Assembly: GCA_018433595.1 (NCBI GenBank)
Contig: JAHDQY010000007.1
Coordinates: 1-64,000, forward strand
From: Synergistales bacterium
GTDB taxonomy: Bacteria; Synergistota; Synergistia; Synergistales; Aminithiophilaceae
Length of the DNA: 64,000 nucleotides
Direction: 5' to 3'
Below the pieces are notes generated by a model that was given only the letters and a program-made list of their open reading frames with translations, did no database searches and was not told the DNA's origin. Shown here piece by piece: positions 1-64,000 of this stretch; the stretch's first letter is position 1; each line of letters opens with the position of its first letter. Made by a program: the position numbers and the translations under genes.

Positions 1-743
1 AATCGTTCCAATCCGGCTTTCTTCGCGTAAACCTTCGACAACCGTTGTGTCCAGCCGCCCGGTGACAAGGGCTCGCCGGTCTTGAAGTTGATGAACACAT
101 GATCAGTTTCCCACTTGGCCTTGGTCCTGATCTTGAGCCGCCCAAGGCTTTCGGTCGTGACTGCTGAAATGGGGAGAACGCGCGTTCGTCTTGTCTTCGC
201 GTTTGCTGCTCGGACTGTTACAAGGTGACCGTTGAGGTCAACGTCATCCCAAACGAGAGAGAGCGCTTCCCGTGGCCGGATGGCACAGTCCAACGACAGG
301 TGGAGGAGTGCGCGGTCCCGGTTTCCCTCGTAAGTGTGACGGTCCGGTGCACCCAGTAGACGCTTGAGGGTGTCGGCGTCGTGCTGGACGATTCGCGGTT
401 CAGCTTTACGTTGGCGTATCCCCTGGGCCGGGTTACGACTGTAAAGGCCTTCCTCGACGCACCATGAGAAAAACGCCTTGATGTAGCGCAGCCTGATATT
501 GTACGTGGCAGCGGCAACCGTGGGATCAGCGGCAAGGTAAGCTATCAGCTCGCCGCGGGCTTTTTCGGGATGCGTCCATGCCAGCGGGTGAGCCGTGAAA
601 AAACGCGGGATGTGGTACATGTAGTCATCGATCGTGCGCTTGGCAAAACCTTGAGCTTCGCGGTTGAGCCTAAAGGCCCATAGGGCTTCTTCCCAAGTTG
701 TGTAGGAATCGGTGGAAATACGGAAAATAGGCTCGAATTTCAA
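1..743 (-). CDS. Tyrosine recombinase / integrase, partial (runs off left edge)
   Basis: The reverse strand reads open from a TTG at 743 to the window edge, giving 247 codons with no stop. A GGAAGGAG ribosome site sits just upstream of the TTG. Residues about 15-110 look like the SAM-like core-binding domain of tyrosine recombinases. The catalytic domain then begins, with the box I arginine in 'CAIRPREALSLVWDDVD' (about residue 155) and the beta-hairpin lysine region 'NAKTRRTRVLPIS'. The box II residues (HxxR and the tyrosine) lie beyond the edge, so activity cannot be judged. Such enzymes insert or excise phages and genomic islands. It points away from the tRNA operon next door, so the element it served probably lies to the left. 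Base composition looks somewhat less GC-rich than the rest of the window, which fits transfer. Family assignment is firm; the element type is unknown. Confidence 0.85.
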   Translation of the reverse strand, partial: MKFEPIFRISTDSYTTWEEALWAFRLNREAQGFAKRTIDDYMYHIPRFFTAHPLAWTHPEKARGELIAYLAADPTVAAATYNIRLRYIKAFFSWCVEEGLYSRNPAQGIRQRKAEPRIVQHDADTLKRLLGAPDRHTYEGNRDRALLHLSLDCAIRPREALSLVWDDVDLNGHLVTVRAANAKTRRTRVLPISAVTTESLGRLKIRTKAKWETDHVFINFKTGEPLSPGGWTQRLSKVYAKKAGLER

Positions 744-896
744 GGAAACGTCAACTCCTTCCTTCGCGGCTAATGGCCGTTTAGGGGCTCTTCTTGACCG
801 ACGGACGTTTACATGTCAATTCCCTTGTGGTAGAGTTTCCTGAATCGTTGAGCAAGTGGTTACGAATCTTCTGAGCCCTTGGTACGACGGCCTCCC

Positions 897-925
897 TTGA
901 CAGTCGTCTCTTCGCTCTGTATAGT
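897..925 (+). promoter_or_regulatory. Sigma-70 promoter of the tRNA operon
   Basis: TTGACA at 897-902 and TATAGT at 920-925 are separated by exactly 17 bases. Transcription would start about 10 bases before tRNA-Lys. This is one of the two best -35/-10 matches in the window. Confidence 0.85.
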
Positions 926-941
926 GGTCTCCGCTTGCTTT

Positions 942-1017
942 GAGCCGTTAGCTCAGTAGGTAGAGCACCGGACTTTTAATCCGGGTGTCGTGGGTTCAAC
1001 TCCCACACGGCTCACCA
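942..1017 (+). tRNA. tRNA-Lys (anticodon UUU)
   Basis: A 76-base cloverleaf with acceptor stem GAGCCGT/ACGGCTC, anticodon loop CTTTTAA (anticodon TTT), TPsiC arm GTGGGTTCAACTCCCAC and encoded CCA end. It is the first gene of a three-tRNA operon. Confidence 0.97.
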
Positions 1018-1023
1018 CTTTGC

Positions 1024-1099
1024 GGTCCCATCGTCTAGTGGCCTAGGACACAGCCCTTTCAAGGCTGCGGCACGGGTTCGAATCCCGTTGGGACCGCCA
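1024..1099 (+). tRNA. tRNA-Glu (anticodon UUC)
   Basis: A 76-base cloverleaf with acceptor GGTCCCA/TGGGACC, anticodon loop CTTTCAA (anticodon TTC), the usual GGGTTCGAATCCC arm and encoded CCA. It is separated from tRNA-Lys by six bases. Confidence 0.97.
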
Positions 1100-1102
1100 T
1101 TT

Positions 1103-1178
1103 GCCGGTGTAGCTCAGTTGGTAGAGCAGCGCACTCGTAATGCGCAGGTCTCCAGTTCGAATCTGGACACCGGCTCCA
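1103..1178 (+). tRNA. tRNA-Thr (anticodon CGU)
   Basis: A 76-base cloverleaf with acceptor GCCGGTG/CACCGGC, anticodon loop CTCGTAA (anticodon CGT, reading ACG), TPsiC arm CCAGTTCGAATCTGG and encoded CCA. Three bases separate it from tRNA-Glu. Confidence 0.97.
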
Positions 1179-1188
1179 TCGTCTCGAT

Positions 1189-1222
1189 GCAAGCCTTCGC
1201 GTGATGCGGAGGCTTGCTTTTT
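1189..1222 (+). terminator. Rho-independent terminator of the tRNA operon
   Basis: GCAAGCCTTCGC pairs with GCGGAGGCTTGC across a GTGAT loop and is followed directly by five T residues. It lies 10 bases after the last tRNA. Confidence 0.9.
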
Positions 1223-1386
1223 GTCGCTGCCAAGCGACGCATCGGTTTTTTTCGCGGCCTTTTTCTCACCCCCGAGTCGACGTTTCAGGAGGCTGTTCTT
1301 CCGTTCGGGCAGCCGCGCTTTCCCGGGTGTGAGATAATGAAATGGACTTCGTTCCCGAAAAGATATCGATGTCAGGAGGCACGAGC

Positions 1387-2187
1387 ATGCGTCTTATCTC
1401 CGTTCTGCCCTCGGCCACCGAATTCGTTCACGCTCTCGGGTGCTCCTCCCTTCTCGTCGGCGTCAGCGAGCACTGCGATTACCCTTTCGAGATCCTTCAG
1501 GGGCTTCCCCGGCTGGGTGATTTCCTCCACCCCCGCATCGAAGAGATTCTCGCTCTGTCCCCGGACCTGGTGCTTCTCGATCGACGCTACCAGAGACGGC
1601 TTGCCGAAAGGCTTCCCGACGCCGGTGTGATCGGACTTGAGGGCGCCTGCGACGACTTCGAGGATGTCTTTCGCTTTGTGGAAGACCTCGGGCAGGTCCT
1701 CGGTGTCGCCGACCGGGCCGACGATCTCCGCCGCTGGTTTTGCGATGGGCTTGACCGCTGGAAGGCCTGGTCGGAGGGGCTTGCCTCTGCAAAACCCTCT
1801 GTCCTGCGTCTGTTGGCGGCCCTTCCTGACGGGAGGGGTATCGTCGCCGGCGGAGACACGCTGCAGGGGAAGGCTCTGGAACTGGCCGGCGGCCGCAATG
1901 CGGCCGCCTCTCTTGCCGGTTACGCCGTCATTGAAGGTGATTGGCCCGGTTTGCGGAAGCTTGACGCACTCGTGCTCTGCACCTTTGGCGGGTCCGGGCG
2001 CACTCTCGCCGAAGAAGGAGGCCTTGCCGGACGCTGGGAAGATCTGCCCGTCGTCAGGGATCGGGCCTTCATCTCCGTCCCCTGTTCTCTCATGTGCCGC
2101 TGCACCCACCGCTGGTTCGACCTTCTCGAGGCTTTGGCCTGCCAGGTTCATCGAAGCCGCCCCGATCTCTCGCCCTGGAGGTGTTGA
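1387..2187 (+). CDS. BtuF/FepB-like cobalamin or iron-chelate binding protein
   Basis: A 266-residue protein of the helical-backbone periplasmic binding fold used for vitamin B12 and siderophores. The family opening 'VLPSATEFVHALGC' and 'VGVSEHCDYP' lies at residues 5-33, and the mid-protein lobe contains 'SPDLVLLDRR'. I see no signal peptide, since the protein starts directly at the beta strand. It may be cytoplasmic, as in many annotated 'cobalamin-binding protein' homologues, or anchored through partners. The ATG at 1387 is chosen because AGGAGG lies seven bases upstream; longer in-frame starts lack this. No permease or ATPase genes accompany it. The next gene begins one base after its stop, so the two are probably co-transcribed. 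The substrate is inferred from family only. Confidence 0.75.
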   Translation: MRLISVLPSATEFVHALGCSSLLVGVSEHCDYPFEILQGLPRLGDFLHPRIEEILALSPDLVLLDRRYQRRLAERLPDAGVIGLEGACDDFEDVFRFVEDLGQVLGVADRADDLRRWFCDGLDRWKAWSEGLASAKPSVLRLLAALPDGRGIVAGGDTLQGKALELAGGRNAAASLAGYAVIEGDWPGLRKLDALVLCTFGGSGRTLAEEGGLAGRWEDLPVVRDRAFISVPCSLMCRCTHRWFDLLEALACQVHRSRPDLSPWRC

Positions 2188-2188
2188 A

Positions 2189-2842
2189 TTGAAACACAGA
2201 CGACTGCTGCTGGCCCGCCATGGCCGGACGGATTGGAACCGTACGTTCCGTTATCAGGGGACGACCGATGTCCCTCTCGACGGAGAAGGGCGCCTTCAGG
2301 CTCGTCGCCTGGGACTCCGGCTGAGCCGCGAGCCGTTGACCCGGATCGTATCGAGTCCCCTTTCCCGAGCCGTGGAAACGGCCTCCATTATTGCCTCCTC
2401 CCGTGAAGGAGGAGTGGATCGGACCCTCTCCCCCGAACTGGCCGAACTCGATTTCGGCCGGTGGGAGGGGCTGACGGTCAACGAGGTCATGAAAAAGTAC
2501 GGAGACCGCTACCGCGCCTGGCGCGATGATCCTCTCGCCGTCGAGCCGCCCGATGGCGAATCTTTCCTGGACGCTGTGGAGCGGGTCCGAAAGGGGATTT
2601 CCCCCCTTTTGGAAGGGCCTGAGGGGACGATGCTCGTCGTCTGTCACGGGGGAACGATCCGGGCCGCCCTGATGGCGCTCCTTCATATCCCCCCCGGCCT
2701 GGTGTGGAGGATCCGCCAGGACAACTGCGCCCTGACGGCCGTCGATGTCTGGGATGCAACGCCCATGTTGGCTTTTTCCAACGACCAGGCTCATCTTCTC
2801 GTCGAGGAATCGATGATCGCTTCCATTCCCCTTCCCCAGTAG
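2189..2842 (+). CDS. Histidine phosphatase family protein (phosphoglycerate mutase/CobC-like)
   Basis: A 217-residue protein of the histidine phosphatase superfamily. The phosphohistidine motif RHG is at residues 10-12 ('LLARHGRTDWN'), the second arginine is in 'SPLSRAVETA', and the second catalytic histidine is in 'VVCHGGTIRAAL'. The TTG start at 2189 sits eight bases after GGAGG and one base after the preceding stop. Members include alpha-ribazole phosphatase (CobC) of B12 synthesis and phosphoglycerate mutases. Coupling to a B12/iron-type binding protein makes a cobalamin link possible but does not prove it. No other corrin genes are in the window. Confidence 0.85.
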   Translation: MKHRRLLLARHGRTDWNRTFRYQGTTDVPLDGEGRLQARRLGLRLSREPLTRIVSSPLSRAVETASIIASSREGGVDRTLSPELAELDFGRWEGLTVNEVMKKYGDRYRAWRDDPLAVEPPDGESFLDAVERVRKGISPLLEGPEGTMLVVCHGGTIRAALMALLHIPPGLVWRIRQDNCALTAVDVWDATPMLAFSNDQAHLLVEESMIASIPLPQ

Positions 2843-2860
2843 GCCGTTGGGTGCCCTAAC

Positions 2861-2869
2861 TGCTAGAAT
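2861..2869 (+). promoter_or_regulatory. Extended -10 promoter before the sigma-factor/envelope operon
   Basis: TGCTAGAAT is a TGn-extended -10 element about 32 bases before the sigma-factor start. No convincing -35 hexamer is present at 16-18 bases. It is the only promoter-like element I can see before the long envelope gene run. Confidence 0.45.
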
Positions 2870-2900
2870 AGAAAATACCTTTTGATCTGGAGGCTGGTCG

Positions 2901-3506
2901 ATGGAAGCCTCGTATGGAGACGAAGACAGCAGGAAGCGAATGTCCAGAGAAGAGGAGGACCGCCTCTGGGAAAAGGCCGCCGCCGGGGATGAGGAGGCTC
3001 GCGAGGCTCTGATCCTGGCGCATCGTCCTTTTGTCTTCTGGCTTGCCCGCCGTCATTTTCATGTAGACGCCTCCCGTTACGGTGACCTGATCCAGGAAGG
3101 CATGGTCGCCCTGATCACCGCCGTCGACCGCTTTGACCGCACAAAAAACATCCGTTTTTCGACGTTCGCCTTTTACCGCATCCGCGGTCGCATGGCAAAC
3201 TACCTTCAGCGCGTCGAGGCCCGGGCCCCCCTTCCTATCGACGTTGAGGAGCTTCCATTGGAAGACGGCTCCTCTTCCGACCGGTTCGAGTGGCTTATCG
3301 ATCTGGAGTCGGCCCTTCCCCGGCTGCCGAAGTCGGAGTCGGAGATCGTCGAGGCGCTGGTTTTTGAGGGGAGAAAGGCCTGCGATGTCGCCACGGAGAG
3401 GGGAGTCGACGTCAGCCATATCTATCGCCTTCGACGAAAGGCCCTGGCGCGGCTTCGCAAATGGTTGGGGATTGCCAGTCCACAGGAGGGGGAGGCTCGG
3501 GGATAA
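2901..3506 (+). CDS. Sigma-70 family RNA polymerase sigma factor
   Basis: A 201-residue sigma factor. Region 2 spans residues about 35-95, with the core-binding stretch 'YGDLIQEGMVALITAVDRFD' and the -10-recognition part 'IRFSTFAFYRIRGRM'. A C-terminal region-4-like helix-turn-helix follows at about 145-190 ('CDVATERGVDVSHIYRLRRK'), and region 1 is absent. The size and lack of region 1 put it among the alternative factors (FliA/SigI/sporulation-like shape) rather than the housekeeping one. The ATG at 2901 has GGAGG nine bases upstream. It opens the gene run that leads through bamA into lipid A synthesis, so it may govern envelope genes. That is inference; I see no anti-sigma gene beside it. 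Confidence 0.85.
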   Translation: MEASYGDEDSRKRMSREEEDRLWEKAAAGDEEAREALILAHRPFVFWLARRHFHVDASRYGDLIQEGMVALITAVDRFDRTKNIRFSTFAFYRIRGRMANYLQRVEARAPLPIDVEELPLEDGSSSDRFEWLIDLESALPRLPKSESEIVEALVFEGRKACDVATERGVDVSHIYRLRRKALARLRKWLGIASPQEGEARG

Positions 3507-3537
3507 TAAAAGAGCATGATCCGTTCTTTTTCCGGGG

Positions 3538-4227
3538 GTGAGTCTTTTGGAGCGTCGAATCAAAAGAATCCGTCGGTGGATTGATCGTTGCGCCGCCGCC
3601 TGCGAACGCAGGCTCTGGGCGTCGGCGATCGCCGAACTGGACTGTGCCAGGGCGGAATTGGAGGAGACCAGGAGAGCTCTGGGGGATCATCTTGTCTCCG
3701 AACCCCTGGCGACGGGGGCTGCGTCTCCGGCGTTGCGCGTCGCTTTGACGGCTCTTCTGCTTCTGCCCCTCCTGTCTCATCCGGCCGGGCTGCCCTTGGG
3801 GCGGGAAAACTCCCTGCCGCCGCTTTTCACGGCCTCCGGTTCCATCGTCGAGATCGTCACGGCCGATGAGAAATTGCTGTTGGATTCGCTCCGCTCCCCT
3901 GGTGGAAACCCGACGGCCCGTGCCGTTGAGGCCGAAACGGAAGTCGCCCGTGAGGCGTCTTCTGCCGCGGAGCCCGGAAATTCGATGTCTGAAGGGGTTT
4001 CTCCAGGACTTGAAGCGGGAGCTTCCCCCTTGACTGAGGCGCCTCGAGTCGCCCGGGCAGGAGGGGAATCGTCGCGCTCCGGAGAGATTTCGGAAACCCC
4101 GAAAAAGGATGCTTCTTCTGGTAAACTGAGGAGCGATGGTGAGCTTCCGGCTGAAGAGATTCTTCGCCTGCTCCAGGTGGGGCAGCGGGCTCTTGAAGGA
4201 GAGAGCGCCGTCGTCGTGATCCGCTGA
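3538..4227 (+). CDS. Uncharacterised protein with one membrane segment
   Basis: I do not recognise this 229-residue protein. The N-terminal 60 residues are charged and helical (arginine/glutamate-rich, possible coiled coil). One hydrophobic segment of about 20 residues follows at about 66-86. After it comes a low-complexity region rich in serine, glutamate, alanine and proline, and a short helical C-terminus ('EEILRLLQVGQRALEG'). The layout suggests a cytoplasmic N-terminus, a single membrane pass and an extended envelope part. The GTG at 3538 has no clear ribosome site, while a TTG at 3547 lies downstream of a GGGGG tract, so the start is uncertain. Its place between a sigma factor and bamA would suit a membrane-bound regulator or anti-sigma factor, but no zinc or asiatactin-like motif is visible to support this. 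Confidence 0.6.
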   Translation: MSLLERRIKRIRRWIDRCAAACERRLWASAIAELDCARAELEETRRALGDHLVSEPLATGAASPALRVALTALLLLPLLSHPAGLPLGRENSLPPLFTASGSIVEIVTADEKLLLDSLRSPGGNPTARAVEAETEVAREASSAAEPGNSMSEGVSPGLEAGASPLTEAPRVARAGGESSRSGEISETPKKDASSGKLRSDGELPAEEILRLLQVGQRALEGESAVVVIR

Positions 4228-4275
4228 AAAGCAAGAGTTTTTCACACTCAAGGCTCCGGAAGGAGAGGATTTTCT

Positions 4276-6036
4276 TTGCGACGTTTTGTGCCGGCTCTGA
4301 TCCTTGTCTTTTCCCTGCTCCTTATCCCCCTGGCGGCGGGTGCCCAGGAACCGCTCATCGCAGCGGTGAACGTCGAGGGTAACGACAAGGTGGTCCCCGC
4401 TCACATCCTGGGCGTCGTCGGCTCCAAGCCCGGTGATCCCATTGATAAAGAACAGATCCGCAAGGATATCGAGGCCATCTACAGTCTGGGCTTTTTCTCT
4501 CTTGTCGACGTCCGCGTCGACCCCCTGCCGGCGGGCCTGAGCGTCAATTTTATCGTTCAGGAGAACCCCATCGTCCGGGAGGTCCGTTTCGAGGGCAATA
4601 CCGTCTATAGTGACGAACAGCTTCATGAGCTGGTCTTTACGGCCGAGGGCAACGTCTTCAACCGCGTTTTCTTTCGCCATGACCTGCAGCGCATTCAGGA
4701 GCGCTATCAGAAAGACGGCTATGTCCTCGTCAAGATCGGCGACGTCCAGGTCGAAGACGGCATCGTTACCGTCCAGATTCTGGAGCCCCGTGTCGGCGAG
4801 ATCATCATCCAGGGCAACACGAAGACGAAAACGCGCGTCATCGAACGGGAGATCAAGGTCAAGTCGGGCGACATCTTCAATTCCACCGTTCTCCGCCACT
4901 CCCTCAACAGGATCCAGGGCATGGGCTATTTCGAGGACGTCAACGTCGGCTTCGAGCCTACCGAATCTCCCGAGGTGATCAACCTCGTCCTCACGGTCGT
5001 GGAGCAGAAGACAGGTCGGATCGGCCTTTCCATCGGCCACGGCTCCGAGAGCGGCTGGAGCGGGGGTCTCAGCTATGAGGACACCAACTGGCAGGGGCTG
5101 GGCCACAAGGCCTCCATCGGCTTCGAGACGGGTGACCGCCAGCAGTACTGGATCTCCTACGAGCAGCCTTACATGGATTTCGAAACCTACGCCTGGCGCG
5201 TCGGCGTCTATAAGCGCGAGTGGGAGGATCTGGACTACTATCTTGACGGCGTCATCCACCTTCAGGACTACGAGGAGGACCGGACCGGAGCCTATGTCGG
5301 GGTCGGCAAAAAGTTCCGCAACGAGCTTTACAGCTGGTATGTCACCCTCGACTGGCGAGAGACGGAGATCCGAGGCGATACGGCCAACTACAAGGGGACG
5401 GACCTCACCTACGAGGAGTTCCGCAAGCAGTATCTCAAGGACGGCAAGACCTTCTCCGTGACGGGGATGCTGAAGCGGAGCAACCTCGACGAGCTCCTGA
5501 GCTACCCTAAGGGTGATGTCGAATCGATCAACGTCGAGAAGGCCTTCGAGGTTCTGGGGGGCGAGTACGACTACACGAAATACTGGATCGAGGCTCGATA
5601 CTACACCCCCGTCTCGTTCCTTCAGGATATTCTCGACTCTCAGATCGGCGACGAGGACAACCCCATTCTCTTCGCTGCCCGCGTCCGATCAGGCTGGTCC
5701 AACGGCGACCTTCCCGCCGCCGACCAGTATGAGGTCGGCGGCAAGTCGACGCTCCGGGGCTTCAAGGACGATAAGTTCAAGGGCGAGGAGATGTTTCTGG
5801 CTAACCTGGAGCTTCGAGTTCCCATCGAAAAGGCCTTCTCCTTCGTCCTCTTCTACGACACGGGGATGGCCTGGTCCTCGACGCACGACATCCATAACAG
5901 CTACAGCCTCTCCGATCTGGAAAGCTCCGTCGGTTTCGGCGTGCGGGTGAGGACGCCCATCGGGAACCTCCGCTTCGACGTGGCCGAGGGAGACGAGGAG
6001 ACGAGGACTCATTTCGGCTTCGGCGAGCTTTTTTAA
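4276..6036 (+). CDS. bamA: Outer membrane protein assembly factor BamA
   Basis: A 586-residue Omp85 protein that folds beta-barrels into the outer membrane. A signal peptide (about residues 1-24, ending in 'AAGAQ') is followed by three POTRA domains at about 26-97, 98-170 and 171-243, each with the 'VxxxGN' start. The C-terminal barrel begins at about 250. It carries the family's lid-loop motif as 'TLRGF' and ends in phenylalanine, the usual barrel recognition residue. E. coli BamA has five POTRAs and about 810 residues, so this is a short version. The start is a TTG with AAGGAGAGG upstream; the alternative is a downstream start that would cut the signal peptide. It precedes the lipid A genes directly, as in many diderms. 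Confidence 0.95.
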   Translation: MRRFVPALILVFSLLLIPLAAGAQEPLIAAVNVEGNDKVVPAHILGVVGSKPGDPIDKEQIRKDIEAIYSLGFFSLVDVRVDPLPAGLSVNFIVQENPIVREVRFEGNTVYSDEQLHELVFTAEGNVFNRVFFRHDLQRIQERYQKDGYVLVKIGDVQVEDGIVTVQILEPRVGEIIIQGNTKTKTRVIEREIKVKSGDIFNSTVLRHSLNRIQGMGYFEDVNVGFEPTESPEVINLVLTVVEQKTGRIGLSIGHGSESGWSGGLSYEDTNWQGLGHKASIGFETGDRQQYWISYEQPYMDFETYAWRVGVYKREWEDLDYYLDGVIHLQDYEEDRTGAYVGVGKKFRNELYSWYVTLDWRETEIRGDTANYKGTDLTYEEFRKQYLKDGKTFSVTGMLKRSNLDELLSYPKGDVESINVEKAFEVLGGEYDYTKYWIEARYYTPVSFLQDILDSQIGDEDNPILFAARVRSGWSNGDLPAADQYEVGGKSTLRGFKDDKFKGEEMFLANLELRVPIEKAFSFVLFYDTGMAWSSTHDIHNSYSLSDLESSVGFGVRVRTPIGNLRFDVAEGDEETRTHFGFGELF

Positions 6037-6040
6037 CGGC

Positions 6041-7294
6041 ATGACCTTTCAGGGGCTGAAAAAAGTGGCCGTGGCGCTTCTCATGGCCGCGGCCCTTTCC
6101 ATGGCCTCCATGGCCGAGGCGGCTCCCTCGGAGGTCTCCGTCTTCGGGTTGCCGGAGTGGATGCAGCCGCTGGCACAAAGAAGCCTCGAGGCCGTTTGGG
6201 CGCAGATCCCATCCGATCACTCCAGGGCTGGGCGCGCCCGCCTGGTCACGCTCGTGGCCGGAAGGCTGTTCGAGGGCTATGCGGTCACGTCGATCGATGT
6301 CGACGGCGATGATCTGATCGTGACCTTCGCGCCCCTGGAGGCTGGCGCCTGGAAGGTGGAGGTGATTCCCCCCGAGCTGCCCTCTCCCCTCGACGAATGG
6401 TTCGCCGGCGATCTGACGGGCGTGAGGGAGGCTCTCTCCGAGCTTCTGGGTACCCTTCCTCCTGCCGCTCTTTCCTGGTGCGGCAAGGCCCTCGAAGAGG
6501 AGGTGCGCCGCAGCGTCGAAAACCGGATTCCGGGTTGGGCGACGTCGCTGCTCTTCCGGTCCGAAGGGGTCTCCTGGAGCCTGGAACTCCGTTTTATCCC
6601 GAGGGGGACGCTGCTTCTGGCCTTCGATCCGCGCCTTTCGTCGACGACGCTGCCGGTGATGCTGCTCCGGACGGACCTCAAGGAGGATGTCCTTGAGAGA
6701 TTGGAGCCTCTCATGGGATTGCCCGTCGCCTGGCTCGATCATCATCGTCTCCGCGTCGAGGCCTGGGCCGGGGAAAGGTTGAGGGAGCGGAGCGTCGTGG
6801 CGAGGACGAAGGCGAACGTCGATGTCGCCTTCAGGGCCGAGAGAATCAGCGCCGTCGACGTTTCCGTCGAAAGCCACCGCTATGTGCTCTGGGCCTGGGC
6901 AGCTGCCTATGCCGGGACGAAGGACCGTTACCCCGAGGTCGGCATCCATCTGGGCCGCCGGGCCAAGCTTTTCCGCTGGTGGGAGGGGGAGCTCTACTAC
7001 GAGGGCGTTCTGGAGATGGAGGATTTCGACCTTGAAAGCCGTTGGGGGTTTCGCTGGAGCCCGTGGGGTGACGTCTGGCTCGGCGTCGAGACCGTTCACC
7101 CCGGGGCGCTGCTCTGGGGACGGCTTTCGCTGGGCGGCCGAGTCGGCAGGCCCTATCTCTGGTGGCGCTTCAGCGAGGAGAGCGATCACAACCTCGGCCT
7201 CGGCTACCGGCTCAACGAGTACATCTCCCTCGAACTCCACTATGACGACGATGACGAAGACAGTCTCAGTTTTCGAGCCATCGGCAACCTTTGA
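6041..7294 (+). CDS. Uncharacterised exported protein, possible outer-membrane barrel
   Basis: A 417-residue protein I cannot assign to a family. It begins with a good signal peptide (lysines, then 'VAVALLMAAALSMASMAEA', cut near residue 27). The middle part alternates short strands and helices in units of about 70 residues that loosely resemble POTRA-like repeats. The last about 130 residues are rich in aromatic residues in alternating pattern ('GELYYEGVLEMEDFDLESRW', 'GRPYLWWRF'), as in outer-membrane barrels. It starts five bases after the bamA stop with no evident ribosome site, so translation is probably coupled. A secondary surface protein or a BamA accessory factor are both possible; neither is shown. 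Confidence 0.6.
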   Translation: MTFQGLKKVAVALLMAAALSMASMAEAAPSEVSVFGLPEWMQPLAQRSLEAVWAQIPSDHSRAGRARLVTLVAGRLFEGYAVTSIDVDGDDLIVTFAPLEAGAWKVEVIPPELPSPLDEWFAGDLTGVREALSELLGTLPPAALSWCGKALEEEVRRSVENRIPGWATSLLFRSEGVSWSLELRFIPRGTLLLAFDPRLSSTTLPVMLLRTDLKEDVLERLEPLMGLPVAWLDHHRLRVEAWAGERLRERSVVARTKANVDVAFRAERISAVDVSVESHRYVLWAWAAAYAGTKDRYPEVGIHLGRRAKLFRWWEGELYYEGVLEMEDFDLESRWGFRWSPWGDVWLGVETVHPGALLWGRLSLGGRVGRPYLWWRFSEESDHNLGLGYRLNEYISLELHYDDDDEDSLSFRAIGNL

Positions 7295-7312
7295 CGAAAG
7301 AGGGCGACGCCC

Positions 7313-8350
7313 GTGGAAAAACGCTCTTTGACCCTGTCGGCTCTGGCCCGGCATCTTCAGGGACAGCTTGTCGGACCGGGAGAACATGTCGTCAGCGGCG
7401 TGGCCGCCCTTGAGGCGCCGGAAGAAGGCAAGCTCTGCGTGCTTTGGGAGAAGCATCATCTCAAGGCGATGGCTCCCTCCATTCCGCTTGTCGCGCCCAA
7501 GGGTTGGCTGGGTGGGGAACGGCGGGGCGTCGAAGTGGAGGACCCTCGAGAAGTCTTCCCCCTGGTCCTCTCCCTTTTCGATGGGAAAAGGTGTTACGAG
7601 GCCGGCATTGACGGGACGGCTGTCGTTGCCCCCGATGCCGAGATTCACCCTGAAGCTCACGTGGGCCCTTTCTGTGTCGTCGAAGCGGGTGCCGTCATCG
7701 CATCAGGAGCCGTCCTCGAAGCCCATGTCTACGTGGGGAGGGGGTCGTCAATCGGCCGCCGCAGCCGGATCGAACCCCAGGTCTCCCTCTATCATGGAAC
7801 GGTTGTCGGCGATGACGTCCTCATCCACGGCGGGGCGATCATCGGAAGCGATGGCTTCGGTTTCATTCCCGATTTCGAGGGAGGCCACAGGAAAATCCCC
7901 CAGATCGGCGGAGTGCGCATCGGCAACGACGTCGAAATCGGGGCCTGCGTCACCATCGACCGGGGAACGGTGGGGGAGACGGCTATCGGCGACGGGACTA
8001 AAATCGACGATCACGTTCACGTGGGGCACAATGCCAAGGTGGGGCCTCGCTGCATTCTCGTTGCCATGACGGGGCTGGCTGGCAGTTGCGTCCTTGAAGA
8101 GGGGGTCATCATGGCGGCCCGAAGCGGCGTCAAGGATCACGTCCGCGTCGGAAGGCGGGCTCAGGTGGCGGCCCTGGGCGGAGCGACCCGCGACATCCCC
8201 CCGGGGGCCGTTGTGTCGGGTTTTCCCGCCCGCAACCACCGGGAACAGCTCAAGGGGCAGGCCGCCCTGCAGAAACTTCCCGACCTGTTGCGGAAGGTGC
8301 GTGACCTCGAGGCCCGCCTCGAGGCTCTTGAGGGGAGGGATAAGGCGTGA
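7313..8350 (+). CDS. lpxD: UDP-3-O-acylglucosamine N-acyltransferase LpxD
   Basis: Adds the N-linked acyl chain to UDP-3-O-acyl-glucosamine, the third step of lipid A synthesis, in the cytoplasm. The 345 residues comprise an N-terminal uridine-binding domain (about 1-100), a left-handed parallel beta-helix of hexapeptide repeats (about 105-310) and a helical C-terminus. The catalytic histidine region is 'IDDHVHVGHNAKVG', and the conserved 'GSDGFGF' is present. GTG start. The stop overlaps the lpxC start as GTGA, indicating translational coupling. Confidence 0.95.
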   Translation: MEKRSLTLSALARHLQGQLVGPGEHVVSGVAALEAPEEGKLCVLWEKHHLKAMAPSIPLVAPKGWLGGERRGVEVEDPREVFPLVLSLFDGKRCYEAGIDGTAVVAPDAEIHPEAHVGPFCVVEAGAVIASGAVLEAHVYVGRGSSIGRRSRIEPQVSLYHGTVVGDDVLIHGGAIIGSDGFGFIPDFEGGHRKIPQIGGVRIGNDVEIGACVTIDRGTVGETAIGDGTKIDDHVHVGHNAKVGPRCILVAMTGLAGSCVLEEGVIMAARSGVKDHVRVGRRAQVAALGGATRDIPPGAVVSGFPARNHREQLKGQAALQKLPDLLRKVRDLEARLEALEGRDKA

Positions 8351-9186
8351 GAAAGCGGAGAACCCTCGCCGGTCCCGTGGTCTTCGAAGGGGTGGGGCTT
8401 CATCGGGGACTGCCCTCCCGCCTCGTCGTCCGGCCCAGCGCCTGCCGGGGCTACCTTCTCGTCCGGGAAGGCGAGGAGTCTCCCGTCGAGAGGCTGACGC
8501 CCAGCGGGGATGAGCGGGGAACGACGCTTGACTTCCCCGGGGGGGGGCGTGTTCAGACGGTGGAGCACCTCCTGGCGGCCCTTCGCGGCCTCGATATCGA
8601 TGACGTGCGCCTTGAATTTGACAGCCTGGAGCCCCCCGTTCTCGACGGAGGATCGGCGCTCTTTGCCAGGCGCCTTATGGATATCGGCATCGTCGAGAAG
8701 GAGGACCCCGCCGATTTCTATTCTGTCGCCTTTCCCGTCGCTGTCGAATCGGGTGACCGTCTTGTCGCCGCCTTTCCCTCAAGGGAGTTCCGCCTGACCT
8801 ACGTCATCGATTACGAAAACCCTCTTATCGGGACGCAGCGTTTTTCCCTGGCAATGACGCCGCCGGCCTTTGTGGCTCAGGTGGCGCCGGCCCGGACGTT
8901 CTGTCTGGCAAGGGATCTGGAGGCGATAAGGGCGCGGGGGCTGGCTCAGGGGGGCGATCTCGAAAATGCCGTCGTCGTCGGTGAGACCTCCCTTCTCAAT
9001 GCCGGAGGCCTGCGATACAGGGATGAGTTCGTCCGCCACAAGGTTTTGGATTTCCTGGGAGATCTCGCCCTGTTAGGTCGCCCCTTGAAGGGCCATTTCC
9101 TGGCCGTTGCCGCCGGGCACGATCTGCATCAGGCCTTGGTGGAACGGATCAGACCGTTCATTCTGCAAGGGAGAGTTGATTCATGA
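8347..9186 (+). CDS. lpxC: UDP-3-O-acyl-N-acetylglucosamine deacetylase LpxC
   Basis: Zinc-dependent deacetylase, the committed step of lipid A synthesis. It is 279 residues, close to a minimal LpxC (E. coli about 305). Zinc-site motifs are 'TVEHLLAAL' (first histidine) and 'RHKVLDFLGDL' (second histidine and aspartate). The catalytic histidine is in 'AAGHDLHQAL', and the family's 'PVLDGGSALF' is present. GTG start after GGAGGG. It overlaps lpxD and fabZ by four bases each. Confidence 0.96.
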   Translation: MRKRRTLAGPVVFEGVGLHRGLPSRLVVRPSACRGYLLVREGEESPVERLTPSGDERGTTLDFPGGGRVQTVEHLLAALRGLDIDDVRLEFDSLEPPVLDGGSALFARRLMDIGIVEKEDPADFYSVAFPVAVESGDRLVAAFPSREFRLTYVIDYENPLIGTQRFSLAMTPPAFVAQVAPARTFCLARDLEAIRARGLAQGGDLENAVVVGETSLLNAGGLRYRDEFVRHKVLDFLGDLALLGRPLKGHFLAVAAGHDLHQALVERIRPFILQGRVDS

Positions 9187-9629
9187 TCGATATCGGGAAA
9201 ATCATGGAATGTCTGCCCCATCGCTATCCTTTCCTCCTTGTCGACCGTATCGTCGAGATGGAGCCTCAGCGCATCGTGGGGCTCAAAAACGTCACCATCA
9301 ACGAGCCCTTTTTCCAGGGGCATTTCCCCGGCGAGCCGGTGATGCCCGGAGTCCTTATCCTCGAGGCCATGGGGCAGGTGGCGGCGATGATGATCTCTCA
9401 GATCCCCGAGATGAAGGGGATGATCACCTATGTGACGACCATCGACGAGGCCAAGTTTCGCCGGCCCGTCCGCCCCGGAGACCAGCTGGTCACCACCGCC
9501 GAACTGACCCGTGTCCGAGGGCGCGTCGGCAAGGTGAAGGCCGTTGGACGCGTCGACGGCGAGATCGCCGCCTCGGCCTCCTTCGGCTTTGTCCTCTCCC
9601 GCAGGCTTACTGCGGAGGCCGAGGAATGA
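9183..9629 (+). CDS. fabZ: (3R)-hydroxyacyl-ACP dehydratase FabZ
   Basis: Dehydrates 3-hydroxyacyl-ACP in fatty acid elongation and competes with LpxA/LpxD for hydroxyacyl-ACP, which explains its usual place between lpx genes. It is 148 residues with a single hotdog fold. The active-site histidine is in 'PHRYPFLLVDRI' to 'GHFPGEPVMPGV', and the glutamate is in 'LILEAMGQ'. ATGA overlaps join it to lpxC and lpxA. Confidence 0.96.
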   Translation: MIDIGKIMECLPHRYPFLLVDRIVEMEPQRIVGLKNVTINEPFFQGHFPGEPVMPGVLILEAMGQVAAMMISQIPEMKGMITYVTTIDEAKFRRPVRPGDQLVTTAELTRVRGRVGKVKAVGRVDGEIAASASFGFVLSRRLTAEAEE

Positions 9630-10444
9630 CGGCTCTCATCCACCCGACGGCCCTTGTCTCGCCGCGGGCGGAGATCGGTCGTGACGTCGTCATCGGTCCT
9701 TTCTGCGTGGTCGATGAGGATGTCGTCATCGGTGACGGGACGGAGCTTTCAGCCTATGTGCGCCTTCGTCCGAGGGCTCGTGTGGGGAAGCGCTGCCGTC
9801 TTTTCGAGCACGGCGTGGTTGCCGGCGAGCCTCAGGATCACAGCTATCGAGGAGAGCCCAACGACGTCGTCATCGGCGACGACGTCACCCTGCGGGAGTT
9901 CGTTACCGTCAACCGTCCCGTCGGAGAAGGGGCCGTCACCGTCGTCGGCGATCACTGCCTGCTGATGGAAGGGGTCCATGTCGCCCACAACGTCCGTATC
10001 GGGAGTCACGTCGTCATCGCCAACAAGGTCGGCCTTTCAGGACATGTCGTCGTCGAGGACAATGTCACTCTCGGCGGCATGGCGGGAGTTCACCAGTTCG
10101 TCCATATCGGCCGTTACTGCATGGTAGGCGGGCTGTCCAAGATCGTGAAGGACCTTCCTCCTTTTGTCCTGGCCGACGGGAGGCCGGCGCGGATCTACGG
10201 TCTCAACCGCATCGGCCTGAGGCGGAACGGCTTCAGCGCCTCCGACCGGGAACGGCTCAAGGCGATCTACGAGGCGCTCTACCAGGGCGGGCTCCCTCTG
10301 CGGGAAGCCCTGGACCGTCTCGTGGCTCTCCAACAGGGAGATTCCTTCGTCGAGGAGATCGCCTCTTTCGTTGCCTCCGGCAGCCGGGGGCTGGCCCCAT
10401 GGAGCCGGGGGCATGTCGAACCCCGCGGAGGGTACGGTGATTAG
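9626..10444 (+). CDS. lpxA: Acyl-ACP--UDP-GlcNAc O-acyltransferase LpxA
   Basis: First enzyme of lipid A synthesis: transfers a 3-hydroxyacyl chain to UDP-GlcNAc. It is 272 residues with a left-handed beta-helix of hexapeptide repeats to about residue 190, then a helical domain. The catalytic histidine lies in 'MEGVHVAHNVRIG', and the motif 'GMAGVHQFVHIG' is typical of LpxA. The ATG at 9626 overlaps the fabZ stop (ATGA); longer in-frame readings run into lpxC/fabZ and are not real. The last about 20 residues are glycine/proline-rich and look like an unstructured tail. Confidence 0.95.
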   Translation: MTALIHPTALVSPRAEIGRDVVIGPFCVVDEDVVIGDGTELSAYVRLRPRARVGKRCRLFEHGVVAGEPQDHSYRGEPNDVVIGDDVTLREFVTVNRPVGEGAVTVVGDHCLLMEGVHVAHNVRIGSHVVIANKVGLSGHVVVEDNVTLGGMAGVHQFVHIGRYCMVGGLSKIVKDLPPFVLADGRPARIYGLNRIGLRRNGFSASDRERLKAIYEALYQGGLPLREALDRLVALQQGDSFVEEIASFVASGSRGLAPWSRGHVEPRGGYGD

Positions 10445-10916
10445 GCTTTTGGCCCTCGATGTCGACGGTACCCTGACTGACGGCGGCGTCTACCTCGACG
10501 GTGAGGGGAACGAGTTCAAGCGTTTCGACATCCGTGACGGCATGGGGCTCGTCCGCCTTCGCAAGGCCGGGGTGATGCTGGCTATCGTTAGCGGCAGGGC
10601 CTCGGCGGCGACGGACCTTCGGGCCCGGGCTCTGGGCATCGAGTGCGTCTACAACGGCGTCACCGACAAGCTCCCCGTCCTGCAGGCGCTGGCCGCCGAG
10701 CTCGGCCTCGCAGCCGGCGAGGTCGCCTATATGGGCGATGACGTCAACGACATCGACAGCCTCCGTTGGGCAGGCCTTTCCATGGCGCCTTGCGACGCCC
10801 GGCCCGAGGTCCTTGCCGTCGTCGATTGGGTGGCCCCCGTCGGCGGGGGCCGCGGTGCCGTCCGTGAGGCCGCCGAAAAAATCCTTTCTCTGAATGGGGA
10901 GACGATGCGTCCGTGA
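10437..10916 (+). CDS. kdsC: 3-deoxy-manno-octulosonate-8-phosphate phosphatase KdsC
   Basis: HAD-family phosphatase that removes phosphate from Kdo-8-P. It is 159 residues without a cap domain, as expected for the tetrameric C0-type KdsC. Motif I is 'LDVDGTLTDGG', motif II is in 'AIVSGR', the motif III lysine is in 'TDKLPVL', and motif IV is 'GDDVNDI'. The GTG at 10437 sits closely after GGAGGG and overlaps lpxA by eight bases; an ATG at 10413 in the same frame is a possible alternative. The other Kdo genes lie 8 kb downstream in the same run. Confidence 0.92.
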   Translation: MIRLLALDVDGTLTDGGVYLDGEGNEFKRFDIRDGMGLVRLRKAGVMLAIVSGRASAATDLRARALGIECVYNGVTDKLPVLQALAAELGLAAGEVAYMGDDVNDIDSLRWAGLSMAPCDARPEVLAVVDWVAPVGGGRGAVREAAEKILSLNGETMRP

Positions 10917-12022
10917 AGAAGGGCCTTCCGTCCTGGCGGATTCTCGATCGCTTCATTGTCCAGGAGCTGAAGGGACCTTTCCTCTTCGGCGTCTTTGCCT
11001 TTACCGTCCTTCTTGTTGCCGGGGATCTCCTCTTCAAACTGGCCGATCTCATCATCGAGCAGGGCGTCTCCCTGAGCGTCATTGCCCGCCTCTTCGTTTA
11101 CAAGCTTCCCGCGGTCATCGTTCTCACTCTGCCGATGTCGGCTCTCCTCTCGGCCCTTTTGACCTTCGCCCGTCTCTCCTCGACAAGCGAGATCGGAGCG
11201 CTCAAAGCCTCGGGAATCTCCTTTCAGAGGATCGTCCGCCCTGTTCTTCTCGCCTCCGTCGCCGTGGCCCTGCTGGCGACGCTGGCCAACGAGACGGTCG
11301 TTCCGCTGACGAGTCGTGCCGCCGAGAACGTGCTGCGGTACGAAGTGGCTAAGCAGCGGATCTCCCTCGTGCAAGACCACGTCTTCATGCGGGAGGAGGC
11401 GGAGGGGCATCTCAAAAGGGTGGTCTACGTCAGCCGCCTCAAGCCCCGATCGGGAACGATGGAGGGCGTGCTGGTTCAGGAATTCGACGAGGGGCGGCTG
11501 CGACGGATCCTTTCGGCCGAACGAGGCACCTGGCAGGAGGGGGAGTGGTGGCTTGACGACGGAAAGGTCTTCGACGTCGACGTGGAAGGCCGAGTCTCCT
11601 TCCTCTTCCGCTTCCAGCGTCAGAAGCTCATCCTGCGCCTCTCTCCGGGACAGTTGGAGCGGGTCTCCCGTAAGCCCGAGGAGATGAATATCCCTGAACT
11701 GCTGGAGCAGATCGAGCTTTTCGATCATCAGGGCATCGATGTCCGTCCGCTCCGGGTGATGTTCCACCTTCGCCTTGCCGTCCCCTGGGCCAGTGTCGTC
11801 CTCGCCCTCGTCGGCGCCGCTCTCGGTGTCCGCCCTCAACGGAGCGGGTCCGGCGTCGGTCTTGGGCTGAGCGTCGTCATCGTCTTCGCCTACTACGTCG
11901 TCATGTCTCTTTGTCGAGCTCTCGGACAGGGAGGTTACCTTCCTCCCCTCGTCGCGGCCTGGACGCCGAATCTGCTTTTTCTCATCGGCGGAGGGTCGCT
12001 GGTCCGCAGAGCCAACCGTTAA
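10913..12022 (+). CDS. LPS export permease LptF/LptG family
   Basis: Inner-membrane permease of the LPS transport complex. It is 369 residues. Three membrane segments at the N-terminal side (about 22-45, 60-85, 105-125), a periplasmic beta-jellyroll (about 130-275) and three more segments at the C-terminus (about 290-365) match the YjgP/YjgQ layout. The partner ATPase LptB is at 61699. LptF and LptG normally form a pair; only one is in this window, so I do not choose between them. The GTG start overlaps the kdsC stop. Confidence 0.9.
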   Translation: MKKGLPSWRILDRFIVQELKGPFLFGVFAFTVLLVAGDLLFKLADLIIEQGVSLSVIARLFVYKLPAVIVLTLPMSALLSALLTFARLSSTSEIGALKASGISFQRIVRPVLLASVAVALLATLANETVVPLTSRAAENVLRYEVAKQRISLVQDHVFMREEAEGHLKRVVYVSRLKPRSGTMEGVLVQEFDEGRLRRILSAERGTWQEGEWWLDDGKVFDVDVEGRVSFLFRFQRQKLILRLSPGQLERVSRKPEEMNIPELLEQIELFDHQGIDVRPLRVMFHLRLAVPWASVVLALVGAALGVRPQRSGSGVGLGLSVVIVFAYYVVMSLCRALGQGGYLPPLVAAWTPNLLFLIGGGSLVRRANR

Positions 12023-12035
12023 GGAGGTTCTTTAG

Positions 12036-12851
12036 ATGAAGTCGACGGTCGCGCTCTTTGCCGGCGAGGGCAAGCTGCCCCTGGAGATCGCCAGAAGGCT
12101 GACGGACAGGGGGTTTCCTCCCGTTGTCTACACTCTCGGCGAAGCCGAGGGATCTCTTTCCCGCTTTGCCCTGGATCTGGTCCCCCTGCCTCGGCTGGAG
12201 CTGGGCCAGGCCCTGGACGACCTGCGGCGGCGGGGCCTGACGAAGGTCATGCTTGCCGGTGTTGTCCCAAAAACGGTCATGTACAAGCCGGCCCTGATGG
12301 ACGAGGGGCTCAAGCGGGTTCTTCAGCACATCCCGGTGCGGGATGACCACAGCCTGATCGGGGCCGTCGTCGACGCCATTGAAGCCTACGGCATCAGCGT
12401 CCTCTCCTACCGGGACCTGATCATCGACCTGATGGCTCCATCGGGCCTCGTCGCCGGCCGGGAGCCGACAAAGGAGGAGGCTGCCGACATCGATTACGGC
12501 CGCGAGGTGGCCTCCGTCGTCCTTCCCCTTTCCTTCGGCCAGACCGTCGTCGTCAGCGGACGGGCCGTCGTCGCCGTCGAAGCCATGGAGGGGACCGACG
12601 CGACGCTTCTTCGGGCGGGCGGGCTGATCCGTCAGGGCGTCGTCGTCAAGATGATGCGCGTCGATCAGGATGAGCGCTACGACCTGCCCACCGTGGGGCC
12701 GGGGACGCTGCGCAATATGACCCGGGCGGGACTGCGCTGCCTCGCCGTCGAGGCTCACCGGACGATCATCCTTGAACCGGAGGCTTTCCATCGCTTTGCC
12801 GAGGCGGAGGGCATGGCCGTCGTGGGGGTTCGCCATTGTCTCTTTTCCTGA
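12036..12851 (+). CDS. lpxI: UDP-2,3-diacylglucosamine diphosphatase LpxI
   Basis: Cleaves UDP-2,3-diacylglucosamine to lipid X. LpxI (formerly DUF1009) replaces LpxH in many non-gammaproteobacterial diderms. It is 271 residues: an N-terminal Rossmann-like domain ('LFAGEGKLPLEIAR') and a C-terminal catalytic domain containing the family stretch 'QDERYDLPTVGPGT'. The ribosome site is AAGGAGG. No lpxH or lpxG is in the window. It precedes lpxB, which uses its product. Confidence 0.92.
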   Translation: MKSTVALFAGEGKLPLEIARRLTDRGFPPVVYTLGEAEGSLSRFALDLVPLPRLELGQALDDLRRRGLTKVMLAGVVPKTVMYKPALMDEGLKRVLQHIPVRDDHSLIGAVVDAIEAYGISVLSYRDLIIDLMAPSGLVAGREPTKEEAADIDYGREVASVVLPLSFGQTVVVSGRAVVAVEAMEGTDATLLRAGGLIRQGVVVKMMRVDQDERYDLPTVGPGTLRNMTRAGLRCLAVEAHRTIILEPEAFHRFAEAEGMAVVGVRHCLFS

Positions 12852-13954
12852 GCTGCGGCGAAGCTTCAGGAGATCGTTACGCTGCGGCCTTCCTGACGGC
12901 TTTGAGAAGCCGCCGTCCCGACCTGGCCTGCTGGGGAATGGTGGGATCTCGGACACAGGCGGCCGGAGCCGAGGCGTTCCGTTCCTCCGGAGAGCTTGAG
13001 CTGATCGGTCTTACCGAAGTCCTGCCGGCCCTGCCCCGTCTTTGGAGGTTGCGGGCCCGTCTGGTCGAGGAGATCCGTCGCCGCCGTCCCGAGGCCGTCG
13101 TGGTCGTCGACAGTCCCGATTTTCACCTGCCCCTCGTTAAAAGCCTGAGACGGGAGGGGTACGACGGGCCCGTCATCCACATCGCGCCTCCTACGGTATG
13201 GGCCTGGAGACGAGGGCGGTCGAAAACGCTTCGGGACTGTCATGTCCTCTGCCTGCCCCTTTTCGACTTTGAAAACCGCCTTTTTCTCGAACTGGGCGTG
13301 AGAAGCCGCTGGAAAGGTCATCCCCTTCTTGAAACCTGCCGGCACTGGAATTCGGGTGTGAAAGAAAACCCTCTCTCCGGGGTCCCTGTCGTTGCCCTCC
13401 TTCCCGGTTCCCGCGCCGGTGAGATCAGGGAGCTGATGCCGGTCCTCAGGGAGGTCGCCGACGATCTGGCCGAAAGAGGCTGGTGTCCCGTCTTTTCCGT
13501 CGCTCCCGGTCTCTCGGAAGAGGGCAGGGAGAGGCTTTCAGCCCTCTCGGGAGGGCACTCCCTTCATGAGGGGCCCGCCGCGGAGCTGCTTGCCCGATGC
13601 CGTGTCGCTGTCGCTTCGAGCGGAACGGTCACCGTCGAGGCCCTGCTTCTGGACCGCTTCACCGTCGTCGGCTACCGTCTGTCGTTTTTGACCTGGCTTG
13701 TCGGAAGAAGGCTCTGCCCTCTCGCCCATTACGCCATGCCCAACATCCTGGCCGGAGAGGAGATCTACCCCGAGCTCATCCAGAGCCGCTGGAGCTCCCG
13801 GGCCGTTCTGAAGGCTCTCATGGCCTACGAGGAAGATGAAACCTATCGTTTGGAGCTGCATCGGAAGATGGCCCGGGCCCGAGAGAGGGAGCTCGGTGAG
13901 GAGGGGGCCTTCGATTTCTGGGCGGAAACGGTTCTGGAGGTCTTGAGGCGATGA
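12836..13954 (+). CDS. lpxB: Lipid-A-disaccharide synthase LpxB
   Basis: GT19 glycosyltransferase joining lipid X and UDP-diacylglucosamine. It is 372 residues, normal length. Landmarks are 'SCGEASGDRYAA' at the N-terminus, 'SPDFHLPLVK', 'PPTVWAWRRGR', 'LLPGSRAGEI' and 'ASSGTVTVEALL'. The start is TTG at 12836, overlapping lpxI by 16 bases after a GGGGGTT tract. This is the most canonical of three LpxB-like domains in the operon. Confidence 0.94.
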   Translation: MSLFLSCGEASGDRYAAAFLTALRSRRPDLACWGMVGSRTQAAGAEAFRSSGELELIGLTEVLPALPRLWRLRARLVEEIRRRRPEAVVVVDSPDFHLPLVKSLRREGYDGPVIHIAPPTVWAWRRGRSKTLRDCHVLCLPLFDFENRLFLELGVRSRWKGHPLLETCRHWNSGVKENPLSGVPVVALLPGSRAGEIRELMPVLREVADDLAERGWCPVFSVAPGLSEEGRERLSALSGGHSLHEGPAAELLARCRVAVASSGTVTVEALLLDRFTVVGYRLSFLTWLVGRRLCPLAHYAMPNILAGEEIYPELIQSRWSSRAVLKALMAYEEDETYRLELHRKMARARERELGEEGAFDFWAETVLEVLRR

Positions 13955-15045
13955 GCCGTTTCCTCCTTCTGACCAACGGCCCGGGCGAACTCTGGGGATG
14001 GGCTCGGCCTCTGGTGACGGTTCTCAAGGCCCGGGGGCACGAAATCGACATCCAGCTTCTGCCCTGCCCCTTCGCTACGGGGCGGGAGAGCCTCGTGGCC
14101 CGGCATCTTCCCGCCCGAGTTCTGCCGCCCGGACCTCTCCCGTCCCTGTATCGCTTTCTCGACCGCTCCGAAGCCGACATGGTCGTTCAGCTTGGCGGCG
14201 ATCTCCTTTTCGGGAGGCTGGCGTCGCGAAGGGGCGCTCCTCCGTTGGTTGCCTACGCCTACGGCCCCAAGCCCGGCCTCTCTCACTGTGAAGCGGTTTT
14301 TACGGCTTTTGACGCCATGACGGTCCCCCTGAAAGGGCGTGCCGATGTCATCGGAGATCTTGTCGCCTCCGCCGTCGAACTCGACGGGACGGCCCCCGTC
14401 TGGGAAAGAGGGGAATCGCCCCGCCTCGTCTTCTATCCCGGCAGCCGTTCCGCCATCCGGAAGATCGCCCTTCCCTTTCTTGAGGAAGTGGCTTCTTGTC
14501 TTCGGAAGGTCTATCCCCGTTTGGGCCTGAGGACGCTCTTGTCGCCCTTCGCCGACGAAACGGAATACCCCCTCTGGGAGAAGGCGGGGCTTTCCCCAAC
14601 CTTTTTCGGAGCCGGAGCCGTTCTCCGCGGTGCCGATTTCGCCCTGACCCAGCCGGGGACGAACACACTGGAGCTGCTTCACCGTGCCGTTCCGGGGCTG
14701 GTCGCCGTCCCCTTTGCTTTCCTGCGGCAGATTCCCCTTGCGGGGGTCAAGAAATGGCTTGCCTCCATCCCGCTTCTGGGAAAGTTGGGAAAGGAGGGCT
14801 ATCTTCGAGCGATGGCGTCGAAGGGGCGCTTCCTGGCCTGGCCCAACATCATTGCCGGTCGGGAGCTGCTCCAGGAGCGGGTCGGCGAGTTGGGGCCCCG
14901 TGATCTGGCCGATTCCGTCGTCAAGGCCCTTGACGACGGTCGGGAATTGGCGGAGCGCCGGAAGGGGCTTCGCGCTCTTGCCGATGACGGTGAAGCGTCG
15001 AACCGCCTGGCCTTCGCCCTTGAGGAGATGATTTTGTCGCGATGA
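13951..15045 (+). CDS. LpxB-like glycosyltransferase paralogue
   Basis: A 364-residue protein with the same overall shape as LpxB, placed directly after it. It begins 'LLLTNGPGELWGWARPL', and keeps 'LVFYPGSRSAIRKI' and the nucleotide-site-like 'TQPGTNTLELLH'. It lacks the canonical LpxB opening 'GExSGD' and the 'PxxWAW' block. It is best described as a GT19-related transferase of unknown donor and acceptor. Overlaps on both sides (ATGA) tie it to lpxB and msbA, so it very likely acts on lipid A or its precursors. It might add a sugar or act as a partner of LpxB. Confidence 0.75.
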   Translation: MSRFLLLTNGPGELWGWARPLVTVLKARGHEIDIQLLPCPFATGRESLVARHLPARVLPPGPLPSLYRFLDRSEADMVVQLGGDLLFGRLASRRGAPPLVAYAYGPKPGLSHCEAVFTAFDAMTVPLKGRADVIGDLVASAVELDGTAPVWERGESPRLVFYPGSRSAIRKIALPFLEEVASCLRKVYPRLGLRTLLSPFADETEYPLWEKAGLSPTFFGAGAVLRGADFALTQPGTNTLELLHRAVPGLVAVPFAFLRQIPLAGVKKWLASIPLLGKLGKEGYLRAMASKGRFLAWPNIIAGRELLQERVGELGPRDLADSVVKALDDGRELAERRKGLRALADDGEASNRLAFALEEMILSR

Positions 15046-16799
15046 GGCGCCTTCGCTCTTCCGTCTACCTTCGTCTGCTTCTCCAGGTCCGCCCCTATCT
15101 CGGTCGGGTCGGCCTCGCCCTGGTCTGCATGTTTCTCGCTTCGGCCTGCAACGTGGCGCCGCCGTGGCTCCTCAAGAACGTCGTCGACGACGTTCTCATC
15201 GCGAAGAACACCCTGCTGCTTAACGTCCTCTCCCTGGGGATCGTCGTCCTCTTTCTCATCAAGGGGGTCGCCGGCTATGGCCATCAGTATCTGATGAGCT
15301 GGATCGGGCAGCGTGTCGTCATGGATATCCGCCTCAAGCTCTACGAACACATGCAGAGCCTCTCCTTCCGCTATTTTCATGCCAGCCGCGTCGGCGAGCT
15401 TCTGTCTCGGGTCACCAACGACGTCAACGTCCTGCAGTCGCTGGTCACGACGGTTCTCGTCGATCTCGTCATCCAGGCGGTCAGCTTCGTCGCCATCCTG
15501 GGTTTCCTCTTTTACCTCAACTGGCGTCTCACTCTGGTCACCTTCGCCGTGCTCCCGCTGGCGGGGTGGGTTATCGACCTGGCCGCCAGAAAGCTTCGCC
15601 GGGTGGGCCACGAAATACAGGAGCAGCTGGCCCGCCTCTCGGCCATCGCCGAGGAGGCCCTCTCATCGATCCGCATCGTCCGCATCTTCGCCACCGAGGA
15701 GGAGGAGCTGGGCCGCTTCAGCGAGCAGAATCGGGCCAACTTCCGCTCTCTCATGAGAGGGACTCAGATCCATGCGGCTCTCTCGGGTGCCGTCGAGGTC
15801 ATCCTCATCGTTGCTCTGGCCCTGATCCTCTGGCTGGGAGGACGGGATGTCATCGGCGGGCGCCTCACGCCCGGCGAGCTGATCGCCTTTCTCGGCTATC
15901 TCGTGCTTCTCGTCCAGCCGATCCGCGTCGTCAGCCGCGTCGTCAGCCAGGTGCAGCAGGGGCTGGCCGCCGCGGACCGCATTTTCGACGTCATGAGCAA
16001 AAGGGGCGAGGTCCTGCCTCCGAAGCATCCCGTCCTCCTCGATTCGCTTAAGGGGGAAATCCTTTTCGAAAACGTCTGGTTCGCCTACGAGGGGGAGCGT
16101 TGGGTGTTGCGGCAGGTCAGCTTCCATGTCGCCCCAGGCGAGACGGTGGCCCTCGTTGGGGCGACAGGGGCCGGCAAGTCGACGGTGGCCGATCTGATCC
16201 CCCGCCTCTATGATCCCCAGAAGGGGCGGATTTTCATCGACGGCCATGACGTCCGCTGCCTCGATCTCCCGACGCTGCGGCGCCATATCGGCGTCGTCCC
16301 TCAAGATTCTCTGCTCCTCAAAGGGAGCCTGGCTTTCAACGTCGCCTACGGCTGTCCCGAGGCCACCGAGGACGAAGTGCGCCGCGCTCTCGACGAGGCG
16401 GGACTCTCCGGTTTTCTGGCTACCCTTCCCGAGGGGCTGGAGACGGAAATCGGCGAACGGGGCATTACCCTGAGCGGCGGCCAGCGGCAGCGCGTCGCCA
16501 TCGCCAGGGCTCTGGTCCGGAACCCCCGGATTCTCATCATGGACGAGGCCACCTCCTCCCTCGATGCCGCCGTGGAACAGCAGATTCAGGAGGCGATGCA
16601 GCGTGCGGCCCGGGGACGCACGTCGCTGATCATCGCTCACCGCCTCTCGACGATCCGCCAGGCCGACCGCATCATCGTCATCGAGGGGGGCACCGTCGTC
16701 GAAGAGGGGAGCCATGACGACCTGATCGCCCTGCAGGGGCGGTACTGCCGTCTTTATTCGCTTCAGTTCGGGCTTGATGATGGGACATCTCATCGATAG
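15042..16799 (+). CDS. msbA: Lipid A export ABC transporter MsbA
   Basis: A 585-residue half-transporter that flips core-lipid A across the inner membrane as a homodimer. Six membrane helices occupy about residues 20-320. The ATPase follows, with Walker A 'GATGAGKST', Q-loop 'VVPQDS', signature 'LSGGQRQRVAIARA', Walker B 'ILIMDEATS' and the H-loop in 'IAHRLSTI'. General multidrug/lipid exporters look alike, so MsbA is inferred from its place between lpxB-type genes and lpxK, the classical msbA-lpxK order. Confidence 0.9.
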   Translation: MRRLRSSVYLRLLLQVRPYLGRVGLALVCMFLASACNVAPPWLLKNVVDDVLIAKNTLLLNVLSLGIVVLFLIKGVAGYGHQYLMSWIGQRVVMDIRLKLYEHMQSLSFRYFHASRVGELLSRVTNDVNVLQSLVTTVLVDLVIQAVSFVAILGFLFYLNWRLTLVTFAVLPLAGWVIDLAARKLRRVGHEIQEQLARLSAIAEEALSSIRIVRIFATEEEELGRFSEQNRANFRSLMRGTQIHAALSGAVEVILIVALALILWLGGRDVIGGRLTPGELIAFLGYLVLLVQPIRVVSRVVSQVQQGLAAADRIFDVMSKRGEVLPPKHPVLLDSLKGEILFENVWFAYEGERWVLRQVSFHVAPGETVALVGATGAGKSTVADLIPRLYDPQKGRIFIDGHDVRCLDLPTLRRHIGVVPQDSLLLKGSLAFNVAYGCPEATEDEVRRALDEAGLSGFLATLPEGLETEIGERGITLSGGQRQRVAIARALVRNPRILIMDEATSSLDAAVEQQIQEAMQRAARGRTSLIIAHRLSTIRQADRIIVIEGGTVVEEGSHDDLIALQGRYCRLYSLQFGLDDGTSHR

Positions 16800-19029
16800 C
16801 TATCTCCGCTTCGCCAAGGGCGAAAGGAGCCCCCTCTCTCCGTGGGTCCTTCTCCTTCCGGCTGGTCTGATCGGGAAAGGCTATTCCAGGCTGCGGAACG
16901 GCCTCTTCGATCACGGCCTTCTCCCTGTCGAAGAGGCTCCGTTGCCGGTGATCAGCGTCGGCAATCTCACCGTCGGCGGCACGAACAAGACGCCCTTCGT
17001 CGAGATGCTGGCCCGACGCCTTGAGGAGATGGGGCTCCTCCCGGGGATTCTCTCCCGCGGTTACGGCGGGCGGGCCGGTGATCCCGTCATCATCCGGGGC
17101 GGCCGGGGTGACCGCTCCCTTGTCGGCGACGAACCTCTTCTGCTCTCGGGGCGTCTCCCTCACGTGCCGGTCGTCGTCTTTCCCGACCGCGTCCGAAGCG
17201 CCCGCCTTCTCGCCCGGGAGAGCGTCGCCGTCGCCGTCGCCGATGACGCCTTCCAGCATCGCCGTCTCGACCGCGACGTCGATGTGGTCCTTGTCGACGC
17301 CTGCTGTCCCTTCGGCAACGGCCGCATCGTGCCGGCCGGGACTCTCCGCGAGGGCCTGGAGGGGCTTCGCCGGGCCCATCTTGTCGTCATCACCAAATAC
17401 GATCAGGTCTCTCCGGAAGCTCTCGCCGCCCTGGTCATGCAGCTCTCCTCTCTGGTGGGACGGGAGCAGCTCTTCCTCTCCCGCCTCTGCCTTGAAGGCT
17501 GGAGCCGCTGGTCGGGGCGATGGATCGACAGTGTCGAGGCACCTCAGGGAAGGGCCTTCGCCTTCTGCGCCATCGGAAGTCCCTCCAGTTTCCGGTCGTT
17601 TCTCCTTGCCCAGGGCCTGGAGCTGGCCGGCGAACGGTTTTTCAGAGATCACCACCGTTTCGGTGCCGAGGAACTGACCGCTCTCGAGGCGGAAGCGCTG
17701 CGTCTCGGAGCGGATTATCTTGTCTGCACCGAAAAGGATGTCTATAACGTCCCTTCGGACTGGCAGCCTCAAGTGCCTCTCCATGTCCCCCGCGTCGCCT
17801 CCGTCGTCGATGACGAACCCCGATTCTGGCGGTCTCTCGTCGAGGCCCTGAAGCCGCGGTTCGTCGTCGTCACCAACGGGCATGGCGAAGACGCCATAGG
17901 GGCCGAGCTTGCCGGGAAATTGCGCCGATCTTTCCCCGCTTCCGAGGTTTACGCCTTCCCCCTTGTCGGAAGGGGAGTTCCCTACGAAAGGAAGGCCGTC
18001 CCCGTCGTGCCGCCGCCTTCGGTTACCCCGAGCGGAGGCGTTGTCAAGTACAGCCTCAGGGTGCTCTGGCAAGACCTGAGAGCGGGCCTTCTGCCTCAGA
18101 TTCTGGCCCAGCTCCGTTCCTGGCGGACCCTTCGCAGCCGATGCCGTACTCCCTTGTGCCTCGGTGATGTCTACCTCTTTCTTCACACCCTCTGGGGGCA
18201 GGGGCGAAAACCGCTCCTCGTCGCCACGGCGAAGACGGCCCTTCTTTCGGGTCACTTCCGCCTGGAGAGCTGGCTCCTGCGGCGTCGCTGCCGGGCCGTC
18301 TGGACCCGCGACGAGGCGACGGCCCGGCAGCTTCGAAGTCGGGGTCTCGAGGCTCGTTTCGCCGGCAATCCCATAATGGACCTCTTAGGTGATAATGATA
18401 GAGACGGGCTTCTCCTTCCCCCGTCCTCGGAGAGAATCCTTGTCCTTCCCGGCAGCCGCGATCGGGCCTATGACGATATCGGGCTGATCCTGGAGACGGT
18501 ACTGCTTCTCCATCGGCGGGGGAGAGACGATTTCCTCCTCGTTCCGGCGCCGACGCTGGAGCTGTCGAGGCTTCTGGGAGCCGCACCGCAGTGGCGTCTT
18601 GCAGGGACGGATCGCCTTCTTCATGACGGGGGTGCGAGGATCCACCTCTTCCAGGGGCCGGTGGCGGTGGCGGCGCGTCAGAGCCGCCTTGTCCTGGGGC
18701 TGGGAGGAACGGCCAATCAGGTCTGTGCCGGCCTCGGCCTTCCCGTCGTCTCCGTCAGGGAAAAGGGCAAGGAGGTCCAGCAGAAACTGCTCGGCGAGGC
18801 GGAGCGTCTTGTTCCCCCTCAGCCCGAGGCTCTGGCTGACGCCATCGATGAGATTCTCGGCGACGGAGAGCTTTTTCGACGCATGTCCGAAGCGGGCAAA
18901 AGGCGTCTCGGCGGCCCCGGCGCCCTTGATGATCTCATCTCCTTTGCCGGCGGGACCCTCGGATGGGAGGCCCGCCACGTGCTCTATGTGAAGCTTTCAG
19001 GTAAACTCAGAGGAGGAGAACCGATGTGA
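16777..19029 (+). CDS. lpxK: Fusion: tetraacyldisaccharide 4'-kinase LpxK + LpxB-like glycosyltransferase
   Basis: A single open frame of 750 residues. Residues about 1-355 are LpxK, which phosphorylates the 4' position of the lipid A disaccharide at the inner membrane. Landmarks are an N-terminal amphipathic/hydrophobic segment, 'ISVGNLTVGGTNKTPF', 'SRGYGG', 'DDAFQHRRL' and 'VDACCPFGNGRIVPAG'. From about residue 361 a second domain starts with 'VVVTNGHGEDAIGAELAG'. It continues through 'LPGSRDRAYDDIG' to 'GLGGTANQVCAGLGLPVV', the pattern of the LpxB-related family found in cyanobacteria. Single-domain LpxK is about 330 residues. The Walker A motif reads GGTNKTP where GGTGKTP is usual. Start ATG at 16777 (16780 also possible), overlapping msbA. 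Confidence 0.85.
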   Translation: MMGHLIDSYLRFAKGERSPLSPWVLLLPAGLIGKGYSRLRNGLFDHGLLPVEEAPLPVISVGNLTVGGTNKTPFVEMLARRLEEMGLLPGILSRGYGGRAGDPVIIRGGRGDRSLVGDEPLLLSGRLPHVPVVVFPDRVRSARLLARESVAVAVADDAFQHRRLDRDVDVVLVDACCPFGNGRIVPAGTLREGLEGLRRAHLVVITKYDQVSPEALAALVMQLSSLVGREQLFLSRLCLEGWSRWSGRWIDSVEAPQGRAFAFCAIGSPSSFRSFLLAQGLELAGERFFRDHHRFGAEELTALEAEALRLGADYLVCTEKDVYNVPSDWQPQVPLHVPRVASVVDDEPRFWRSLVEALKPRFVVVTNGHGEDAIGAELAGKLRRSFPASEVYAFPLVGRGVPYERKAVPVVPPPSVTPSGGVVKYSLRVLWQDLRAGLLPQILAQLRSWRTLRSRCRTPLCLGDVYLFLHTLWGQGRKPLLVATAKTALLSGHFRLESWLLRRRCRAVWTRDEATARQLRSRGLEARFAGNPIMDLLGDNDRDGLLLPPSSERILVLPGSRDRAYDDIGLILETVLLLHRRGRDDFLLVPAPTLELSRLLGAAPQWRLAGTDRLLHDGGARIHLFQGPVAVAARQSRLVLGLGGTANQVCAGLGLPVVSVREKGKEVQQKLLGEAERLVPPQPEALADAIDEILGDGELFRRMSEAGKRRLGGPGALDDLISFAGGTLGWEARHVLYVKLSGKLRGGEPM

Positions 19030-19766
19030 CCACCCTTGCCGTCATTCCCGCCCGTCTCGGCAGCACCCGGCTGCCGGGCAAGCCTCTTGTCGAGATCGGA
19101 GGAGTTCCTCTTGTCGTGCGGGTTCTGCGCCGCGTTCAGCGCTGCCGGACCATCGACCGCGTCATCGTTGCCGCCGACGATGAGCGCGTCGTCGAGGCCG
19201 TCTCCGCCTGCGGCGCCGAGGTCGTCATGACGCCGGCCGACCTTGCCAGCGGCGGTGACCGTGTCGCCTGGGTCGCCCGAAAGAGACCCGAGGCCGGGAT
19301 CGTCCTCAACATCCAGGTCGACGATCCCCTTGTCGGACCTGATCTCATCGATCCTCTCGTGGCGGCCCTCGAGGAGCGGCCCGACGTCTCTCTGGCCCTC
19401 GCGGCCAAGCGGATCGAGAAGGAGGAGGAGATCGGCAATCCCAACATCGTCAAGACTGTCTTCTCGCGTCGAGGCGAGGCCCTCTACTTCAGCCGCTCTC
19501 CGATTCCGTACCCGCGCAACCCGGGCGGCTGCTGGTACAAGCATATCGGTCCCTACGTCTATCGGCGGGAGCTCCTTCTCCAGTTCTCCGCTTGGCCCCG
19601 GACGCCTCTCGAAGAGACGGAAAGTCTCGAGATGCTTCGCCTTCTCGAACGGGGAGAGACGATTCTCGTCGTTCCCGTGGAGCGGGATACCATCGAAATT
19701 GACACTCCCGAAGACGTGGCGGCGCTGGAGCGCTATCTCAGAGAAAAAGGGGACGACCTCCTATGA
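19026..19766 (+). CDS. kdsB: CMP-Kdo (or CMP-Kdo8N) synthetase KdsB
   Basis: Cytidylyltransferase that activates Kdo with CTP. It is 246 residues, normal length. The CTP site is '[16 protein letters not shown]'; '[14 protein letters not shown]' and 'IEIDTPEDV' are typical of the family. Two signature stretches differ from the usual form: 'NIQVDDPLV' where 'NxQGDEP' is expected, and 'SGGDR' where 'SGTDR' is expected. The metal-binding aspartate appears kept. Given the kdnB-kdnA pair downstream, the enzyme may prefer 8-amino-Kdo; this is inference. GTG start overlapping the lpxK-fusion stop. Confidence 0.88.
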
Positions 19767-20623
19767 TTCGCCCTGTCGCTATCGGAAAGATCCTCGTCGG
19801 CGAGGGCCCTCTCGTCGTTGTCGCAGGTCCCTGTGTCATCGAAAGCGAAGATCTGGCTTTCGAGACGGCCCGCCGGGCGAGCGAGATCTGCTCCTCCCTC
19901 GGTCTGCCCTACATCTTCAAGGCCTCCTTCGACAAGGCCAACCGAACCTCCATTCACAGCTTCCGAGGTCCCGGCCTCGACGAGGGGCTGAGGATTCTCG
20001 ACGGCATCAAAAAAACGATCGGCTGCCCCGTTCTCACCGATATCCACGAGCCCTGGCAGGCCGAACCCGTCGCTGCCGTGGCCGACGTGCTTCAGATTCC
20101 GGCCTTTCTCTGCCGCCAGACGGACCTTCTCGTCGCCGCCGCCGAGACGGGACGGGCGGTCAACGTCAAGAAAGCCCAGTTCCTGGCGCCTCAGGACATG
20201 AAAAGTGTCGTCGAGAAGTGCCGTCAGGCTGGCAACGAGAAGGTGATCCTCTGCGAGCGGGGGACCTCCTTCGGCTATCGTCAGCTTGTCGTCGACTTTC
20301 GCTCTCTCCCCCTGATGCGGGAGCTGGGCTGTCCCGTCATGTTCGATGCCACCCACAGCGTCCAGATGCCCGGAGGACAGGGGAGCTCTTCCGGCGGCGA
20401 CCGCCGCTTCGTCCTGCCTCTGGCCCGGGCCGCCGTCGCTCTCGGCGTCGACGCGCTCTTTGTCGAAACCCATCCCGATCCGGCCGCGGCCCGGAGCGAC
20501 GGCCCCAATATGGTGCCTCTTTCGAGGTTGAGGTTCCTCCTGGAAGAGCTTGTCGCCATCGACGGCCTGGTCCGGGGCAGGCTGGGACCGGCGGTTCTCG
20601 ACTGGGCCGAGGAACGGCCATGA
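19763..20623 (+). CDS. kdsA: Kdo-8-phosphate synthase KdsA
   Basis: Condenses phosphoenolpyruvate with arabinose-5-phosphate to Kdo-8-phosphate. It is 286 residues forming one (beta/alpha)8 barrel. Family marks are '[10 protein letters not shown]' near residue 20, '[12 protein letters not shown]', 'LTDIHEP', '[15 protein letters not shown]' and 'FDATHSVQ'. The 'CERG' cysteine matters because metal-dependent KdsA carries a cysteine early in the barrel, here at 'GPCVIES'; the enzyme is therefore likely the metal-dependent type. Overlaps by four bases on both sides. Confidence 0.95.
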
Positions 20624-21615
20624 AGACCTCCTGCGACAAGGTCTGGACCGACCAGGAGCTGCTTGCCACGGGGCGGGCCGTCCTCTTCGACGAAGCCCGG
20701 GAGCTTCAGGCCGCCGCCGATCGTCTCGGCATGGAGCTCGTGGAGGCGGCGAGACTGATCCACCGCTGCAAGGGGCGGGTCGTCGTCGTCGGCCTGGGCA
20801 AATCGGGCCTGATCGGAAGGAAGATCGCCGCGACGCTGGCCTCCCTCGGAACGCCCGCCTTTTTCCTTCATGCCGCCGAGGGTGTCCACGGCGACCTCGG
20901 CATGGTCCGTCCCGAGGATGTGGGCCTTTTCATCAGTAACAGCGGTGAAACCCGGGAGGTCCTGGAGCTGATTCCCTTCTTCCGCCGCATCGGCGCCGCC
21001 GTCGTCGCCTTTTCCGGCCGGAGCGCCTCCCGCCTGGCCCGCGAGGCCGACGTCGTCCTCCTGACGACGGTGACGCGCGAGGCCGATCCTCTGGGTCTGG
21101 CCCCGACGAGCAGCACCACGGTCCAGCTCGCCGTCGGCGATGCCCTGGCCGCCATGGTCACCGAACTTCGAGGCCTTCGCCAGGAGGATTTCGCCCTCTT
21201 CCACCCCGGGGGCGCCTTGGGGAGGAAGCTGCTGCTTCGCGTCGAAGACCTGATGGGACCGTCGGAAAGGCTCCCCCTCGTCTGCCGGGAGGCGTCCGTC
21301 AAGGACGCCCTCTTCGAGATCACCAGCAAGGGTTACGGGGCAACCGGTGTCGTCGACGCCGAAAGAAGGCTCGTCGGAATTTTCACCGACGGGGACCTGC
21401 GCCGCCTCCTCGAGCGCCGCGGCGTCCAGGCCATGGAGGACCCCATCACTCAGTCGATGACGAAAAACCCCAAGGTCATCTCTCCCGACAGACTTGCCGT
21501 AGAGGCCCTGCGTCTCATGGAGAAGTGGGAGGTGACGGTCCTCGTCGTCGCCGTCGAGGGGTGTCCCGTGGCGATGATCCACCTTCACGACCTGCTCAAG
21601 GCCGGGCTCGCCTGA
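20620..21615 (+). CDS. kdsD: Arabinose-5-phosphate isomerase KdsD/KpsF
   Basis: Interconverts ribulose-5-phosphate and arabinose-5-phosphate, feeding KdsA. It is 331 residues. A SIS sugar-isomerase domain at about 40-190 contains '[20 protein letters not shown]' and '[11 protein letters not shown]'. A CBS pair follows at about 205-330 ('[13 protein letters not shown]'). The family histidine occurs in 'EGVHGDLGM'. The ATG at 20620 overlaps the kdsA stop. The long in-frame extension upstream is the other frame of kdsB/kdsA. Confidence 0.94.
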
Positions 21616-21619
21616 GGAG

Positions 21620-22873
21620 ATGATGAGGCTCTATCCGGCACTTCTGGCGACGTTCTACCTGGCCGCCTATCCCTGGCTTGCCCGACGCTACCGCGAAGGT
21701 TTCGACGAACGGCGCGGTATCTACGATAAACTGACTATTCCGGAGGGGCGGCGCCCTCTCTGGGTCCATGCCGTCTCCGTCGGCGAAGTCCAATCGGCGT
21801 CACCTCTCCTGCGTCTTGCCAGAGAGACCGCAGGCGACATGCCGCTTCTTCTTTCGACGGTGACGGCTACGGGGCGTCAGATGGCCGACCGGATCCTCGA
21901 CGGAGTCATCGACGGTCACGTCTACTACCCCTGGGATGTCTCCTGGATCGTCAGGCGCGCTCTTGAGGCCCTTCGTCCACGCTGCTATGTCGCCGTCGAG
22001 ACCGAGATCTGGCCCGGCCTCCTTGAAGCGCTCGGCAGGCGGGACGTCCCCGCCTTCCTCGTCAACGGCCGTCTTTCCGAGCACTCTTTCAGGCGCATGA
22101 GCCGATGGCCTTCCTTCTGGCGGGAGGCCTACGGCTTCTTCGAAAGGATCCTGGTCCGGGCCGACGACGACATGGAACGCTTTCTTGCGCTGGGAATCGC
22201 CCCGGAAAAGCTGCACCTGACCGGCGATCTCAAGATCGACGCCCTGCTTCATCGCCACCGGCGGGCGGACCTCACCCGGGTTCGGCAGGTGACCGCCGGC
22301 GAAGGGCCGCTTTTCGTCGCCGGAAGCACTCACGAGGGGGAGGAGGCGATCGTTCTGGAGGCCTTCCGCCGTCTCCGGCTCATTGCCCCATCGGCCCGGC
22401 TTGCCGTTGTTCCCCGCCATCCCGAGAGGGCGTCTTCGGTCCTCTCCCTCTGCCGGGAGGCCTTCCCCTCCTCCCTCCTGTCGCAAAGGAGGGCTGGCTG
22501 GGATATACTGGTCGTCGATCAGGTGGGGCTCCTTTTCGACCTCTACGGAGTCGCCGTGAGCGCCTTTGTCGGAGGGAGCCTTGTTCCCCGGGGAGGGCAG
22601 AACCTGCTTGAACCCGCCTGCTGGGGACTTCCGCTCTCTCATGGCCCGCACATGGAGGATTTCGCCCTCTCGGCCCGTGACCTTGCCCGGGTCGGCGTGG
22701 CTCATGTCGTCGAGGATGCCGCGGAGATGGCCCGATTCTGGATGCAATCGCTTGATGGCGCCTTTCAGTCCCGGGCTGCGGAAGGCGCCGGGGCCTTTTT
22801 CGAAGCCCAGGGAGGGGCCGCTTCTCGGGTGTGGAGCTTTATGGAACCCTATTTGAATCAAAACAGGAGATGA
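21620..22873 (+). CDS. waaA: Kdo transferase WaaA (KdtA)
   Basis: Transfers Kdo from CMP-Kdo to lipid IVA on the inner leaflet. It is 417 residues of GT-B fold with a short N-terminal hydrophobic anchor (about 3-20). The catalytic glutamate is in 'VHAVSVGEVQSA'. 'ETEIWPGLL', 'LVNGRLSEHSFRR' and 'FVGGSLVPRGGQNLLEP' are classical WaaA marks. Two adjacent ATGs (21620, 21623) follow GAGGAG. Whether it adds one or more Kdo units cannot be told. Confidence 0.94.
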   Translation: MMRLYPALLATFYLAAYPWLARRYREGFDERRGIYDKLTIPEGRRPLWVHAVSVGEVQSASPLLRLARETAGDMPLLLSTVTATGRQMADRILDGVIDGHVYYPWDVSWIVRRALEALRPRCYVAVETEIWPGLLEALGRRDVPAFLVNGRLSEHSFRRMSRWPSFWREAYGFFERILVRADDDMERFLALGIAPEKLHLTGDLKIDALLHRHRRADLTRVRQVTAGEGPLFVAGSTHEGEEAIVLEAFRRLRLIAPSARLAVVPRHPERASSVLSLCREAFPSSLLSQRRAGWDILVVDQVGLLFDLYGVAVSAFVGGSLVPRGGQNLLEPACWGLPLSHGPHMEDFALSARDLARVGVAHVVEDAAEMARFWMQSLDGAFQSRAAEGAGAFFEAQGGAASRVWSFMEPYLNQNRR

Positions 22874-22877
22874 TGCC

Positions 22878-24038
22878 ATGAACTTCAGTATGTTCCTCTC
22901 GGGCCGGATCAGCTTCGGCCCAGGAGTGTCGTCCCAGGTGGGTTTCCAGGCCAAAAAACTCGGCGCTTCACGGGCTGTCCTCGTCACCGACAAGACAATG
23001 GAGGCCCTGGGGCTGGCCGACAGGATCGGCGATCATCTCTCCGAGGCCGGTGTCGAGACCTGTCTTTTCACCGGCGTCGAACCCGAGCCCTCGGTGGAGA
23101 CGACCGACGCCGTTGCCCAGCTGGCCCGCCAGCAGGACTGCCAGCTCGTCGTCGGCCTCGGCGGAGGAAGCAGCATGGACGTGGCCAAGGCCGTCAGCAT
23201 TCTCATCACCAACGAAGGTTCCGCCGCCGACTATCAGGGACTGGGACTCGTAAAAAACCCCGGCGTCCCCAAAATCATGATCCCCACGACGGCCGGGACG
23301 GGGTCGGAAGTCACCTTCACGGCCGTTCTCATCCGCCGCAGCGACGGTGTCAAGGGCGGCATCAACGACGACAAGCTCTTCCCCGACTACAGTCTCCTCG
23401 ACCCCGAGTTGACCCTCTCCATGCCGCCCCAGGTGACGGCTTCGACGGGAATGGACGCCCTCTGCCATGCCCTGGAGGCCTACACGAGCCGCCAGGCCTC
23501 TCCTTTCAGCGATCTCTTCGCCGAAGAGGCCCTCATGCGTATCGGCTCCTGGTTGCGGGTGGCCACCCTCAACGGCAAGGACCTCGAGGCGCGGAGCGAG
23601 ATGATGCTCGCCGCCCTCTACGGAGGCATCGCCCTGGCCAACGCCGGCGTCACGGCCTGCCACGCCCTCTCCTACCCCCTGGGAGGCATGTTCGGCATCG
23701 CTCACGGCCAGGCCAACGCCCTCCTCATTCCCTATGTGGCCCGATTCAACGCCCTGGCCCGGCCGGACAAGTTCTCCGCCGCCGCATCCCTGCTCGGCTA
23801 CATCGAAGAAGAGATCCCGCAGCGCGATGCGGCCCTTCTCTGTGCCGACGCCCTTGAAGAGCTCTCCGAAGATCTGGGCCTTCCCCGTACGCTGAAACAG
23901 CTCAAGGCGGGCATCACCCCCGCTCATTTCGACGAAATGGCCGAAAAGGCCCTTGCCGTGGCCCGCCCCATGGAAAACAACCCCCGCGTCATGACCAAGG
24001 AAGACTGCATCACCCTTTACAGGGAGGCGATGGAATAA
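22878..24038 (+). CDS. kdnB: Iron-dependent alcohol dehydrogenase, predicted KdnB (Kdo 8-dehydrogenase)
   Basis: A 386-residue group III metal-dependent alcohol dehydrogenase. The NAD site is 'VVGLGGGSSMDVAKAV', followed by 'TTAGTGSEVTF'. Metal ligands are in 'TGMDALCHALEAYTS' and 'GIAHGQANALL'. On sequence alone the substrate is open (butanol-type dehydrogenases share all this). It lies immediately after waaA and overlaps a DegT aminotransferase by one base. In Shewanella oneidensis a similar pair, KdnB and KdnA, converts Kdo to 8-amino-3,8-dideoxy-Kdo. I therefore predict that it oxidises the C8 hydroxyl of Kdo. The family is sure; the specific role is likely but not shown. Confidence 0.68.
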   Translation: MNFSMFLSGRISFGPGVSSQVGFQAKKLGASRAVLVTDKTMEALGLADRIGDHLSEAGVETCLFTGVEPEPSVETTDAVAQLARQQDCQLVVGLGGGSSMDVAKAVSILITNEGSAADYQGLGLVKNPGVPKIMIPTTAGTGSEVTFTAVLIRRSDGVKGGINDDKLFPDYSLLDPELTLSMPPQVTASTGMDALCHALEAYTSRQASPFSDLFAEEALMRIGSWLRVATLNGKDLEARSEMMLAALYGGIALANAGVTACHALSYPLGGMFGIAHGQANALLIPYVARFNALARPDKFSAAASLLGYIEEEIPQRDAALLCADALEELSEDLGLPRTLKQLKAGITPAHFDEMAEKALAVARPMENNPRVMTKEDCITLYREAME

Positions 24039-25237
24039 TGCCCGGCTTTGAACTGTTCGACCAGAGGGAGATCGATGCCCTCGCTGACGTGATCAACCGC
24101 AAGATGGTTCACCGCTACTCCTTCAATGACAGCCGCGGCGGCATCTACCGCGTCGAGGAATTCGAACGGGCCGTCGCCGATCATGTCGGCGCCCGCCACT
24201 GTCTTGCCGTCAGCAGCGGCTCGGCATCGCTCTATGTGGCCATGAAGGCCTGCGGCATCGGCCCCGGCGACGAGATCATCACCTCGCCCTTCACCTTCAT
24301 CGCCAGCATCGAGGCCATTCTCGAGTGCGGCGCCGTCCCCGTTCTGGCCGAGATCGACGAGAGCCTCAACCTCGACCCCGAATCGGTCAAGCCGCTTATC
24401 AACGAGAGGACCAAGGCGGTCATGCCCGTCCACATGTTCGGATCGGCCGCCGACATGGACGCCTTCGGCCGCCTCTGCGCCGACTACGGCCTGGCCCTCT
24501 TCGAGGACTCCTGCCAGGCCATGGGGGCCACCTTCCGGGGACGCTCCGCCGGAACCTTCGGCCTCTGGGGAACCTACAGCCTCGACCCCTACAAGATCAT
24601 CACCGTCGGCGAGGGAGGCCTCATCGTCACCGACGACGAGGAGCTCTACCGCCGCATGGAGTACTATCACGACCACGGCCACATCCATGACAAGACCATC
24701 GACAGAGGGGCGGAAGGCAAGCACTGCCTGGGCTTCAACTTCCGCATGAGCGAGCTCCAGGGTGCCCTGGGCCTGGTTCAGCTGACCAAGCTCGAAGGGG
24801 CCCTGGCCGCCCTGAGGGGTCACAAGAGGGCCATCCTTGAGGCCGTGGCCGACCTTGGCCTCGCCTACAGAGTCCATGCCGACCCCGAAGGGGACAGCGC
24901 CACCCAGATCGTCTTCCTCCTCCCCGACGAGGCCTCGGCCCGGCGGTTCCAGAAGGCGTCGAAGGAGGTCGGCGTCGGCTGCGGCAACCTCTCCGACAAC
25001 ACCTGGCACTACGCCCGGCATTGGCAGACCCTTCGCGACGGAGCCCTCTACAGCCGGACCCGCTGTCCCTACGACTGTCCCTATGTGGAGGCCATGCCCG
25101 AATATCGCCCCGTCGAATGGCCCCGAACCCATGCCGTCCTGAGCCGGACGGCTGTCTACGGCCTCTCTATCGCCATGATGGAGGAGCAGATCGGAAAGAT
25201 CGTCAAGGCCATCAGGGCCGGAACGGCCGCTCTCTGA
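24038..25237 (+). CDS. kdnA: DegT/DnrJ/EryC1 aminotransferase, predicted KdnA (Kdo8N synthase)
   Basis: A 399-residue PLP-dependent sugar aminotransferase. 'SSGSASLYVAMKACGIGPGD' binds the cofactor phosphate, 'FEDSCQAMGA' holds the ring aspartate, and the Schiff-base lysine is in 'YSLDPYKIITVGEGG'. With the dehydrogenase before it, it would transaminate the 8-aldehyde of Kdo to give 8-amino-Kdo. The opening 'MPGFELF' and the segment 'DPEGDSA' agree with my memory of S. oneidensis KdnA; an alignment is needed to confirm. The start overlaps the kdnB stop as TAATG. It is the last gene before a 62-bp palindrome that closes the operon. Confidence 0.7.
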   Translation: MPGFELFDQREIDALADVINRKMVHRYSFNDSRGGIYRVEEFERAVADHVGARHCLAVSSGSASLYVAMKACGIGPGDEIITSPFTFIASIEAILECGAVPVLAEIDESLNLDPESVKPLINERTKAVMPVHMFGSAADMDAFGRLCADYGLALFEDSCQAMGATFRGRSAGTFGLWGTYSLDPYKIITVGEGGLIVTDDEELYRRMEYYHDHGHIHDKTIDRGAEGKHCLGFNFRMSELQGALGLVQLTKLEGALAALRGHKRAILEAVADLGLAYRVHADPEGDSATQIVFLLPDEASARRFQKASKEVGVGCGNLSDNTWHYARHWQTLRDGALYSRTRCPYDCPYVEAMPEYRPVEWPRTHAVLSRTAVYGLSIAMMEEQIGKIVKAIRAGTAAL

Positions 25238-25257
25238 CAAGGATTGCCCGAACCCGA

Positions 25258-25319
25258 CCTTGGACACGCAAAGGGGAAGCCGTCGCCGCGGCGACGGCTT
25301 CCCCTTTGCGTGTCCAAGG
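25258..25319. repeat. 62-bp perfect palindrome (31-bp arms, no spacer)
   Basis: The left arm (25258-25288, starting CCTTGGACACGC) is the exact reverse complement of the right arm (25289-25319, ending GCGTGTCCAAGG). It lies 20 bases after the kdnA stop. It would form a very stable RNA hairpin, but no T-run follows, so it may be a Rho-type barrier, an RNA 3'-end protector or a mobile repeat rather than a classical terminator. Confidence 0.9.
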
Positions 25320-25392
25320 CGTTTCTCCAAGGTTCTCAATGTTACAATGGCGTAAGGGATTTCATCCTCATCGATCAAGGGGGCCGTCCGTT

Positions 25393-26511
25393 ATGGCAGG
25401 AGAGCCGAGGGAGAGGATCGCCTTTCTCGACGCCTTTCGCGTCGTCATCGTTTTTGCCGTTGTCAGTCTCCATGCCGCCATGAGCTATATGACTTACGCC
25501 CCTTCCTGGTGGTACGTCATCAACCCCGAGAGAAGCTGGGCCTTTCTGGCCTGGGTTCTCCTGGCCGACACCTTTCCCATGCCGGCCCTCTTTTTCGTCT
25601 CCGGCATCTTCGCCTCGCCGTCGCTGGAAAAGAGAGGGAAGGGGGACTTCCTTAGGGATAAGGCGCTTCGCATCGGCCTCCCCTGGGCCGTCGGCGTCTT
25701 GGCCTTCGCCCCCCTTTTTGCCCGGGCCAGCTGGAAATCTCTCGGTCTTTCTCTGCCTGACGGCTATGGGCGGTTTCTGACCACGATCTGGCTGGGGCCC
25801 GGTTATCAGCAGGCCCATTTCTGGTTCCTTGGCGTCCTCCTCGCCTTTTTCCTCTTCTTCGCCGCGGTCTCTTCCCGCCAAGGCCGCTTTGCTTTGGGCT
25901 TCAAACTTCGACCCGGAGCCGGGCTCGCCCTCTGGTGGACCCTGGCGACGGTCTCTTTCTTTCTCTCTTCCCTCCGCTGGGATCCAAATTCCTGGATTTC
26001 TCTGGGACCTCTCTACTTTCAGCCGGCCCGGATCGTCTCCTATCTGGCGGCCTTTTGGCTGGGGACTCTGGCCTGGCGGAACCGGGAACGGTGGCTCCAT
26101 GATGAGCCTGGAAGAAAGTCCCTTTTTCTGTCGGCGTTGGCCGCCCTGACAGGGAAAGGGGCGGTGCTGGCGGCGGCCTTCATCTTCCCCGTCAAAGAGG
26201 GGCTGCTTCCCAAGGCGCTGGCGGCGGCGGCCCACAATTGGGGAGCCCTTTCGATGGGCCTTTTCCTCTTCCTCATCTGCCGGACCTTCGCAGAGAGCTA
26301 CTCGCAGCGATGGCGCCGGTGGGGAGAGGCCTCCTACGGTATCTACTGGCTTCACCAGATGATCCTCATGCCCCTGGCGGCCTTTCTGGTCTCCTTTGAC
26401 CTGCCTCCGGCGGTGAAGTTCGCCCTGGCCCTTGCCGGAACCTGGGGAATCTCTTCGGCCCTGACGGAACGGGCCTTGAGGCGCCTTCCTCTGATGAGGC
26501 GGGTCTTCTGA
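25393..26511 (+). CDS. Acyltransferase 3 family membrane protein
   Basis: A 372-residue integral membrane protein with about ten hydrophobic segments. It belongs to the acyltransferase-3 family (OafA/OpgC-like), which acylates sugars of LPS, capsule or glucans from the cytoplasmic side. The family start is 'RIAFLDAFRVVIVFAVVSLH', with the catalytic-type histidine at the end of the first segment, and 'PMPALFFVSG' and 'YGIYWLHQMIL' follow. The ATG at 25393 has AAGGGGG upstream. The target is unknown; being next to the LPS operon makes LPS a reasonable guess. A TACAAT hexamer at 25343-25348 could be its -10, without a clear -35. Confidence 0.85.
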   Translation: MAGEPRERIAFLDAFRVVIVFAVVSLHAAMSYMTYAPSWWYVINPERSWAFLAWVLLADTFPMPALFFVSGIFASPSLEKRGKGDFLRDKALRIGLPWAVGVLAFAPLFARASWKSLGLSLPDGYGRFLTTIWLGPGYQQAHFWFLGVLLAFFLFFAAVSSRQGRFALGFKLRPGAGLALWWTLATVSFFLSSLRWDPNSWISLGPLYFQPARIVSYLAAFWLGTLAWRNRERWLHDEPGRKSLFLSALAALTGKGAVLAAAFIFPVKEGLLPKALAAAAHNWGALSMGLFLFLICRTFAESYSQRWRRWGEASYGIYWLHQMILMPLAAFLVSFDLPPAVKFALALAGTWGISSALTERALRRLPLMRRVF

Positions 26512-26552
26512 TGCTTCTCGGAGGGGGTGCCCTTTTGGCCCTTGCCGTCACG

Positions 26553-26561
26553 TGCTATCAT
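26553..26561 (+). promoter_or_regulatory. Extended -10 promoter before the 26591 gene
   Basis: TGCTATCAT forms a TGn-extended -10 about 30 bases before the ATG at 26591. A partial -35 (TTGGCC, 26535) has short spacing. Confidence 0.45.
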
Positions 26562-26590
26562 GACCGGGAATCGATGGAGGAGGGATTTTT

Positions 26591-27025
26591 ATGGCAATGC
26601 AGATCAGTTTGGACGAGATCATCTCCATGCTTTTGGCCCGCGTCGAGAGCCTGGCTTACTCGGCGGAGAACCAGAAGACCCGCTTCAATGTGATGGCCAG
26701 GGTCCTCTACCGCAAGGGACTCCTCTCCGACGAAGATGTTCTCGATGCCGTTCGCGACGAGCACCATCTTCTGAAGGATCTGGGGCTCATTGAAGAGATG
26801 CCCGACGAGGAGATGCTCCGGGCGGCGGCTGAAAGCCTTCTTCAGTGGATCAAGGGGGATGCCGCCGAGATCCGGCGGACCATGGAGGAGTACGAAAACA
26901 AGATGCGCGAGATGGCGACGAAAGAGGCGGTCAAGCCGCGGATTGACGTGGCTCCCGCCAGCACCCTCTCTCAGCTCGACAAGTTGAGCGGCAAGAAGCC
27001 CGGCGGCGGCAAGCTCATCCTCTGA
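26591..27025 (+). CDS. Small helical protein of unknown function
   Basis: I do not recognise this 144-residue soluble protein. It is predicted largely alpha-helical: residues about 5-80 form several amphipathic helices ('RFNVMARVLYRKGLLSDEDV' looks like a helix-turn-helix-sized unit). Residues 85-115 are a charged stretch likely to form a coiled coil, and the tail is glycine/lysine-rich. There are no membrane segments and no cysteines. It has a strong ribosome site (GGAGGAGGG) and its own promoter-like element, and it ends in front of a long hairpin shared with glgC, so it seems to be a single-gene unit. Confidence 0.7.
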   Translation: MAMQISLDEIISMLLARVESLAYSAENQKTRFNVMARVLYRKGLLSDEDVLDAVRDEHHLLKDLGLIEEMPDEEMLRAAAESLLQWIKGDAAEIRRTMEEYENKMREMATKEAVKPRIDVAPASTLSQLDKLSGKKPGGGKLIL

Positions 27026-27035
27026 CGGGAAGGCC

Positions 27036-27087
27036 GGGATGACGACGAGGGGCGCCGGTTTGAGCTGGCGCCCCTCGTCGTCATCCC
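27036..27087. terminator. Long hairpin between convergent genes (bidirectional terminator)
   Basis: Perfect 21-bp arms (27036-27056 and 27067-27087, starting GGGATGACGACG) are extended by two further pairs around a small loop. It lies 10 bases after the 26591-gene stop and overlaps the glgC stop codon on the other strand. T-tracts are lacking, as for the palindrome at 25258. Confidence 0.75.
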
Positions 27088-28343
27088 AGGTCCGTCCGGA
27101 GTTTCATCGTCGGCATGGCGACGACGGTGATGCCCGAACTCCTGTCGTAATGGAAGTTCGCGGCGTCGGTCTCGGCGTCGTAGCCGATGGAGGTGTTGGG
27201 GCTGATCCGGTTGTGGGCGTCGACGATGACGCGTCTCAGCCTGCATCCCTCGCCGATGACGACGTTTTGGCCGATGATGCACTCTTCGACGATGGCACCG
27301 GGCAGGATCGTGCAGTTTCTCGAGAGAATGGAGCGATGGACGACGCCGCCTAAAACCCGGCTCCCCTCGGCTCTGAGGGTGCCGATGACGGAGCAGGTTT
27401 TCCCTCCCGAGGGGTAGCTGAAGGCGGGAGGGTCGGCGAAGGAGACGGTACGGATGGGCCAATGGGAGTTGTAGAGCGTCATCGGCGAGTCGGGCTGGAG
27501 AAGATCCATGTGGGCCTCCCAGTAGGCCTTGAGGGTTCCCACGTCGCGCCAGTAGGGGCGATCGACCTTCTCGCCGTAGGGGATGCGGTTGGTCGAGAAA
27601 TCGTAGGCGAACATGCGGCACTCCGGGAAGAGCCGGGGGAGAATGTCCTTGCCGAAGTCGTGACTGCTGTTGACGGTCTTGGAGTCTTCGATGAGGGCCC
27701 GTTCCAGGATCTCCCGTTCAAAGATGTAATTCCCCATGGAGACGTAGCTGAAGCCGGGCTTCCCCGGGATTTCGGGAGGGTCGGCGGGCTTTTCGACGAA
27801 ACCGGTGACCCGCCCCCTCTCGTCGGTGAAGAGGCATCCGAACTGATGGGCCTCCGAGCGCGGGACGACATTGGCGGCGACGGTGACATGAGAGTCGCTG
27901 TCCTGGTGGAAGGCCAGCATTTCTTCGACGTTCATCTTGTAGATGTGATCGGCGGCGAAGATGCAGATCCGATCGGCGTCATAGAGAGTGATGAGATGGA
28001 GGTTCTGAAAGACGGCGTCGGCCGTCCCCCGGAACCAGTGTTCACCCTGCCACATCTGAGCCGGGACGACGGTGATGAAGAAATCCCGACCCCGCAGGGC
28101 GCCGCCGAACTGCCAGCCTCTTTCGACGTGTTCGTTCAGGGACTGGCTTTTGAACTGGACGAGGACGTAGACGGAGAAGACTCCGCTGTTGACGAGATTG
28201 GAGAGGGCGAAATCGACGATGCGGTATTTGGCGGCGAAAGGTACAGCCGGCTTGGCCCGGTACTTGGTGAGCGGCATGAGGCGCTCTCCCTTTCCGCCGG
28301 CGAGAACGATGCCGAGAACGCGACCGTATTTGCCGTAAATCAC
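27081..28343 (-). CDS. glgC: Glucose-1-phosphate adenylyltransferase GlgC
   Basis: Makes ADP-glucose, the glycogen precursor. It is 420 residues: a nucleotidyltransferase domain with '[17 protein letters not shown]', '[20 protein letters not shown]' and 'GTADAVFQN', then a C-terminal beta-helix ('[15 protein letters not shown]'). The GTG at 28343 lies eight bases after GGAGG; the 80 extra codons further upstream run through the promoter region and are not coding. It has its own promoter (28414-28442), so it can be expressed apart from glgA. Confidence 0.95.
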
Positions 28344-28413
28344 TGGCGAGACCTCCTCGAGTCGCCTCAGAACAAAGAAAACGGCGAAAAGTTTTGATTC
28401 TGACAGTAAGGCT

Positions 28414-28442
28414 ATTATATGCTTTTGGGGGTTTTCTTTAAA
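28414..28442 (-). promoter_or_regulatory. glgC promoter
   Basis: On the minus strand TTTAAA (28442-28437) and TATAAT (28419-28414) are 17 bases apart in a notably AT-rich patch, about 70 bases before the glgC GTG. Confidence 0.65.
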
Positions 28443-28486
28443 GTCAATGAAATTTTTGGCGGTGATGTCTCTGCCTCTGCCGCTTT

Positions 28487-29956
28487 TCAGTCGCGAGCGA
28501 GAAGTTGATGGTAAAGGCGTCGATAGGCCTGGGCCGACATTTTCCAGGAAAAGTCCCGTTCCATGCCTCTTTGCTGGATGGTGCGCCACCGCTCCCGGTC
28601 TTCATAGGCCCGGAGAGCCCGCCTGAAAGCGGCGATGAGTTCTCCGGGGTGATAGTCGGAGAAAAGGAAGCCGTAGCCGTCGGGGGCCCCGTCGACGTCG
28701 ATGATCGTATCGGCCAGTCCGCCTGTCGCCCGGACGATGGGAATCGTCCCGTAGCGGAGGGCGATGAGTTGGGAGAGACCGCAGGGTTCGAAAAGCGAGG
28801 GCATGAGCAGGATGTCGCTTCCGCTGTAGATGAGGCGGGCCAGATCTTCGCTGAAGCCGATATGGACCGCCACGTGCCCGGCAAGGCGGGAGGCGGCTTC
28901 CTGAAGGGCCTTTTCGAAGAGGGGGAAGCCGCTTCCGATGAAGATGAGCCGGGCTCCCAGGTTGATGAAGGCCTCCAGCGAAGGGAGGAGGAGGTCGATG
29001 CCTTTCTGTTCGACGATGCGGCCGATGAAACAGGCCAGGGGTCGGCCGTCGTCAGCCCATCCGAAATGTTCCAGGAGCCGGCGGCGGCAGACTCTCTTCC
29101 CCTCGAGATTTTCCGCGCTGAAGCCTTGAGGGAGTGTGCTGTCGTCGGCAGGATTCCAGGCGTCGGGATCAAGGCCGTTGAGAATGCCGGTCAGCTTGTC
29201 CCGTGCGGCGCTGAGAACGCCGTCGAGTCCCATGCCTCCGTCAGGCGTCTGGATCTCCCAGCTGTAGCTGGGTGAGACGGTCGTGACGGCTCCGGCGGCG
29301 ATGATGCCGCCTTTGAGGGTGTTGATCTGGCCGTAGTACTCGAGTCCTTCCATGGTGAAGCTCTTCCGGTCCAGTCCCCATTCATCGAGGACGAGGGGGG
29401 AGAGAATCCCCTGATGGGCCAGATTGTGAATGGTGAGGACCGATTCAAAGGCGGTCCCCCAGTCGCGGTAGTGGCGGTGCCAGCGCAGGGCGATGGGGAT
29501 GAGGGCGGCGGGCCAGTCGTGGCAGTGAAGGATCTGCGCCTTCCAGCTCGACTTATGGGCCAGTTCCAGGGCGGCGAAGGAGATGAAGGCGAAGGGGAGA
29601 ACCGTATCGGGTGCCAGGGTGTCGGGATAGATTTTCCCGCTGCCGAAGAGTTCCTCGTTGTCGAGGAGGTAAAGGGGGGTATCCTCCACGACGCTTTTCC
29701 AGAGACGGGCCGAGTAGACCTGCCAACGCAGGGCAACGTGGACTCTTTCGCGGGATCGTATGAGAGGGGCGCCCTGTTCGTTCAGTCGGTCGAGCATGCC
29801 CGGCCAGGCCGGCGTCAAAACCCGGGCATCGATGTCCAGAGCCCTGAGGGCCTTGGGAAGGGAGCCGACGACGTCGCCGAGTCCTCCGACCTTGGAGAGA
29901 GGGGCCATCTCGGTCGCAACGTGAAGGATCCTCGGCTTCAGCGGGAGATTCTCCAT
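28487..29956 (-). CDS. glgA: Glycogen synthase GlgA (ADP-glucose, GT5)
   Basis: Extends alpha-1,4-glucan from ADP-glucose. It is 489 residues of GT-B fold. The N-terminal donor-site motif is 'SKVGGLGDVVGSLPKAL'; 'HCHDWPAAL', 'TIHNLAHQG' and the C-terminal 'PSLFEPCGLSQLIALRYG' with 'TGGLADTI' are typical. The ribosome site is GGAGG. It sits 57 bases after glgP in a minus-strand operon read GH57-glgP-glgA-(glgC). Confidence 0.95.
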   Translation of the reverse strand: MENLPLKPRILHVATEMAPLSKVGGLGDVVGSLPKALRALDIDARVLTPAWPGMLDRLNEQGAPLIRSRERVHVALRWQVYSARLWKSVVEDTPLYLLDNEELFGSGKIYPDTLAPDTVLPFAFISFAALELAHKSSWKAQILHCHDWPAALIPIALRWHRHYRDWGTAFESVLTIHNLAHQGILSPLVLDEWGLDRKSFTMEGLEYYGQINTLKGGIIAAGAVTTVSPSYSWEIQTPDGGMGLDGVLSAARDKLTGILNGLDPDAWNPADDSTLPQGFSAENLEGKRVCRRRLLEHFGWADDGRPLACFIGRIVEQKGIDLLLPSLEAFINLGARLIFIGSGFPLFEKALQEAASRLAGHVAVHIGFSEDLARLIYSGSDILLMPSLFEPCGLSQLIALRYGTIPIVRATGGLADTIIDVDGAPDGYGFLFSDYHPGELIAAFRRALRAYEDRERWRTIQQRGMERDFSWKMSAQAYRRLYHQLLARD

Positions 29957-30013
29957 TTCGACACCTCCGAACCTTCAAAGACATTGCTTGATCCGTCGAG
30001 GCTGATCATGTCC

Positions 30014-31747
30014 CTAAAGGCCGCGGAAAGAAATCCCGTAGGCCTTTTCGCAGTACTCCCGGACGACGCGGGTGGTATTGAAGTAGCTTCCGTTCAGGGC
30101 GATGGTGTGTTTCATCATGGAGACCCACCGATCCCGGTTCCGGTAATAGGTGGGGATGATCTTTTCCTCGAGTTTGCCGTAGAGATCGGCGGCGTCCTTG
30201 CTCTCATCGTAGTCGATGAGCTGGGCCTCCATCGATTCGGGGCCGATGGACCAGCCCGTGACATCCTCGATCCACCCCTCGATCCACCAGCCGTCGAGGA
30301 CGGAGAAGTTGAGGACCCCATTGAGGGTACATTTCATCCCGCTTGTTCCGCTGGCTTCGCGGGGTCTTTTGGGGTTGTTGAGCCAGACGTCGACGCCTTG
30401 AGTCAAGAGGGCTCCGATCTCCATGTCGTAATTTTCAAGGAAAATCATGGGGATGGCCGCCCCCAGCTCCTGGGAGGCCCGGTAGATCTGTCGGATGATC
30501 GCCTTGCCTCCCTCGTCGTGAGGATGGGCCTTGCCGGCGAAGAGAAACTGGACCTGCCCCGAGGCGATATCGAGAAGTCTCTTGACGTCGGAAAGGAGAA
30601 GGTTGGCTCTCTTGTAGGTGGCTGCTCGCCGTGCGAAGCCGATGGTGAGGACATCGGCGTCGAGCTGCTGCCCCGTCAGCTCGAGGACCTTGGCGAGGAG
30701 CTTGAGCTTTGACGCCTGGTGAGCCGTCCATATCTCATCGTCGGGGATCTGAAGGGCCTGGACAAGGCGTCCCGGGTCCTGCTGCCATCCCGGGATATGG
30801 CGGTCGTAGAGGCGTTTGAAGCCGCTTGCCGTCCAGGTGCCGGGGTGGACCCCGTTGGTGATGCCGTCGATCTTGGGATCGTTGAACATGTTCCGGCTCA
30901 CTTCGGTGTGTTTTTTCGAGACGCCGTTGACGTAGCGGCTGAAGCGCAGTCCCAGCTCCGTCATGGAGACCCCCTCGGAAGGCATCATGCGGCGGAGCTG
31001 ACTTGAGAAGACGGGAGGCATGACGCGGTCGATCAGCTCGTAGCGGAAGTGGTCATGTCCCGCCGGGACGGGCGTGTGGGTGGTGAAGATGACCTGCTGG
31101 CGGATCTTGTCGTAGCTCTCGTAGCCCTGCTCCCGGAGAAGCTCCAGCGTCAGGAACCCGGCATGGCCCTCATTGAGGTGGAAGGTCTCCAGGTTGTTGT
31201 AGCCCAAGTCGCGAAGCATTCGCAGCCCCCCGACGCCGAGAATGTTTTCCTGGCAGAGCCGGTAGCGCTGGTCACCTCCGTAGAGCTGCCAGGTGAGGCT
31301 ACGGTCGTCGGGGCCGTTCGCCTCGAAGTTGGTGTCTAGGAAATAGACGGGGACGGGATAGCCGTTGACGCCGACCAGCTCGAAGACCCAGGCACGGATT
31401 TTGACGTCCCTTCCCTCCAGGCTGACCGAGACCTGGTTGGGAAGGAGGCGAAGCTCCCTGTCGGGCTGCCAGGTGACGGGGCTTTCGTGCTGGTTCCCCT
31501 CTCCGTCTAGGTGCTGATTGAAATATCCCCTGTGGTAGAGAAGCGTTATACCGACGATGGGGACGCCCAGGTCGGCGTTGCTTTTGAGAATGTCGCCGGC
31601 CAGGATGCCCAACCCTCCCGAATAGGTGGGAATGGAGGCTTTGATGCCGATCTCCATCGAAAAGTACGCCACCGTCCGGAAAGCGGGATCCTGCTCCATC
31701 ATGCCCTTCAGGGCGTGCCCGATGTGGCGTCCGTAGGTCATCGTCAT
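30014..31747 (-). CDS. glgP: Alpha-glucan phosphorylase, archaeal/short type
   Basis: Releases glucose-1-phosphate from glycogen. At 577 residues it is shorter than the 800-residue E. coli enzyme and matches the short GT35 class of archaea, Thermotogae and related bacteria. It begins with 'AYFSMEIGIKASIPTYSGGL', keeps 'HLNEGHAGFL' and the PLP-lysine motif 'REASGTSGMKCTLNG'. ATG start after AGGAGGGGG. It lies between GH57 and glgA, pairing breakdown with synthesis in one operon. Confidence 0.93.
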   Translation of the reverse strand: MTMTYGRHIGHALKGMMEQDPAFRTVAYFSMEIGIKASIPTYSGGLGILAGDILKSNADLGVPIVGITLLYHRGYFNQHLDGEGNQHESPVTWQPDRELRLLPNQVSVSLEGRDVKIRAWVFELVGVNGYPVPVYFLDTNFEANGPDDRSLTWQLYGGDQRYRLCQENILGVGGLRMLRDLGYNNLETFHLNEGHAGFLTLELLREQGYESYDKIRQQVIFTTHTPVPAGHDHFRYELIDRVMPPVFSSQLRRMMPSEGVSMTELGLRFSRYVNGVSKKHTEVSRNMFNDPKIDGITNGVHPGTWTASGFKRLYDRHIPGWQQDPGRLVQALQIPDDEIWTAHQASKLKLLAKVLELTGQQLDADVLTIGFARRAATYKRANLLLSDVKRLLDIASGQVQFLFAGKAHPHDEGGKAIIRQIYRASQELGAAIPMIFLENYDMEIGALLTQGVDVWLNNPKRPREASGTSGMKCTLNGVLNFSVLDGWWIEGWIEDVTGWSIGPESMEAQLIDYDESKDAADLYGKLEEKIIPTYYRNRDRWVSMMKHTIALNGSYFNTTRVVREYCEKAYGISFRGL

Positions 31748-31790
31748 GGATCTTCCCCCTCCTGCGTTCGTTCAGGTGAATGAGATCGGT

Positions 31791-34127
31791 TCAACAATGA
31801 GGGACGGCGAAGCCCAGTCGTTCCGCCAACCGCAGAAGATCCTCCCCCATCCGGGTTCGTTCCGTTTCCAGGGATCGCCAAGTCTCATTCTGAAGCCTTC
31901 CGATGTCGATGTCGATACCGAGGTTGTCCGCCCGGTCGAGGGCGTGGCGGGCGAGGGCAAAGCCGCGGGGCTCCTGCTTCAGTCGGGCGTGGCGGATCAG
32001 CAGCCGCAGCTCTTCGGCCAGCCTCGGCGCCAGCAGGGAGAGCTCGGGCTTCAGGCCCAGGGCGTGAGCGTCGTCGAGGAGGTCGGCGAGAGGAGACCCC
32101 TCTTCCAGCAGGTCGAGGGCCCTGGCCCCCTCGATCAGAGAGGAGAGGCGATGCTCCAGGGCCAGCTCGGCTGAGGCCTTCAGGTAGTTCGGTGCCGCCG
32201 TTCCCATCAGGTTGAGCTGGACGAGAAGGCGGCGGCTGTCGTCGGTGACGCTTTCCGCCAGGGAGACGTAGCGTGCTTTGGCGAGCCGGGTCCGTGCCGC
32301 GGCCAGGGCGTCCCGCTCATCCTGAGGGAGGTCGGCCATGCGCCAGGGACCGAGAGGGTAGATCTCCTCCAGCTTTTGGGAGAGGTCGAGGAGATCTCCC
32401 TCATAGAAGAGGCGGTGGATCTCCCCCCTCGGAGCCGGTCCCTCCTCTCTGAGTCGGCAGACGTCATCGAGAGCTCCTTGAGAGAGGCAGGCGGCCTCTC
32501 CTTGCCAGCGTTCTCCGGTCCGCCTGTCGCTGACCTGAAGCGATGCCAGGCGCAGTCGGAATTCACCGCTCCTCAGGATCTGTTCCTTTCGGACCACATT
32601 GAAGGCGTAATAGCTCTTGGCCTTTTCGGATAGAACCGATTCGGCTGCAATGCGATGCAGATTCCGGCTTCTGAGACGCACCCTGCGTGCCACGGCGCCT
32701 CCGTCGGGGAGATCGACGCGGTTCCCCTCGGCTTTCCCCAGTTCTTTCAGGAGATCGGGCAGGCAATCTTGTCCTGTCGCCGCCAGGAGGAGCTCGCAGG
32801 CCCGAAGGGCATAGCCGATGATCTGGGCCGTTTCGATACCGGCGACATCGCTGAAGAACCAGCCGCACGAAGTGTACATGAAGAGCCCCATGCGTTGAGC
32901 CTCCAGGAGGAGGCGGGCCTTCTGCTTCAGTGGACCGTCAAGACCGTTCAGGGATTCAGCGATAAAAGACTCCTTCGGCGAATGGCGTCCTGTGAGATAG
33001 AGGGCGACGGCATCGTCGCGGAAGCGCCAGACGTCGCCGACAAGGGGCTCCAGGTGGGTCGAGAAGGCTTCGTCGAGGCGTTCCTTGAGGACGTCCAGGG
33101 CGCTGCGGAGGGGTTTGCGCCATCGCTGGTGCCAGAAAGGATCCCCTCCGGTCCGGCAGCCGCAGTCGTCGCGCCACCGTTCGATTCCGTGGACGCAGGA
33201 CCAGGAGCTTTGAGGGACGATTTTTGCTTTCCATGTGACGGCATGTCGGGCGAGGAAGGCGGCGACGGTCGTTACCTGGCTCTGGCGGGAGCCGTAGATC
33301 AGGCGCAGGGCCCGGGAAAGAGCCATCTCTCCGAATTTGTGATGGTGACCGAAGGTTTCGCCGTCGACGGCGACGGTGAGGAGAGCCGGCTCCTCCCGCT
33401 CTCGGGGCAGGGCCTTCATCAGGGCTTCGGCCAGGACGTCGCCGTTTTTGAGAAGATCTCCGAAAGCCACGGCCCGGGCCAGTTCGCCGTGGTAGAAAAC
33501 TGCTGTGATCGATCGTCCCGAGGGGAGGTCGATGCGGTAGGGGCGGGTGACGTCGAGGCCTTCTCCCCCGGGTGTCGCCTGCCAGGGACCGTCGGGAGGG
33601 GAAAAGGCGGCGCATTGATGAGGTGCCAGGATAACGAAGGAGACGTTGCAGAGGGCAAGATCTTCCAGTGTTGCCGTGTCTACGGCCGTCTCCGGGAGCC
33701 AGAGCCCTTCCGAGGGGCGGTTGAAGCGGCAGCGGAAATCAGCCAGTCCCCAGCGGATCTGAGTCCGTCGGTCATGGCTGGAGGCCAGGGGCAGGATCAT
33801 GTGATTGTAGGCCTGGGCGATGGCTCCGCCGCCCTGTCGGTCCGCTCCCTTCAGGTGCCGGTCGAGAACGGGATCGTGCCTTTCGATCCACCGGTGGAGG
33901 GTCGGTCCGACGTTGAAACTGAGGTGGCGATAGTTATCGACGATGGCGACGATATGCCCCCGATCATCGACGAGACGAGCCGCTCGGTTGGGGCGGTAGC
34001 ATTCCGTGGCGATGCGCTCGTTCCAGTCGTGGGACGGTTTTGCCGACGGGTCGTCGAGAACGGTGTCGAGCCAGGGATCCTCTCTCGGCGGCTGGTAAAA
34101 GTGGCAGTGAAGGGCGATGGCGTGCAT
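31791..34127 (-). CDS. Glycoside hydrolase family 57 protein with DUF3536-type C-terminus
   Basis: A 778-residue enzyme of the GH57 alpha-glucan hydrolase/branching family. N-terminal catalytic barrel motifs are 'HCHFYQPPRED' (residues 7-17), 'GLWLPETAVD' (about 145) and 'VAVDGETFGHHHKFG' (about 250). The rest is a long helical region resembling DUF3536, with 'SYYAFNVVRKEQIL'. Members include amylases, amylopullulanases and glycogen branching enzymes. It heads a glycogen operon in which no GH13 branching enzyme (glgB) is seen, so a branching or debranching role is plausible. The known GH57 branching enzymes are of a different subfamily, so I leave the activity open. Confidence 0.85.
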   Translation of the reverse strand: MHAIALHCHFYQPPREDPWLDTVLDDPSAKPSHDWNERIATECYRPNRAARLVDDRGHIVAIVDNYRHLSFNVGPTLHRWIERHDPVLDRHLKGADRQGGGAIAQAYNHMILPLASSHDRRTQIRWGLADFRCRFNRPSEGLWLPETAVDTATLEDLALCNVSFVILAPHQCAAFSPPDGPWQATPGGEGLDVTRPYRIDLPSGRSITAVFYHGELARAVAFGDLLKNGDVLAEALMKALPREREEPALLTVAVDGETFGHHHKFGEMALSRALRLIYGSRQSQVTTVAAFLARHAVTWKAKIVPQSSWSCVHGIERWRDDCGCRTGGDPFWHQRWRKPLRSALDVLKERLDEAFSTHLEPLVGDVWRFRDDAVALYLTGRHSPKESFIAESLNGLDGPLKQKARLLLEAQRMGLFMYTSCGWFFSDVAGIETAQIIGYALRACELLLAATGQDCLPDLLKELGKAEGNRVDLPDGGAVARRVRLRSRNLHRIAAESVLSEKAKSYYAFNVVRKEQILRSGEFRLRLASLQVSDRRTGERWQGEAACLSQGALDDVCRLREEGPAPRGEIHRLFYEGDLLDLSQKLEEIYPLGPWRMADLPQDERDALAAARTRLAKARYVSLAESVTDDSRRLLVQLNLMGTAAPNYLKASAELALEHRLSSLIEGARALDLLEEGSPLADLLDDAHALGLKPELSLLAPRLAEELRLLIRHARLKQEPRGFALARHALDRADNLGIDIDIGRLQNETWRSLETERTRMGEDLLRLAERLGFAVPHC

Positions 34128-34172
34128 GCGCTCACCTCCCGCTCCCGGCAGGAGCTCCGATCTTATCTCATA

Positions 34173-34178
34173 ATTATA
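34173..34178 (-). promoter_or_regulatory. Possible -10 of the glycogen operon
   Basis: TATAAT on the minus strand lies 46 bases before the GH57 start in a short AT-rich stretch. I find no matching -35 at 16-18 bases. Confidence 0.35.
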
Positions 34179-34437
34179 GGTGTTTCTGGCAGGAGATGGA
34201 GAGAAAGAGAAGGGTTAAATTATGCACGACAATTCTTGCCACCTCAAAGTGAAGATGCTATGTTCAGCAAAGTCGAGCAGCTCGTCAAGCCCTGCGTGAA
34301 AAGAGGGACTTCTATCGTTTGGATTCCCCCGGAAGAGGCGTTGGTGCGGCCTTTTGCCTACACTGGAGGGAAAAGCCAAAAGACTGCGGCTCCTTGAAGG
34401 GCCCTCGCCGGTTGATCCGTATCCGCCGGGAAAGGGG
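34179..34437. other. Interval without a confident gene
   Basis: Between the glycogen operon and the hydrogenase remnant. A 46-codon reading starts at ATG 34261 but has no ribosome site and no recognisable product. A reading just before 34438 contains 'YPPGKG', which could be more of the decayed NuoE-like gene with internal deletions. I call nothing firm here. Confidence 0.5.
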
Positions 34438-34616
34438 GCCTGTCATGTGCGGGGAGCTTGAAGGCCCTTGAGAAAGAGAAGGAGGCGCTTAAAGTGGAGG
34501 AACACGGAACCATCGAAGATTTCCGTTTCACTCTGAAGCCCGTGGCCTGCATGGGAGCCTGCAATCAGGTTTTTTTTGCCCCTGCCGACGACCTGTCTTT
34601 CGTCCGCTTTGCGTGA
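34438..34616 (+). pseudogene. Decayed NuoE/HydC-like [2Fe-2S] subunit (C-terminal fragment, frameshifted)
   Basis: The reading 'GACHVRG' at 34435-34455 matches the first cysteine block of the thioredoxin-like 2Fe-2S subunit of NADH dehydrogenase and bifurcating hydrogenase (usual form 'GTACHVRGS'). It then hits a stop. One base out of frame the family sequence resumes as 'SLKALEKEKEALKVEE', followed by 'FTLKPVACMGACNQ', the second cysteine pair, and stops at 34614-34616. The shift falls in a GGGG run. The N-terminal about 90 residues expected in this family are missing or unrecognisable. The fragment stops six bases before the HATPase gene at 34623, the same order as in clostridial hydrogenase operons. 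Confidence 0.7.
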
Positions 34617-34622
34617 TCGGCC

Positions 34623-35198
34623 ATGCTTGAAGACCTCTCCTGTCATATCCTGGATATCGCCGAGAACAGTGCTGCCGCTGACGCCGAGACGGTGACGATT
34701 ATTCTGGAGGAGTTGCATCGCGACGACTGGCTTCGCCTGTCTGTCGACGACGATGGTCGCGGGATGGATCCGGATCGTTGCGCCCGTGTGTATGATCCTT
34801 TTTTCACGACACGGACGACCCGTCGGGTCGGGTTGGGAATTCCCTTCCTGAAACAGGCCGCCGAAGCCTGCGAGGGGGAACTTGTCCTCTCCTCCCGACT
34901 GGGAGAGGGGACCTCGCTGCGGGCCACTTTCCGATACGATCATATCGACAGGCCTCCTATCGGGGATGTCGCTGCGACGCTCGTCACCCTTCTGGCAGGC
35001 AGCCCCCGCATCCGCTGGATCTACCGGCATCGTGTCGATGACAGGGAATTTGTCCTTGACAGCAAGGAGCTGATCGGCGTCCTGGAGGATCCGGAAATGC
35101 TCCGTACTCCTCGTGTGGCGGAATGGTTGCGGTCCTACATAACGGAAAACCTGGAGGAGATCGGAGCCGGGGGAACCATCGGAAATCGGGAATCCTGA
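34623..35198 (+). CDS. HATPase-domain protein of the hydrogenase-cluster type
   Basis: A 191-residue protein consisting almost only of a GHKL ATPase domain: N-box 'HILDIAENSAAADAE' (residues 8-22), G1 box 'VDDDGRGMDP', and G2 region 'RVGLGIPFLKQAAEACEG'. There is no phospho-acceptor domain and no membrane segment, so it is not a normal sensor kinase. Proteins of this size and type sit between the NuoE-like and ferredoxin-like genes of NAD-dependent [FeFe]-hydrogenase operons in anaerobes. Here the NuoE-like gene before it is broken and nothing of the hydrogenase follows. It remains an intact frame; whether it still has a function is unknown. Confidence 0.7.
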   Translation: MLEDLSCHILDIAENSAAADAETVTIILEELHRDDWLRLSVDDDGRGMDPDRCARVYDPFFTTRTTRRVGLGIPFLKQAAEACEGELVLSSRLGEGTSLRATFRYDHIDRPPIGDVAATLVTLLAGSPRIRWIYRHRVDDREFVLDSKELIGVLEDPEMLRTPRVAEWLRSYITENLEEIGAGGTIGNRES

Positions 35199-35308
35199 AG
35201 GCGCTGCCCCCGGCTTCGTCTTGGATCGGACGGGAATAGAGGCTCTTCATGGCGACGAGGCCAGAAAGGCCCGCTGTGACTACTTTAAATACCAAGGGAG
35301 CGCTTCGC

Positions 35309-36457
35309 TTGAAAGGGAAAAACGTCGTCCTCGCTTTCGGGACCCGTCCCGAAGCGATAAAAATGGCTCCTGTCCACCTGGCTATGGAGAGGATCGCGGG
35401 GTTGACTCCCCGGATTCTCCTCTCGGGCCAGCATCGGGAACAGCTTCAGCAGGCTCTCTCCCTTTTCGGCATCGAGGCGGAACGCAATCTGGATGTCATG
35501 ACGGAGCGACAGACCCTTCCCGGCTTGGCCGCTCGAATCCTTCCCCAGGCCGCCCGGCTCCTGAAGGAGATGGAAAGCGATTATGTCCTCGTTCACGGCG
35601 ATACGCTGACGACCTTCGTCGTTGCCTGGGCCGCCTTCCTGGAGGGGGTTCCCGTCGGCCACGTTGAGGCCGGCCTTCGGAGCCACAGTCTTTCCGAACC
35701 CTTCCCGGAGGAGGCGAACCGTCGCCTCACCGATGTCCTGAGCGACCTCGACTTTCCTCCCACTGAAGGGGCCCGTCGAAACCTCCTGCGGGAGGGCAAG
35801 GATCCCGATCGGCTGATCGTTACCGGTCAGACCGCTGTCGATGCCGTACGCTTCGCTGCCGGTAAAGGGCGTTTACCCGTCGCTCCGGAGGGGAAGCAGG
35901 TCGTGACGGTGACCCTCCATCGCCGGGAAAACTGGCCCCGTCTGGCGGCCCTGGCCGGAGCTCTGGCGGAGGTGGCCCGAACCTTCCCGGATCATCTGTT
36001 CGTCTACCCTGTCCATCTCAATCCCGTTGTCCGCGAGGCCGTTGTTCCCGTTCTCGAGGCCGTTCCCAACGTCACTCTCCTCGATCCTCTCGAGTATGGC
36101 GAGATGGCGGCTCTTTTGGCCGCCAGCCGGCTTATCGTCACCGATTCGGGAGGGCTTCAGGAAGAGGGAGCGGCCCTGGGTGTTCCCGTGGCGGTCGTGA
36201 GGAACGTGACGGAGCGGCCCGAAGGCCTGCTGACGGGAGTTCTCCGTCTGGTCGGCACCGAGCCGGAAGGGGTCCGGGAGGAACTTTCGGCACTTCTCGG
36301 CAAAGGGCTCGGGCTCCTCCGGATTTCACCAAAGACGAATCCCTACGGAGACGGCAGGGCCGGCAGCCGCGTCGCCCAGGCCGTCGCCTGGCGGCTCGGC
36401 TGCGGAGAGAGACCCGCCGAGTGGATTTATGCGGCTGAGGAGGCTTCCTCCTCTTGA
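35309..36457 (+). CDS. wecB: UDP-N-acetylglucosamine 2-epimerase (non-hydrolysing)
   Basis: Interconverts UDP-GlcNAc and UDP-ManNAc for surface polysaccharide. It is 382 residues of GT-B-like fold. Marks are '[19 protein letters not shown]' at the N-terminus, '[16 protein letters not shown]', 'HVEAGLRSH', '[16 protein letters not shown]', 'TLHRRENW' and '[17 protein letters not shown]'. The TTG at 35309 follows AAGGGAG by eight bases and starts just before the conserved strand. An ATG at 35249 (20 codons longer) is the alternative. The stop overlaps the start of the next gene. Confidence 0.92.
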
Positions 36458-36759
36458 CGATCTCTTCCGACAGTCTGCCTGAGAGCTTCCGGCCTCTTTT
36501 CTGGGATGCCGACTGGTGCCGGCTCGATTCGCAGCGCCACTGGCGCCTCGTCATCGAGAGGGTCCTCAACTGGGGAGACGAGGGGCATCTTCGCTGGATC
36601 TTCGACCGCTATGGCAGCGACAAGATCCTGGCTGTCGTCCGGGAAAGCCGACGGCTGACACCCAAGACGGCCCGATGCTGGCAGAATCACTTTGGGCTTG
36701 GCGAGGAGGAGATGCAATGTTTTGGGACGTTCTCGACGAGCCGCGACGGCTACTTCTGA
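36454..36759 (+). CDS. DUF6922-like protein, likely antitoxin partner
   Basis: A 101-residue protein with the pattern '[11 protein letters not shown]', then '[17 protein letters not shown]' and '[17 protein letters not shown]', which I associate with the DUF6922 family. These small proteins regularly sit before AbiEii-type nucleotidyltransferases and are thought to be the antitoxin or regulator. The start is TTG overlapping the wecB stop (TTGA). The C-terminus overlaps the next gene by 43 bases in another frame. Confidence 0.7.
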
Positions 36760-37385
36760 GGCGGGTGGTCGAGGCATCTCCTGTCCCGACGGCCTACCTG
36801 GCGGGCGGAACGGCCTTGGCCCTCCTTTTCGGACATCGTCATTCCGAGGATTTCGACTGGTTCACCGCTGCCGATTTCAGCGTCGATGACGTCCGCCGCC
36901 GTCTCGATCCTCTGGGCTCGCTCGTCATCTCGGAGACGGGGCGAGGGACCTTTCACGGAATCCTGAACGGCGTTCGGGTAACGTGGCTTCATTATTCCAA
37001 CCCCCTTCTTCAGCCCCTTGTCGCCCCCGCCGAAATGGAGGGCTTGCGGCTGGCGTCTCCCGTCGATATCGGCGTCATGAAGCTGGCTGCCCTGGCCGAC
37101 AGGGGCGCTCTCAAGGATTTCATCGATCTGTACGAACTGGGGGCCCAGGGGCTTCCCCCCCGCGAGCTTTTCCGTCTTATCGAGGCCAAGTTTCCTGATC
37201 GCAGGGTCAATTCCTACCACCTGGTGAAGAGCCTGGCTTTCTTCGACGATGCCAGAGATGACGCCTGGCCTTCGTTGCTTCGCCCTGTCGGATGGCCCGA
37301 AATGGAGCGTTTCTTTCTTCGGGAGCAGGCCTACCTGCTGGGACGGTTCTTCACGTCCTCTTCTGGAGAGATCCCCTCTAGTTGA
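36717..37385 (+). CDS. AbiEii/MenA-type nucleotidyltransferase (toxin-like)
   Basis: A 222-residue nucleotidyltransferase-fold protein. The active-site core 'YLAGGTALALLFGHRHSEDFDWF' region (about residues 26-49) has the GG-T/S motif and two acidic residues; 'SPVDIGVMKLAALADRG' and 'KDFIDLYEL' follow, as in the AbiEii/AbiGii toxin family. Such enzymes stop growth by adding nucleotides to tRNAs, serving in phage defence or plasmid upkeep. The ATG at 36717 has AGGAGG six bases upstream. Overlap with the upstream DUF6922 gene indicates a coupled pair. Activity in this host is inferred from family. Confidence 0.78.
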   Translation: MFWDVLDEPRRLLLRRVVEASPVPTAYLAGGTALALLFGHRHSEDFDWFTAADFSVDDVRRRLDPLGSLVISETGRGTFHGILNGVRVTWLHYSNPLLQPLVAPAEMEGLRLASPVDIGVMKLAALADRGALKDFIDLYELGAQGLPPRELFRLIEAKFPDRRVNSYHLVKSLAFFDDARDDAWPSLLRPVGWPEMERFFLREQAYLLGRFFTSSSGEIPSS

Positions 37386-37409
37386 GGCTTTTTACCGCTG
37401 TGATATAAT
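37382..37409 (+). promoter_or_regulatory. Promoter of the 6S RNA gene
   Basis: TTGAGG (37382-37387) and TATAAT (37404-37409) are 16 bases apart. The -10 is also TGn-extended (TGATATAAT). The -35 lies across the stop codon of the toxin-like gene. Confidence 0.75.
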
Positions 37410-37415
37410 AGCAGC

Positions 37416-37605
37416 GGGAGAAATCCCTGCGGTGTTCGTTGACATGTATGAAGTGCCTTGAGCCAACACTCGAACCTGCGGAAGCCGGGTTCCGCTCCGG
37501 TGGAGGAGACGCTGAAACGTCACCAAAGCTAAGGAGGGGAAGGCATCCATATTCTGTTAGGGACCGGGTCAAGGCCTTCATGCGACGGCATTGCGGGGTT
37601 CCTTC
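37416..37605 (+). ncRNA. ssrS: 6S RNA (RNA polymerase regulator)
   Basis: About 190 bases between a strong promoter and a terminator, with no good reading frame. The 5' part 'CTGCGGTGTTCG' with 'CCTTGAGCC' soon after, and the 3' part 'TGCGACGGCATTGCGGGG', agree with the conserved closing-stem segments of bacterial 6S RNA. The two ends pair (AATCCCTGCGGTG with CATTGCGGGGTT, one bulge). 6S RNA binds the housekeeping sigma holoenzyme and dampens transcription in stationary phase. Ends are estimated from promoter and pairing. Confidence 0.75.
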
Positions 37606-37611
37606 CCGGTC

Positions 37612-37645
37612 GGAGGGGTGCGGGGGATCCGCGTCCCTCTCTTTT
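37612..37645 (+). terminator. Terminator after 6S RNA
   Basis: GAGGGGTGCGG pairs with CCGCGTCCCTC around GGGAT and is followed by TCTTTT. Confidence 0.65.
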
Positions 37646-37705
37646 GTGTTGAAGGCGAGTTCCGCTGGCGGTGCCCTTTGTCTTGGAGTGGAGGAGGGAC
37701 TTCCC

Positions 37706-38665
37706 TTGATCGAAGCGCCATTTTGGCATCCTGCCGGAGCCTCGGCCTTTCTGCTCGACTGGGATGGAGTTCTCGCCGAGACAAGCCTTGACTTCGGGCC
37801 GATTCGTGACCGTTACTTCGGGGGCAGAAGGATCCCTCTGCTGGAGGCCGCCGAAACGCTGCCGGAGGCGGAGCGCCGTGCTTTTTACCGTGATGTCGAG
37901 GCTCTCGAACTGGAAGGAGCCCGCCGGGCCAGCCTCATCCCCGGCGCCGATGAGCTTCTCCGATGGCTTTGCGAGGGGGAAATCCCCTGGGCGGTCGTCT
38001 CCCGGAACTTCAGCGGCGCCGTTGAAGAGGCAGCTTCCCGAGTCGGCATCGCTCTGCCCCAGGTGACACTTACCCGCGATCAGGGTCCTGTCAAGCCGGA
38101 CCCGAAAGCGCTTTGGGAGGCCGCGAAAAAACTCGGCGCCGACCCATCGGACTGTGTCTTCGTCGGGGATTTCCTTTATGATCTCATCGGAGCCCGTCGT
38201 GCCGGGATGCGGGCCGTGCTGGTCCAGCGCGTCGAACCTTCCTGGCTTGACTGGGTCGATGTGGCCTATCCGGCCCTGACCGACCTCGTCGATTCTCTGC
38301 TGGAGTCGGAGCCCCTCGTTCCCTGGGAGTATCGTGATCTTGTCAATGAGCGGGGAAGGCGCTGGCTCGAACGGGCCTGGCCGCTTTCGATCGCCTTGGC
38401 CGCTTCCGACCCGTCTCCGGGACAGCATGCCCTCGAGGTGGCTGCGCTCGGAGTCGGGAGACTCGTCGTCTCGCCCGAGGCCAGGCTCTCGCCGGTTCAG
38501 TGGCGGGCCTTTCCCTTCTGCGACCGCGTCTGGATGGGCGAGAACCTGGCCGTGACCCTTCGCCACCTTTTGAGTCAGCGCTATCCTCTCGTCTCCGTTG
38601 TCGAGGGAGAGGTGCCGGAAGAAGGCGATGACGGAGGGTTCCCGATGGAGAGGGCTTTGCGATGA
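37706..38665 (+). CDS. HAD-family hydrolase with extra C-terminal domain
   Basis: A 319-residue protein. Residues about 10-195 are a haloacid-dehalogenase phosphatase: motif I 'LLDWDGVLAETS', motif II 'AVVSRNFSG', motif III lysine in 'PVKPDPKALW', and motif IV 'FVGDFLYDLIGARRAGM'. The cap is small and helical. Residues about 200-319 form a further domain I do not recognise. The substrate is unknown. The TTG at 37706 is preceded by GAGGAGGG at seven bases; longer readings upstream run through the 6S RNA and are not coding. It overlaps rarA by four bases. Confidence 0.8.
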   Translation: MIEAPFWHPAGASAFLLDWDGVLAETSLDFGPIRDRYFGGRRIPLLEAAETLPEAERRAFYRDVEALELEGARRASLIPGADELLRWLCEGEIPWAVVSRNFSGAVEEAASRVGIALPQVTLTRDQGPVKPDPKALWEAAKKLGADPSDCVFVGDFLYDLIGARRAGMRAVLVQRVEPSWLDWVDVAYPALTDLVDSLLESEPLVPWEYRDLVNERGRRWLERAWPLSIALAASDPSPGQHALEVAALGVGRLVVSPEARLSPVQWRAFPFCDRVWMGENLAVTLRHLLSQRYPLVSVVEGEVPEEGDDGGFPMERALR

Positions 38666-39966
38666 GCGACGAGACCGTAAACCCTCTCTTTGAAGGGATC
38701 CCTTCGGAGTCGCCGAACCGATGGGAGCGCCCCTTGGCCGATAGGATGAGGCCCCGCTCCCTTGACGAGTTCCTCGGCCAGGATCACCTCGTCGGCGCCG
38801 GGGCCCCGCTGAGGCGCCTTCTCGAGTCGGGCCGCGTGCCCGGCTCCATCCTCTACGGTCCTCCGGGCGTGGGCAAGACGACTCTGGTGCGGCTTATGGC
38901 CGAGGCGACAGGCCGCGTCCTTCTGGAAATCAATGCCGTTACGGCCAAGGTGAGCCTTCTCAGGGAACTTGTCGATGAGGCGCGGACGCTCAAGGAACGG
39001 GACGGGGGACGAGCCGCCGTCGCCTTTGTCGATGAGATCTACCACTTCAACAAGCAGCAGCAGAACGCTCTCCTCCCTTCCGTCGAACGGGGGGACCTCA
39101 TCCTCGTCGGGACGACGACGGAGAACCCCTGGTTCGAGATCAACAAAACCCTTCTTTCCCGGCTTGTCGTCTACGAGATGTATCCCCTGGAGGAGGCGGA
39201 CCTTCTTCTGCTGCTCCGCCGGGCTCTCTCCGATGCCGAGCGGGGGTTGGGCGAGCTGGCCGTCGAGGCTGACGATGAAACGCTTGTCTTTCTGGCTCGA
39301 AGCGCCGGAGGCGACGCACGCCAGGCCCTGACCCGCCTTGAAGTGGCCGCGGCCTCTCTGGCGGCCTCTCTCGGCCGACGTCTCACCGTCGAGGACCTGA
39401 GACGCTCTCTCCCCGGAGCCTATCTTCGTTACGATCGCGCCGCCGACGATCATTATGCCGTCATCTCGGCCTTCATCAAGAGCATGCGCGGCTCCGATCC
39501 CGACGCGGCCGTCTACTGGCTGGGGCGCATGATCGCCTCCGGCGAGGATCTGCGCTTTCTTGCCCGGCGCATCCTGATCTTCGCCGCCGAGGATGTGGGG
39601 CTTGCCGATCCGCAGGCTCTCATCGTCGCCTCCGCGGCGGCTGAGGCTGCGGACAGGGTCGGCTATCCCGAGGCGCGGATCATTCTTTCCGAGGCGGCCC
39701 TCTACATGGCTCTGGCCCCCAAGAGCAACAGCGCCTACAAGGCCATCGACGCCGCCGTGACCGACGTCGAGAGGGGAGAGCTTCAGGCGGTCCCCGAGCC
39801 GCTCCGCCCCCATGGCGGTGGCTATGTCTATCCTCACGATGACGAGCGCCACTGGGTTCCCCAGGTCTACATGGAAGAGATCCGGCGCTATTATTTCCCC
39901 GGCAGCCTCGGCGAAGAGCCCCGCCTGGCGGCGCCTCTCAAAAAGTTCTGGAGGCGCTTCCGGTAA
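38662..39966 (+). CDS. rarA: Replication-associated recombination protein RarA (MgsA)
   Basis: Clamp-loader-like AAA+ ATPase acting at stalled replication forks. It is 434 residues. Marks are 'RPRSLDEFLGQDHLVG', Walker A 'LYGPPGVGKTTL', Walker B 'VAFVDEIYHFNKQQQNALLP' with an extra tyrosine in place of the usual histidine, sensor 1 'GTTTENPWFEIN', and the C-terminal tetramer domain with 'ALYMALAPKSNSAYKA'. The GTG/ATG overlap with the HAD gene suggests joint translation. Confidence 0.95.
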   Translation: MSDETVNPLFEGIPSESPNRWERPLADRMRPRSLDEFLGQDHLVGAGAPLRRLLESGRVPGSILYGPPGVGKTTLVRLMAEATGRVLLEINAVTAKVSLLRELVDEARTLKERDGGRAAVAFVDEIYHFNKQQQNALLPSVERGDLILVGTTTENPWFEINKTLLSRLVVYEMYPLEEADLLLLLRRALSDAERGLGELAVEADDETLVFLARSAGGDARQALTRLEVAAASLAASLGRRLTVEDLRRSLPGAYLRYDRAADDHYAVISAFIKSMRGSDPDAAVYWLGRMIASGEDLRFLARRILIFAAEDVGLADPQALIVASAAAEAADRVGYPEARIILSEAALYMALAPKSNSAYKAIDAAVTDVERGELQAVPEPLRPHGGGYVYPHDDERHWVPQVYMEEIRRYYFPGSLGEEPRLAAPLKKFWRRFR

Positions 39967-40044
39967 CAGGGCCGAAGCGGGTCTCTTCCGTCTCAGGGCA
40001 GGCCGTGTTAGGATGAAAAAACCCTGTCAGGTAGGAGGTGCGCC

Positions 40045-41313
40045 ATGGCGACCCCCGGCCAGAACACCCTTGCCATCGTCTGCGGAGGCGGGCCCGCCCC
40101 GGGAATCAACAGCGTCATCAGCTCCATCACCATCGAGGCAAAAAAGTCGGGATGGGACGTCTACGGAGTCTATGACGGCTTCGCCAACCTGGCCAAGGGG
40201 GAGAAAAAGGTCGTCTTCCTCACCATCGACGCCGTGAGCCGCATTCACTCCGACGGAGGAAGCATCCTGCGAATCTCCCGCTTCAACCCCACCAAGAGCG
40301 ACGAATCGCTGCGAAAAGTGGTGGATACGCTTATCGCCCTGGGGGTTACGCACCTGGTGACCATCGGCGGCGACGACACGGCCTATGCCGTTTCCCGGAT
40401 CGCCGATTTCGCCAAGAATCATCTCGGATTCACCATCAGCTTCGTCCATGTCCCCAAAACCATCGACAACGATCTTCCCCTCCCCGAGGGGATTCCCACC
40501 TTCGGTTTTGAGACGGCCCGATCCCTGGGGACTCAGATCGTCTCGAACCTCATGGAGGACGCCAAGACGACGGGCCGATGGTATCTCATCGTCGCCATGG
40601 GACGTACGGCGGGGCACCTGGCTCTCGGCATCGGCAAGAGTGCCGGTGCGACGCTGACGATCATTCCCGAGGAGTTTCCCGGCAAGGAGAAGATCCCTCT
40701 TGCGCTTGTGATCGACATTCTCGCCGGCTCGGTCATCAAGCGATTGGCGGCGGGGAGAGGTTACGGTGTCTCCGTCATCGCCGAAGGGCTCATCGAAAAA
40801 ATCCGCCGGGAAGACCTGGAAGTCGCCGATTGCCTGGAGTACGATGACCATGGCCATGTCCGCTACGCCGAGGTCAACTTTTCCGATGTCCTGAAAAAGG
40901 AGCTGCTGGCCGGTCTGGCTTCAGTGGGAATCAAGATGACGGTCAATAACAAGGAGGTGGGCTACGAAGTCCGTTGCGCCCCTCCCAATGCCTTTGACAT
41001 CGAGTACACGCGGAACCTGGGATATGCCGCCTTCTCCTTTCTGCGGGGGGGTGGGACGAATGCGCTCATCACCATTCAGAACAATCAGATCGTTCCCATC
41101 CCCTTCGGAGAGATCCTGGACCCGGTCACAGGGAAGACCCGGATTCGCATGGTGAACACCGAATCCATTCAGTACCGGATCGCCCGGGAGTACATGATCC
41201 GGCTGGAGAAAAGGGATTTCCTGCCCGGGATCGAATTAGAGCGGATCGCCGTCGCTGCAGGGATGCTTCCCGAAGAGTTCCGCAAGCGCTTTCAGTATGT
41301 GACGGACTATTGA
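40045..41313 (+). CDS. 6-phosphofructokinase, pyrophosphate-dependent type
   Basis: A 422-residue phosphofructokinase. The phosphoryl-donor site reads 'TIGGDDTAYAVSRI', with Asp-Asp where ATP enzymes have Asp-Gly, and the catalytic stretch is 'VPKTIDNDLPLP' with lysine. These two residues mark PPi-using PFKs (EC 2.7.1.90), which act reversibly in glycolysis. 'AMGRTAGHLALGIG' and 'EEFPG' fit the longer group II proteins. It has a clear AGGAGG site. The next gene is an ATP-type PFK, so the host seems to carry both. Confidence 0.88.
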   Translation: MATPGQNTLAIVCGGGPAPGINSVISSITIEAKKSGWDVYGVYDGFANLAKGEKKVVFLTIDAVSRIHSDGGSILRISRFNPTKSDESLRKVVDTLIALGVTHLVTIGGDDTAYAVSRIADFAKNHLGFTISFVHVPKTIDNDLPLPEGIPTFGFETARSLGTQIVSNLMEDAKTTGRWYLIVAMGRTAGHLALGIGKSAGATLTIIPEEFPGKEKIPLALVIDILAGSVIKRLAAGRGYGVSVIAEGLIEKIRREDLEVADCLEYDDHGHVRYAEVNFSDVLKKELLAGLASVGIKMTVNNKEVGYEVRCAPPNAFDIEYTRNLGYAAFSFLRGGGTNALITIQNNQIVPIPFGEILDPVTGKTRIRMVNTESIQYRIAREYMIRLEKRDFLPGIELERIAVAAGMLPEEFRKRFQYVTDY

Positions 41314-41410
41314 TGTCGCCTGCCCGGTATCCATCGGTTCCGTTGAAACGCACCGCCTGCTTCCTGCCCTTTCTTCAAAAGGAGCCATTCACAAAAAAGG
41401 AGGCACAGGG

Positions 41411-42370
41411 ATGAAACGCATTGCCGTTTTGACCGGTGGAGGAGACGCGCCGGGAATGAATGCCGCTGTGCGTGCCGTCACGCGCTCGGCCATTTTCAAG
41501 GGAATCGAGGTCGTCGGTATCCGGAGAGGTTACGAGGGGCTTTTGGAGGGCGACATGATCCCTCTGACCAAGAGCTCCGTCGGCGGCATCATTCATCGCG
41601 GGGGGACGATCCTCAGAACGGCCCGCAGCGAGCGTTTCCGCCGCCCCGAGGGGATCAACGAGGCCCTCCAGCAGCTCAGGCGCTTTGATGTCGACGGCCT
41701 GGTCATTGTCGGAGGCGACGGTTCCTTCCGGGGCGGATGGGAGCTGTCTCAAGGAGGTTTCCCCGTCGTCGGCGTTCCGGCGACGATCGATAACGACATT
41801 GCCGGAACGGACATGACGGTCGGCTTTGACACGGCCATCAACACGGCCCTGGAGGCCGTAAAGAAGATCCGGGATACGGCCAGCAGCCATGACCGCCTCT
41901 TCATCATCGAAGTGATGGGCCGGGAGGCGGGTTTCCTCGCGCTGGAGGTCGCCGTCGCCAGCGGCGCCGAGAGTGTGCTCGTCCCCGAGAGAGCCGTCGA
42001 CCTGGGGCGTCTTTGCGATAAGCTCCGTTATGCCCGAAAGCGGGGCAAGACCCACTCGCTGATCATTCTCGCGGAAGGGGTCATGGCCGCTCATGAGCTG
42101 GCCGGACAACTCATGGACACGGGGGGATACGATTCGCGCATCACCGTTCTGGGACATCTGCAACGGGGAGGGAGCCCGACGGCCTTTGACGCCGTGCTTG
42201 CTTCGAGAATGGGGGCGGCGGCCCTGGAAGGGCTCGTCACCGGTCGGAAGCGGGTCATGGCCGTCTACCGTCATGGCGGGATGGAGCTTGCCCCTCTTTC
42301 TCTGGCCTGGGAGCAGAAAAAGAGCCTCAATCCGGAGCTGCTTGACCTGGTTGAAAAGCTCAGCATCTGA
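41411..42370 (+). CDS. pfkA: 6-phosphofructokinase, ATP-dependent (PfkA)
   Basis: A 319-residue bacterial-type PFK, the standard length. 'LTGGGDAPGMNAAVRAV' opens it, the donor site is 'IVGGDGSFRGG' (Gly after Asp, ATP type), and the catalytic stretch is 'VPATIDNDIAGTD' (alanine instead of lysine). 'EVMGREAGFLAL' and 'LGHLQRGGSPTAFD' hold sugar-phosphate residues. The ribosome site is AAAGGAGG. It lies 97 bases after the PPi-type enzyme. Confidence 0.95.
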   Translation: MKRIAVLTGGGDAPGMNAAVRAVTRSAIFKGIEVVGIRRGYEGLLEGDMIPLTKSSVGGIIHRGGTILRTARSERFRRPEGINEALQQLRRFDVDGLVIVGGDGSFRGGWELSQGGFPVVGVPATIDNDIAGTDMTVGFDTAINTALEAVKKIRDTASSHDRLFIIEVMGREAGFLALEVAVASGAESVLVPERAVDLGRLCDKLRYARKRGKTHSLIILAEGVMAAHELAGQLMDTGGYDSRITVLGHLQRGGSPTAFDAVLASRMGAAALEGLVTGRKRVMAVYRHGGMELAPLSLAWEQKKSLNPELLDLVEKLSI

Positions 42371-42388
42371 GGTGGAGGAGTGACTGCG

Positions 42389-43267
42389 GTGGAACGGATC
42401 GAGTCCGTCATGTCTCTCGTGGCTTCCGACAGGCCGGGGAGGGGGGCCTCCGTTTTGGGGCGCCCCGAACACTGGCAGAAGGCACTGTCTCTGTTGAACT
42501 CGGCGTCGCGTGTCGTCGTCGTCACAGGGTTTTACGTCCCCGAGGTTTCTGCGGCCGAGACGGACGGCCCCGGAGGCGCTCTCGTGCTGGCCCGTGCGCT
42601 GGAGCGGGACGGTAAAAAGGCCCTTGTCGTCACCGACAGCCGCTGTTTCGATGTCGTCGCCTCCGGGGCTTCGGCGCTGAACGGGAGCCCGACTCCGCTC
42701 TGTCTCGACGACCCGAAGGAGATCTGGCGCTGGCGGCCGGACCTGCTCGTCTACGTCGAGCGCCCCGGTCGTTGCGGTGACGGCTGTTTCCGCAACATGA
42801 GGGGTTGCGACATTTCCGCCGTTACGGCTCCCCTTGATGCCGCCGCTTCCGAGGCCGTCGAACGGGAGGTCCCCCTCCTCGCCGTCGGCGACGGAGGCAA
42901 CGAGGCCGGCATGGCGTCTTTTCTGCCGGACCTGGCGACGATGTTCCCTCATTTTGCCTCATCTCTCTCCGTCGTCTCCGCCGATGCCGCCCTGGCCGTC
43001 GATGTCTCCAACTGGGGTGCTTACGGCCTTTGCTGCCTCCTCTCCGGCGAAAGGGAGATCTGGCTCGGCCATGGCGCCGACGAGGAGGAGCGGCTGTTGA
43101 GGGCTCTCGTCGCTGCAGGGGCTGTCGACGGCGTGACGAAACGTCCGGAGCTTTCGGTGGACGGATTTCCCCTGAGCCTCCACAAGGAGGTCGCCGCCTC
43201 GCTCTTGCGGCTCTGGGAGAGCTGGACGCGGCCTATCGCGTCTCCGTCAAAGCGAGGCGTCGTCTGA
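42389..43267 (+). CDS. D-glutamate cyclase-like protein (DUF4392)
   Basis: A 292-residue protein resembling the D-glutamate cyclase C-terminal family: 'VVVTGFYVPEVSAAETDGPG', 'ERPGRCGDGCFRNMRGCDIS' and 'LLAVGDGGNEAGMA'. The mitochondrial member converts D-glutamate to 5-oxoproline; bacterial members are mostly untested. Two GTG codons compete (42380 and 42389); the second has proper spacing from GGAGG. Its last 35 bases overlap the end of the ECF gene on the other strand. Confidence 0.75.
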   Translation: MERIESVMSLVASDRPGRGASVLGRPEHWQKALSLLNSASRVVVVTGFYVPEVSAAETDGPGGALVLARALERDGKKALVVTDSRCFDVVASGASALNGSPTPLCLDDPKEIWRWRPDLLVYVERPGRCGDGCFRNMRGCDISAVTAPLDAAASEAVEREVPLLAVGDGGNEAGMASFLPDLATMFPHFASSLSVVSADAALAVDVSNWGAYGLCCLLSGEREIWLGHGADEEERLLRALVAAGAVDGVTKRPELSVDGFPLSLHKEVAASLLRLWESWTRPIASPSKRGVV

Positions 43268-43727
43268 GGATGGGGGTGAAAAGAAGGGCGAAGGCTGCGC
43301 CCATGCCGGTCTGGATGATGTCGGTGACGCATTCGACGGGGGCCGCCTTCCAGCCGTAGAGCAGCCCTGCCGCCGACGTATAGCCGGTGATCATCACGAT
43401 GGCCCCGGCGGCGATGGCGACGGATTTTCCCTTCGGAGCGAGGTGCCCGACGACGTAGCCTTCAAGCCCCTTGATGCAGAGGGTCAGCGGCGCCCAGAGA
43501 GGGTAACCCAGAATCAGGTCGGCCAGGGCGGCGCCGAGCCCTCCGCAGAGAGCTCCGTAGCGGGCTCCGAGGGTCAGGGCGATCACGTAGATGACGCCTT
43601 CGCCGAGATTGAAATAGAGCCGGAAGCCCGGAACGGGAATATGAAGCATCGTCGCTACGGTCACGACGGAGGCGATGACGGCTCCCAGCGCTACTTTCCG
43701 TGAGGTGCTCTCTTGTTCCTGCCTCAT
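43233..43727 (-). CDS. ECF transporter substrate-binding (S) component
   Basis: A 164-residue membrane protein with five to six hydrophobic segments. 'FRLYFNLGEGVIYVIALTLG' and 'LADLILGYPLWAPLTLCIKG' are typical of S components of energy-coupling factor vitamin transporters. The S component binds the vitamin and works with a shared EcfA/A'/T module, which is not in this window. AAAGGAG precedes the ATG. The substrate cannot be told from sequence. The 170-base leader contains short hairpins and a CTGAGA, but no riboswitch core I can confirm. Confidence 0.82.
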   Translation of the reverse strand: MRQEQESTSRKVALGAVIASVVTVATMLHIPVPGFRLYFNLGEGVIYVIALTLGARYGALCGGLGAALADLILGYPLWAPLTLCIKGLEGYVVGHLAPKGKSVAIAAGAIVMITGYTSAAGLLYGWKAAPVECVTDIIQTGMGAAFALLFTPILRRRLALTETR

Positions 43728-43898
43728 CGTTCGATCGCTCCTTTGCAGATCGCTTTTCTTCAGGTACTGTAAGGACCTGTGTTCAACTGTAGCTTTCTCG
43801 CCCCCTTCCCGGAAGGGCCAGAGGGAGCTCTCAGGGCCTTCTTTCTGGCCACTCTCCAGAGTTGCTTTTCCCTTCCCGATGGGAGATGATGCGCTATA

Positions 43899-44408
43899 AT
43901 GAACGTCAACAGTCGCTTCCCTCTTGTCTTTGTCTTTTCCGCGACGGTCCTTTCAGCCTTGTTGCTCGGGTGGGCTCTCAGGGGCAGCGGGATCGTGAAG
44001 AATTGCGAAATTTACGATGTCTCCGTCTGTGAAGAGCTCGATGAGCAGCTCCGTCCGGTCGGCGGAGGTTCTCCCTTCTGTTTCGGGATCCGCCAGCTGG
44101 GCGTGCGATTTCGCTTTCGCCTTGCCCGCCAGGGCGAGAGCCTCCAGATTCGCTGGTTCTATCAGAACCACCTCGTGCACGAAGAGTCCCTTTCCGTCGA
44201 ATCCACCGAGGGGGTCAAAGCCTTCTATCTCGTGAGGGAGGATGGCGCGCCCCTGCCTGCGGGGGAGTATTCCGTATCGATCGCAGAGGGAGGGCGTCAG
44301 GCCTTTCGCCTCGATTTTTCAGTGGAAGATTCCCAGGAGGCTCCGGATCAGGGAGCCTTGAAGCTTCAGGAATCTCAGGAAAACAGCGAGCCTCGGCAGA
44401 TTCATTGA
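43899..44408 (+). CDS. Membrane-anchored envelope protein of unknown function
   Basis: A 169-residue protein with an N-terminal hydrophobic segment (about 8-28) followed by a soluble domain of about 110 residues. The domain starts 'CEIYDVSVCEELDEQLRPV' and has alternating strands ('VRFRFRLARQGESLQIRWFY'), suggesting a beta-sandwich outside the membrane, then an acidic, glutamine-rich tail. I recall similar 'CxxxDEnxxP' domains in envelope proteins of many anaerobes, but no function. A TATAAT hexamer overlaps the start codon and has no partner -35, so I do not treat it as a promoter. It is 21 bases from the transaldolase gene. Confidence 0.65.
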   Translation: MNVNSRFPLVFVFSATVLSALLLGWALRGSGIVKNCEIYDVSVCEELDEQLRPVGGGSPFCFGIRQLGVRFRFRLARQGESLQIRWFYQNHLVHEESLSVESTEGVKAFYLVREDGAPLPAGEYSVSIAEGGRQAFRLDFSVEDSQEAPDQGALKLQESQENSEPRQIH

Positions 44409-44429
44409 AAACAAGGAGGAGCTGGTACG

Positions 44430-45095
44430 ATGCGTTTTTTTCTTGATACGGCCAACCTGAACGAAATTCGGGAGGCCGCGGCTTGGGGAGTCATCGACGG
44501 CGTGACGACAAATCCGTCGCTTGTCGCCAAGGAAGGTGATGTTCCCTTTCATGATCATGTCCGAACCATTGCCGAGATCGTTTCCGGTCCGGTCAGCGCC
44601 GAGGCCGTCTCGCTCGAAGGAGAGAAGATGCTTTGCGAAGCCCGCGAACTGGCGGCTCTCAGCCCTCACGTGGTGGTCAAAATCCCCATGACGCCGGAAG
44701 GCATGGGAGTCGTTCGAAGCCTCTCGCGGGAGGGAATTCGGACCAACGTGACGCTGATCTTCTCGGTCAATCAGGCGCTTCTTGCGGCAGCCGCAGGTGC
44801 GAGTTATGTGAGCCCCTTCGTCGGGCGTCTCGACGACATCGGTCAGGACGGCATGGCGCTCGTTCGGGAGATAGCGGCCGCTTTCAAGGTCGGCGGGATC
44901 ACGACAAAGGTTCTTGCCGCCAGCATCCGCCATCCCCGCCACGTGACCGAGGCTGCCCTCGCCGAAGCCGATGTGGCGACCGTTCCGTTCAAGGTCTTGA
45001 AGCAGCTTTTTTATCATCCCCTGACGGAAAAGGGCATCAGAGCCTTTGTCGCTGACTGGGAGAGCTACAGGAGCTGTCATGACAACCGGGCCTAA
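44430..45095 (+). CDS. Transaldolase, small FSA/TalC type
   Basis: Moves a dihydroxyacetone unit between sugar phosphates in the pentose phosphate pathway. It is 221 residues, the short decameric class. '[16 protein letters not shown]' opens it, '[14 protein letters not shown]' follows, and the Schiff-base lysine is in '[13 protein letters not shown]'. The fructose-6-phosphate aldolase activity of relatives cannot be excluded. Its end overlaps rho by 17 bases. Confidence 0.93.
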
Positions 45096-46431
45096 CGACG
45101 AACAGAACGGCGAAATTCTGGCCTCCGCCGAGGCGGTGACGACATCCGTCGAAGCGGCGGAGACGAAACCCGCTCCGCGGCCCAGGCACTCCTACGGCAA
45201 GCTGAATTCCCTCCTGCTGACCGACCTCAGGAAGCTGGCCCGGGATTTAGGCCTGTCGGGGGTTTCCTCGCTTCGCAAGGACGACCTCGTCATCGCCGTT
45301 CTCCGCCACCAATCGGAGGAGATGGGTTTCCGCTTCGGAGGAGGGACGCTGGAGGTTCTGGCCGAGGGATTCGGCTTCCTCCGTCATGAGGGGCTCCTTC
45401 CCAGCGATGACGACATCTACGTCTCGGCCTCTCAGATTCGACGATTTGGACTGCGGAACGGCGATGTCGTCTGGGGTCTCGTCCGGCCCCCGAAGGAACA
45501 GGAACACTACGAGGCTCTTCTTCGGGTCGAGATGGTTAATTTTTCCGACCCCGAGGCGGCCCGCAGGAGACCCCATTTCGAACACCTCGTGCCGATATTT
45601 CCCAACGTCCGCTTTCAGCTCGAAACGACCTCTCTGGAAGTCTCAACGCGTCTCATCGATCTCTTCGCTCCCATAGGCATGGGGCAGAGGGCCCTTGTCG
45701 TCTCGCCGCCCAAGGCGGGGAAAACGTCGATCCTCAAAAAAATCGCCAACGCCGTCATGACCAATCACCCCGACATCATCCTCATGGTTCTTCTTATCGA
45801 CGAACGCCCCGAAGAGGTCACCGATATGGCGCGGTCGGTTTCGGGCGAGGTCATCGCCTCGACCTTCGACCGTCCCGCCGAGGAGCACATGCGGGTGGCG
45901 AATCTGGCCCTGGAAAAGGCCAAGCGCCTTGTTGAGGTGGGCAAGGATGTCGTCTTGCTCCTCGATTCCATCACCCGCCTTGCCCGGGCCTCTAACTTGA
46001 TCGTCCCTCCGTCGGGCCGGACGCTCTCGGGCGGCATGGATCCGGCCGCGCTCTATTTCCCGAAGCGCTTTTTCGGAGCGGCCCGCAATATCGAGCAGGG
46101 GGGGAGCCTCACCATCATCGGCACGGCTCTCGTCGACACGGGGAGCCGCATGGACGAGGTCATCTACGAGGAGTTCAAGGGGACGGGCAACATGGAAGTT
46201 CACCTTTCCCGGAAGCTGGCCGAGCAGCGTATCTTCCCCGCCGTCGACATCGGTCGTTCCGGAACCCGACGGGAAGAGCTTCTCCTGGAAGAGGACAAGC
46301 TGGCCCGCATCTGGCTGCTTCGTCGCCGTATCGCCAGCCTTGACGAGGCGGAGGTCCTCAACCTGATCATCGACAAGATCAAAAACACCGCCTCCAACGA
46401 CGAATTTTTGAAGACAATTAAGATTACATAA
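45079..46431 (+). CDS. rho: Transcription termination factor Rho
   Basis: Hexameric RNA helicase that ends transcription. It is 450 residues. A short acidic N-terminal stretch precedes the Rho N-domain ('[15 protein letters not shown]'). The RNA-binding cold-shock-like domain is 'GFGFLRHEG'. The ATPase core has Walker A '[17 protein letters not shown]', '[13 protein letters not shown]', 'DSITRLARA' and '[17 protein letters not shown]'. ATG at 45079 with AGGAG five bases upstream, inside the transaldolase end. Confidence 0.96.
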
Positions 46432-46435
46432 ACAA

Positions 46436-46464
46436 TTGATCTCTTCAGCGAAGCGCCTTATAAT
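46436..46464 (+). promoter_or_regulatory. Promoter of the LysM/M23 gene
   Basis: TTGATC (46436-46441) and TATAAT (46459-46464) are 17 bases apart, starting just after the rho stop and about 56 bases before the TTG start at 46520. Confidence 0.75.
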
Positions 46465-46519
46465 GGCCATATGTCTTTGTGGCCTGCTACTGCCGTTGTC
46501 ATCAAAGGGGTGAGAAGGT

Positions 46520-47884
46520 TTGGGTTGGAAGATAGGGTCCGTGTCCCGTCGAAGAGCGGGCAGGCTGGGTTTCATCCTCCTCCTGGTCGTTATGATGAGC
46601 GGCACTGTCTACCTTTCTGTCGCGGCCAGCGAACGGGCCGGTGGCGGACTCTGGAGCAATCTCCCTGAAAGTTTTCATGTCTCCGCTGCAGCGCTTCCTT
46701 CAGGTTTCATCGTCGTCGACATGTCGGCGACGGCTCTCCCCGTCGAAGGGGATGCTCTTGCAGCCCAGGTCAGAATGTCGCGGTCCCTCGGTATCGGTCC
46801 TCTTCCTGAAGGTCCCTCTCTCTTCGAAGAAGAACTTGTTCTCAAGGAACTGACTCCTCCCGAGAAAGCCTCCGTCGATCTTGAAGACGTTCAATCCGGC
46901 GATGTCCGACTCTTCTGCTGGAAGGAGCATGTCGTGGCCGCCGGCCAGACTCTGAGCGCGATCTGCGACGGCCTTCCCGTCACGCCTCAGGATGTGGCCA
47001 AGGCCAATGGTCTGAAAAACCTTCATCGCCTCGTCGAAGGTCAGCTCCTTCTGATTCCGAGTTCTTCGGAGGATGTCGATGCCGTCCTCGAAGAGGTCGG
47101 TCGCCGCAGTGCCGAAGAAGAGGCCAAACAGCGTCAGGCCGCTCCCGTCGAGATCAGGGAGTATGTCGTTCAGCAGGGGGATACCCTCTGGAGCGTGGCC
47201 AACAACTTCAACCTGGATATCAACACCCTTTTCGGCTGCAACACGCTGAAAAACCCCGACGTTCTCTCTCCGGGGACGAAACTTCGCGTTCCCAATCAGG
47301 ACGGCATTTTCCACAAGGTTCAGAAGGGTGAGAGCCTCTCCGCTCTGGCCAAGAAATACGGCATCCACTCCGATGCGGTCGTCTCGGCCAACAGTTTCAG
47401 CGGAGAAGCGGCGCTTCAGATCGGCAACGAACTCTTCCTTCCCGGCGCCAAACCTCTCGTCTCCGTTGCAAGCAGCCGTGGAGGGGCTTCGTCCGCCATC
47501 AGCGGTTTCCGCTGGCCTGTGGCCGGTCGTATCAGCAGCCCCTTCGGATGGCGCCGTGACCCCTTCAGCGGAAGAAGGGATTTCCACACCGGCCTCGACA
47601 TCCGGGCTCCATCGGGGCGGACCATAGGCGCCGCCAAGGCGGGGACCGTCGTTTACTCAGGATGGATGGGCGGCTACGGCCGGGTCATCGTCATCAATCA
47701 CGGCGGCGGCTACACGACCCTTTACGCTCACTGCAGCAAACTTCTCGTTGCCACGGGACGGAAGGTTGCAGCCGGTCAGGCCATTGCGAAAGTCGGGTCA
47801 TCGGGGCGGAGTACGGGGTCTCACCTCCACTTCGAGGTTCGAGTCAACAATTCGCCGACGAACCCTCTCAAAGTCCTTCGGTAG
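46520..47884 (+). CDS. LysM-repeat M23 peptidase-like protein (cell-wall hydrolase or activator)
   Basis: A 454-residue exported protein. An arginine-rich start and one hydrophobic segment (about 16-36) act as signal or anchor. Three LysM peptidoglycan-binding modules follow at about 137-180, 214-257 and 263-307 ('EYVVQQGDTLWSVANNF', 'HKVQKGESLSALAKKYGIHS'). The C-terminal M23 domain (about 330-454) keeps the zinc motifs 'DFHTGLDIRAPSG' and 'GSHLHFEVR'. All expected metal ligands appear present, so it may be an active endopeptidase; otherwise it acts like NlpD as amidase activator. TTG start with an AAGGGGTGAGAAGG tract upstream. It has its own promoter and terminator, a single-gene unit. Confidence 0.9.
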   Translation: MGWKIGSVSRRRAGRLGFILLLVVMMSGTVYLSVAASERAGGGLWSNLPESFHVSAAALPSGFIVVDMSATALPVEGDALAAQVRMSRSLGIGPLPEGPSLFEEELVLKELTPPEKASVDLEDVQSGDVRLFCWKEHVVAAGQTLSAICDGLPVTPQDVAKANGLKNLHRLVEGQLLLIPSSSEDVDAVLEEVGRRSAEEEAKQRQAAPVEIREYVVQQGDTLWSVANNFNLDINTLFGCNTLKNPDVLSPGTKLRVPNQDGIFHKVQKGESLSALAKKYGIHSDAVVSANSFSGEAALQIGNELFLPGAKPLVSVASSRGGASSAISGFRWPVAGRISSPFGWRRDPFSGRRDFHTGLDIRAPSGRTIGAAKAGTVVYSGWMGGYGRVIVINHGGGYTTLYAHCSKLLVATGRKVAAGQAIAKVGSSGRSTGSHLHFEVRVNNSPTNPLKVLR

Positions 47885-47924
47885 TGCGGGAGCCGTGACG
47901 GAAGGGAATCTAGCGGATTCAACC

Positions 47925-47962
47925 GACTGGGCCGGAGTCTTTCTCTGGTCCGGTCTTTTTTT
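47925..47962 (+). terminator. Rho-independent terminator after the LysM/M23 gene
   Basis: A 13-bp stem (GACTGGGCCGGAG with CTCTGGTCCGGTC, three G-U pairs) around TCTTT is followed by seven T residues. Confidence 0.9.
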
Positions 47963-48044
47963 AGGCCGTTTCCCCCTCGCCGTCGTGCCTCTGTGGTAGT
48001 ATCTTCTCTCTAGAAGGAAGTCATCGGTATCGGCTCCGACGTGA

Positions 48045-49679
<1,635 letters not shown>

Positions 49680-49723
49680 GATTGGGTGAGTTGGGAAAGA
49701 GAGACGAAGAAGGAGGTATGATG

Positions 49724-50746
49724 ATGAAGCGCCTAGCCCTGTGTTGCCTGATCGCTGCTCTTTTCGGTCTGACAGGACCCTTGGAGGCGAGGGCCGATGA
49801 GGAGACTCCCTTCCAGCTTCTGGGCCGAGTGGAGCAGGTTGTTTACGGCGGGTCCCAAGCGGGAGGTCTCATCGCCCGTCTCGGCCGGGTGGAGCAGGAG
49901 CTTTTCGGCCGGGAGCTGCCGGGAAGCATCGCCGAAAGACAGCAGGCCCTGTTGACCTTTATCGATGAGGGAAGCCAGGGGCAGCCGTCGTTCCTTTTTA
50001 AGCTCGGTGTCGCCGAGTGGGCCGTTTCCCAGAGGACTTTCCCCGCCAAGTCCGCCAAAGAGAGAATCGCCGACCTGGAACTGCTTCTGGAGGGGCAGCC
50101 GGGAGAGGAGCGCCCTCTGGCGATGCGCCTCGAACGGCTTGTAGCGCTTCTCTTGGCTGAAGGAATCACTTGGGAGGACCTGTCTTTATCGGCGGGGAGT
50201 CTCGTCAAGGTGGAGCTCCTTGAGGGACTCTCGCCCCGGACGGCCGAGAAGGACCAGGCCGTCGCCATGGCCATCAGGGACGACCTTATCGTCGATGGCC
50301 GCCTCGTCGCCCCCAAAGGGAGCGCGGTCGTGGGGCATGTGGCCGAAGTCAAGCCTCCGCGCAGCTTTGGACGTTCCGCCGAGGTGAAGATCGCCTTTGA
50401 TCACCTTGTCCCCTTGGGGCCGGAGCGGATCGGTGTCTTCCTTGGAGAGCGGGCCAAGGAGGCCGCCAAGACCGACAAGGAAGTTCTCACCGCGGCTGGA
50501 GCGAGCTTTCTGGGGCTTGTCGTTTTAGGTCCCGTCGGTTTGGCCACCGGATTCCTGATCCGGGGGGGCGAGAAGGACCTCCCCGCGGGGACGCTCTTCT
50601 ATCTCGAAACGGCGACGGCCACCGACGTCAAGGCTTTCCCGATTCCCGTCGGTCTCCAGGGGCTGATGCAGCAGCAAGTCCCTCCCCTCTCTCCTGATGC
50701 GGAAGATTTCAAAGAGCGGGGAGACGGCAATACGCCGTTGAATTGA
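49724..50746 (+). CDS. Exported protein of unknown function
   Basis: A 340-residue protein with a signal peptide ('MKRLALCCLIAALFGLTG', cut after 'LEARA'). The mature part starts with two related units, 'LLGRVEQVVYGG' and 'RLGRVEQELFGR', spaced 26 residues apart, suggesting a short repeat. The second half has strand-rich sequence ending with a hydrophobic glycine-rich stretch (about 255-285) that could touch a membrane. Three in-frame ATGs follow AGGAGG; the third (49724) has the best spacing. It is the first of three exported unknowns before lptC-lptD. Confidence 0.7.
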   Translation: MKRLALCCLIAALFGLTGPLEARADEETPFQLLGRVEQVVYGGSQAGGLIARLGRVEQELFGRELPGSIAERQQALLTFIDEGSQGQPSFLFKLGVAEWAVSQRTFPAKSAKERIADLELLLEGQPGEERPLAMRLERLVALLLAEGITWEDLSLSAGSLVKVELLEGLSPRTAEKDQAVAMAIRDDLIVDGRLVAPKGSAVVGHVAEVKPPRSFGRSAEVKIAFDHLVPLGPERIGVFLGERAKEAAKTDKEVLTAAGASFLGLVVLGPVGLATGFLIRGGEKDLPAGTLFYLETATATDVKAFPIPVGLQGLMQQQVPPLSPDAEDFKERGDGNTPLN

Positions 50747-50763
50747 ACGAAAGGAAGGATCCC

Positions 50764-51198
50764 ATGAAGCTTCGCAAGCCTGTTTTGGGCCTGTTCTTAT
50801 CGCTTTGTCTGGCTCTGTCCGTCATCACGCCGGCTCCTGCCATCGATCTCGGCGATCTCATCGGAGTCGTCGGCGGAGGATTGCTTGTCAAAACCATCGC
50901 CGGGCCCATCGACGATTTCATCAACACCATCACTCTGAACCGGGGCGTCAAGGTCGAGGGACACACCAAGGTCGTTCCCATCGTCTCCGTCGGCAGCGGG
51001 ACCCGCATCGGAGCGGCCCAGGTGGCCGGCCCCAAAGGTGTCGTCGATGCCACGAAGGCCGTGGCGCAGCTTGACGTATCATTCCAGGGTCGCGTTGGCG
51101 TCAAGGTCCTGGTTCCCATCGACTCCGAAAATCCCCTCCAGCGCTTCAAACGGGTCCAGGGAGTGGGCGTTTCGGCGATCATCGATTACCGGCTCTGA
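50764..51198 (+). CDS. Small exported protein of unknown function
   Basis: A 144-residue protein with a signal peptide ('LRKPVLGLFLSLCLALSVIT', cut near 'APA'). The rest is glycine- and valine-rich with regular strands ('VKVEGHTKVVPIVSVGSGTR', 'VGVKVLVPID'), which may form a small periplasmic beta domain. It starts 17 bases after the previous gene and stops nine bases before the next. No family is recognised. Confidence 0.7.
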   Translation: MKLRKPVLGLFLSLCLALSVITPAPAIDLGDLIGVVGGGLLVKTIAGPIDDFINTITLNRGVKVEGHTKVVPIVSVGSGTRIGAAQVAGPKGVVDATKAVAQLDVSFQGRVGVKVLVPIDSENPLQRFKRVQGVGVSAIIDYRL

Positions 51199-51206
51199 GG
51201 CGGTTC

Positions 51207-52337
51207 ATGAAGCGCGGGTTCCTGCTTTTCTTGGTTCTGTCCCTCTGCGGCACGGCTGTTGCGGCGGCACAGGACCCCGCCGTCGAGGTTGCCCGCGTCC
51301 TTGACGAGTGGACCTCTTTCCGCTGGGGCCAGGACTGCCTTGTGTGGGTTGTCCACTACCCTCAGGAGCTCGTTGACCCCTGGGTCCGCGTCGAGGGTTC
51401 CCGCCAGGGGCTCTCCCCCTATGAGATGGAGACGTCGGCTCAGTCTTTCCGGAAAAGCCTCAGGATGGACGAGGCCGAGGCCTTTCTCCTTTCGGTCTAC
51501 AATTTCGGCGGCCGCCCCCTGCGGATCGCCCCCGTCGAGGGACGCCTTCTGCTTGAGCTCCCCGACGGAAGACGGGTGGGGCCTCTCTCCTTCGAGGAAC
51601 GTCTGGCCCAACCGATCGAAGGTCTTGTTCAGGGTCTCGTCTTCTTCCCTCGCCAGGAGGGGACCTTTTCTCTTGTCCTTGTGGGAATCGGCCCCGGGCC
51701 GGAGACCCGTTTCACCTTTGCCGGAGCGAAAGGGAAAGACTCGGAGGGCCCTGTCGAAGAGCTCGTCGTCGAGCTGCCTCCCCTTTCCCAGGAGCCTCCC
51801 GCCGAGCCGGAGCCGCCGTTGTTGCCTCAAAAGGCCCAGGTGCCGGAGGAGCCGGTTTCAGAGCTTCCTGTCACCCCGGTGTCGCCCGATTTCGCTCCGC
51901 CGCCTCCTTTCCTGCTCCTTCCTTCCGACCCTCTGCCTCATCGCCCGCAGGCTGAGGCCCCTGCAGCGCCGGAACCTCCGACAGCCGCTCCTCCCGTCGA
52001 GGAGGTTCAGGAGTCCCCGTCGGAGGCAAGCTCCTTGCCCCATACACGGGAGGCCTTGCTGGAGCGCTTTATCCAGCTCTGGACCGCAGGAGACGCCGAA
52101 GGGCTTTATGCCCTGCTGAGCGATGAATCGAAGCGCCGGATCGCCCCTGAGGAATTCCGGAAGGACGCACTTTCCCGTTCCTTCCGGCTCTCCCTGAAGG
52201 ATGGCTATCGTACGACCTGGCTCGATGAGAATCGGGTCAAGATTACGGCGGCCCAGAAACTGGTCTTTATCCGGATCCTTCAGAGCGAGACCTTGCACCT
52301 CGTTCACCAGGAGGGGGGCTGGAGGGTTGCCTGGTAG
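51207..52337 (+). CDS. Exported protein with proline-rich linker and NTF2-like C-terminus
   Basis: A 376-residue protein. Signal peptide at 1-21 ('FLLFLVLSLCGTAVAAAQ'); an N-terminal domain (about 25-185) of unknown type; a linker of about 95 residues full of proline, glutamate and alanine. The C-terminal domain (about 285-376) resembles the NTF2/SnoaL shape ('ALLERFIQLWTAGDAEGLYA' then a strand-rich tail). The linker suggests it spans the periplasm, like TonB-type or lipoprotein tethers. It overlaps the lptC start. Confidence 0.7.
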   Translation: MKRGFLLFLVLSLCGTAVAAAQDPAVEVARVLDEWTSFRWGQDCLVWVVHYPQELVDPWVRVEGSRQGLSPYEMETSAQSFRKSLRMDEAEAFLLSVYNFGGRPLRIAPVEGRLLLELPDGRRVGPLSFEERLAQPIEGLVQGLVFFPRQEGTFSLVLVGIGPGPETRFTFAGAKGKDSEGPVEELVVELPPLSQEPPAEPEPPLLPQKAQVPEEPVSELPVTPVSPDFAPPPPFLLLPSDPLPHRPQAEAPAAPEPPTAAPPVEEVQESPSEASSLPHTREALLERFIQLWTAGDAEGLYALLSDESKRRIAPEEFRKDALSRSFRLSLKDGYRTTWLDENRVKITAAQKLVFIRILQSETLHLVHQEGGWRVAW

Positions 52338-52902
52338 GTTCAGGGAGAAGCGCCCCTTCACCATGCTGTTTTTTGCGGCTTTCCTTCTCCTCTGCGGCGG
52401 TTTTATCTGGATGGTCCGCCGCGACCTCGCTCTTCGTCTGCCCCAGGCAGGAGTCAGTGTCGGGGGAAGAGATGAAATCGTTCTCTCCGTCGAGAGCGTC
52501 GATATGGAAAGAGAAATCCAAGGCCGACAGTGGCATCTGACGGCGGAGAAGCTGGAACGGTCTCCCTCTCAGGCCCGGGGTTACACCGTCGAAATCTCTC
52601 TTTTTGACGAGGAGGGAAAACGGTGGCTCTTCACGGCTCCGCAGGCCGACTATCGTGATGACCTCGGCGAGGTCCGGCTTTTGCGGCCGAGAGGATCTCT
52701 GGAAGGGGAGAACTATTCGATCAAGTGGTCGGCGGGGGAGGCTCACTGGGTCGAAGGGGAAGAGGGCTGGTCCCTCTCGGGTGGCCTGAAGATCGAAGAC
52801 TCCCTCCACGGCGTCCTGCTGGAAAGCGGCTGGGGGTTCTTCGACGTCGACGGCGGCGTTCTCCTCAGAGAGGAGGCTCGGCTCTTTTGGCAAAGTCCCT
52901 GA
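52327..52902 (+). CDS. lptC: LPS export protein LptC
   Basis: Single-pass inner-membrane protein that hands LPS from LptBFG to LptA. It is 191 residues: a basic start ('RFREKRPF'), one membrane helix (about 13-33) and a periplasmic beta-jellyroll with 'DMEREIQGRQWHLTAEKLER' and 'SGGLKIEDSLHGVLLES'. The start is uncertain: TTG at 52327 keeps the basic residues before the helix, while ATG at 52363 would remove them. The end overlaps lptD by 16 bases, supporting the assignment. Confidence 0.82.
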   Translation: MPGRFREKRPFTMLFFAAFLLLCGGFIWMVRRDLALRLPQAGVSVGGRDEIVLSVESVDMEREIQGRQWHLTAEKLERSPSQARGYTVEISLFDEEGKRWLFTAPQADYRDDLGEVRLLRPRGSLEGENYSIKWSAGEAHWVEGEEGWSLSGGLKIEDSLHGVLLESGWGFFDVDGGVLLREEARLFWQSP

Positions 52903-54533
52903 AACGGTTGTCGCTTTTGATCCTCTCGTTGACTCTCCTCGCCTGTTCCGCCTTCGCCTCGTCGTCTACGGATCAGGTGACCGTCGAAGGGGAGCGTCTC
53001 GTCTTCGACGAGGCCGAGGGGATCGCCCGAGCTGAAGGTGATGTTCGACTTTCCTATGAAGAGCTTCGGATGAACACGCCCTTCCTGGAGATGGACACGG
53101 AACGCCAGGTGGTGCGTGCCTCCTCTGACGGGACGACCCCCGTAAGCCTGTTCTGGAGGGGACAGTGCTTTCAGGGCGAGAGTATCGAGTATGATTTTGT
53201 CTCGCGGCGGGGGCTTGTCCGCAATGCCTCGGGCAAAGCCGAGCGGCTGATTGTCGCCGGCGAGGACCTTGAAGTGATTCCGGTGGAGGAGGCCCTCAGA
53301 CGGGGTATCGTGACGGCCAGGCAGGCTCGAGGTCTCGAGGAGGGCGAGGTCGTCGGATGGTGGCAGCACGTCTCGGTGACGACCTGCATCGAACCGCGCC
53401 CTCACTACCGCCTGACGACGAAAAAGCTCACGGTCATTCCCGGTGAGCGGGTCATCATCAAGCAGCCCCGGGTCTACATCGGGGAGACGCTGATCTTCAC
53501 CTATCCCTTTGATTACATCGTCAGCGCTCGACGCTCCTCGGGAGGGTTTCTCCCCATGCCGCGCTATGACGGCACGAAAGGGGCCGGCCTGGGTGTCTCG
53601 GGGCCTCTTGCCTGGTCCACCGGGCAAGCCGAGCTGTCTGTCGTCGCCTGGTCGAAGATCGATCCCGAGGGGAGTTTCCTCTTGACCCAGCGGATCGGCG
53701 ACAGCGCCGCCTTTTTCCTGGAGAGCGCCTATATTTACAGCGAAGTCGACGATGACAACCGCTGGAGGCCCCGCTGGGGGTTCCGCCGCGATCGTTCGGG
53801 GTGGTTCACGGAAGTGCTCTGGAGCCAGCGTGAATCCGTCGAGGTTGATGACGTGGCCGGTGAGAAACGCTACAAGGGGACTCTCTGGAGAGAGCCTCAG
53901 GTCACCGTCGAGGGGCCTTGGTGGAAAGATCCGGCCAGCGGCGGCTGGTGGCGCCTTCTCGGGACGTGGGGGCGCTACGACGAGGACGGTCTTCGGACGG
54001 AACGAAAGGGGGCCGCCATCGACCTTTACGGCCAGGGTCCGGCCTCGGCGGCCTTCAGGCCCTTCTGGCGGGCCACTCACTGGCACTATGACTATGACGC
54101 AGCCGGATCGGACAGCCAGAAGACGACGGACCTCGCCCTCGGTCTCGACTGGTCGGCGGGAGAGGTTCAGTTGCGTTCCACTTATGTCCGTCGCTGGGTT
54201 GACGGAACATCGCCGATGCGCTGGGACCGTTATGATGAGTCGGAGATCCTTTTTCAGCGGGTCACCTTCCCCGTGGCCGAGCAGTGGGAGCTCTCCCTTC
54301 GAGGCGGCTGGGATCTCAGGGAAGACTGCCTGGAAGAGATGGTCTACCAGCTCCGTTACGAAGTGGACTGTCTCGCCTGGGAGCTGACGGTCCGGGACGA
54401 TCGAGTCGGAGGGGACAACTGGGCGGGGCTGAGGCTGATCATCAAGGCTTATCCCGATACCCCTCTCCAGTTTCAGCAGAAGGAGATCAACGAGCCCGGT
54501 GCTCGCCCCGAAGGAATTCCGGAGAACTCCTGA
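52887..54533 (+). CDS. lptD: LPS assembly outer-membrane protein LptD
   Basis: Inserts LPS into the outer leaflet. It is 548 residues, much shorter than the about 780 of E. coli. A signal peptide (about 1-25) is followed by an OstA/LptA-like domain (about 28-170: 'VTVEGERLVFDEAEGIARAE') and a barrel-like part with alternating aromatic strands and the LptD block 'QPRVYIGETLIFTYPFDYI'. The end is a polar tail rather than the usual aromatic residue. The TTG at 52887 lies ten bases after AGAGGAGG. The LptE partner is not seen. Confidence 0.87.
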   Translation: MAKSLKRLSLLILSLTLLACSAFASSSTDQVTVEGERLVFDEAEGIARAEGDVRLSYEELRMNTPFLEMDTERQVVRASSDGTTPVSLFWRGQCFQGESIEYDFVSRRGLVRNASGKAERLIVAGEDLEVIPVEEALRRGIVTARQARGLEEGEVVGWWQHVSVTTCIEPRPHYRLTTKKLTVIPGERVIIKQPRVYIGETLIFTYPFDYIVSARRSSGGFLPMPRYDGTKGAGLGVSGPLAWSTGQAELSVVAWSKIDPEGSFLLTQRIGDSAAFFLESAYIYSEVDDDNRWRPRWGFRRDRSGWFTEVLWSQRESVEVDDVAGEKRYKGTLWREPQVTVEGPWWKDPASGGWWRLLGTWGRYDEDGLRTERKGAAIDLYGQGPASAAFRPFWRATHWHYDYDAAGSDSQKTTDLALGLDWSAGEVQLRSTYVRRWVDGTSPMRWDRYDESEILFQRVTFPVAEQWELSLRGGWDLREDCLEEMVYQLRYEVDCLAWELTVRDDRVGGDNWAGLRLIIKAYPDTPLQFQQKEINEPGARPEGIPENS

Positions 54534-54551
54534 CGATGTTTTCGGCCGTTG

Positions 54552-54582
54552 CGCGAGGGCGCTGAGGCCCTCGCGTTTTTTA
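54552..54582 (+). terminator. Rho-independent terminator between lptD and ddl
   Basis: CGCGAGGGC pairs perfectly with GCCCTCGCG around a six-base loop, followed by TTTTT. The ribosome site of ddl starts only six bases later, which leaves no room for a separate promoter. Confidence 0.9.
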
Positions 54583-54601
54583 TTTGCAGGAGGCGATCGT
54601 G

Positions 54602-55537
54602 ATGAAGGTAGGCGTTTTGTACGGGGGAGATTCTCCAGAACGGGAAGTTTCCCTGAACAGCGGGCGTGCCGTCTGTTCCGCCCTGGAAGAGGCCGGTTAT
54701 GTGGTGAGCCCTTTCAGGATCGATAAGGCGGAAGAGGTCATCGCCCTTCTGGGCAGCGGCTGGAAAGGGTTTTTCTTTATCGCCCTTCACGGAGGCTGGG
54801 GTGAAGACGGGCGCCTCCAGGCGCTGCTTGAACTGGCCGGGAGACCCTACTCCGGCTCAGGGCCCTCGGCCTGTTTCTGTGCCATGGACAAGGAGGTAAG
54901 CAAGGCTCTCTTCCGGGAGCGAGGCGTGCCGACGCCTCCGGGCATCACTCTGGCCAAGGGGGACAGTATCCTGGAGGGGAAAAAAGACGGCGTCGAGGCA
55001 CTGCTCGGGGCCGGAAAACATCTCGTGGTCAAACCTGCCGGCTGCGGCAGCACCGTGGGTGTCTCCATCGTCTCCTCCCTCTCCGAATTGGAGGAGGCCG
55101 TTGCGACGGCCCGGGAATTCGACGAGAAGGTGATCGTCGAAAGCTACATCGAGGGGCGGGAGCTCACCGTTTCCGTCATCGAGGAGAAGGGAGTCGCCAC
55201 GGTCCTCCCCGTCGTTGAAATTCTTCCCCCCTCGGGCTTCTATACCTATGAGGCCAAGTACACGCCCGGGACCAGTCGCTACGAGGCTCCGGCGTCGCTG
55301 TCCGCCCGAGAGAAGGCCGTCGTCGACGCCTCAGCTCTGGCGGCTCACCGCTCCCTGGGCTGTCGCGTCTACAGCCGCGTCGACGTCCGCCTCGATGAGG
55401 GGGGAAATCCCTTCGTCCTGGAGGTGAATACGGCACCGGGCATGACATCGACGAGCCTTGTCCCCAAGGCTGCTAAGGCTGCTGGAATCGAGTTCCCCGA
55501 ACTGTTGCGGAGGATTGTCGAGGCCTCGGTCCGATAA
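54602..55537 (+). CDS. ddl: D-alanine--D-alanine ligase
   Basis: Joins two D-alanines for peptidoglycan. It is 311 residues of ATP-grasp fold: 'VLYGGDSPEREVSLNSGRAV' at the N-terminus, 'ALHGGWGEDGRLQALLEL', 'VVKPAGCGSTVGVSIV', and the metal site 'VLEVNTAPGMTSTSLVP'. ATG with AGGAGG eight bases upstream; a GTG one codon earlier is also possible. Confidence 0.95.
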   Translation: MKVGVLYGGDSPEREVSLNSGRAVCSALEEAGYVVSPFRIDKAEEVIALLGSGWKGFFFIALHGGWGEDGRLQALLELAGRPYSGSGPSACFCAMDKEVSKALFRERGVPTPPGITLAKGDSILEGKKDGVEALLGAGKHLVVKPAGCGSTVGVSIVSSLSELEEAVATAREFDEKVIVESYIEGRELTVSVIEEKGVATVLPVVEILPPSGFYTYEAKYTPGTSRYEAPASLSAREKAVVDASALAAHRSLGCRVYSRVDVRLDEGGNPFVLEVNTAPGMTSTSLVPKAAKAAGIEFPELLRRIVEASVR

Positions 55538-55542
55538 AAACA

Positions 55543-55582
55543 CCGACATGAGGCCTCTTCAGCTGAAGAGGCCTCATGTCGG
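55543..55582. terminator. 40-bp perfect palindrome between ddl and greA (terminator)
   Basis: Two 20-bp arms, CCGACATGAGGCCTCTTCAG and its exact complement, with no spacer, start five bases after the ddl stop. On the minus strand the arm is followed by TGTTTTT, so it should terminate greA transcription; on the plus strand no T-run follows. Confidence 0.85.
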
Positions 55583-55618
55583 CGACGACGAGGCAAAAAG
55601 TGCAATCCGTCGGCCTGT

Positions 55619-56119
55619 CTAGAGGCCGACGGAGATATCGACGATGCGAAGTTTTCTTGTCCCTTTGGGAACTCGAGCGAGGACCTCCTCCCCGACCTCG
55701 CGCCCCATGAGGGCCTGACCGACGGGGCTGGCCGCGGAGAGCTTGAAGGTTTTGGGGTCCGATTCCTCGGAGCCGACGATGGTGTAGGCAAACTCCCGAC
55801 GGCTGTCGAGATCGACGAAGCGAACCTTCGTGCCCAGCGTAACCTTGCTGCTGTCGATGTCTTCCGTGTCGATGACCTTGGCTTTGCTTAACTGATACTC
55901 AAGCCACTGAACGCGGCTCTCCAGTTTCGCCTGCTCATCTTTGGCGGCCTGATACTCGGCGTTTTCACTCAAGTCACCGAAACCGCGGGCCTCCTCAAGT
56001 TGGCGGGCGATTTCCGTGCGGCCCGTGCTTCGCAGATGGATCAGTTCTTCCTTGAGTTTTTCGTAGCCGCTTCGCGTCATCACGATGACATCGTCGGAGG
56101 AGCGGGTGTTCGGCACCAT
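55619..56119 (-). CDS. greA: Transcription elongation factor GreA
   Basis: Rescues backtracked RNA polymerase. It is 166 residues: an N-terminal coiled coil with the tip acidic motif ('ARGFGDLSENAEYQAAKDEQ'; the conserved D-x-x-E-N is present) and a C-terminal FKBP-like domain ('ASPVGQALMGREVGEEV'). ATG at 56119 with GGAGG upstream; an in-frame upstream extension lacks a ribosome site and runs through the leader. The 3' end carries another 10-bp perfect stem (55607-55630) across the stop codon. Confidence 0.95.
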   Translation of the reverse strand: MVPNTRSSDDVIVMTRSGYEKLKEELIHLRSTGRTEIARQLEEARGFGDLSENAEYQAAKDEQAKLESRVQWLEYQLSKAKVIDTEDIDSSKVTLGTKVRFVDLDSRREFAYTIVGSEESDPKTFKLSAASPVGQALMGREVGEEVLARVPKGTRKLRIVDISVGL

Positions 56120-56171
56120 GACATCAGCCTCCTTAGACTGGCTGGAGAGTACCCCTCTATGTCGATCGACC

Positions 56172-56200
56172 ATTCTATCAGACTCGCCCTTTTTGAGCAA
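56172..56200 (-). promoter_or_regulatory. greA promoter
   Basis: On the minus strand TTGCTC (56200-56195) and TAGAAT (56177-56172) are 17 bases apart, about 50 bases before the greA start and back-to-back with the thr-operon promoter. Confidence 0.6.
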
Positions 56201-56204
56201 CGGC

Positions 56205-56233
56205 TTGACAATTTCACTGGAAGGGCGTAAAAA
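56205..56233 (+). promoter_or_regulatory. Promoter of the thr operon leader
   Basis: A perfect TTGACA (56205-56210), 17-base spacer and TAAAAA (56228-56233) place the transcript start near 56240, at the beginning of the T-box leader. Confidence 0.65.
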
Positions 56234-56239
56234 ATACGG

Positions 56240-56508
56240 AAACCTATCGGTCGATCAATCGGCCAGGCGAGGAAGGGAAGAGTAACCGCCGTTCACGTAC
56301 AGAGAGAGAGCCTCACGGGCTGAGAAGGCTCTCAGCGGTTGGAGCGTCGGTGAAAACCACCCCGGAGCGGGCGGCGAAGCGACAAGAGCGTCGATAAGCC
56401 GTCGGGTATCCGCCCCTTACAGCGGAGATAAGTGCCGGTGCCGAGGTGCCGGAAGCGGAGTGGAACCGCGGGCTAGCCCGTCTCCTTTGAAGAGGGGACG
56501 GGTTTTTT
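56240..56508 (+). promoter_or_regulatory. T-box leader, threonine-specific (predicted)
   Basis: Untranslated leader of about 270 bases. It contains an AGAGAGAG stretch typical of Stem I (56300 region), a specifier-loop stretch 'GTGAAAACCACC' at 56350-56361, and the T-box itself 'AGTGGAACCGCGG' at 56459-56471. It ends in a terminator stem, CCCGTCTCC (56477-56485) with GGGGACGGG (56494-56502), followed by TTTTTT. The candidate specifier is ACC (56356-56358), a threonine codon, followed by A. Uncharged tRNA-Thr would bind and allow read-through into thrC-thrB-lysC-asd, fitting the downstream genes. The specifier position is my reading and less certain than the T-box. Confidence 0.85.
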
Positions 56509-56570
56509 CGTCTTTTCTAACAGGTTGAACAGGGTAGAAGATGAAGCGAGCATGCTGGGAGGTAGGGACA

Positions 56571-57614
56571 ATGAGGGGAATTCTGTTTCGTTATGGAGAT
56601 CTGCTGCCTCTGACGAAGGCGACGCCGCGTCTTTCTCTCTGTGAGGGACAGACGCCTCTGATCCCCCTGACAAATCTCGGGAGCGATCTGGCCGTCGACC
56701 TTTGTGTCAAATTCGAGGGAGCCAATCCGACGGGTTCCTTTAAGGACAGAGGCATGGTCCTTGCCGTCGCCAAAGCCATAGAAGGCGGGGCCAAGGCCGT
56801 CGTCTGCGCCTCGACGGGCAATACCTCGGCCGCTGCGGCGGCCTATGCGGCGCGGGCGAACCTTCCCTGTTTCGTTCTCCTGCCGTCAGGAAAAGTCGCC
56901 CGGGGCAAGCTGGCCCAGGCCCTGATCTACGGTGCCAGGGTCATTTCTGTCAGGGGCAATTTCGACAGGGCTCTCGATCTGGCCAGGAAGGCCTCGGAGG
57001 AGCTGGGGCTGGCCATCGTCAATTCCGTCAATCCCTACCGTCTCCTGGGGCAGCAGTCGGCGGCCTGGGAGATCTGTGATGAGCTTGGCGAGGCCCCCGA
57101 TCGGCTCGTCATCCCCGTGGGTAACGCCGGCAACATCTCGGCCTACTGGGCCGGATTCAACCGCTACCGGGAACTGGGACGGACGAGGGATCTCCCTCAG
57201 ATGATCGGCGTCCAGGCCGCGGGAGCTTCGCCTCTCGTGGAAGGTCACCCCTTCGACGAGCCCGAAACGGTGGCCACGGCGATCCGCATCGGCCGGCCCG
57301 TCAACGCCGAAAAGGCCAAGGAGGCCGTCAGGGAAAGCGGAGGCCGCTTCCTCGCCGTCTCCGATGAGGAGATCCTTGCCGCTCAGCGCCTTTTGGCCTC
57401 GCGGGAGGGGATTTTCGCCGAACCGGCCTCCTGCGCCTCTCTGGCCGGGCTCCTGCGCCTCCATCGGGAGGAGGGGTTGCCCGAGGGCATCCGCATCGTT
57501 GCCGTCCTCACCGGAAACGGCTTGAAAGATCCCGATGCCGCCCTGAATCAGGTCCCCGAGATGGTCGAAATCGACGATCGTTGGGAATCTCTCCGGGAGG
57601 TGCTGGCCCGATGA
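56571..57614 (+). CDS. thrC: Threonine synthase ThrC
   Basis: Converts phosphohomoserine to threonine. It is 347 residues, PLP fold type II, short bacterial type. The PLP lysine is in 'NPTGSFKDRGMVLAVAKA', 'ASTGNTSAAAAAYAARA' binds substrate, and 'PVGNAGNISAYWAG' binds the cofactor phosphate. ATG at 56571 follows GGGAGGTAGGG; earlier in-frame codons are leader. First gene after the T-box. Confidence 0.95.
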   Translation: MRGILFRYGDLLPLTKATPRLSLCEGQTPLIPLTNLGSDLAVDLCVKFEGANPTGSFKDRGMVLAVAKAIEGGAKAVVCASTGNTSAAAAAYAARANLPCFVLLPSGKVARGKLAQALIYGARVISVRGNFDRALDLARKASEELGLAIVNSVNPYRLLGQQSAAWEICDELGEAPDRLVIPVGNAGNISAYWAGFNRYRELGRTRDLPQMIGVQAAGASPLVEGHPFDEPETVATAIRIGRPVNAEKAKEAVRESGGRFLAVSDEEILAAQRLLASREGIFAEPASCASLAGLLRLHREEGLPEGIRIVAVLTGNGLKDPDAALNQVPEMVEIDDRWESLREVLAR

Positions 57615-58546
57615 GGACTCCGTTCCGTGTCCGCGTCCCCGCCTCGAGCGCCAACCTCGGGTCGGGTTTCGACACCGTCGGCCTCGGCCTGGCCCTCTAC
57701 AACGACTACGAAGTCATTGATCTCCTGCCCCAGGGAGAGTTCTCCATCGACGTTGTCGGCGAGGGCAGCGGCGAACTTCATGACCCGGAGGCCAACCTGG
57801 TCGTCAAAAGCTACCTGAGGGCCTGTGCCGAATGGGGAATGCCCCCTCAGGGCCTTCACCTGCGGTCTGTCAATGCCATCCCCCTCTGCCGCGGGCTCGG
57901 AAGTTCGGCCGGTGCCGTCGTCGGCGGTGTCCTCATCGCCAACGTGCTGAGAAAGCGTCCTCTGGCGCGGGAGGAGCTTCTGCCTCTCATGACGTCGATC
58001 GAGGGACATCCCGACAACGTTGTCCCCTGCTGTCTCGGCGGCATGGTCGTCAGCTGCTGGGACGGCAAGGATCTGCGCCATGTCCGGCTTCAGGCTCTGC
58101 CGCGGGAGATCGTCACCGTCGTCGCCGTGCCCGAGGTCCGGGTCAGCACCTCCAAGGCCCGCGAAGCGTTGCCGGAGAAGGTGAGCCTTCAGGATGCCGT
58201 CTTCAACGTCGGCCGGGTGGCTCTATTTGCCGCTTCCTGGGCGACGGGGCGCTGGGAGGAGCTGCCCTGGGCCATGGACGATAGGCTTCACCAGCAGTTC
58301 CGTGCCAAGCTTTTCCCCGGCGGCGAGACGATCCTTGAGAAAGTGCGCCTTCACCGGGAGTGTCTCGGCGTCGCCATCAGCGGCTCCGGCCCCAGTGTCC
58401 TTGCCTTTGTCAAGGGCAATCCCGAAGCCGTGGCCTCGACGATGTGCCGCATCTTTTCCGATCACGGCGTTCGGTCTCGCTTCTTCGTCCTCGATGTCGA
58501 CGACGAGGGCGCGACGGTAACGGCTCTTGCTTCCGAGGAGGCCTGA
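57611..58546 (+). CDS. thrB: Homoserine kinase ThrB
   Basis: GHMP kinase phosphorylating homoserine. It is 311 residues: 'VPASSANLGSGFDTVGLGL' at the N-terminus, ATP loop 'PLCRGLGSSAGAVVGG', and 'AISGSGPSVLAF' near the end. The ATG at 57611 overlaps the thrC stop (ATGA). The homoserine dehydrogenase gene is not in the window. Confidence 0.95.
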   Translation: MRTPFRVRVPASSANLGSGFDTVGLGLALYNDYEVIDLLPQGEFSIDVVGEGSGELHDPEANLVVKSYLRACAEWGMPPQGLHLRSVNAIPLCRGLGSSAGAVVGGVLIANVLRKRPLAREELLPLMTSIEGHPDNVVPCCLGGMVVSCWDGKDLRHVRLQALPREIVTVVAVPEVRVSTSKAREALPEKVSLQDAVFNVGRVALFAASWATGRWEELPWAMDDRLHQQFRAKLFPGGETILEKVRLHRECLGVAISGSGPSVLAFVKGNPEAVASTMCRIFSDHGVRSRFFVLDVDDEGATVTALASEEA

Positions 58547-58551
58547 AGTCT

Positions 58552-59766
58552 GTGGCCCGGCGTGTTTTCAAGTTCGGTGGCAGCTCCGTGGCGACGGCGG
58601 AGAAAGTCCGCAGCGTCGCCCGCAAGGTCGCTCGTTACGTCGAGCGCGGCGATTCCATCGTCGTCGTCGTTTCGGCAATGGGCAAAACGACGGACGGCCT
58701 CATCCGGCTGGCCATGGAGGTCGCTCCCAGTCTCAACCGTCGCGAGATGGACCAGCTTCTCGCGACGGGGGAGCAGCAGACCATCGCCCTCCTGGCTCTG
58801 GCCCTGGAGGGGGAAGGGTTGAAATCCCGCTCCTTCACGGGGGCTCAGGCGGGTTTTCTCGTCAGCGGCCGCTACAGCGAGGGGCGGATCCGCCGCATGG
58901 AGCCCCAGCAGGTGGAGCGTTCCCTGGCGGCGGGAGAGGTCCCCGTCGTGGCCGGTTTCCAGGGCGTTCTGCCCAACGGAGACGTCATCACCCTGGGGCG
59001 GGGCGGTTCCGACCTCTCGGCGATCGCGCTGGCGGCCTCCCTTGAGGCCGACTTCTGTCACATCTATACCGACGTGGACGGTATCTACAGCGCCGATCCC
59101 AGGATCGTTCCGAAAGCGAGGAAACTGGATCGCATCTCCTGCCGGGAATGTCTCGAGATGGCCGTGGCCGGCTCGAAGGTCCTTCAATCCCGCAGCGTCG
59201 AATTGGCGGCGCGCATGGAGCTTCCCGTCTACGTGGCTTCCACTTTCAGCGATGAGGAGGGGACCTGGGTCATGAATTTCGATGTTAACGAGGGGCTTGT
59301 CGTCAAGGCTGTCGTCTCCGACAGAGAGACGGCCAAGATCGCCGTCCTGGGCGTGCCCGACGTTCCCGGCGTGGCGGCCCGCCTCTTCTTCTCTCTTGCC
59401 GATCGGGGCGTCGGGGCTGAAATGATCATTCAGAGCGTCATGAGAGGGCAGGTCAACGACATCGCCTTTCTCATCAAGAAATCCCTTCTGGGCGACGCCA
59501 TTGAAGTCTGCAGGGGATTGGTCCGGGACATCGGTGCCCAGGGCGTCACCTTCGATACCGAAATCGCCCGTGTCTCCGTTATCGGTGCTGGCATCGCCAA
59601 CCATCCCGAAATTCCCTCGCAGATGTTCTCCATCCTTGCCCGGGAAGGCATCAATCTCGATATGATCGCCGCAACGTCCATGGCCATCACCTGTGTCGTC
59701 GCGGCTCCCAAGATGGAGCAGGCCGTCCGGGCTCTCCACGGCCATTTCATCCCTGAGGAGGACTAA
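58552..59766 (+). CDS. lysC: Aspartokinase (lysC type, two ACT domains)
   Basis: Phosphorylates aspartate, the entry step for threonine, methionine, lysine and diaminopimelate. It is 404 residues: a kinase domain with 'VFKFGGSSVATAEKV', 'TLGRGGSDLSAIALA' and 'YTDVDGIYSADPRIV', then two ACT regulatory domains from about residue 265 ('VPDVPGVAARLFFSLADRGV', 'IARVSVIGAGIANHPEIPSQ'). The two ACTs suggest feedback control by lysine and/or threonine. GTG at 58552 with GAGGAGG upstream, six bases after thrB. Confidence 0.93.
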   Translation: MARRVFKFGGSSVATAEKVRSVARKVARYVERGDSIVVVVSAMGKTTDGLIRLAMEVAPSLNRREMDQLLATGEQQTIALLALALEGEGLKSRSFTGAQAGFLVSGRYSEGRIRRMEPQQVERSLAAGEVPVVAGFQGVLPNGDVITLGRGGSDLSAIALAASLEADFCHIYTDVDGIYSADPRIVPKARKLDRISCRECLEMAVAGSKVLQSRSVELAARMELPVYVASTFSDEEGTWVMNFDVNEGLVVKAVVSDRETAKIAVLGVPDVPGVAARLFFSLADRGVGAEMIIQSVMRGQVNDIAFLIKKSLLGDAIEVCRGLVRDIGAQGVTFDTEIARVSVIGAGIANHPEIPSQMFSILAREGINLDMIAATSMAITCVVAAPKMEQAVRALHGHFIPEED

Positions 59767-59770
59767 TGCG

Positions 59771-60781
59771 ATGCGAGTTGCTGTAGTCGGGGCGACGGGG
59801 CTTGTCGGCGGCGAGATGGTGAGGGTTCTCGAAGAGCGGGATTTTCCCGTTGACGAGCTCCTGCCTCTGGCCTCACCCCGCTCGGCGGGGAAGGAGATCC
59901 TTTTCCGCGGGCGGTCCTGGGAGGTTCGGGCCATAGAGGAGAGTTCCTTCAACGATGTCGATCTGGCCCTCTTCTCGGCCGGTTCGGGTCCGTCGCGACA
60001 GTGGGCTCCCGTAGCTGCCGCCTCGGGAACCGTCGTCGTCGACAACAGTTCGGCCTGGCGTATGGATTCCGCGACACCTCTCGTGATTCCCGAGGTCAAC
60101 GGTGAAGCCGTTCTTCGGCATCGTGGGATCATCGCCAACCCCAACTGTGCCACGATCCAGGCTGTTGTCGCCGCCTGGCCCCTTCACCGGGAGGCCGGTC
60201 TCGATTATCTGAGTGCCGTCACCTTCCAATCCGTCTCCGGGACGGGGCGCGACGCCCTTGAAGAGCTCGAGAGCGGCGCCAGGGCCGTTCTTGCCGGAGA
60301 GAATCCCTCTTCTTCCGTCTACCCGCATCCCATCGCCTTCGACGCCCTCCCGCACATCGGCGCCTTCGACGAAGGAGGCGTCTCCGAAGAGGAGTGGAAG
60401 ATGGTTCGGGAGTCACGGAAGATCATGGATCTTCCCGCGCTTGCCGTCAGCTGCACCACGGTACGGGTCCCCGTCTTTCGCGGCCACTCGGAAGCCCTGA
60501 TCCTTCGTTTCCGCTGTGATCTCTCTCCGGAAAGGGCCCGGGAAATCCTCCAAGAGGCTCCCGGCATCGTCGTCATCGATGATCCGACCCGGTGTCACTA
60601 CCCGATGGCTCGGCCCGCCGCCGGCACCGATCCGGTCTTCGTCGGAAGAATCCGCCGCGACACGGCTCTGGAGAAGGCCCTGGCCCTCTGGGTCGTCGCC
60701 GACAACCTGCGCAAGGGAGCAGCTCTGAACGCCGTCCAGATCGGGGAAGAGCTCCTCGAAAGAGGAGCTCTTCGTCACTGA
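59771..60781 (+). CDS. asd: Aspartate-semialdehyde dehydrogenase Asd
   Basis: Reduces aspartyl phosphate to the semialdehyde. It is 336 residues: NADP site 'AVVGATGLVGGEMVRVL', active-site cysteine in 'IIANPNCATIQ', and the catalytic histidine region 'VFRGHSEALIL'. ATG at 59771 nine bases after GAGGAGG. Last gene of the T-box operon, completing the path from aspartate with lysC. Confidence 0.95.
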   Translation: MRVAVVGATGLVGGEMVRVLEERDFPVDELLPLASPRSAGKEILFRGRSWEVRAIEESSFNDVDLALFSAGSGPSRQWAPVAAASGTVVVDNSSAWRMDSATPLVIPEVNGEAVLRHRGIIANPNCATIQAVVAAWPLHREAGLDYLSAVTFQSVSGTGRDALEELESGARAVLAGENPSSSVYPHPIAFDALPHIGAFDEGGVSEEEWKMVRESRKIMDLPALAVSCTTVRVPVFRGHSEALILRFRCDLSPERAREILQEAPGIVVIDDPTRCHYPMARPAAGTDPVFVGRIRRDTALEKALALWVVADNLRKGAALNAVQIGEELLERGALRH

Positions 60782-60815
60782 ACCGTCGACGTCCCCGGCG
60801 ATAAGGTACAATAGC

Positions 60816-60838
60816 GGCGGCGCTCTTCTTGCGCCGCC
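60816..60838 (+). terminator. Hairpin between asd and lptA (weak terminator)
   Basis: GGCGGCGC pairs with GCGCCGCC around TCTTCTT, followed only by ATTTCAT. TACAAT at 60807-60812 may be a -10 for lptA, without a clear -35. Confidence 0.4.
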
Positions 60839-60865
60839 ATTTCATGTCTTGAGGATGGTGCGACG

Positions 60866-61699
60866 ATGAAGGAAAGAGCATCGCAGGGTTTCCTGATCGG
60901 GCTCCTTCTGGGAATCACCTTGGCCGCCGGCATGGCCCGGGCCGACGAGGCCTTTCTCAGGGCCGACGAACTTCGCTACGATCCGGCCTTTCAGCAGATC
61001 CGCGCCAGGGGCAACGTCTCTCTCGAGCGGGAGGGAATGACCTTTGACGCGGAGGAGGCCGAGGCCTTTCTGGCCGAAGGGCGCTTCCGCCTTTGGGGGA
61101 GTGTCGGTGGCCGTTGGGAGGAGCGCCAGATCGAAGTCAATGCCTCAAGCCTGACCTATGCCGAGGAGGGTGGCGTCGAAGTCGCCGCCGAAGGCGACGT
61201 CCACTTCCGGCGAGGCGACGAAGAAGAACTTCTCTGTTCCCGCCTCATCTGGAAGGAATCGGGCTTTCTGCACATCACAGGCGGTTTTTCCGCCTTTTTC
61301 GAGGGCCGAGCCCTCGAAGCGGAGGAGGCTCTCGTCGAAGGAGACTCCTTCAAGATCCTGGGACTGAAGCGTTTCGAGGACGCCCAATCGGGGTTGACCC
61401 TTCGGGCCGGAAGGATCGAAGGCCGCCTTGAAGCGGGTCGCGTCGTCGAGGCATCGGCCATCGACGACGTCGAGGCCGAGTTTGTCGGTTCCGACGGCAG
61501 GCCCATGCGTCTCTCCGGAGGCAGGGCGCTCTATTCCGAGGCCCGGGGGACGCTGGTCCTTTCAGGATCGGCACTGGCGAGGCAGGCCGATCGGAGCCTC
61601 CGGGCCGACAGCCTCGTTCTCCACCTCGCCTCGCGGCGGATCGAGGCCCTCGGGGCGCCCAAGATCACCTTCCGCCTTCCTGAGAAGGAGGCGCCCTGA
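60866..61699 (+). CDS. lptA: LPS transport periplasmic protein LptA (OstA-like)
   Basis: Bridges the periplasm for LPS. It is 277 residues, longer than E. coli LptA (185). Signal peptide at 1-26 ('LIGLLLGITLAAGMARA'), then about three beta-jellyroll-type OstA units ('LRADELRYDPAFQQIRARGN', 'VEVAAEGDVHFRRGDEEELL', 'MRLSGGRALYSEARGTLVL'). The stop overlaps the lptB start. Confidence 0.88.
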   Translation: MKERASQGFLIGLLLGITLAAGMARADEAFLRADELRYDPAFQQIRARGNVSLEREGMTFDAEEAEAFLAEGRFRLWGSVGGRWEERQIEVNASSLTYAEEGGVEVAAEGDVHFRRGDEEELLCSRLIWKESGFLHITGGFSAFFEGRALEAEEALVEGDSFKILGLKRFEDAQSGLTLRAGRIEGRLEAGRVVEASAIDDVEAEFVGSDGRPMRLSGGRALYSEARGTLVLSGSALARQADRSLRADSLVLHLASRRIEALGAPKITFRLPEKEAP

Positions 61700-62424
61700 T
61701 GGATCTCCGCCTCCACGCCCGAGGGCTGACGAAGAGCTTCAAGGGGCGCAAGGTCGTTCAGAGCGTCTCCCTTTCCGTCGCCCAGGGAGAGGTCGTCGGT
61801 CTTTTGGGGCCCAATGGGGCGGGCAAGACGACGACCTTCTACATGATCGTCGGTCTCATCACTCCCGACGGAGGCAGCCTTTCCATCGGAGGCCGCGAAT
61901 TGGCGGACCTGGAAATGTATCGCCGTGCCCGCCTGGGATTGGGCTACCTGCCTCAGGAGGCCTCCATTTTCAGGGGGCTGACGGTAGAGGAGAACCTTCT
62001 CCTCGTCCTTGAGGAGATGGGCCGATCTCCGGTGAAACGGAGGGAGGTGGCCGATCAGCTCATCGAGGACTTCGGCTTGAAAAAGATCGCCGATGTTCCC
62101 GGCTATGCCCTCAGCGGCGGAGAGCGACGGCGTGTCGAAATCGCCCGGGCCCTGGCCATCATGCCTCAGTTTCTGCTTCTCGACGAGCCTTTCAGCGGCA
62201 TCGACCCCATCGCCGTCTATGACATCCAGCAGCTCATCGTGGGGCTGCGGCGCAAGGGCTACGGCATTCTTCTCACCGATCACAACGTAAGAGAGACCCT
62301 GGCCATCACCGACAGGGCCTACCTGATCCACCAGGGACAGATCCTCATCGAGGGGACCCCCTCCGTCGTTGCCGAGAGCGAGGTGGCCCGCAAGTTCTAC
62401 CTGGGCGAGCGGTTCACCTGGTGA
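61699..62424 (+). CDS. lptB: LPS export ABC transporter ATPase LptB
   Basis: Powers LPS extraction with LptF/G. It is 241 residues: Walker A 'LLGPNGAGKTTTFYMIVGL', Q-loop 'GLGYLPQEASIFRGLTVEEN', signature 'LSGGERRRVEIARALA', Walker B 'FLLLDEPFSGIDPIAV' and the switch histidine in 'LLTDHNVRETL'. These are nearly identical to classical LptB blocks. It overlaps the opposite-strand protease gene by 11 bases. Confidence 0.96.
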   Translation: MDLRLHARGLTKSFKGRKVVQSVSLSVAQGEVVGLLGPNGAGKTTTFYMIVGLITPDGGSLSIGGRELADLEMYRRARLGLGYLPQEASIFRGLTVEENLLLVLEEMGRSPVKRREVADQLIEDFGLKKIADVPGYALSGGERRRVEIARALAIMPQFLLLDEPFSGIDPIAVYDIQQLIVGLRRKGYGILLTDHNVRETLAITDRAYLIHQGQILIEGTPSVVAESEVARKFYLGERFTW

Positions 62425-62875
62425 GAGGCAGGAGAGGGATCTCCGGCCATCTCCGGTCGGCGATCGATCGCGCCGTCTCGGCGACGGCCAGCGTCACTTC
62501 AGCTGAAAGAGGGGCACCGAGACCGCACTGCCTCGGCTCGATGCCGATGAAGGTGATCTTCGTTGTTGCATAGGAGGCCAGAAGGAGCATCCAGGGCAGG
62601 TCGATGAGACCGGGATCCCTGAGGGTCGGGGCTTCCGGCGAAATGCGACGGATTGACCCGGCGTCGAGCCCCATCGTCGCCGCATCGACGAAAAGGACTT
62701 CCTCCGGGTGCTCCCGGCCGATGAGGGAAAGCCAGTTCTCCGGGTTCTGGCCGCAGTCGACGGCGCGGAGCCAGCCGAGAGACTCTCTTCGCAGCATCTC
62801 GACGACGGCCGGCCCGGCGCCGTCGTCGCCTCGGAGAATGTTGCCCACTCCGAAAAGCAGAACGGTCGTCTTCAT
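62414..62875 (-). CDS. [NiFe]-hydrogenase maturation protease (HycI/HyaD family)
   Basis: Trims the C-terminus of the hydrogenase large subunit after nickel insertion. It is 153 residues: 'LLFGVGNILRGDDGAGPAVV' with the metal-binding Asp/Glu region, 'EEVLFVDAATMG' with the second acidic residue, and 'FIGIEPRQCGLGAPLSAEV'. ATG at 62875 with GGAGG upstream. No hydrogenase structural gene is in the window, so its substrate lies elsewhere. Confidence 0.85.
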   Translation of the reverse strand: MKTTVLLFGVGNILRGDDGAGPAVVEMLRRESLGWLRAVDCGQNPENWLSLIGREHPEEVLFVDAATMGLDAGSIRRISPEAPTLRDPGLIDLPWMLLLASYATTKITFIGIEPRQCGLGAPLSAEVTLAVAETARSIADRRWPEIPLLPLTR

Positions 62876-62929
62876 GGAGATCCCCTCCATACTTGTCCGG
62901 AAGGTTGCGCGGGAGGTTGGCATAGAAGA

Positions 62930-64000
62930 ATGTCGGCATCGCTTGCAAGGATGGTACGCCACGCTCTGACGATGATGATCGGAACCCTGGCCAGCCGCTT
63001 CCTTGGTCTGGCCCGGGAGATGCTGACGGCGGCTCTTTTCGGGGCGACGCGTCGCCTCGATGCCTTCTTCATCGCCTACACCCTGGCCAATCTCTCCCGT
63101 CAGCTTCTGGCGGAAGGCGCTCTTTCGGCCGCCTTCGTCCCCGTCTTCTCTCAAACTCTCGCCCGGGACGGCCTCGAACGCTCCCGACGGCTGGCCCGTC
63201 AGGCCATGACCGTCCTTGCCGCCGCAGGGATCCTCGTCGTTCTGGCCGGCTTCTTCCTGGCCCCTCTTTTCGTCCGTCTCATGGCTCCCGGCTTCACCGC
63301 CGACGAATCGGCCCTGGCGCTGAGGCTGACCCGCCAGATCCTGCCTTTCCTGCTTCTCATGTCCCTTTCGGCCCTTGCCATGGGCGTTCTCAACAGCATG
63401 GACCGTTTCTTCGTCTCCTCGCTGGCGCCGGCTCTGAGCAACGCCCTCTACATTATCGTCGTTTTGCTCTTTTTTCGCTCCCTGGAGATCTGGGTCCTGC
63501 CCATCGCCGTTCTCTGCGGGGGCCTTGTCCAGTTCCTCATACAGTGGTTCTGGGCCGGACGTCAGGGGGTTTTCCTGCTTCCCTCGCGGCCGGATTGGAA
63601 AGACGGCGAACTCCGCCGGATGCTTCTTCTTTTTCTTCCCTATGCCGCAGGGCTTTCCTTGAACCAGGTCAACCCCATCGTCAGCCGCATGCTCGGTTCT
63701 TTTCTCGAAGAGGGGGCCATCTCCGTTCTCAATTACGCCGACCGCGTCCTCCAGCTTCCGCTGGGGCTTTTCGTCATCGCCATCTCCCAGGCCGTTCTCC
63801 CGCTTCTGGCCCGCCACGTCCTCGACGGAGAGACGGTCTTCGCCGAAGTCACCCGCGACGCCCTCCGCTTCGCCCTCTTCATCGTCCTCCCCGTGGCGGC
63901 CGGACTTTGCCTCGTCTCGGAAGAGATGGTCCACCTTCTTTTCCGGAGGGGGGCCTTCGACGACTGGGCCTGGCACGCCACGGCCCAGGCACTGGCCATG
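62930..64000 (+). CDS. murJ: Lipid II flippase MurJ (MviN), partial at right edge
   Basis: Flips the peptidoglycan precursor lipid II. The first 357 residues are present, with at least ten membrane helices. 'LTMMIGTLASRFLGLAREML' and 'RLDAFFIAYTLANLSRQLLA' carry the conserved arginines, and 'AEGALSAAFVPVFS' is the classical MurJ block. ATG at 62930 matches the usual N-terminal length; ATG at 62951 is the alternative. Only 54 bases separate it from the divergent protease gene. Confidence 0.93.
   Translation, partial: MSASLARMVRHALTMMIGTLASRFLGLAREMLTAALFGATRRLDAFFIAYTLANLSRQLLAEGALSAAFVPVFSQTLARDGLERSRRLARQAMTVLAAAGILVVLAGFFLAPLFVRLMAPGFTADESALALRLTRQILPFLLLMSLSALAMGVLNSMDRFFVSSLAPALSNALYIIVVLLFFRSLEIWVLPIAVLCGGLVQFLIQWFWAGRQGVFLLPSRPDWKDGELRRMLLLFLPYAAGLSLNQVNPIVSRMLGSFLEEGAISVLNYADRVLQLPLGLFVIAISQAVLPLLARHVLDGETVFAEVTRDALRFALFIVLPVAAGLCLVSEEMVHLLFRRGAFDDWAWHATAQALAM

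Follow-up and report, generated by a model that had tools for sequence, protein, structure and literature searches.

Among the sugars of LPS, Kdo is conserved best. A pathway that involves KdnA, KdnB and KdsB and leads to its amino derivative, 8-amino-3,8-dideoxy-Kdo (Kdo8N), was reportedly described in Shewanella oneidensis by Gattis et al. in 2013. According to reviews, Kdo8N takes the place of Kdo in the LPS of Shewanella (PMC3210612, PMC6357163), and in the literature that we found it is called a hallmark of this genus. One paper names a Kdo8N cytidylyltransferase, by annotation, in Pseudoalteromonas, and one predicts the Kdo8N pathway in gut microbiota data. In the case of Synergistota, our search of the literature found no LPS structure of any member of the phylum.

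The window, i.e., the whole 64,000-nucleotide stretch of DNA analysed here, comes from a genome of a Synergistales bacterium (2.53 Mb in 72 contigs); of the named records, those of Synergistota strain L-13 and of a Synergistaceae MAG are closest to it. An operon in this window quite likely serves the synthesis of Kdo8N, which would be put on lipid A, probably replacing Kdo. The relevant features are the following:

19026..19766, + strand: kdsB2, KdnA-associated KdsB type (predicted CMP-Kdo/Kdo8N synthetase); above the cut-offs of NCBIfam KdsB models; type of at least 52% identity
19695..19697, + strand: codon of KdsB Glu224, of putative role, two residues before catalytic Asp226 (E. coli Gly233/Asp235)
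19763..20623, + strand: kdsA, Kdo-8-phosphate synthase; NCBIfam NF003543, 425 bits, above cut-off
20620..21615, + strand: kdsD, arabinose-5-phosphate isomerase; SIS and two CBS domains
21620..22873, + strand: waaA, Kdo transferase; Pfam PF04413, 190.8 bits, but under the NCBIfam equivalog cut-off (296 vs. 438)
22878..24038, + strand: Fe-type alcohol dehydrogenase (ADH), proposed NAD-dependent Kdo 8-dehydrogenase (KdnB step); Pfam PF00465 and PF25137; coupled to kdnA in 30/30 loci
24036..24040, + strand: TAATG stop-start overlap of the dehydrogenase gene and kdnA, one base shared
24038..25237, + strand: kdnA, DegT aminotransferase; PF01041, 281 bits; 5k8b, 313.6 bits; KdnA clade; K186

The dehydrogenase gene and kdnA are the last genes of the kdsB-kdsA-kdsD-waaA operon. 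Their overlap, their position directly behind waaA and the intact active-site motifs of both families, all claimed in the initial annotation, were borne out: the ADH start lies 4 bases on from the waaA stop and is preceded by AGGAGA. The distance between the ADH gene and kdnA is from -1 to +4 bp in all 30 Synergistota loci, 24 of which have TAATG at the junction. Since the gene order is repeated in relatives and the junction is this tight throughout, the arrangement goes beyond chance. It would fit a need for equal dosage, or a hand-over between the aldehyde-making and the aldehyde-using enzyme. The neighbourhood of the operon includes a single ORF (16774-19029, +) in which LpxK (residues 25-357) is fused to a domain related to lipid-A-disaccharide synthase (211 bits for TIGR03492, slightly below the cut-off of 219); comparably long single ORFs match it in relatives. 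Downstream of kdnA, the same strand encodes an MdoC-like protein of the Acyltransferase-3 family (25417-26511, +), and a 144-residue ORF (26591-27025, +) without a match in Pfam.

The identity of the aminotransferase as KdnA, proposed in the initial annotation, is well supported by sequence comparisons. Its best match in PDB is S. oneidensis KdnA (5k8b), aligned over the full length (residues 1-395), while the second one, perosamine synthetase, reaches 178 bits and covers only residues 39-259. A tree of 85 DegT proteins does not group it with other sugar aminotransferases and places it inside a clade of 65 KdnA-like proteins, which includes the S. oneidensis enzyme (SH-aLRT 100) and most members of which begin with MPGFE or a near variant; the 20 other DegT proteins, one of them from the window genome, fall outside. 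The PLP lysine is K186. Distant aminotransferases of the MPGFE family are encoded beside sialic-acid-synthesis-like genes (locus L077, 9986-11167) or have Fe-ADH genes and other cytidylyltransferase-like genes as neighbours (L353-L355), and possibly act in the amination of other ulosonic acids. At two other loci (L054 and L056, of Smithella and of a deltaproteobacterial MAG), a KdnA of the Synergistota type (52%), which may have been acquired by lateral transfer, has no ADH or kdsB gene adjoining; KdsB with the Glu discussed below is encoded elsewhere in these genomes.

The metal ligands of the window ADH (D193, H197, H262, and H276) are intact, as is the GGGS coenzyme motif at position 95. 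The claim that this protein is KdnB holds for its equivalent genomic place and not for its subfamily. Its match to KdnB (5k8c) scores 123 bits, as compared to 254-268 bits for NAD-dependent methanol and 1,3-propanediol dehydrogenases (268 for the former), and it stays below every NCBIfam cut-off. Window-type ADHs form in our trees a separate Synergistota clade, adjoining kdnA and lying outside the KdnB clade (support of 96/97 and 99/99, respectively, in a broader Fe-ADH tree). The window ADH does not belong to the KdnB subfamily proper, but appears to be a functional match of KdnB. It represents the third type of ADH that is encoded beside kdnA, and its clade is KdnA-linked throughout. Sulfurivirga (602 bits to 5k8c), Thiomicrospira, and Prevotellaceae encode true KdnB next to kdnA and kdsB. 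In other Synergistota, kdnA is adjoined by the gene of a divergent KdnB-like ADH (30-33% identity to KdnB, sister to KdnB at 100/100, metal ligands kept), usually located between kdsB and kdnA. Four kdnA genes (L052, L063, L066, and L071) have no adjoining ADH gene.

As to the origin of the window-type ADH, the KdnB profile and the tree favour a distant sister of KdnB over an independent recruit. The KdnB profile scores window-type proteins at 150-178 bits and all other sampled Fe-ADHs at 142 or less, and a branch with 97/93 support places 37 other Fe-ADHs on one side of the broader tree. The alternative, in which the pair makes Kdo8N with an NAD-dependent Fe-ADH that was recruited independently and replaced KdnB non-orthologously, has nearly an even chance of being correct: the window-type profile scores other Fe-ADHs at up to 400 bits and KdnB at no more than 177, the stems in the tree are long, and a clade of window-type and unlinked Synergistota ADHs was not rejected by the AU test (p 0.132). 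This alternative is compatible with the synthesis of Kdo8N by the operon, as it concerns the history of one step and not the product. The view that the window ADH is unrelated to KdnB was softened: the first tree was unrooted and silent on this point, the broader tree and profiles favour a sister relation, and the AU test is compatible with either. The Tyr of the CHALSY metal motif was discarded as a feature that would link the window ADH to KdnB, as it is frequent in unlinked Fe-ADHs.

The use of O2 by KdnB is presumed here from its PDB name (8-oxidase). A search of 21 Synergistota genomes for cytochrome bd and haem-copper oxidase found neither, and hence an O2-using oxidation would be odd in this phylum. 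In the window ADH, the coenzyme-determining position is occupied, according to an alignment of the VTD motif, by Asp38, and the matching position has been tied to NAD+ (PMC5125639). The simplest guess is that the step is probably NAD-dependent.

The kdsB gene of the operon encodes a second type of KdsB, a newly noticed component that tracks KdnA. KdsB proteins of 61 Synergistota genomes were divided into groups of at least 52% or at most 47% identity to the window copy, the former being assigned as KdsB2. Both KdsB2 and KdnA are encoded by 35 of these genomes and neither by 22, with one genome encoding KdnA only and three encoding KdsB2 only (Fisher test, 2e-12, uncorrected for relatedness). 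The sole genome with KdnA only is 80% complete and has no KdsB match at all, and in two of the three with KdsB2 only, the cluster is interrupted by a contig end. Within families f3, f4, f5, and f10 the distribution is patchy, and the two genes move together. Eight KdnA genomes of this set possess the standard kdsB as well; in the dual-KdsB Synergistota genomes that were inspected, kdsB2, the ADH gene, and kdnA constitute a separate cassette. Two KdsBs are encoded also by Thiomicrospira and Sulfurivirga. The window genome encodes KdsB2 as its only KdsB, which has the KdsB fold (AF2 model with pLDDT of 94 and TM of 0.92 to 1gqc), the catalytic Asp pair, and other conserved site residues. The absence of standard KdsB suggests that Kdo8N is used there in place of Kdo. 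The initial annotation, which saw a branch from Kdo, was probably too cautious in this respect: the amino sugar remains the likely product, and the side branch gives way to a probable replacement.

A candidate selectivity residue of KdsB2 is Glu224, whose position in ordinary KdsBs is occupied by Gly, Ser, Asn, or Ala. The Asp that follows it by two residues corresponds to the one that binds the Kdo-activating metal, D219 in Aquifex (PMC3149649) and, by alignment, D235 in E. coli. Glu at this position is present in 80 of 87 KdnA-associated KdsBs and in 3 of 94 others, in several phyla; counted here are 13 genomes of Bacteroidota that were sampled for their KdnA, with kdsB located elsewhere, and two deltaproteobacterial MAGs. 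The Fisher test of this association is inflated by relatedness. On the tree, the state changes about 6-7 times, and the independent-pairs test gives 2:0, which is not significant, the test having no power. It is plausible, and a strong lead, that the Glu carboxylate holds the 8-ammonium of Kdo8N. A geometric argument, by which Glu224 and Asp226 would point the same way on a strand, was abandoned, as a confident model has both in a loop. The seven KdnA-associated KdsBs without Glu have Cys (four), Gly (two), or Ser (one). Cys at this site (L381, L382, L386, and L211) was seen in KdnA-bearing genomes only, namely, three of Bacteroidota and one Synergistota MAG. Glu occurs as well in divergent gammaproteobacterial KdsBs of one clade (L365, L368, and L370 of genomes G184, G167, and G152, respectively), the genomes of which lack KdnA; these KdsBs may handle another modified Kdo.

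A natural comparison is provided by the 97% complete genome G017, where kdsB2, kdsD, waaA, and the ADH gene are in the window order and KdnA is absent, with no remnant downstream. In its ADH (locus L142, G017:C3:72000-83000, 4443-5693), three of the four metal ligands have been lost, with Asp and one His replaced by Ser and another His by Asn, and the Glu position of its KdsB is occupied by Ser. The joint loss of KdnA, the ADH ligands, and the KdsB Glu is what a shared pathway predicts. The frame of this window-type ADH gene is intact, and the protein has perhaps a new role or is in early decay.

A possible, if doubtful, reading is that KdsB2 is an ordinary lineage-specific KdsB, its Glu unrelated to the amino group, and that both Kdo and Kdo8N are activated. 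The small number of independent changes on the tree and the Glu/KdnA exceptions in both directions speak for it, whereas the standard copy kept beside the KdnA-linked KdsB in Synergistota and in Thiomicrospira and Sulfurivirga, and the Ser at the Glu site in KdnA-less G017, speak against it. Another sugar, either a nucleotide sugar or a different ulosonic acid, is improbable as the substrate of the ADH and the aminotransferase, in which case the two would have no more than the operon in common with the Kdo genes: DegT and Fe-ADH are broad families, and the distant MPGFE-family members have the sialic-acid-like and other cytidylyltransferase-like neighbours mentioned above, but the window KdnA shares its clade with a characterised enzyme, the fixed partner of the pair is a KdsB and not nucleotide-sugar genes, and all three features are lost together in G017.

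In the preferred scheme, KdsA and KdsD, together with a phosphatase, would supply Kdo, the 8-hydroxyl of which would be oxidised to an aldehyde by the coupled Fe-ADH, probably with NAD+. KdnA would convert the 8-aldehyde to the 8-amine by transamination, the dedicated KdsB2, in which Glu224 may hold the 8-ammonium, would produce CMP-Kdo8N, and WaaA would transfer Kdo8N to lipid A. KdnA-like proteins (E up to 1e-70) are encoded also by 9 of 369 sampled gammaproteobacterial genomes, a sample that does not contain S. oneidensis, and by 25 of 346 genomes of Bacteroidota; in both samples, the weakest matches may be other enzymes of the MPGFE family. Tentatively, and with somewhat less than even confidence, we propose that Kdo8N, rather than being a hallmark of Shewanella, is widespread in several phyla as an alternative to Kdo. 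Over much of Synergistota, it would have become the sole lipid A-linking ulosonate, made by way of a Kdo 8-dehydrogenase of the NAD type, which would suit anaerobes, and fixed by a KdsB that recognises the amino group through Glu at the place of E. coli Gly233, so that a single residue would mark amino-Kdo in genomes. If so, Kdo would be replaced by a positively charged sugar in many members of this phylum of anaerobes, the inner core would differ in charge, and the analysis of such LPS by mild-acid hydrolysis would be misleading. Any genome could be checked for amino-Kdo by sequence, through the pair of KdnA and KdsB with Glu, and in the second KdsB type, a single mutation would allow a direct test of the selectivity of this enzyme for its substrate.

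Compared to the S. oneidensis pathway, the window locus has a KdnA ortholog, an adjoining Fe-ADH gene, and kdsB in the same cluster, with Kdo8N-lipid A as the expected product. It differs in the ADH being of another subfamily, in the genes being built into the kdsB-kdsA-kdsD-waaA operon, and in the host being an anaerobe without terminal oxidases, while KdnB is named an 8-oxidase. The window ADH shares with KdnB (FeADH3, cd08184) the fold family, metal ligands, genomic place, and proposed reaction. However, the two belong to separate clades, and the window profile scores KdnB under most ordinary Fe-ADHs. The closest to the window ADH by pairwise or profile score are the NAD-dependent Fe-ADHs, i.e., methanol dehydrogenase 8zrl, 1,3-propanediol dehydrogenase 3bfj, and ErcA, from which it differs by its own, kdnA-tied clade, below every NCBIfam cut-off. 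KdsB2 resembles KdsB/KpsU of the E. coli type in fold (TM of 0.92 to 1gqc), the catalytic Asp pair, and conserved site residues, but has Glu in place of Gly two residues before Asp, Met in place of Gln in ESLEQLR, and QVDDP in place of QGDEP.
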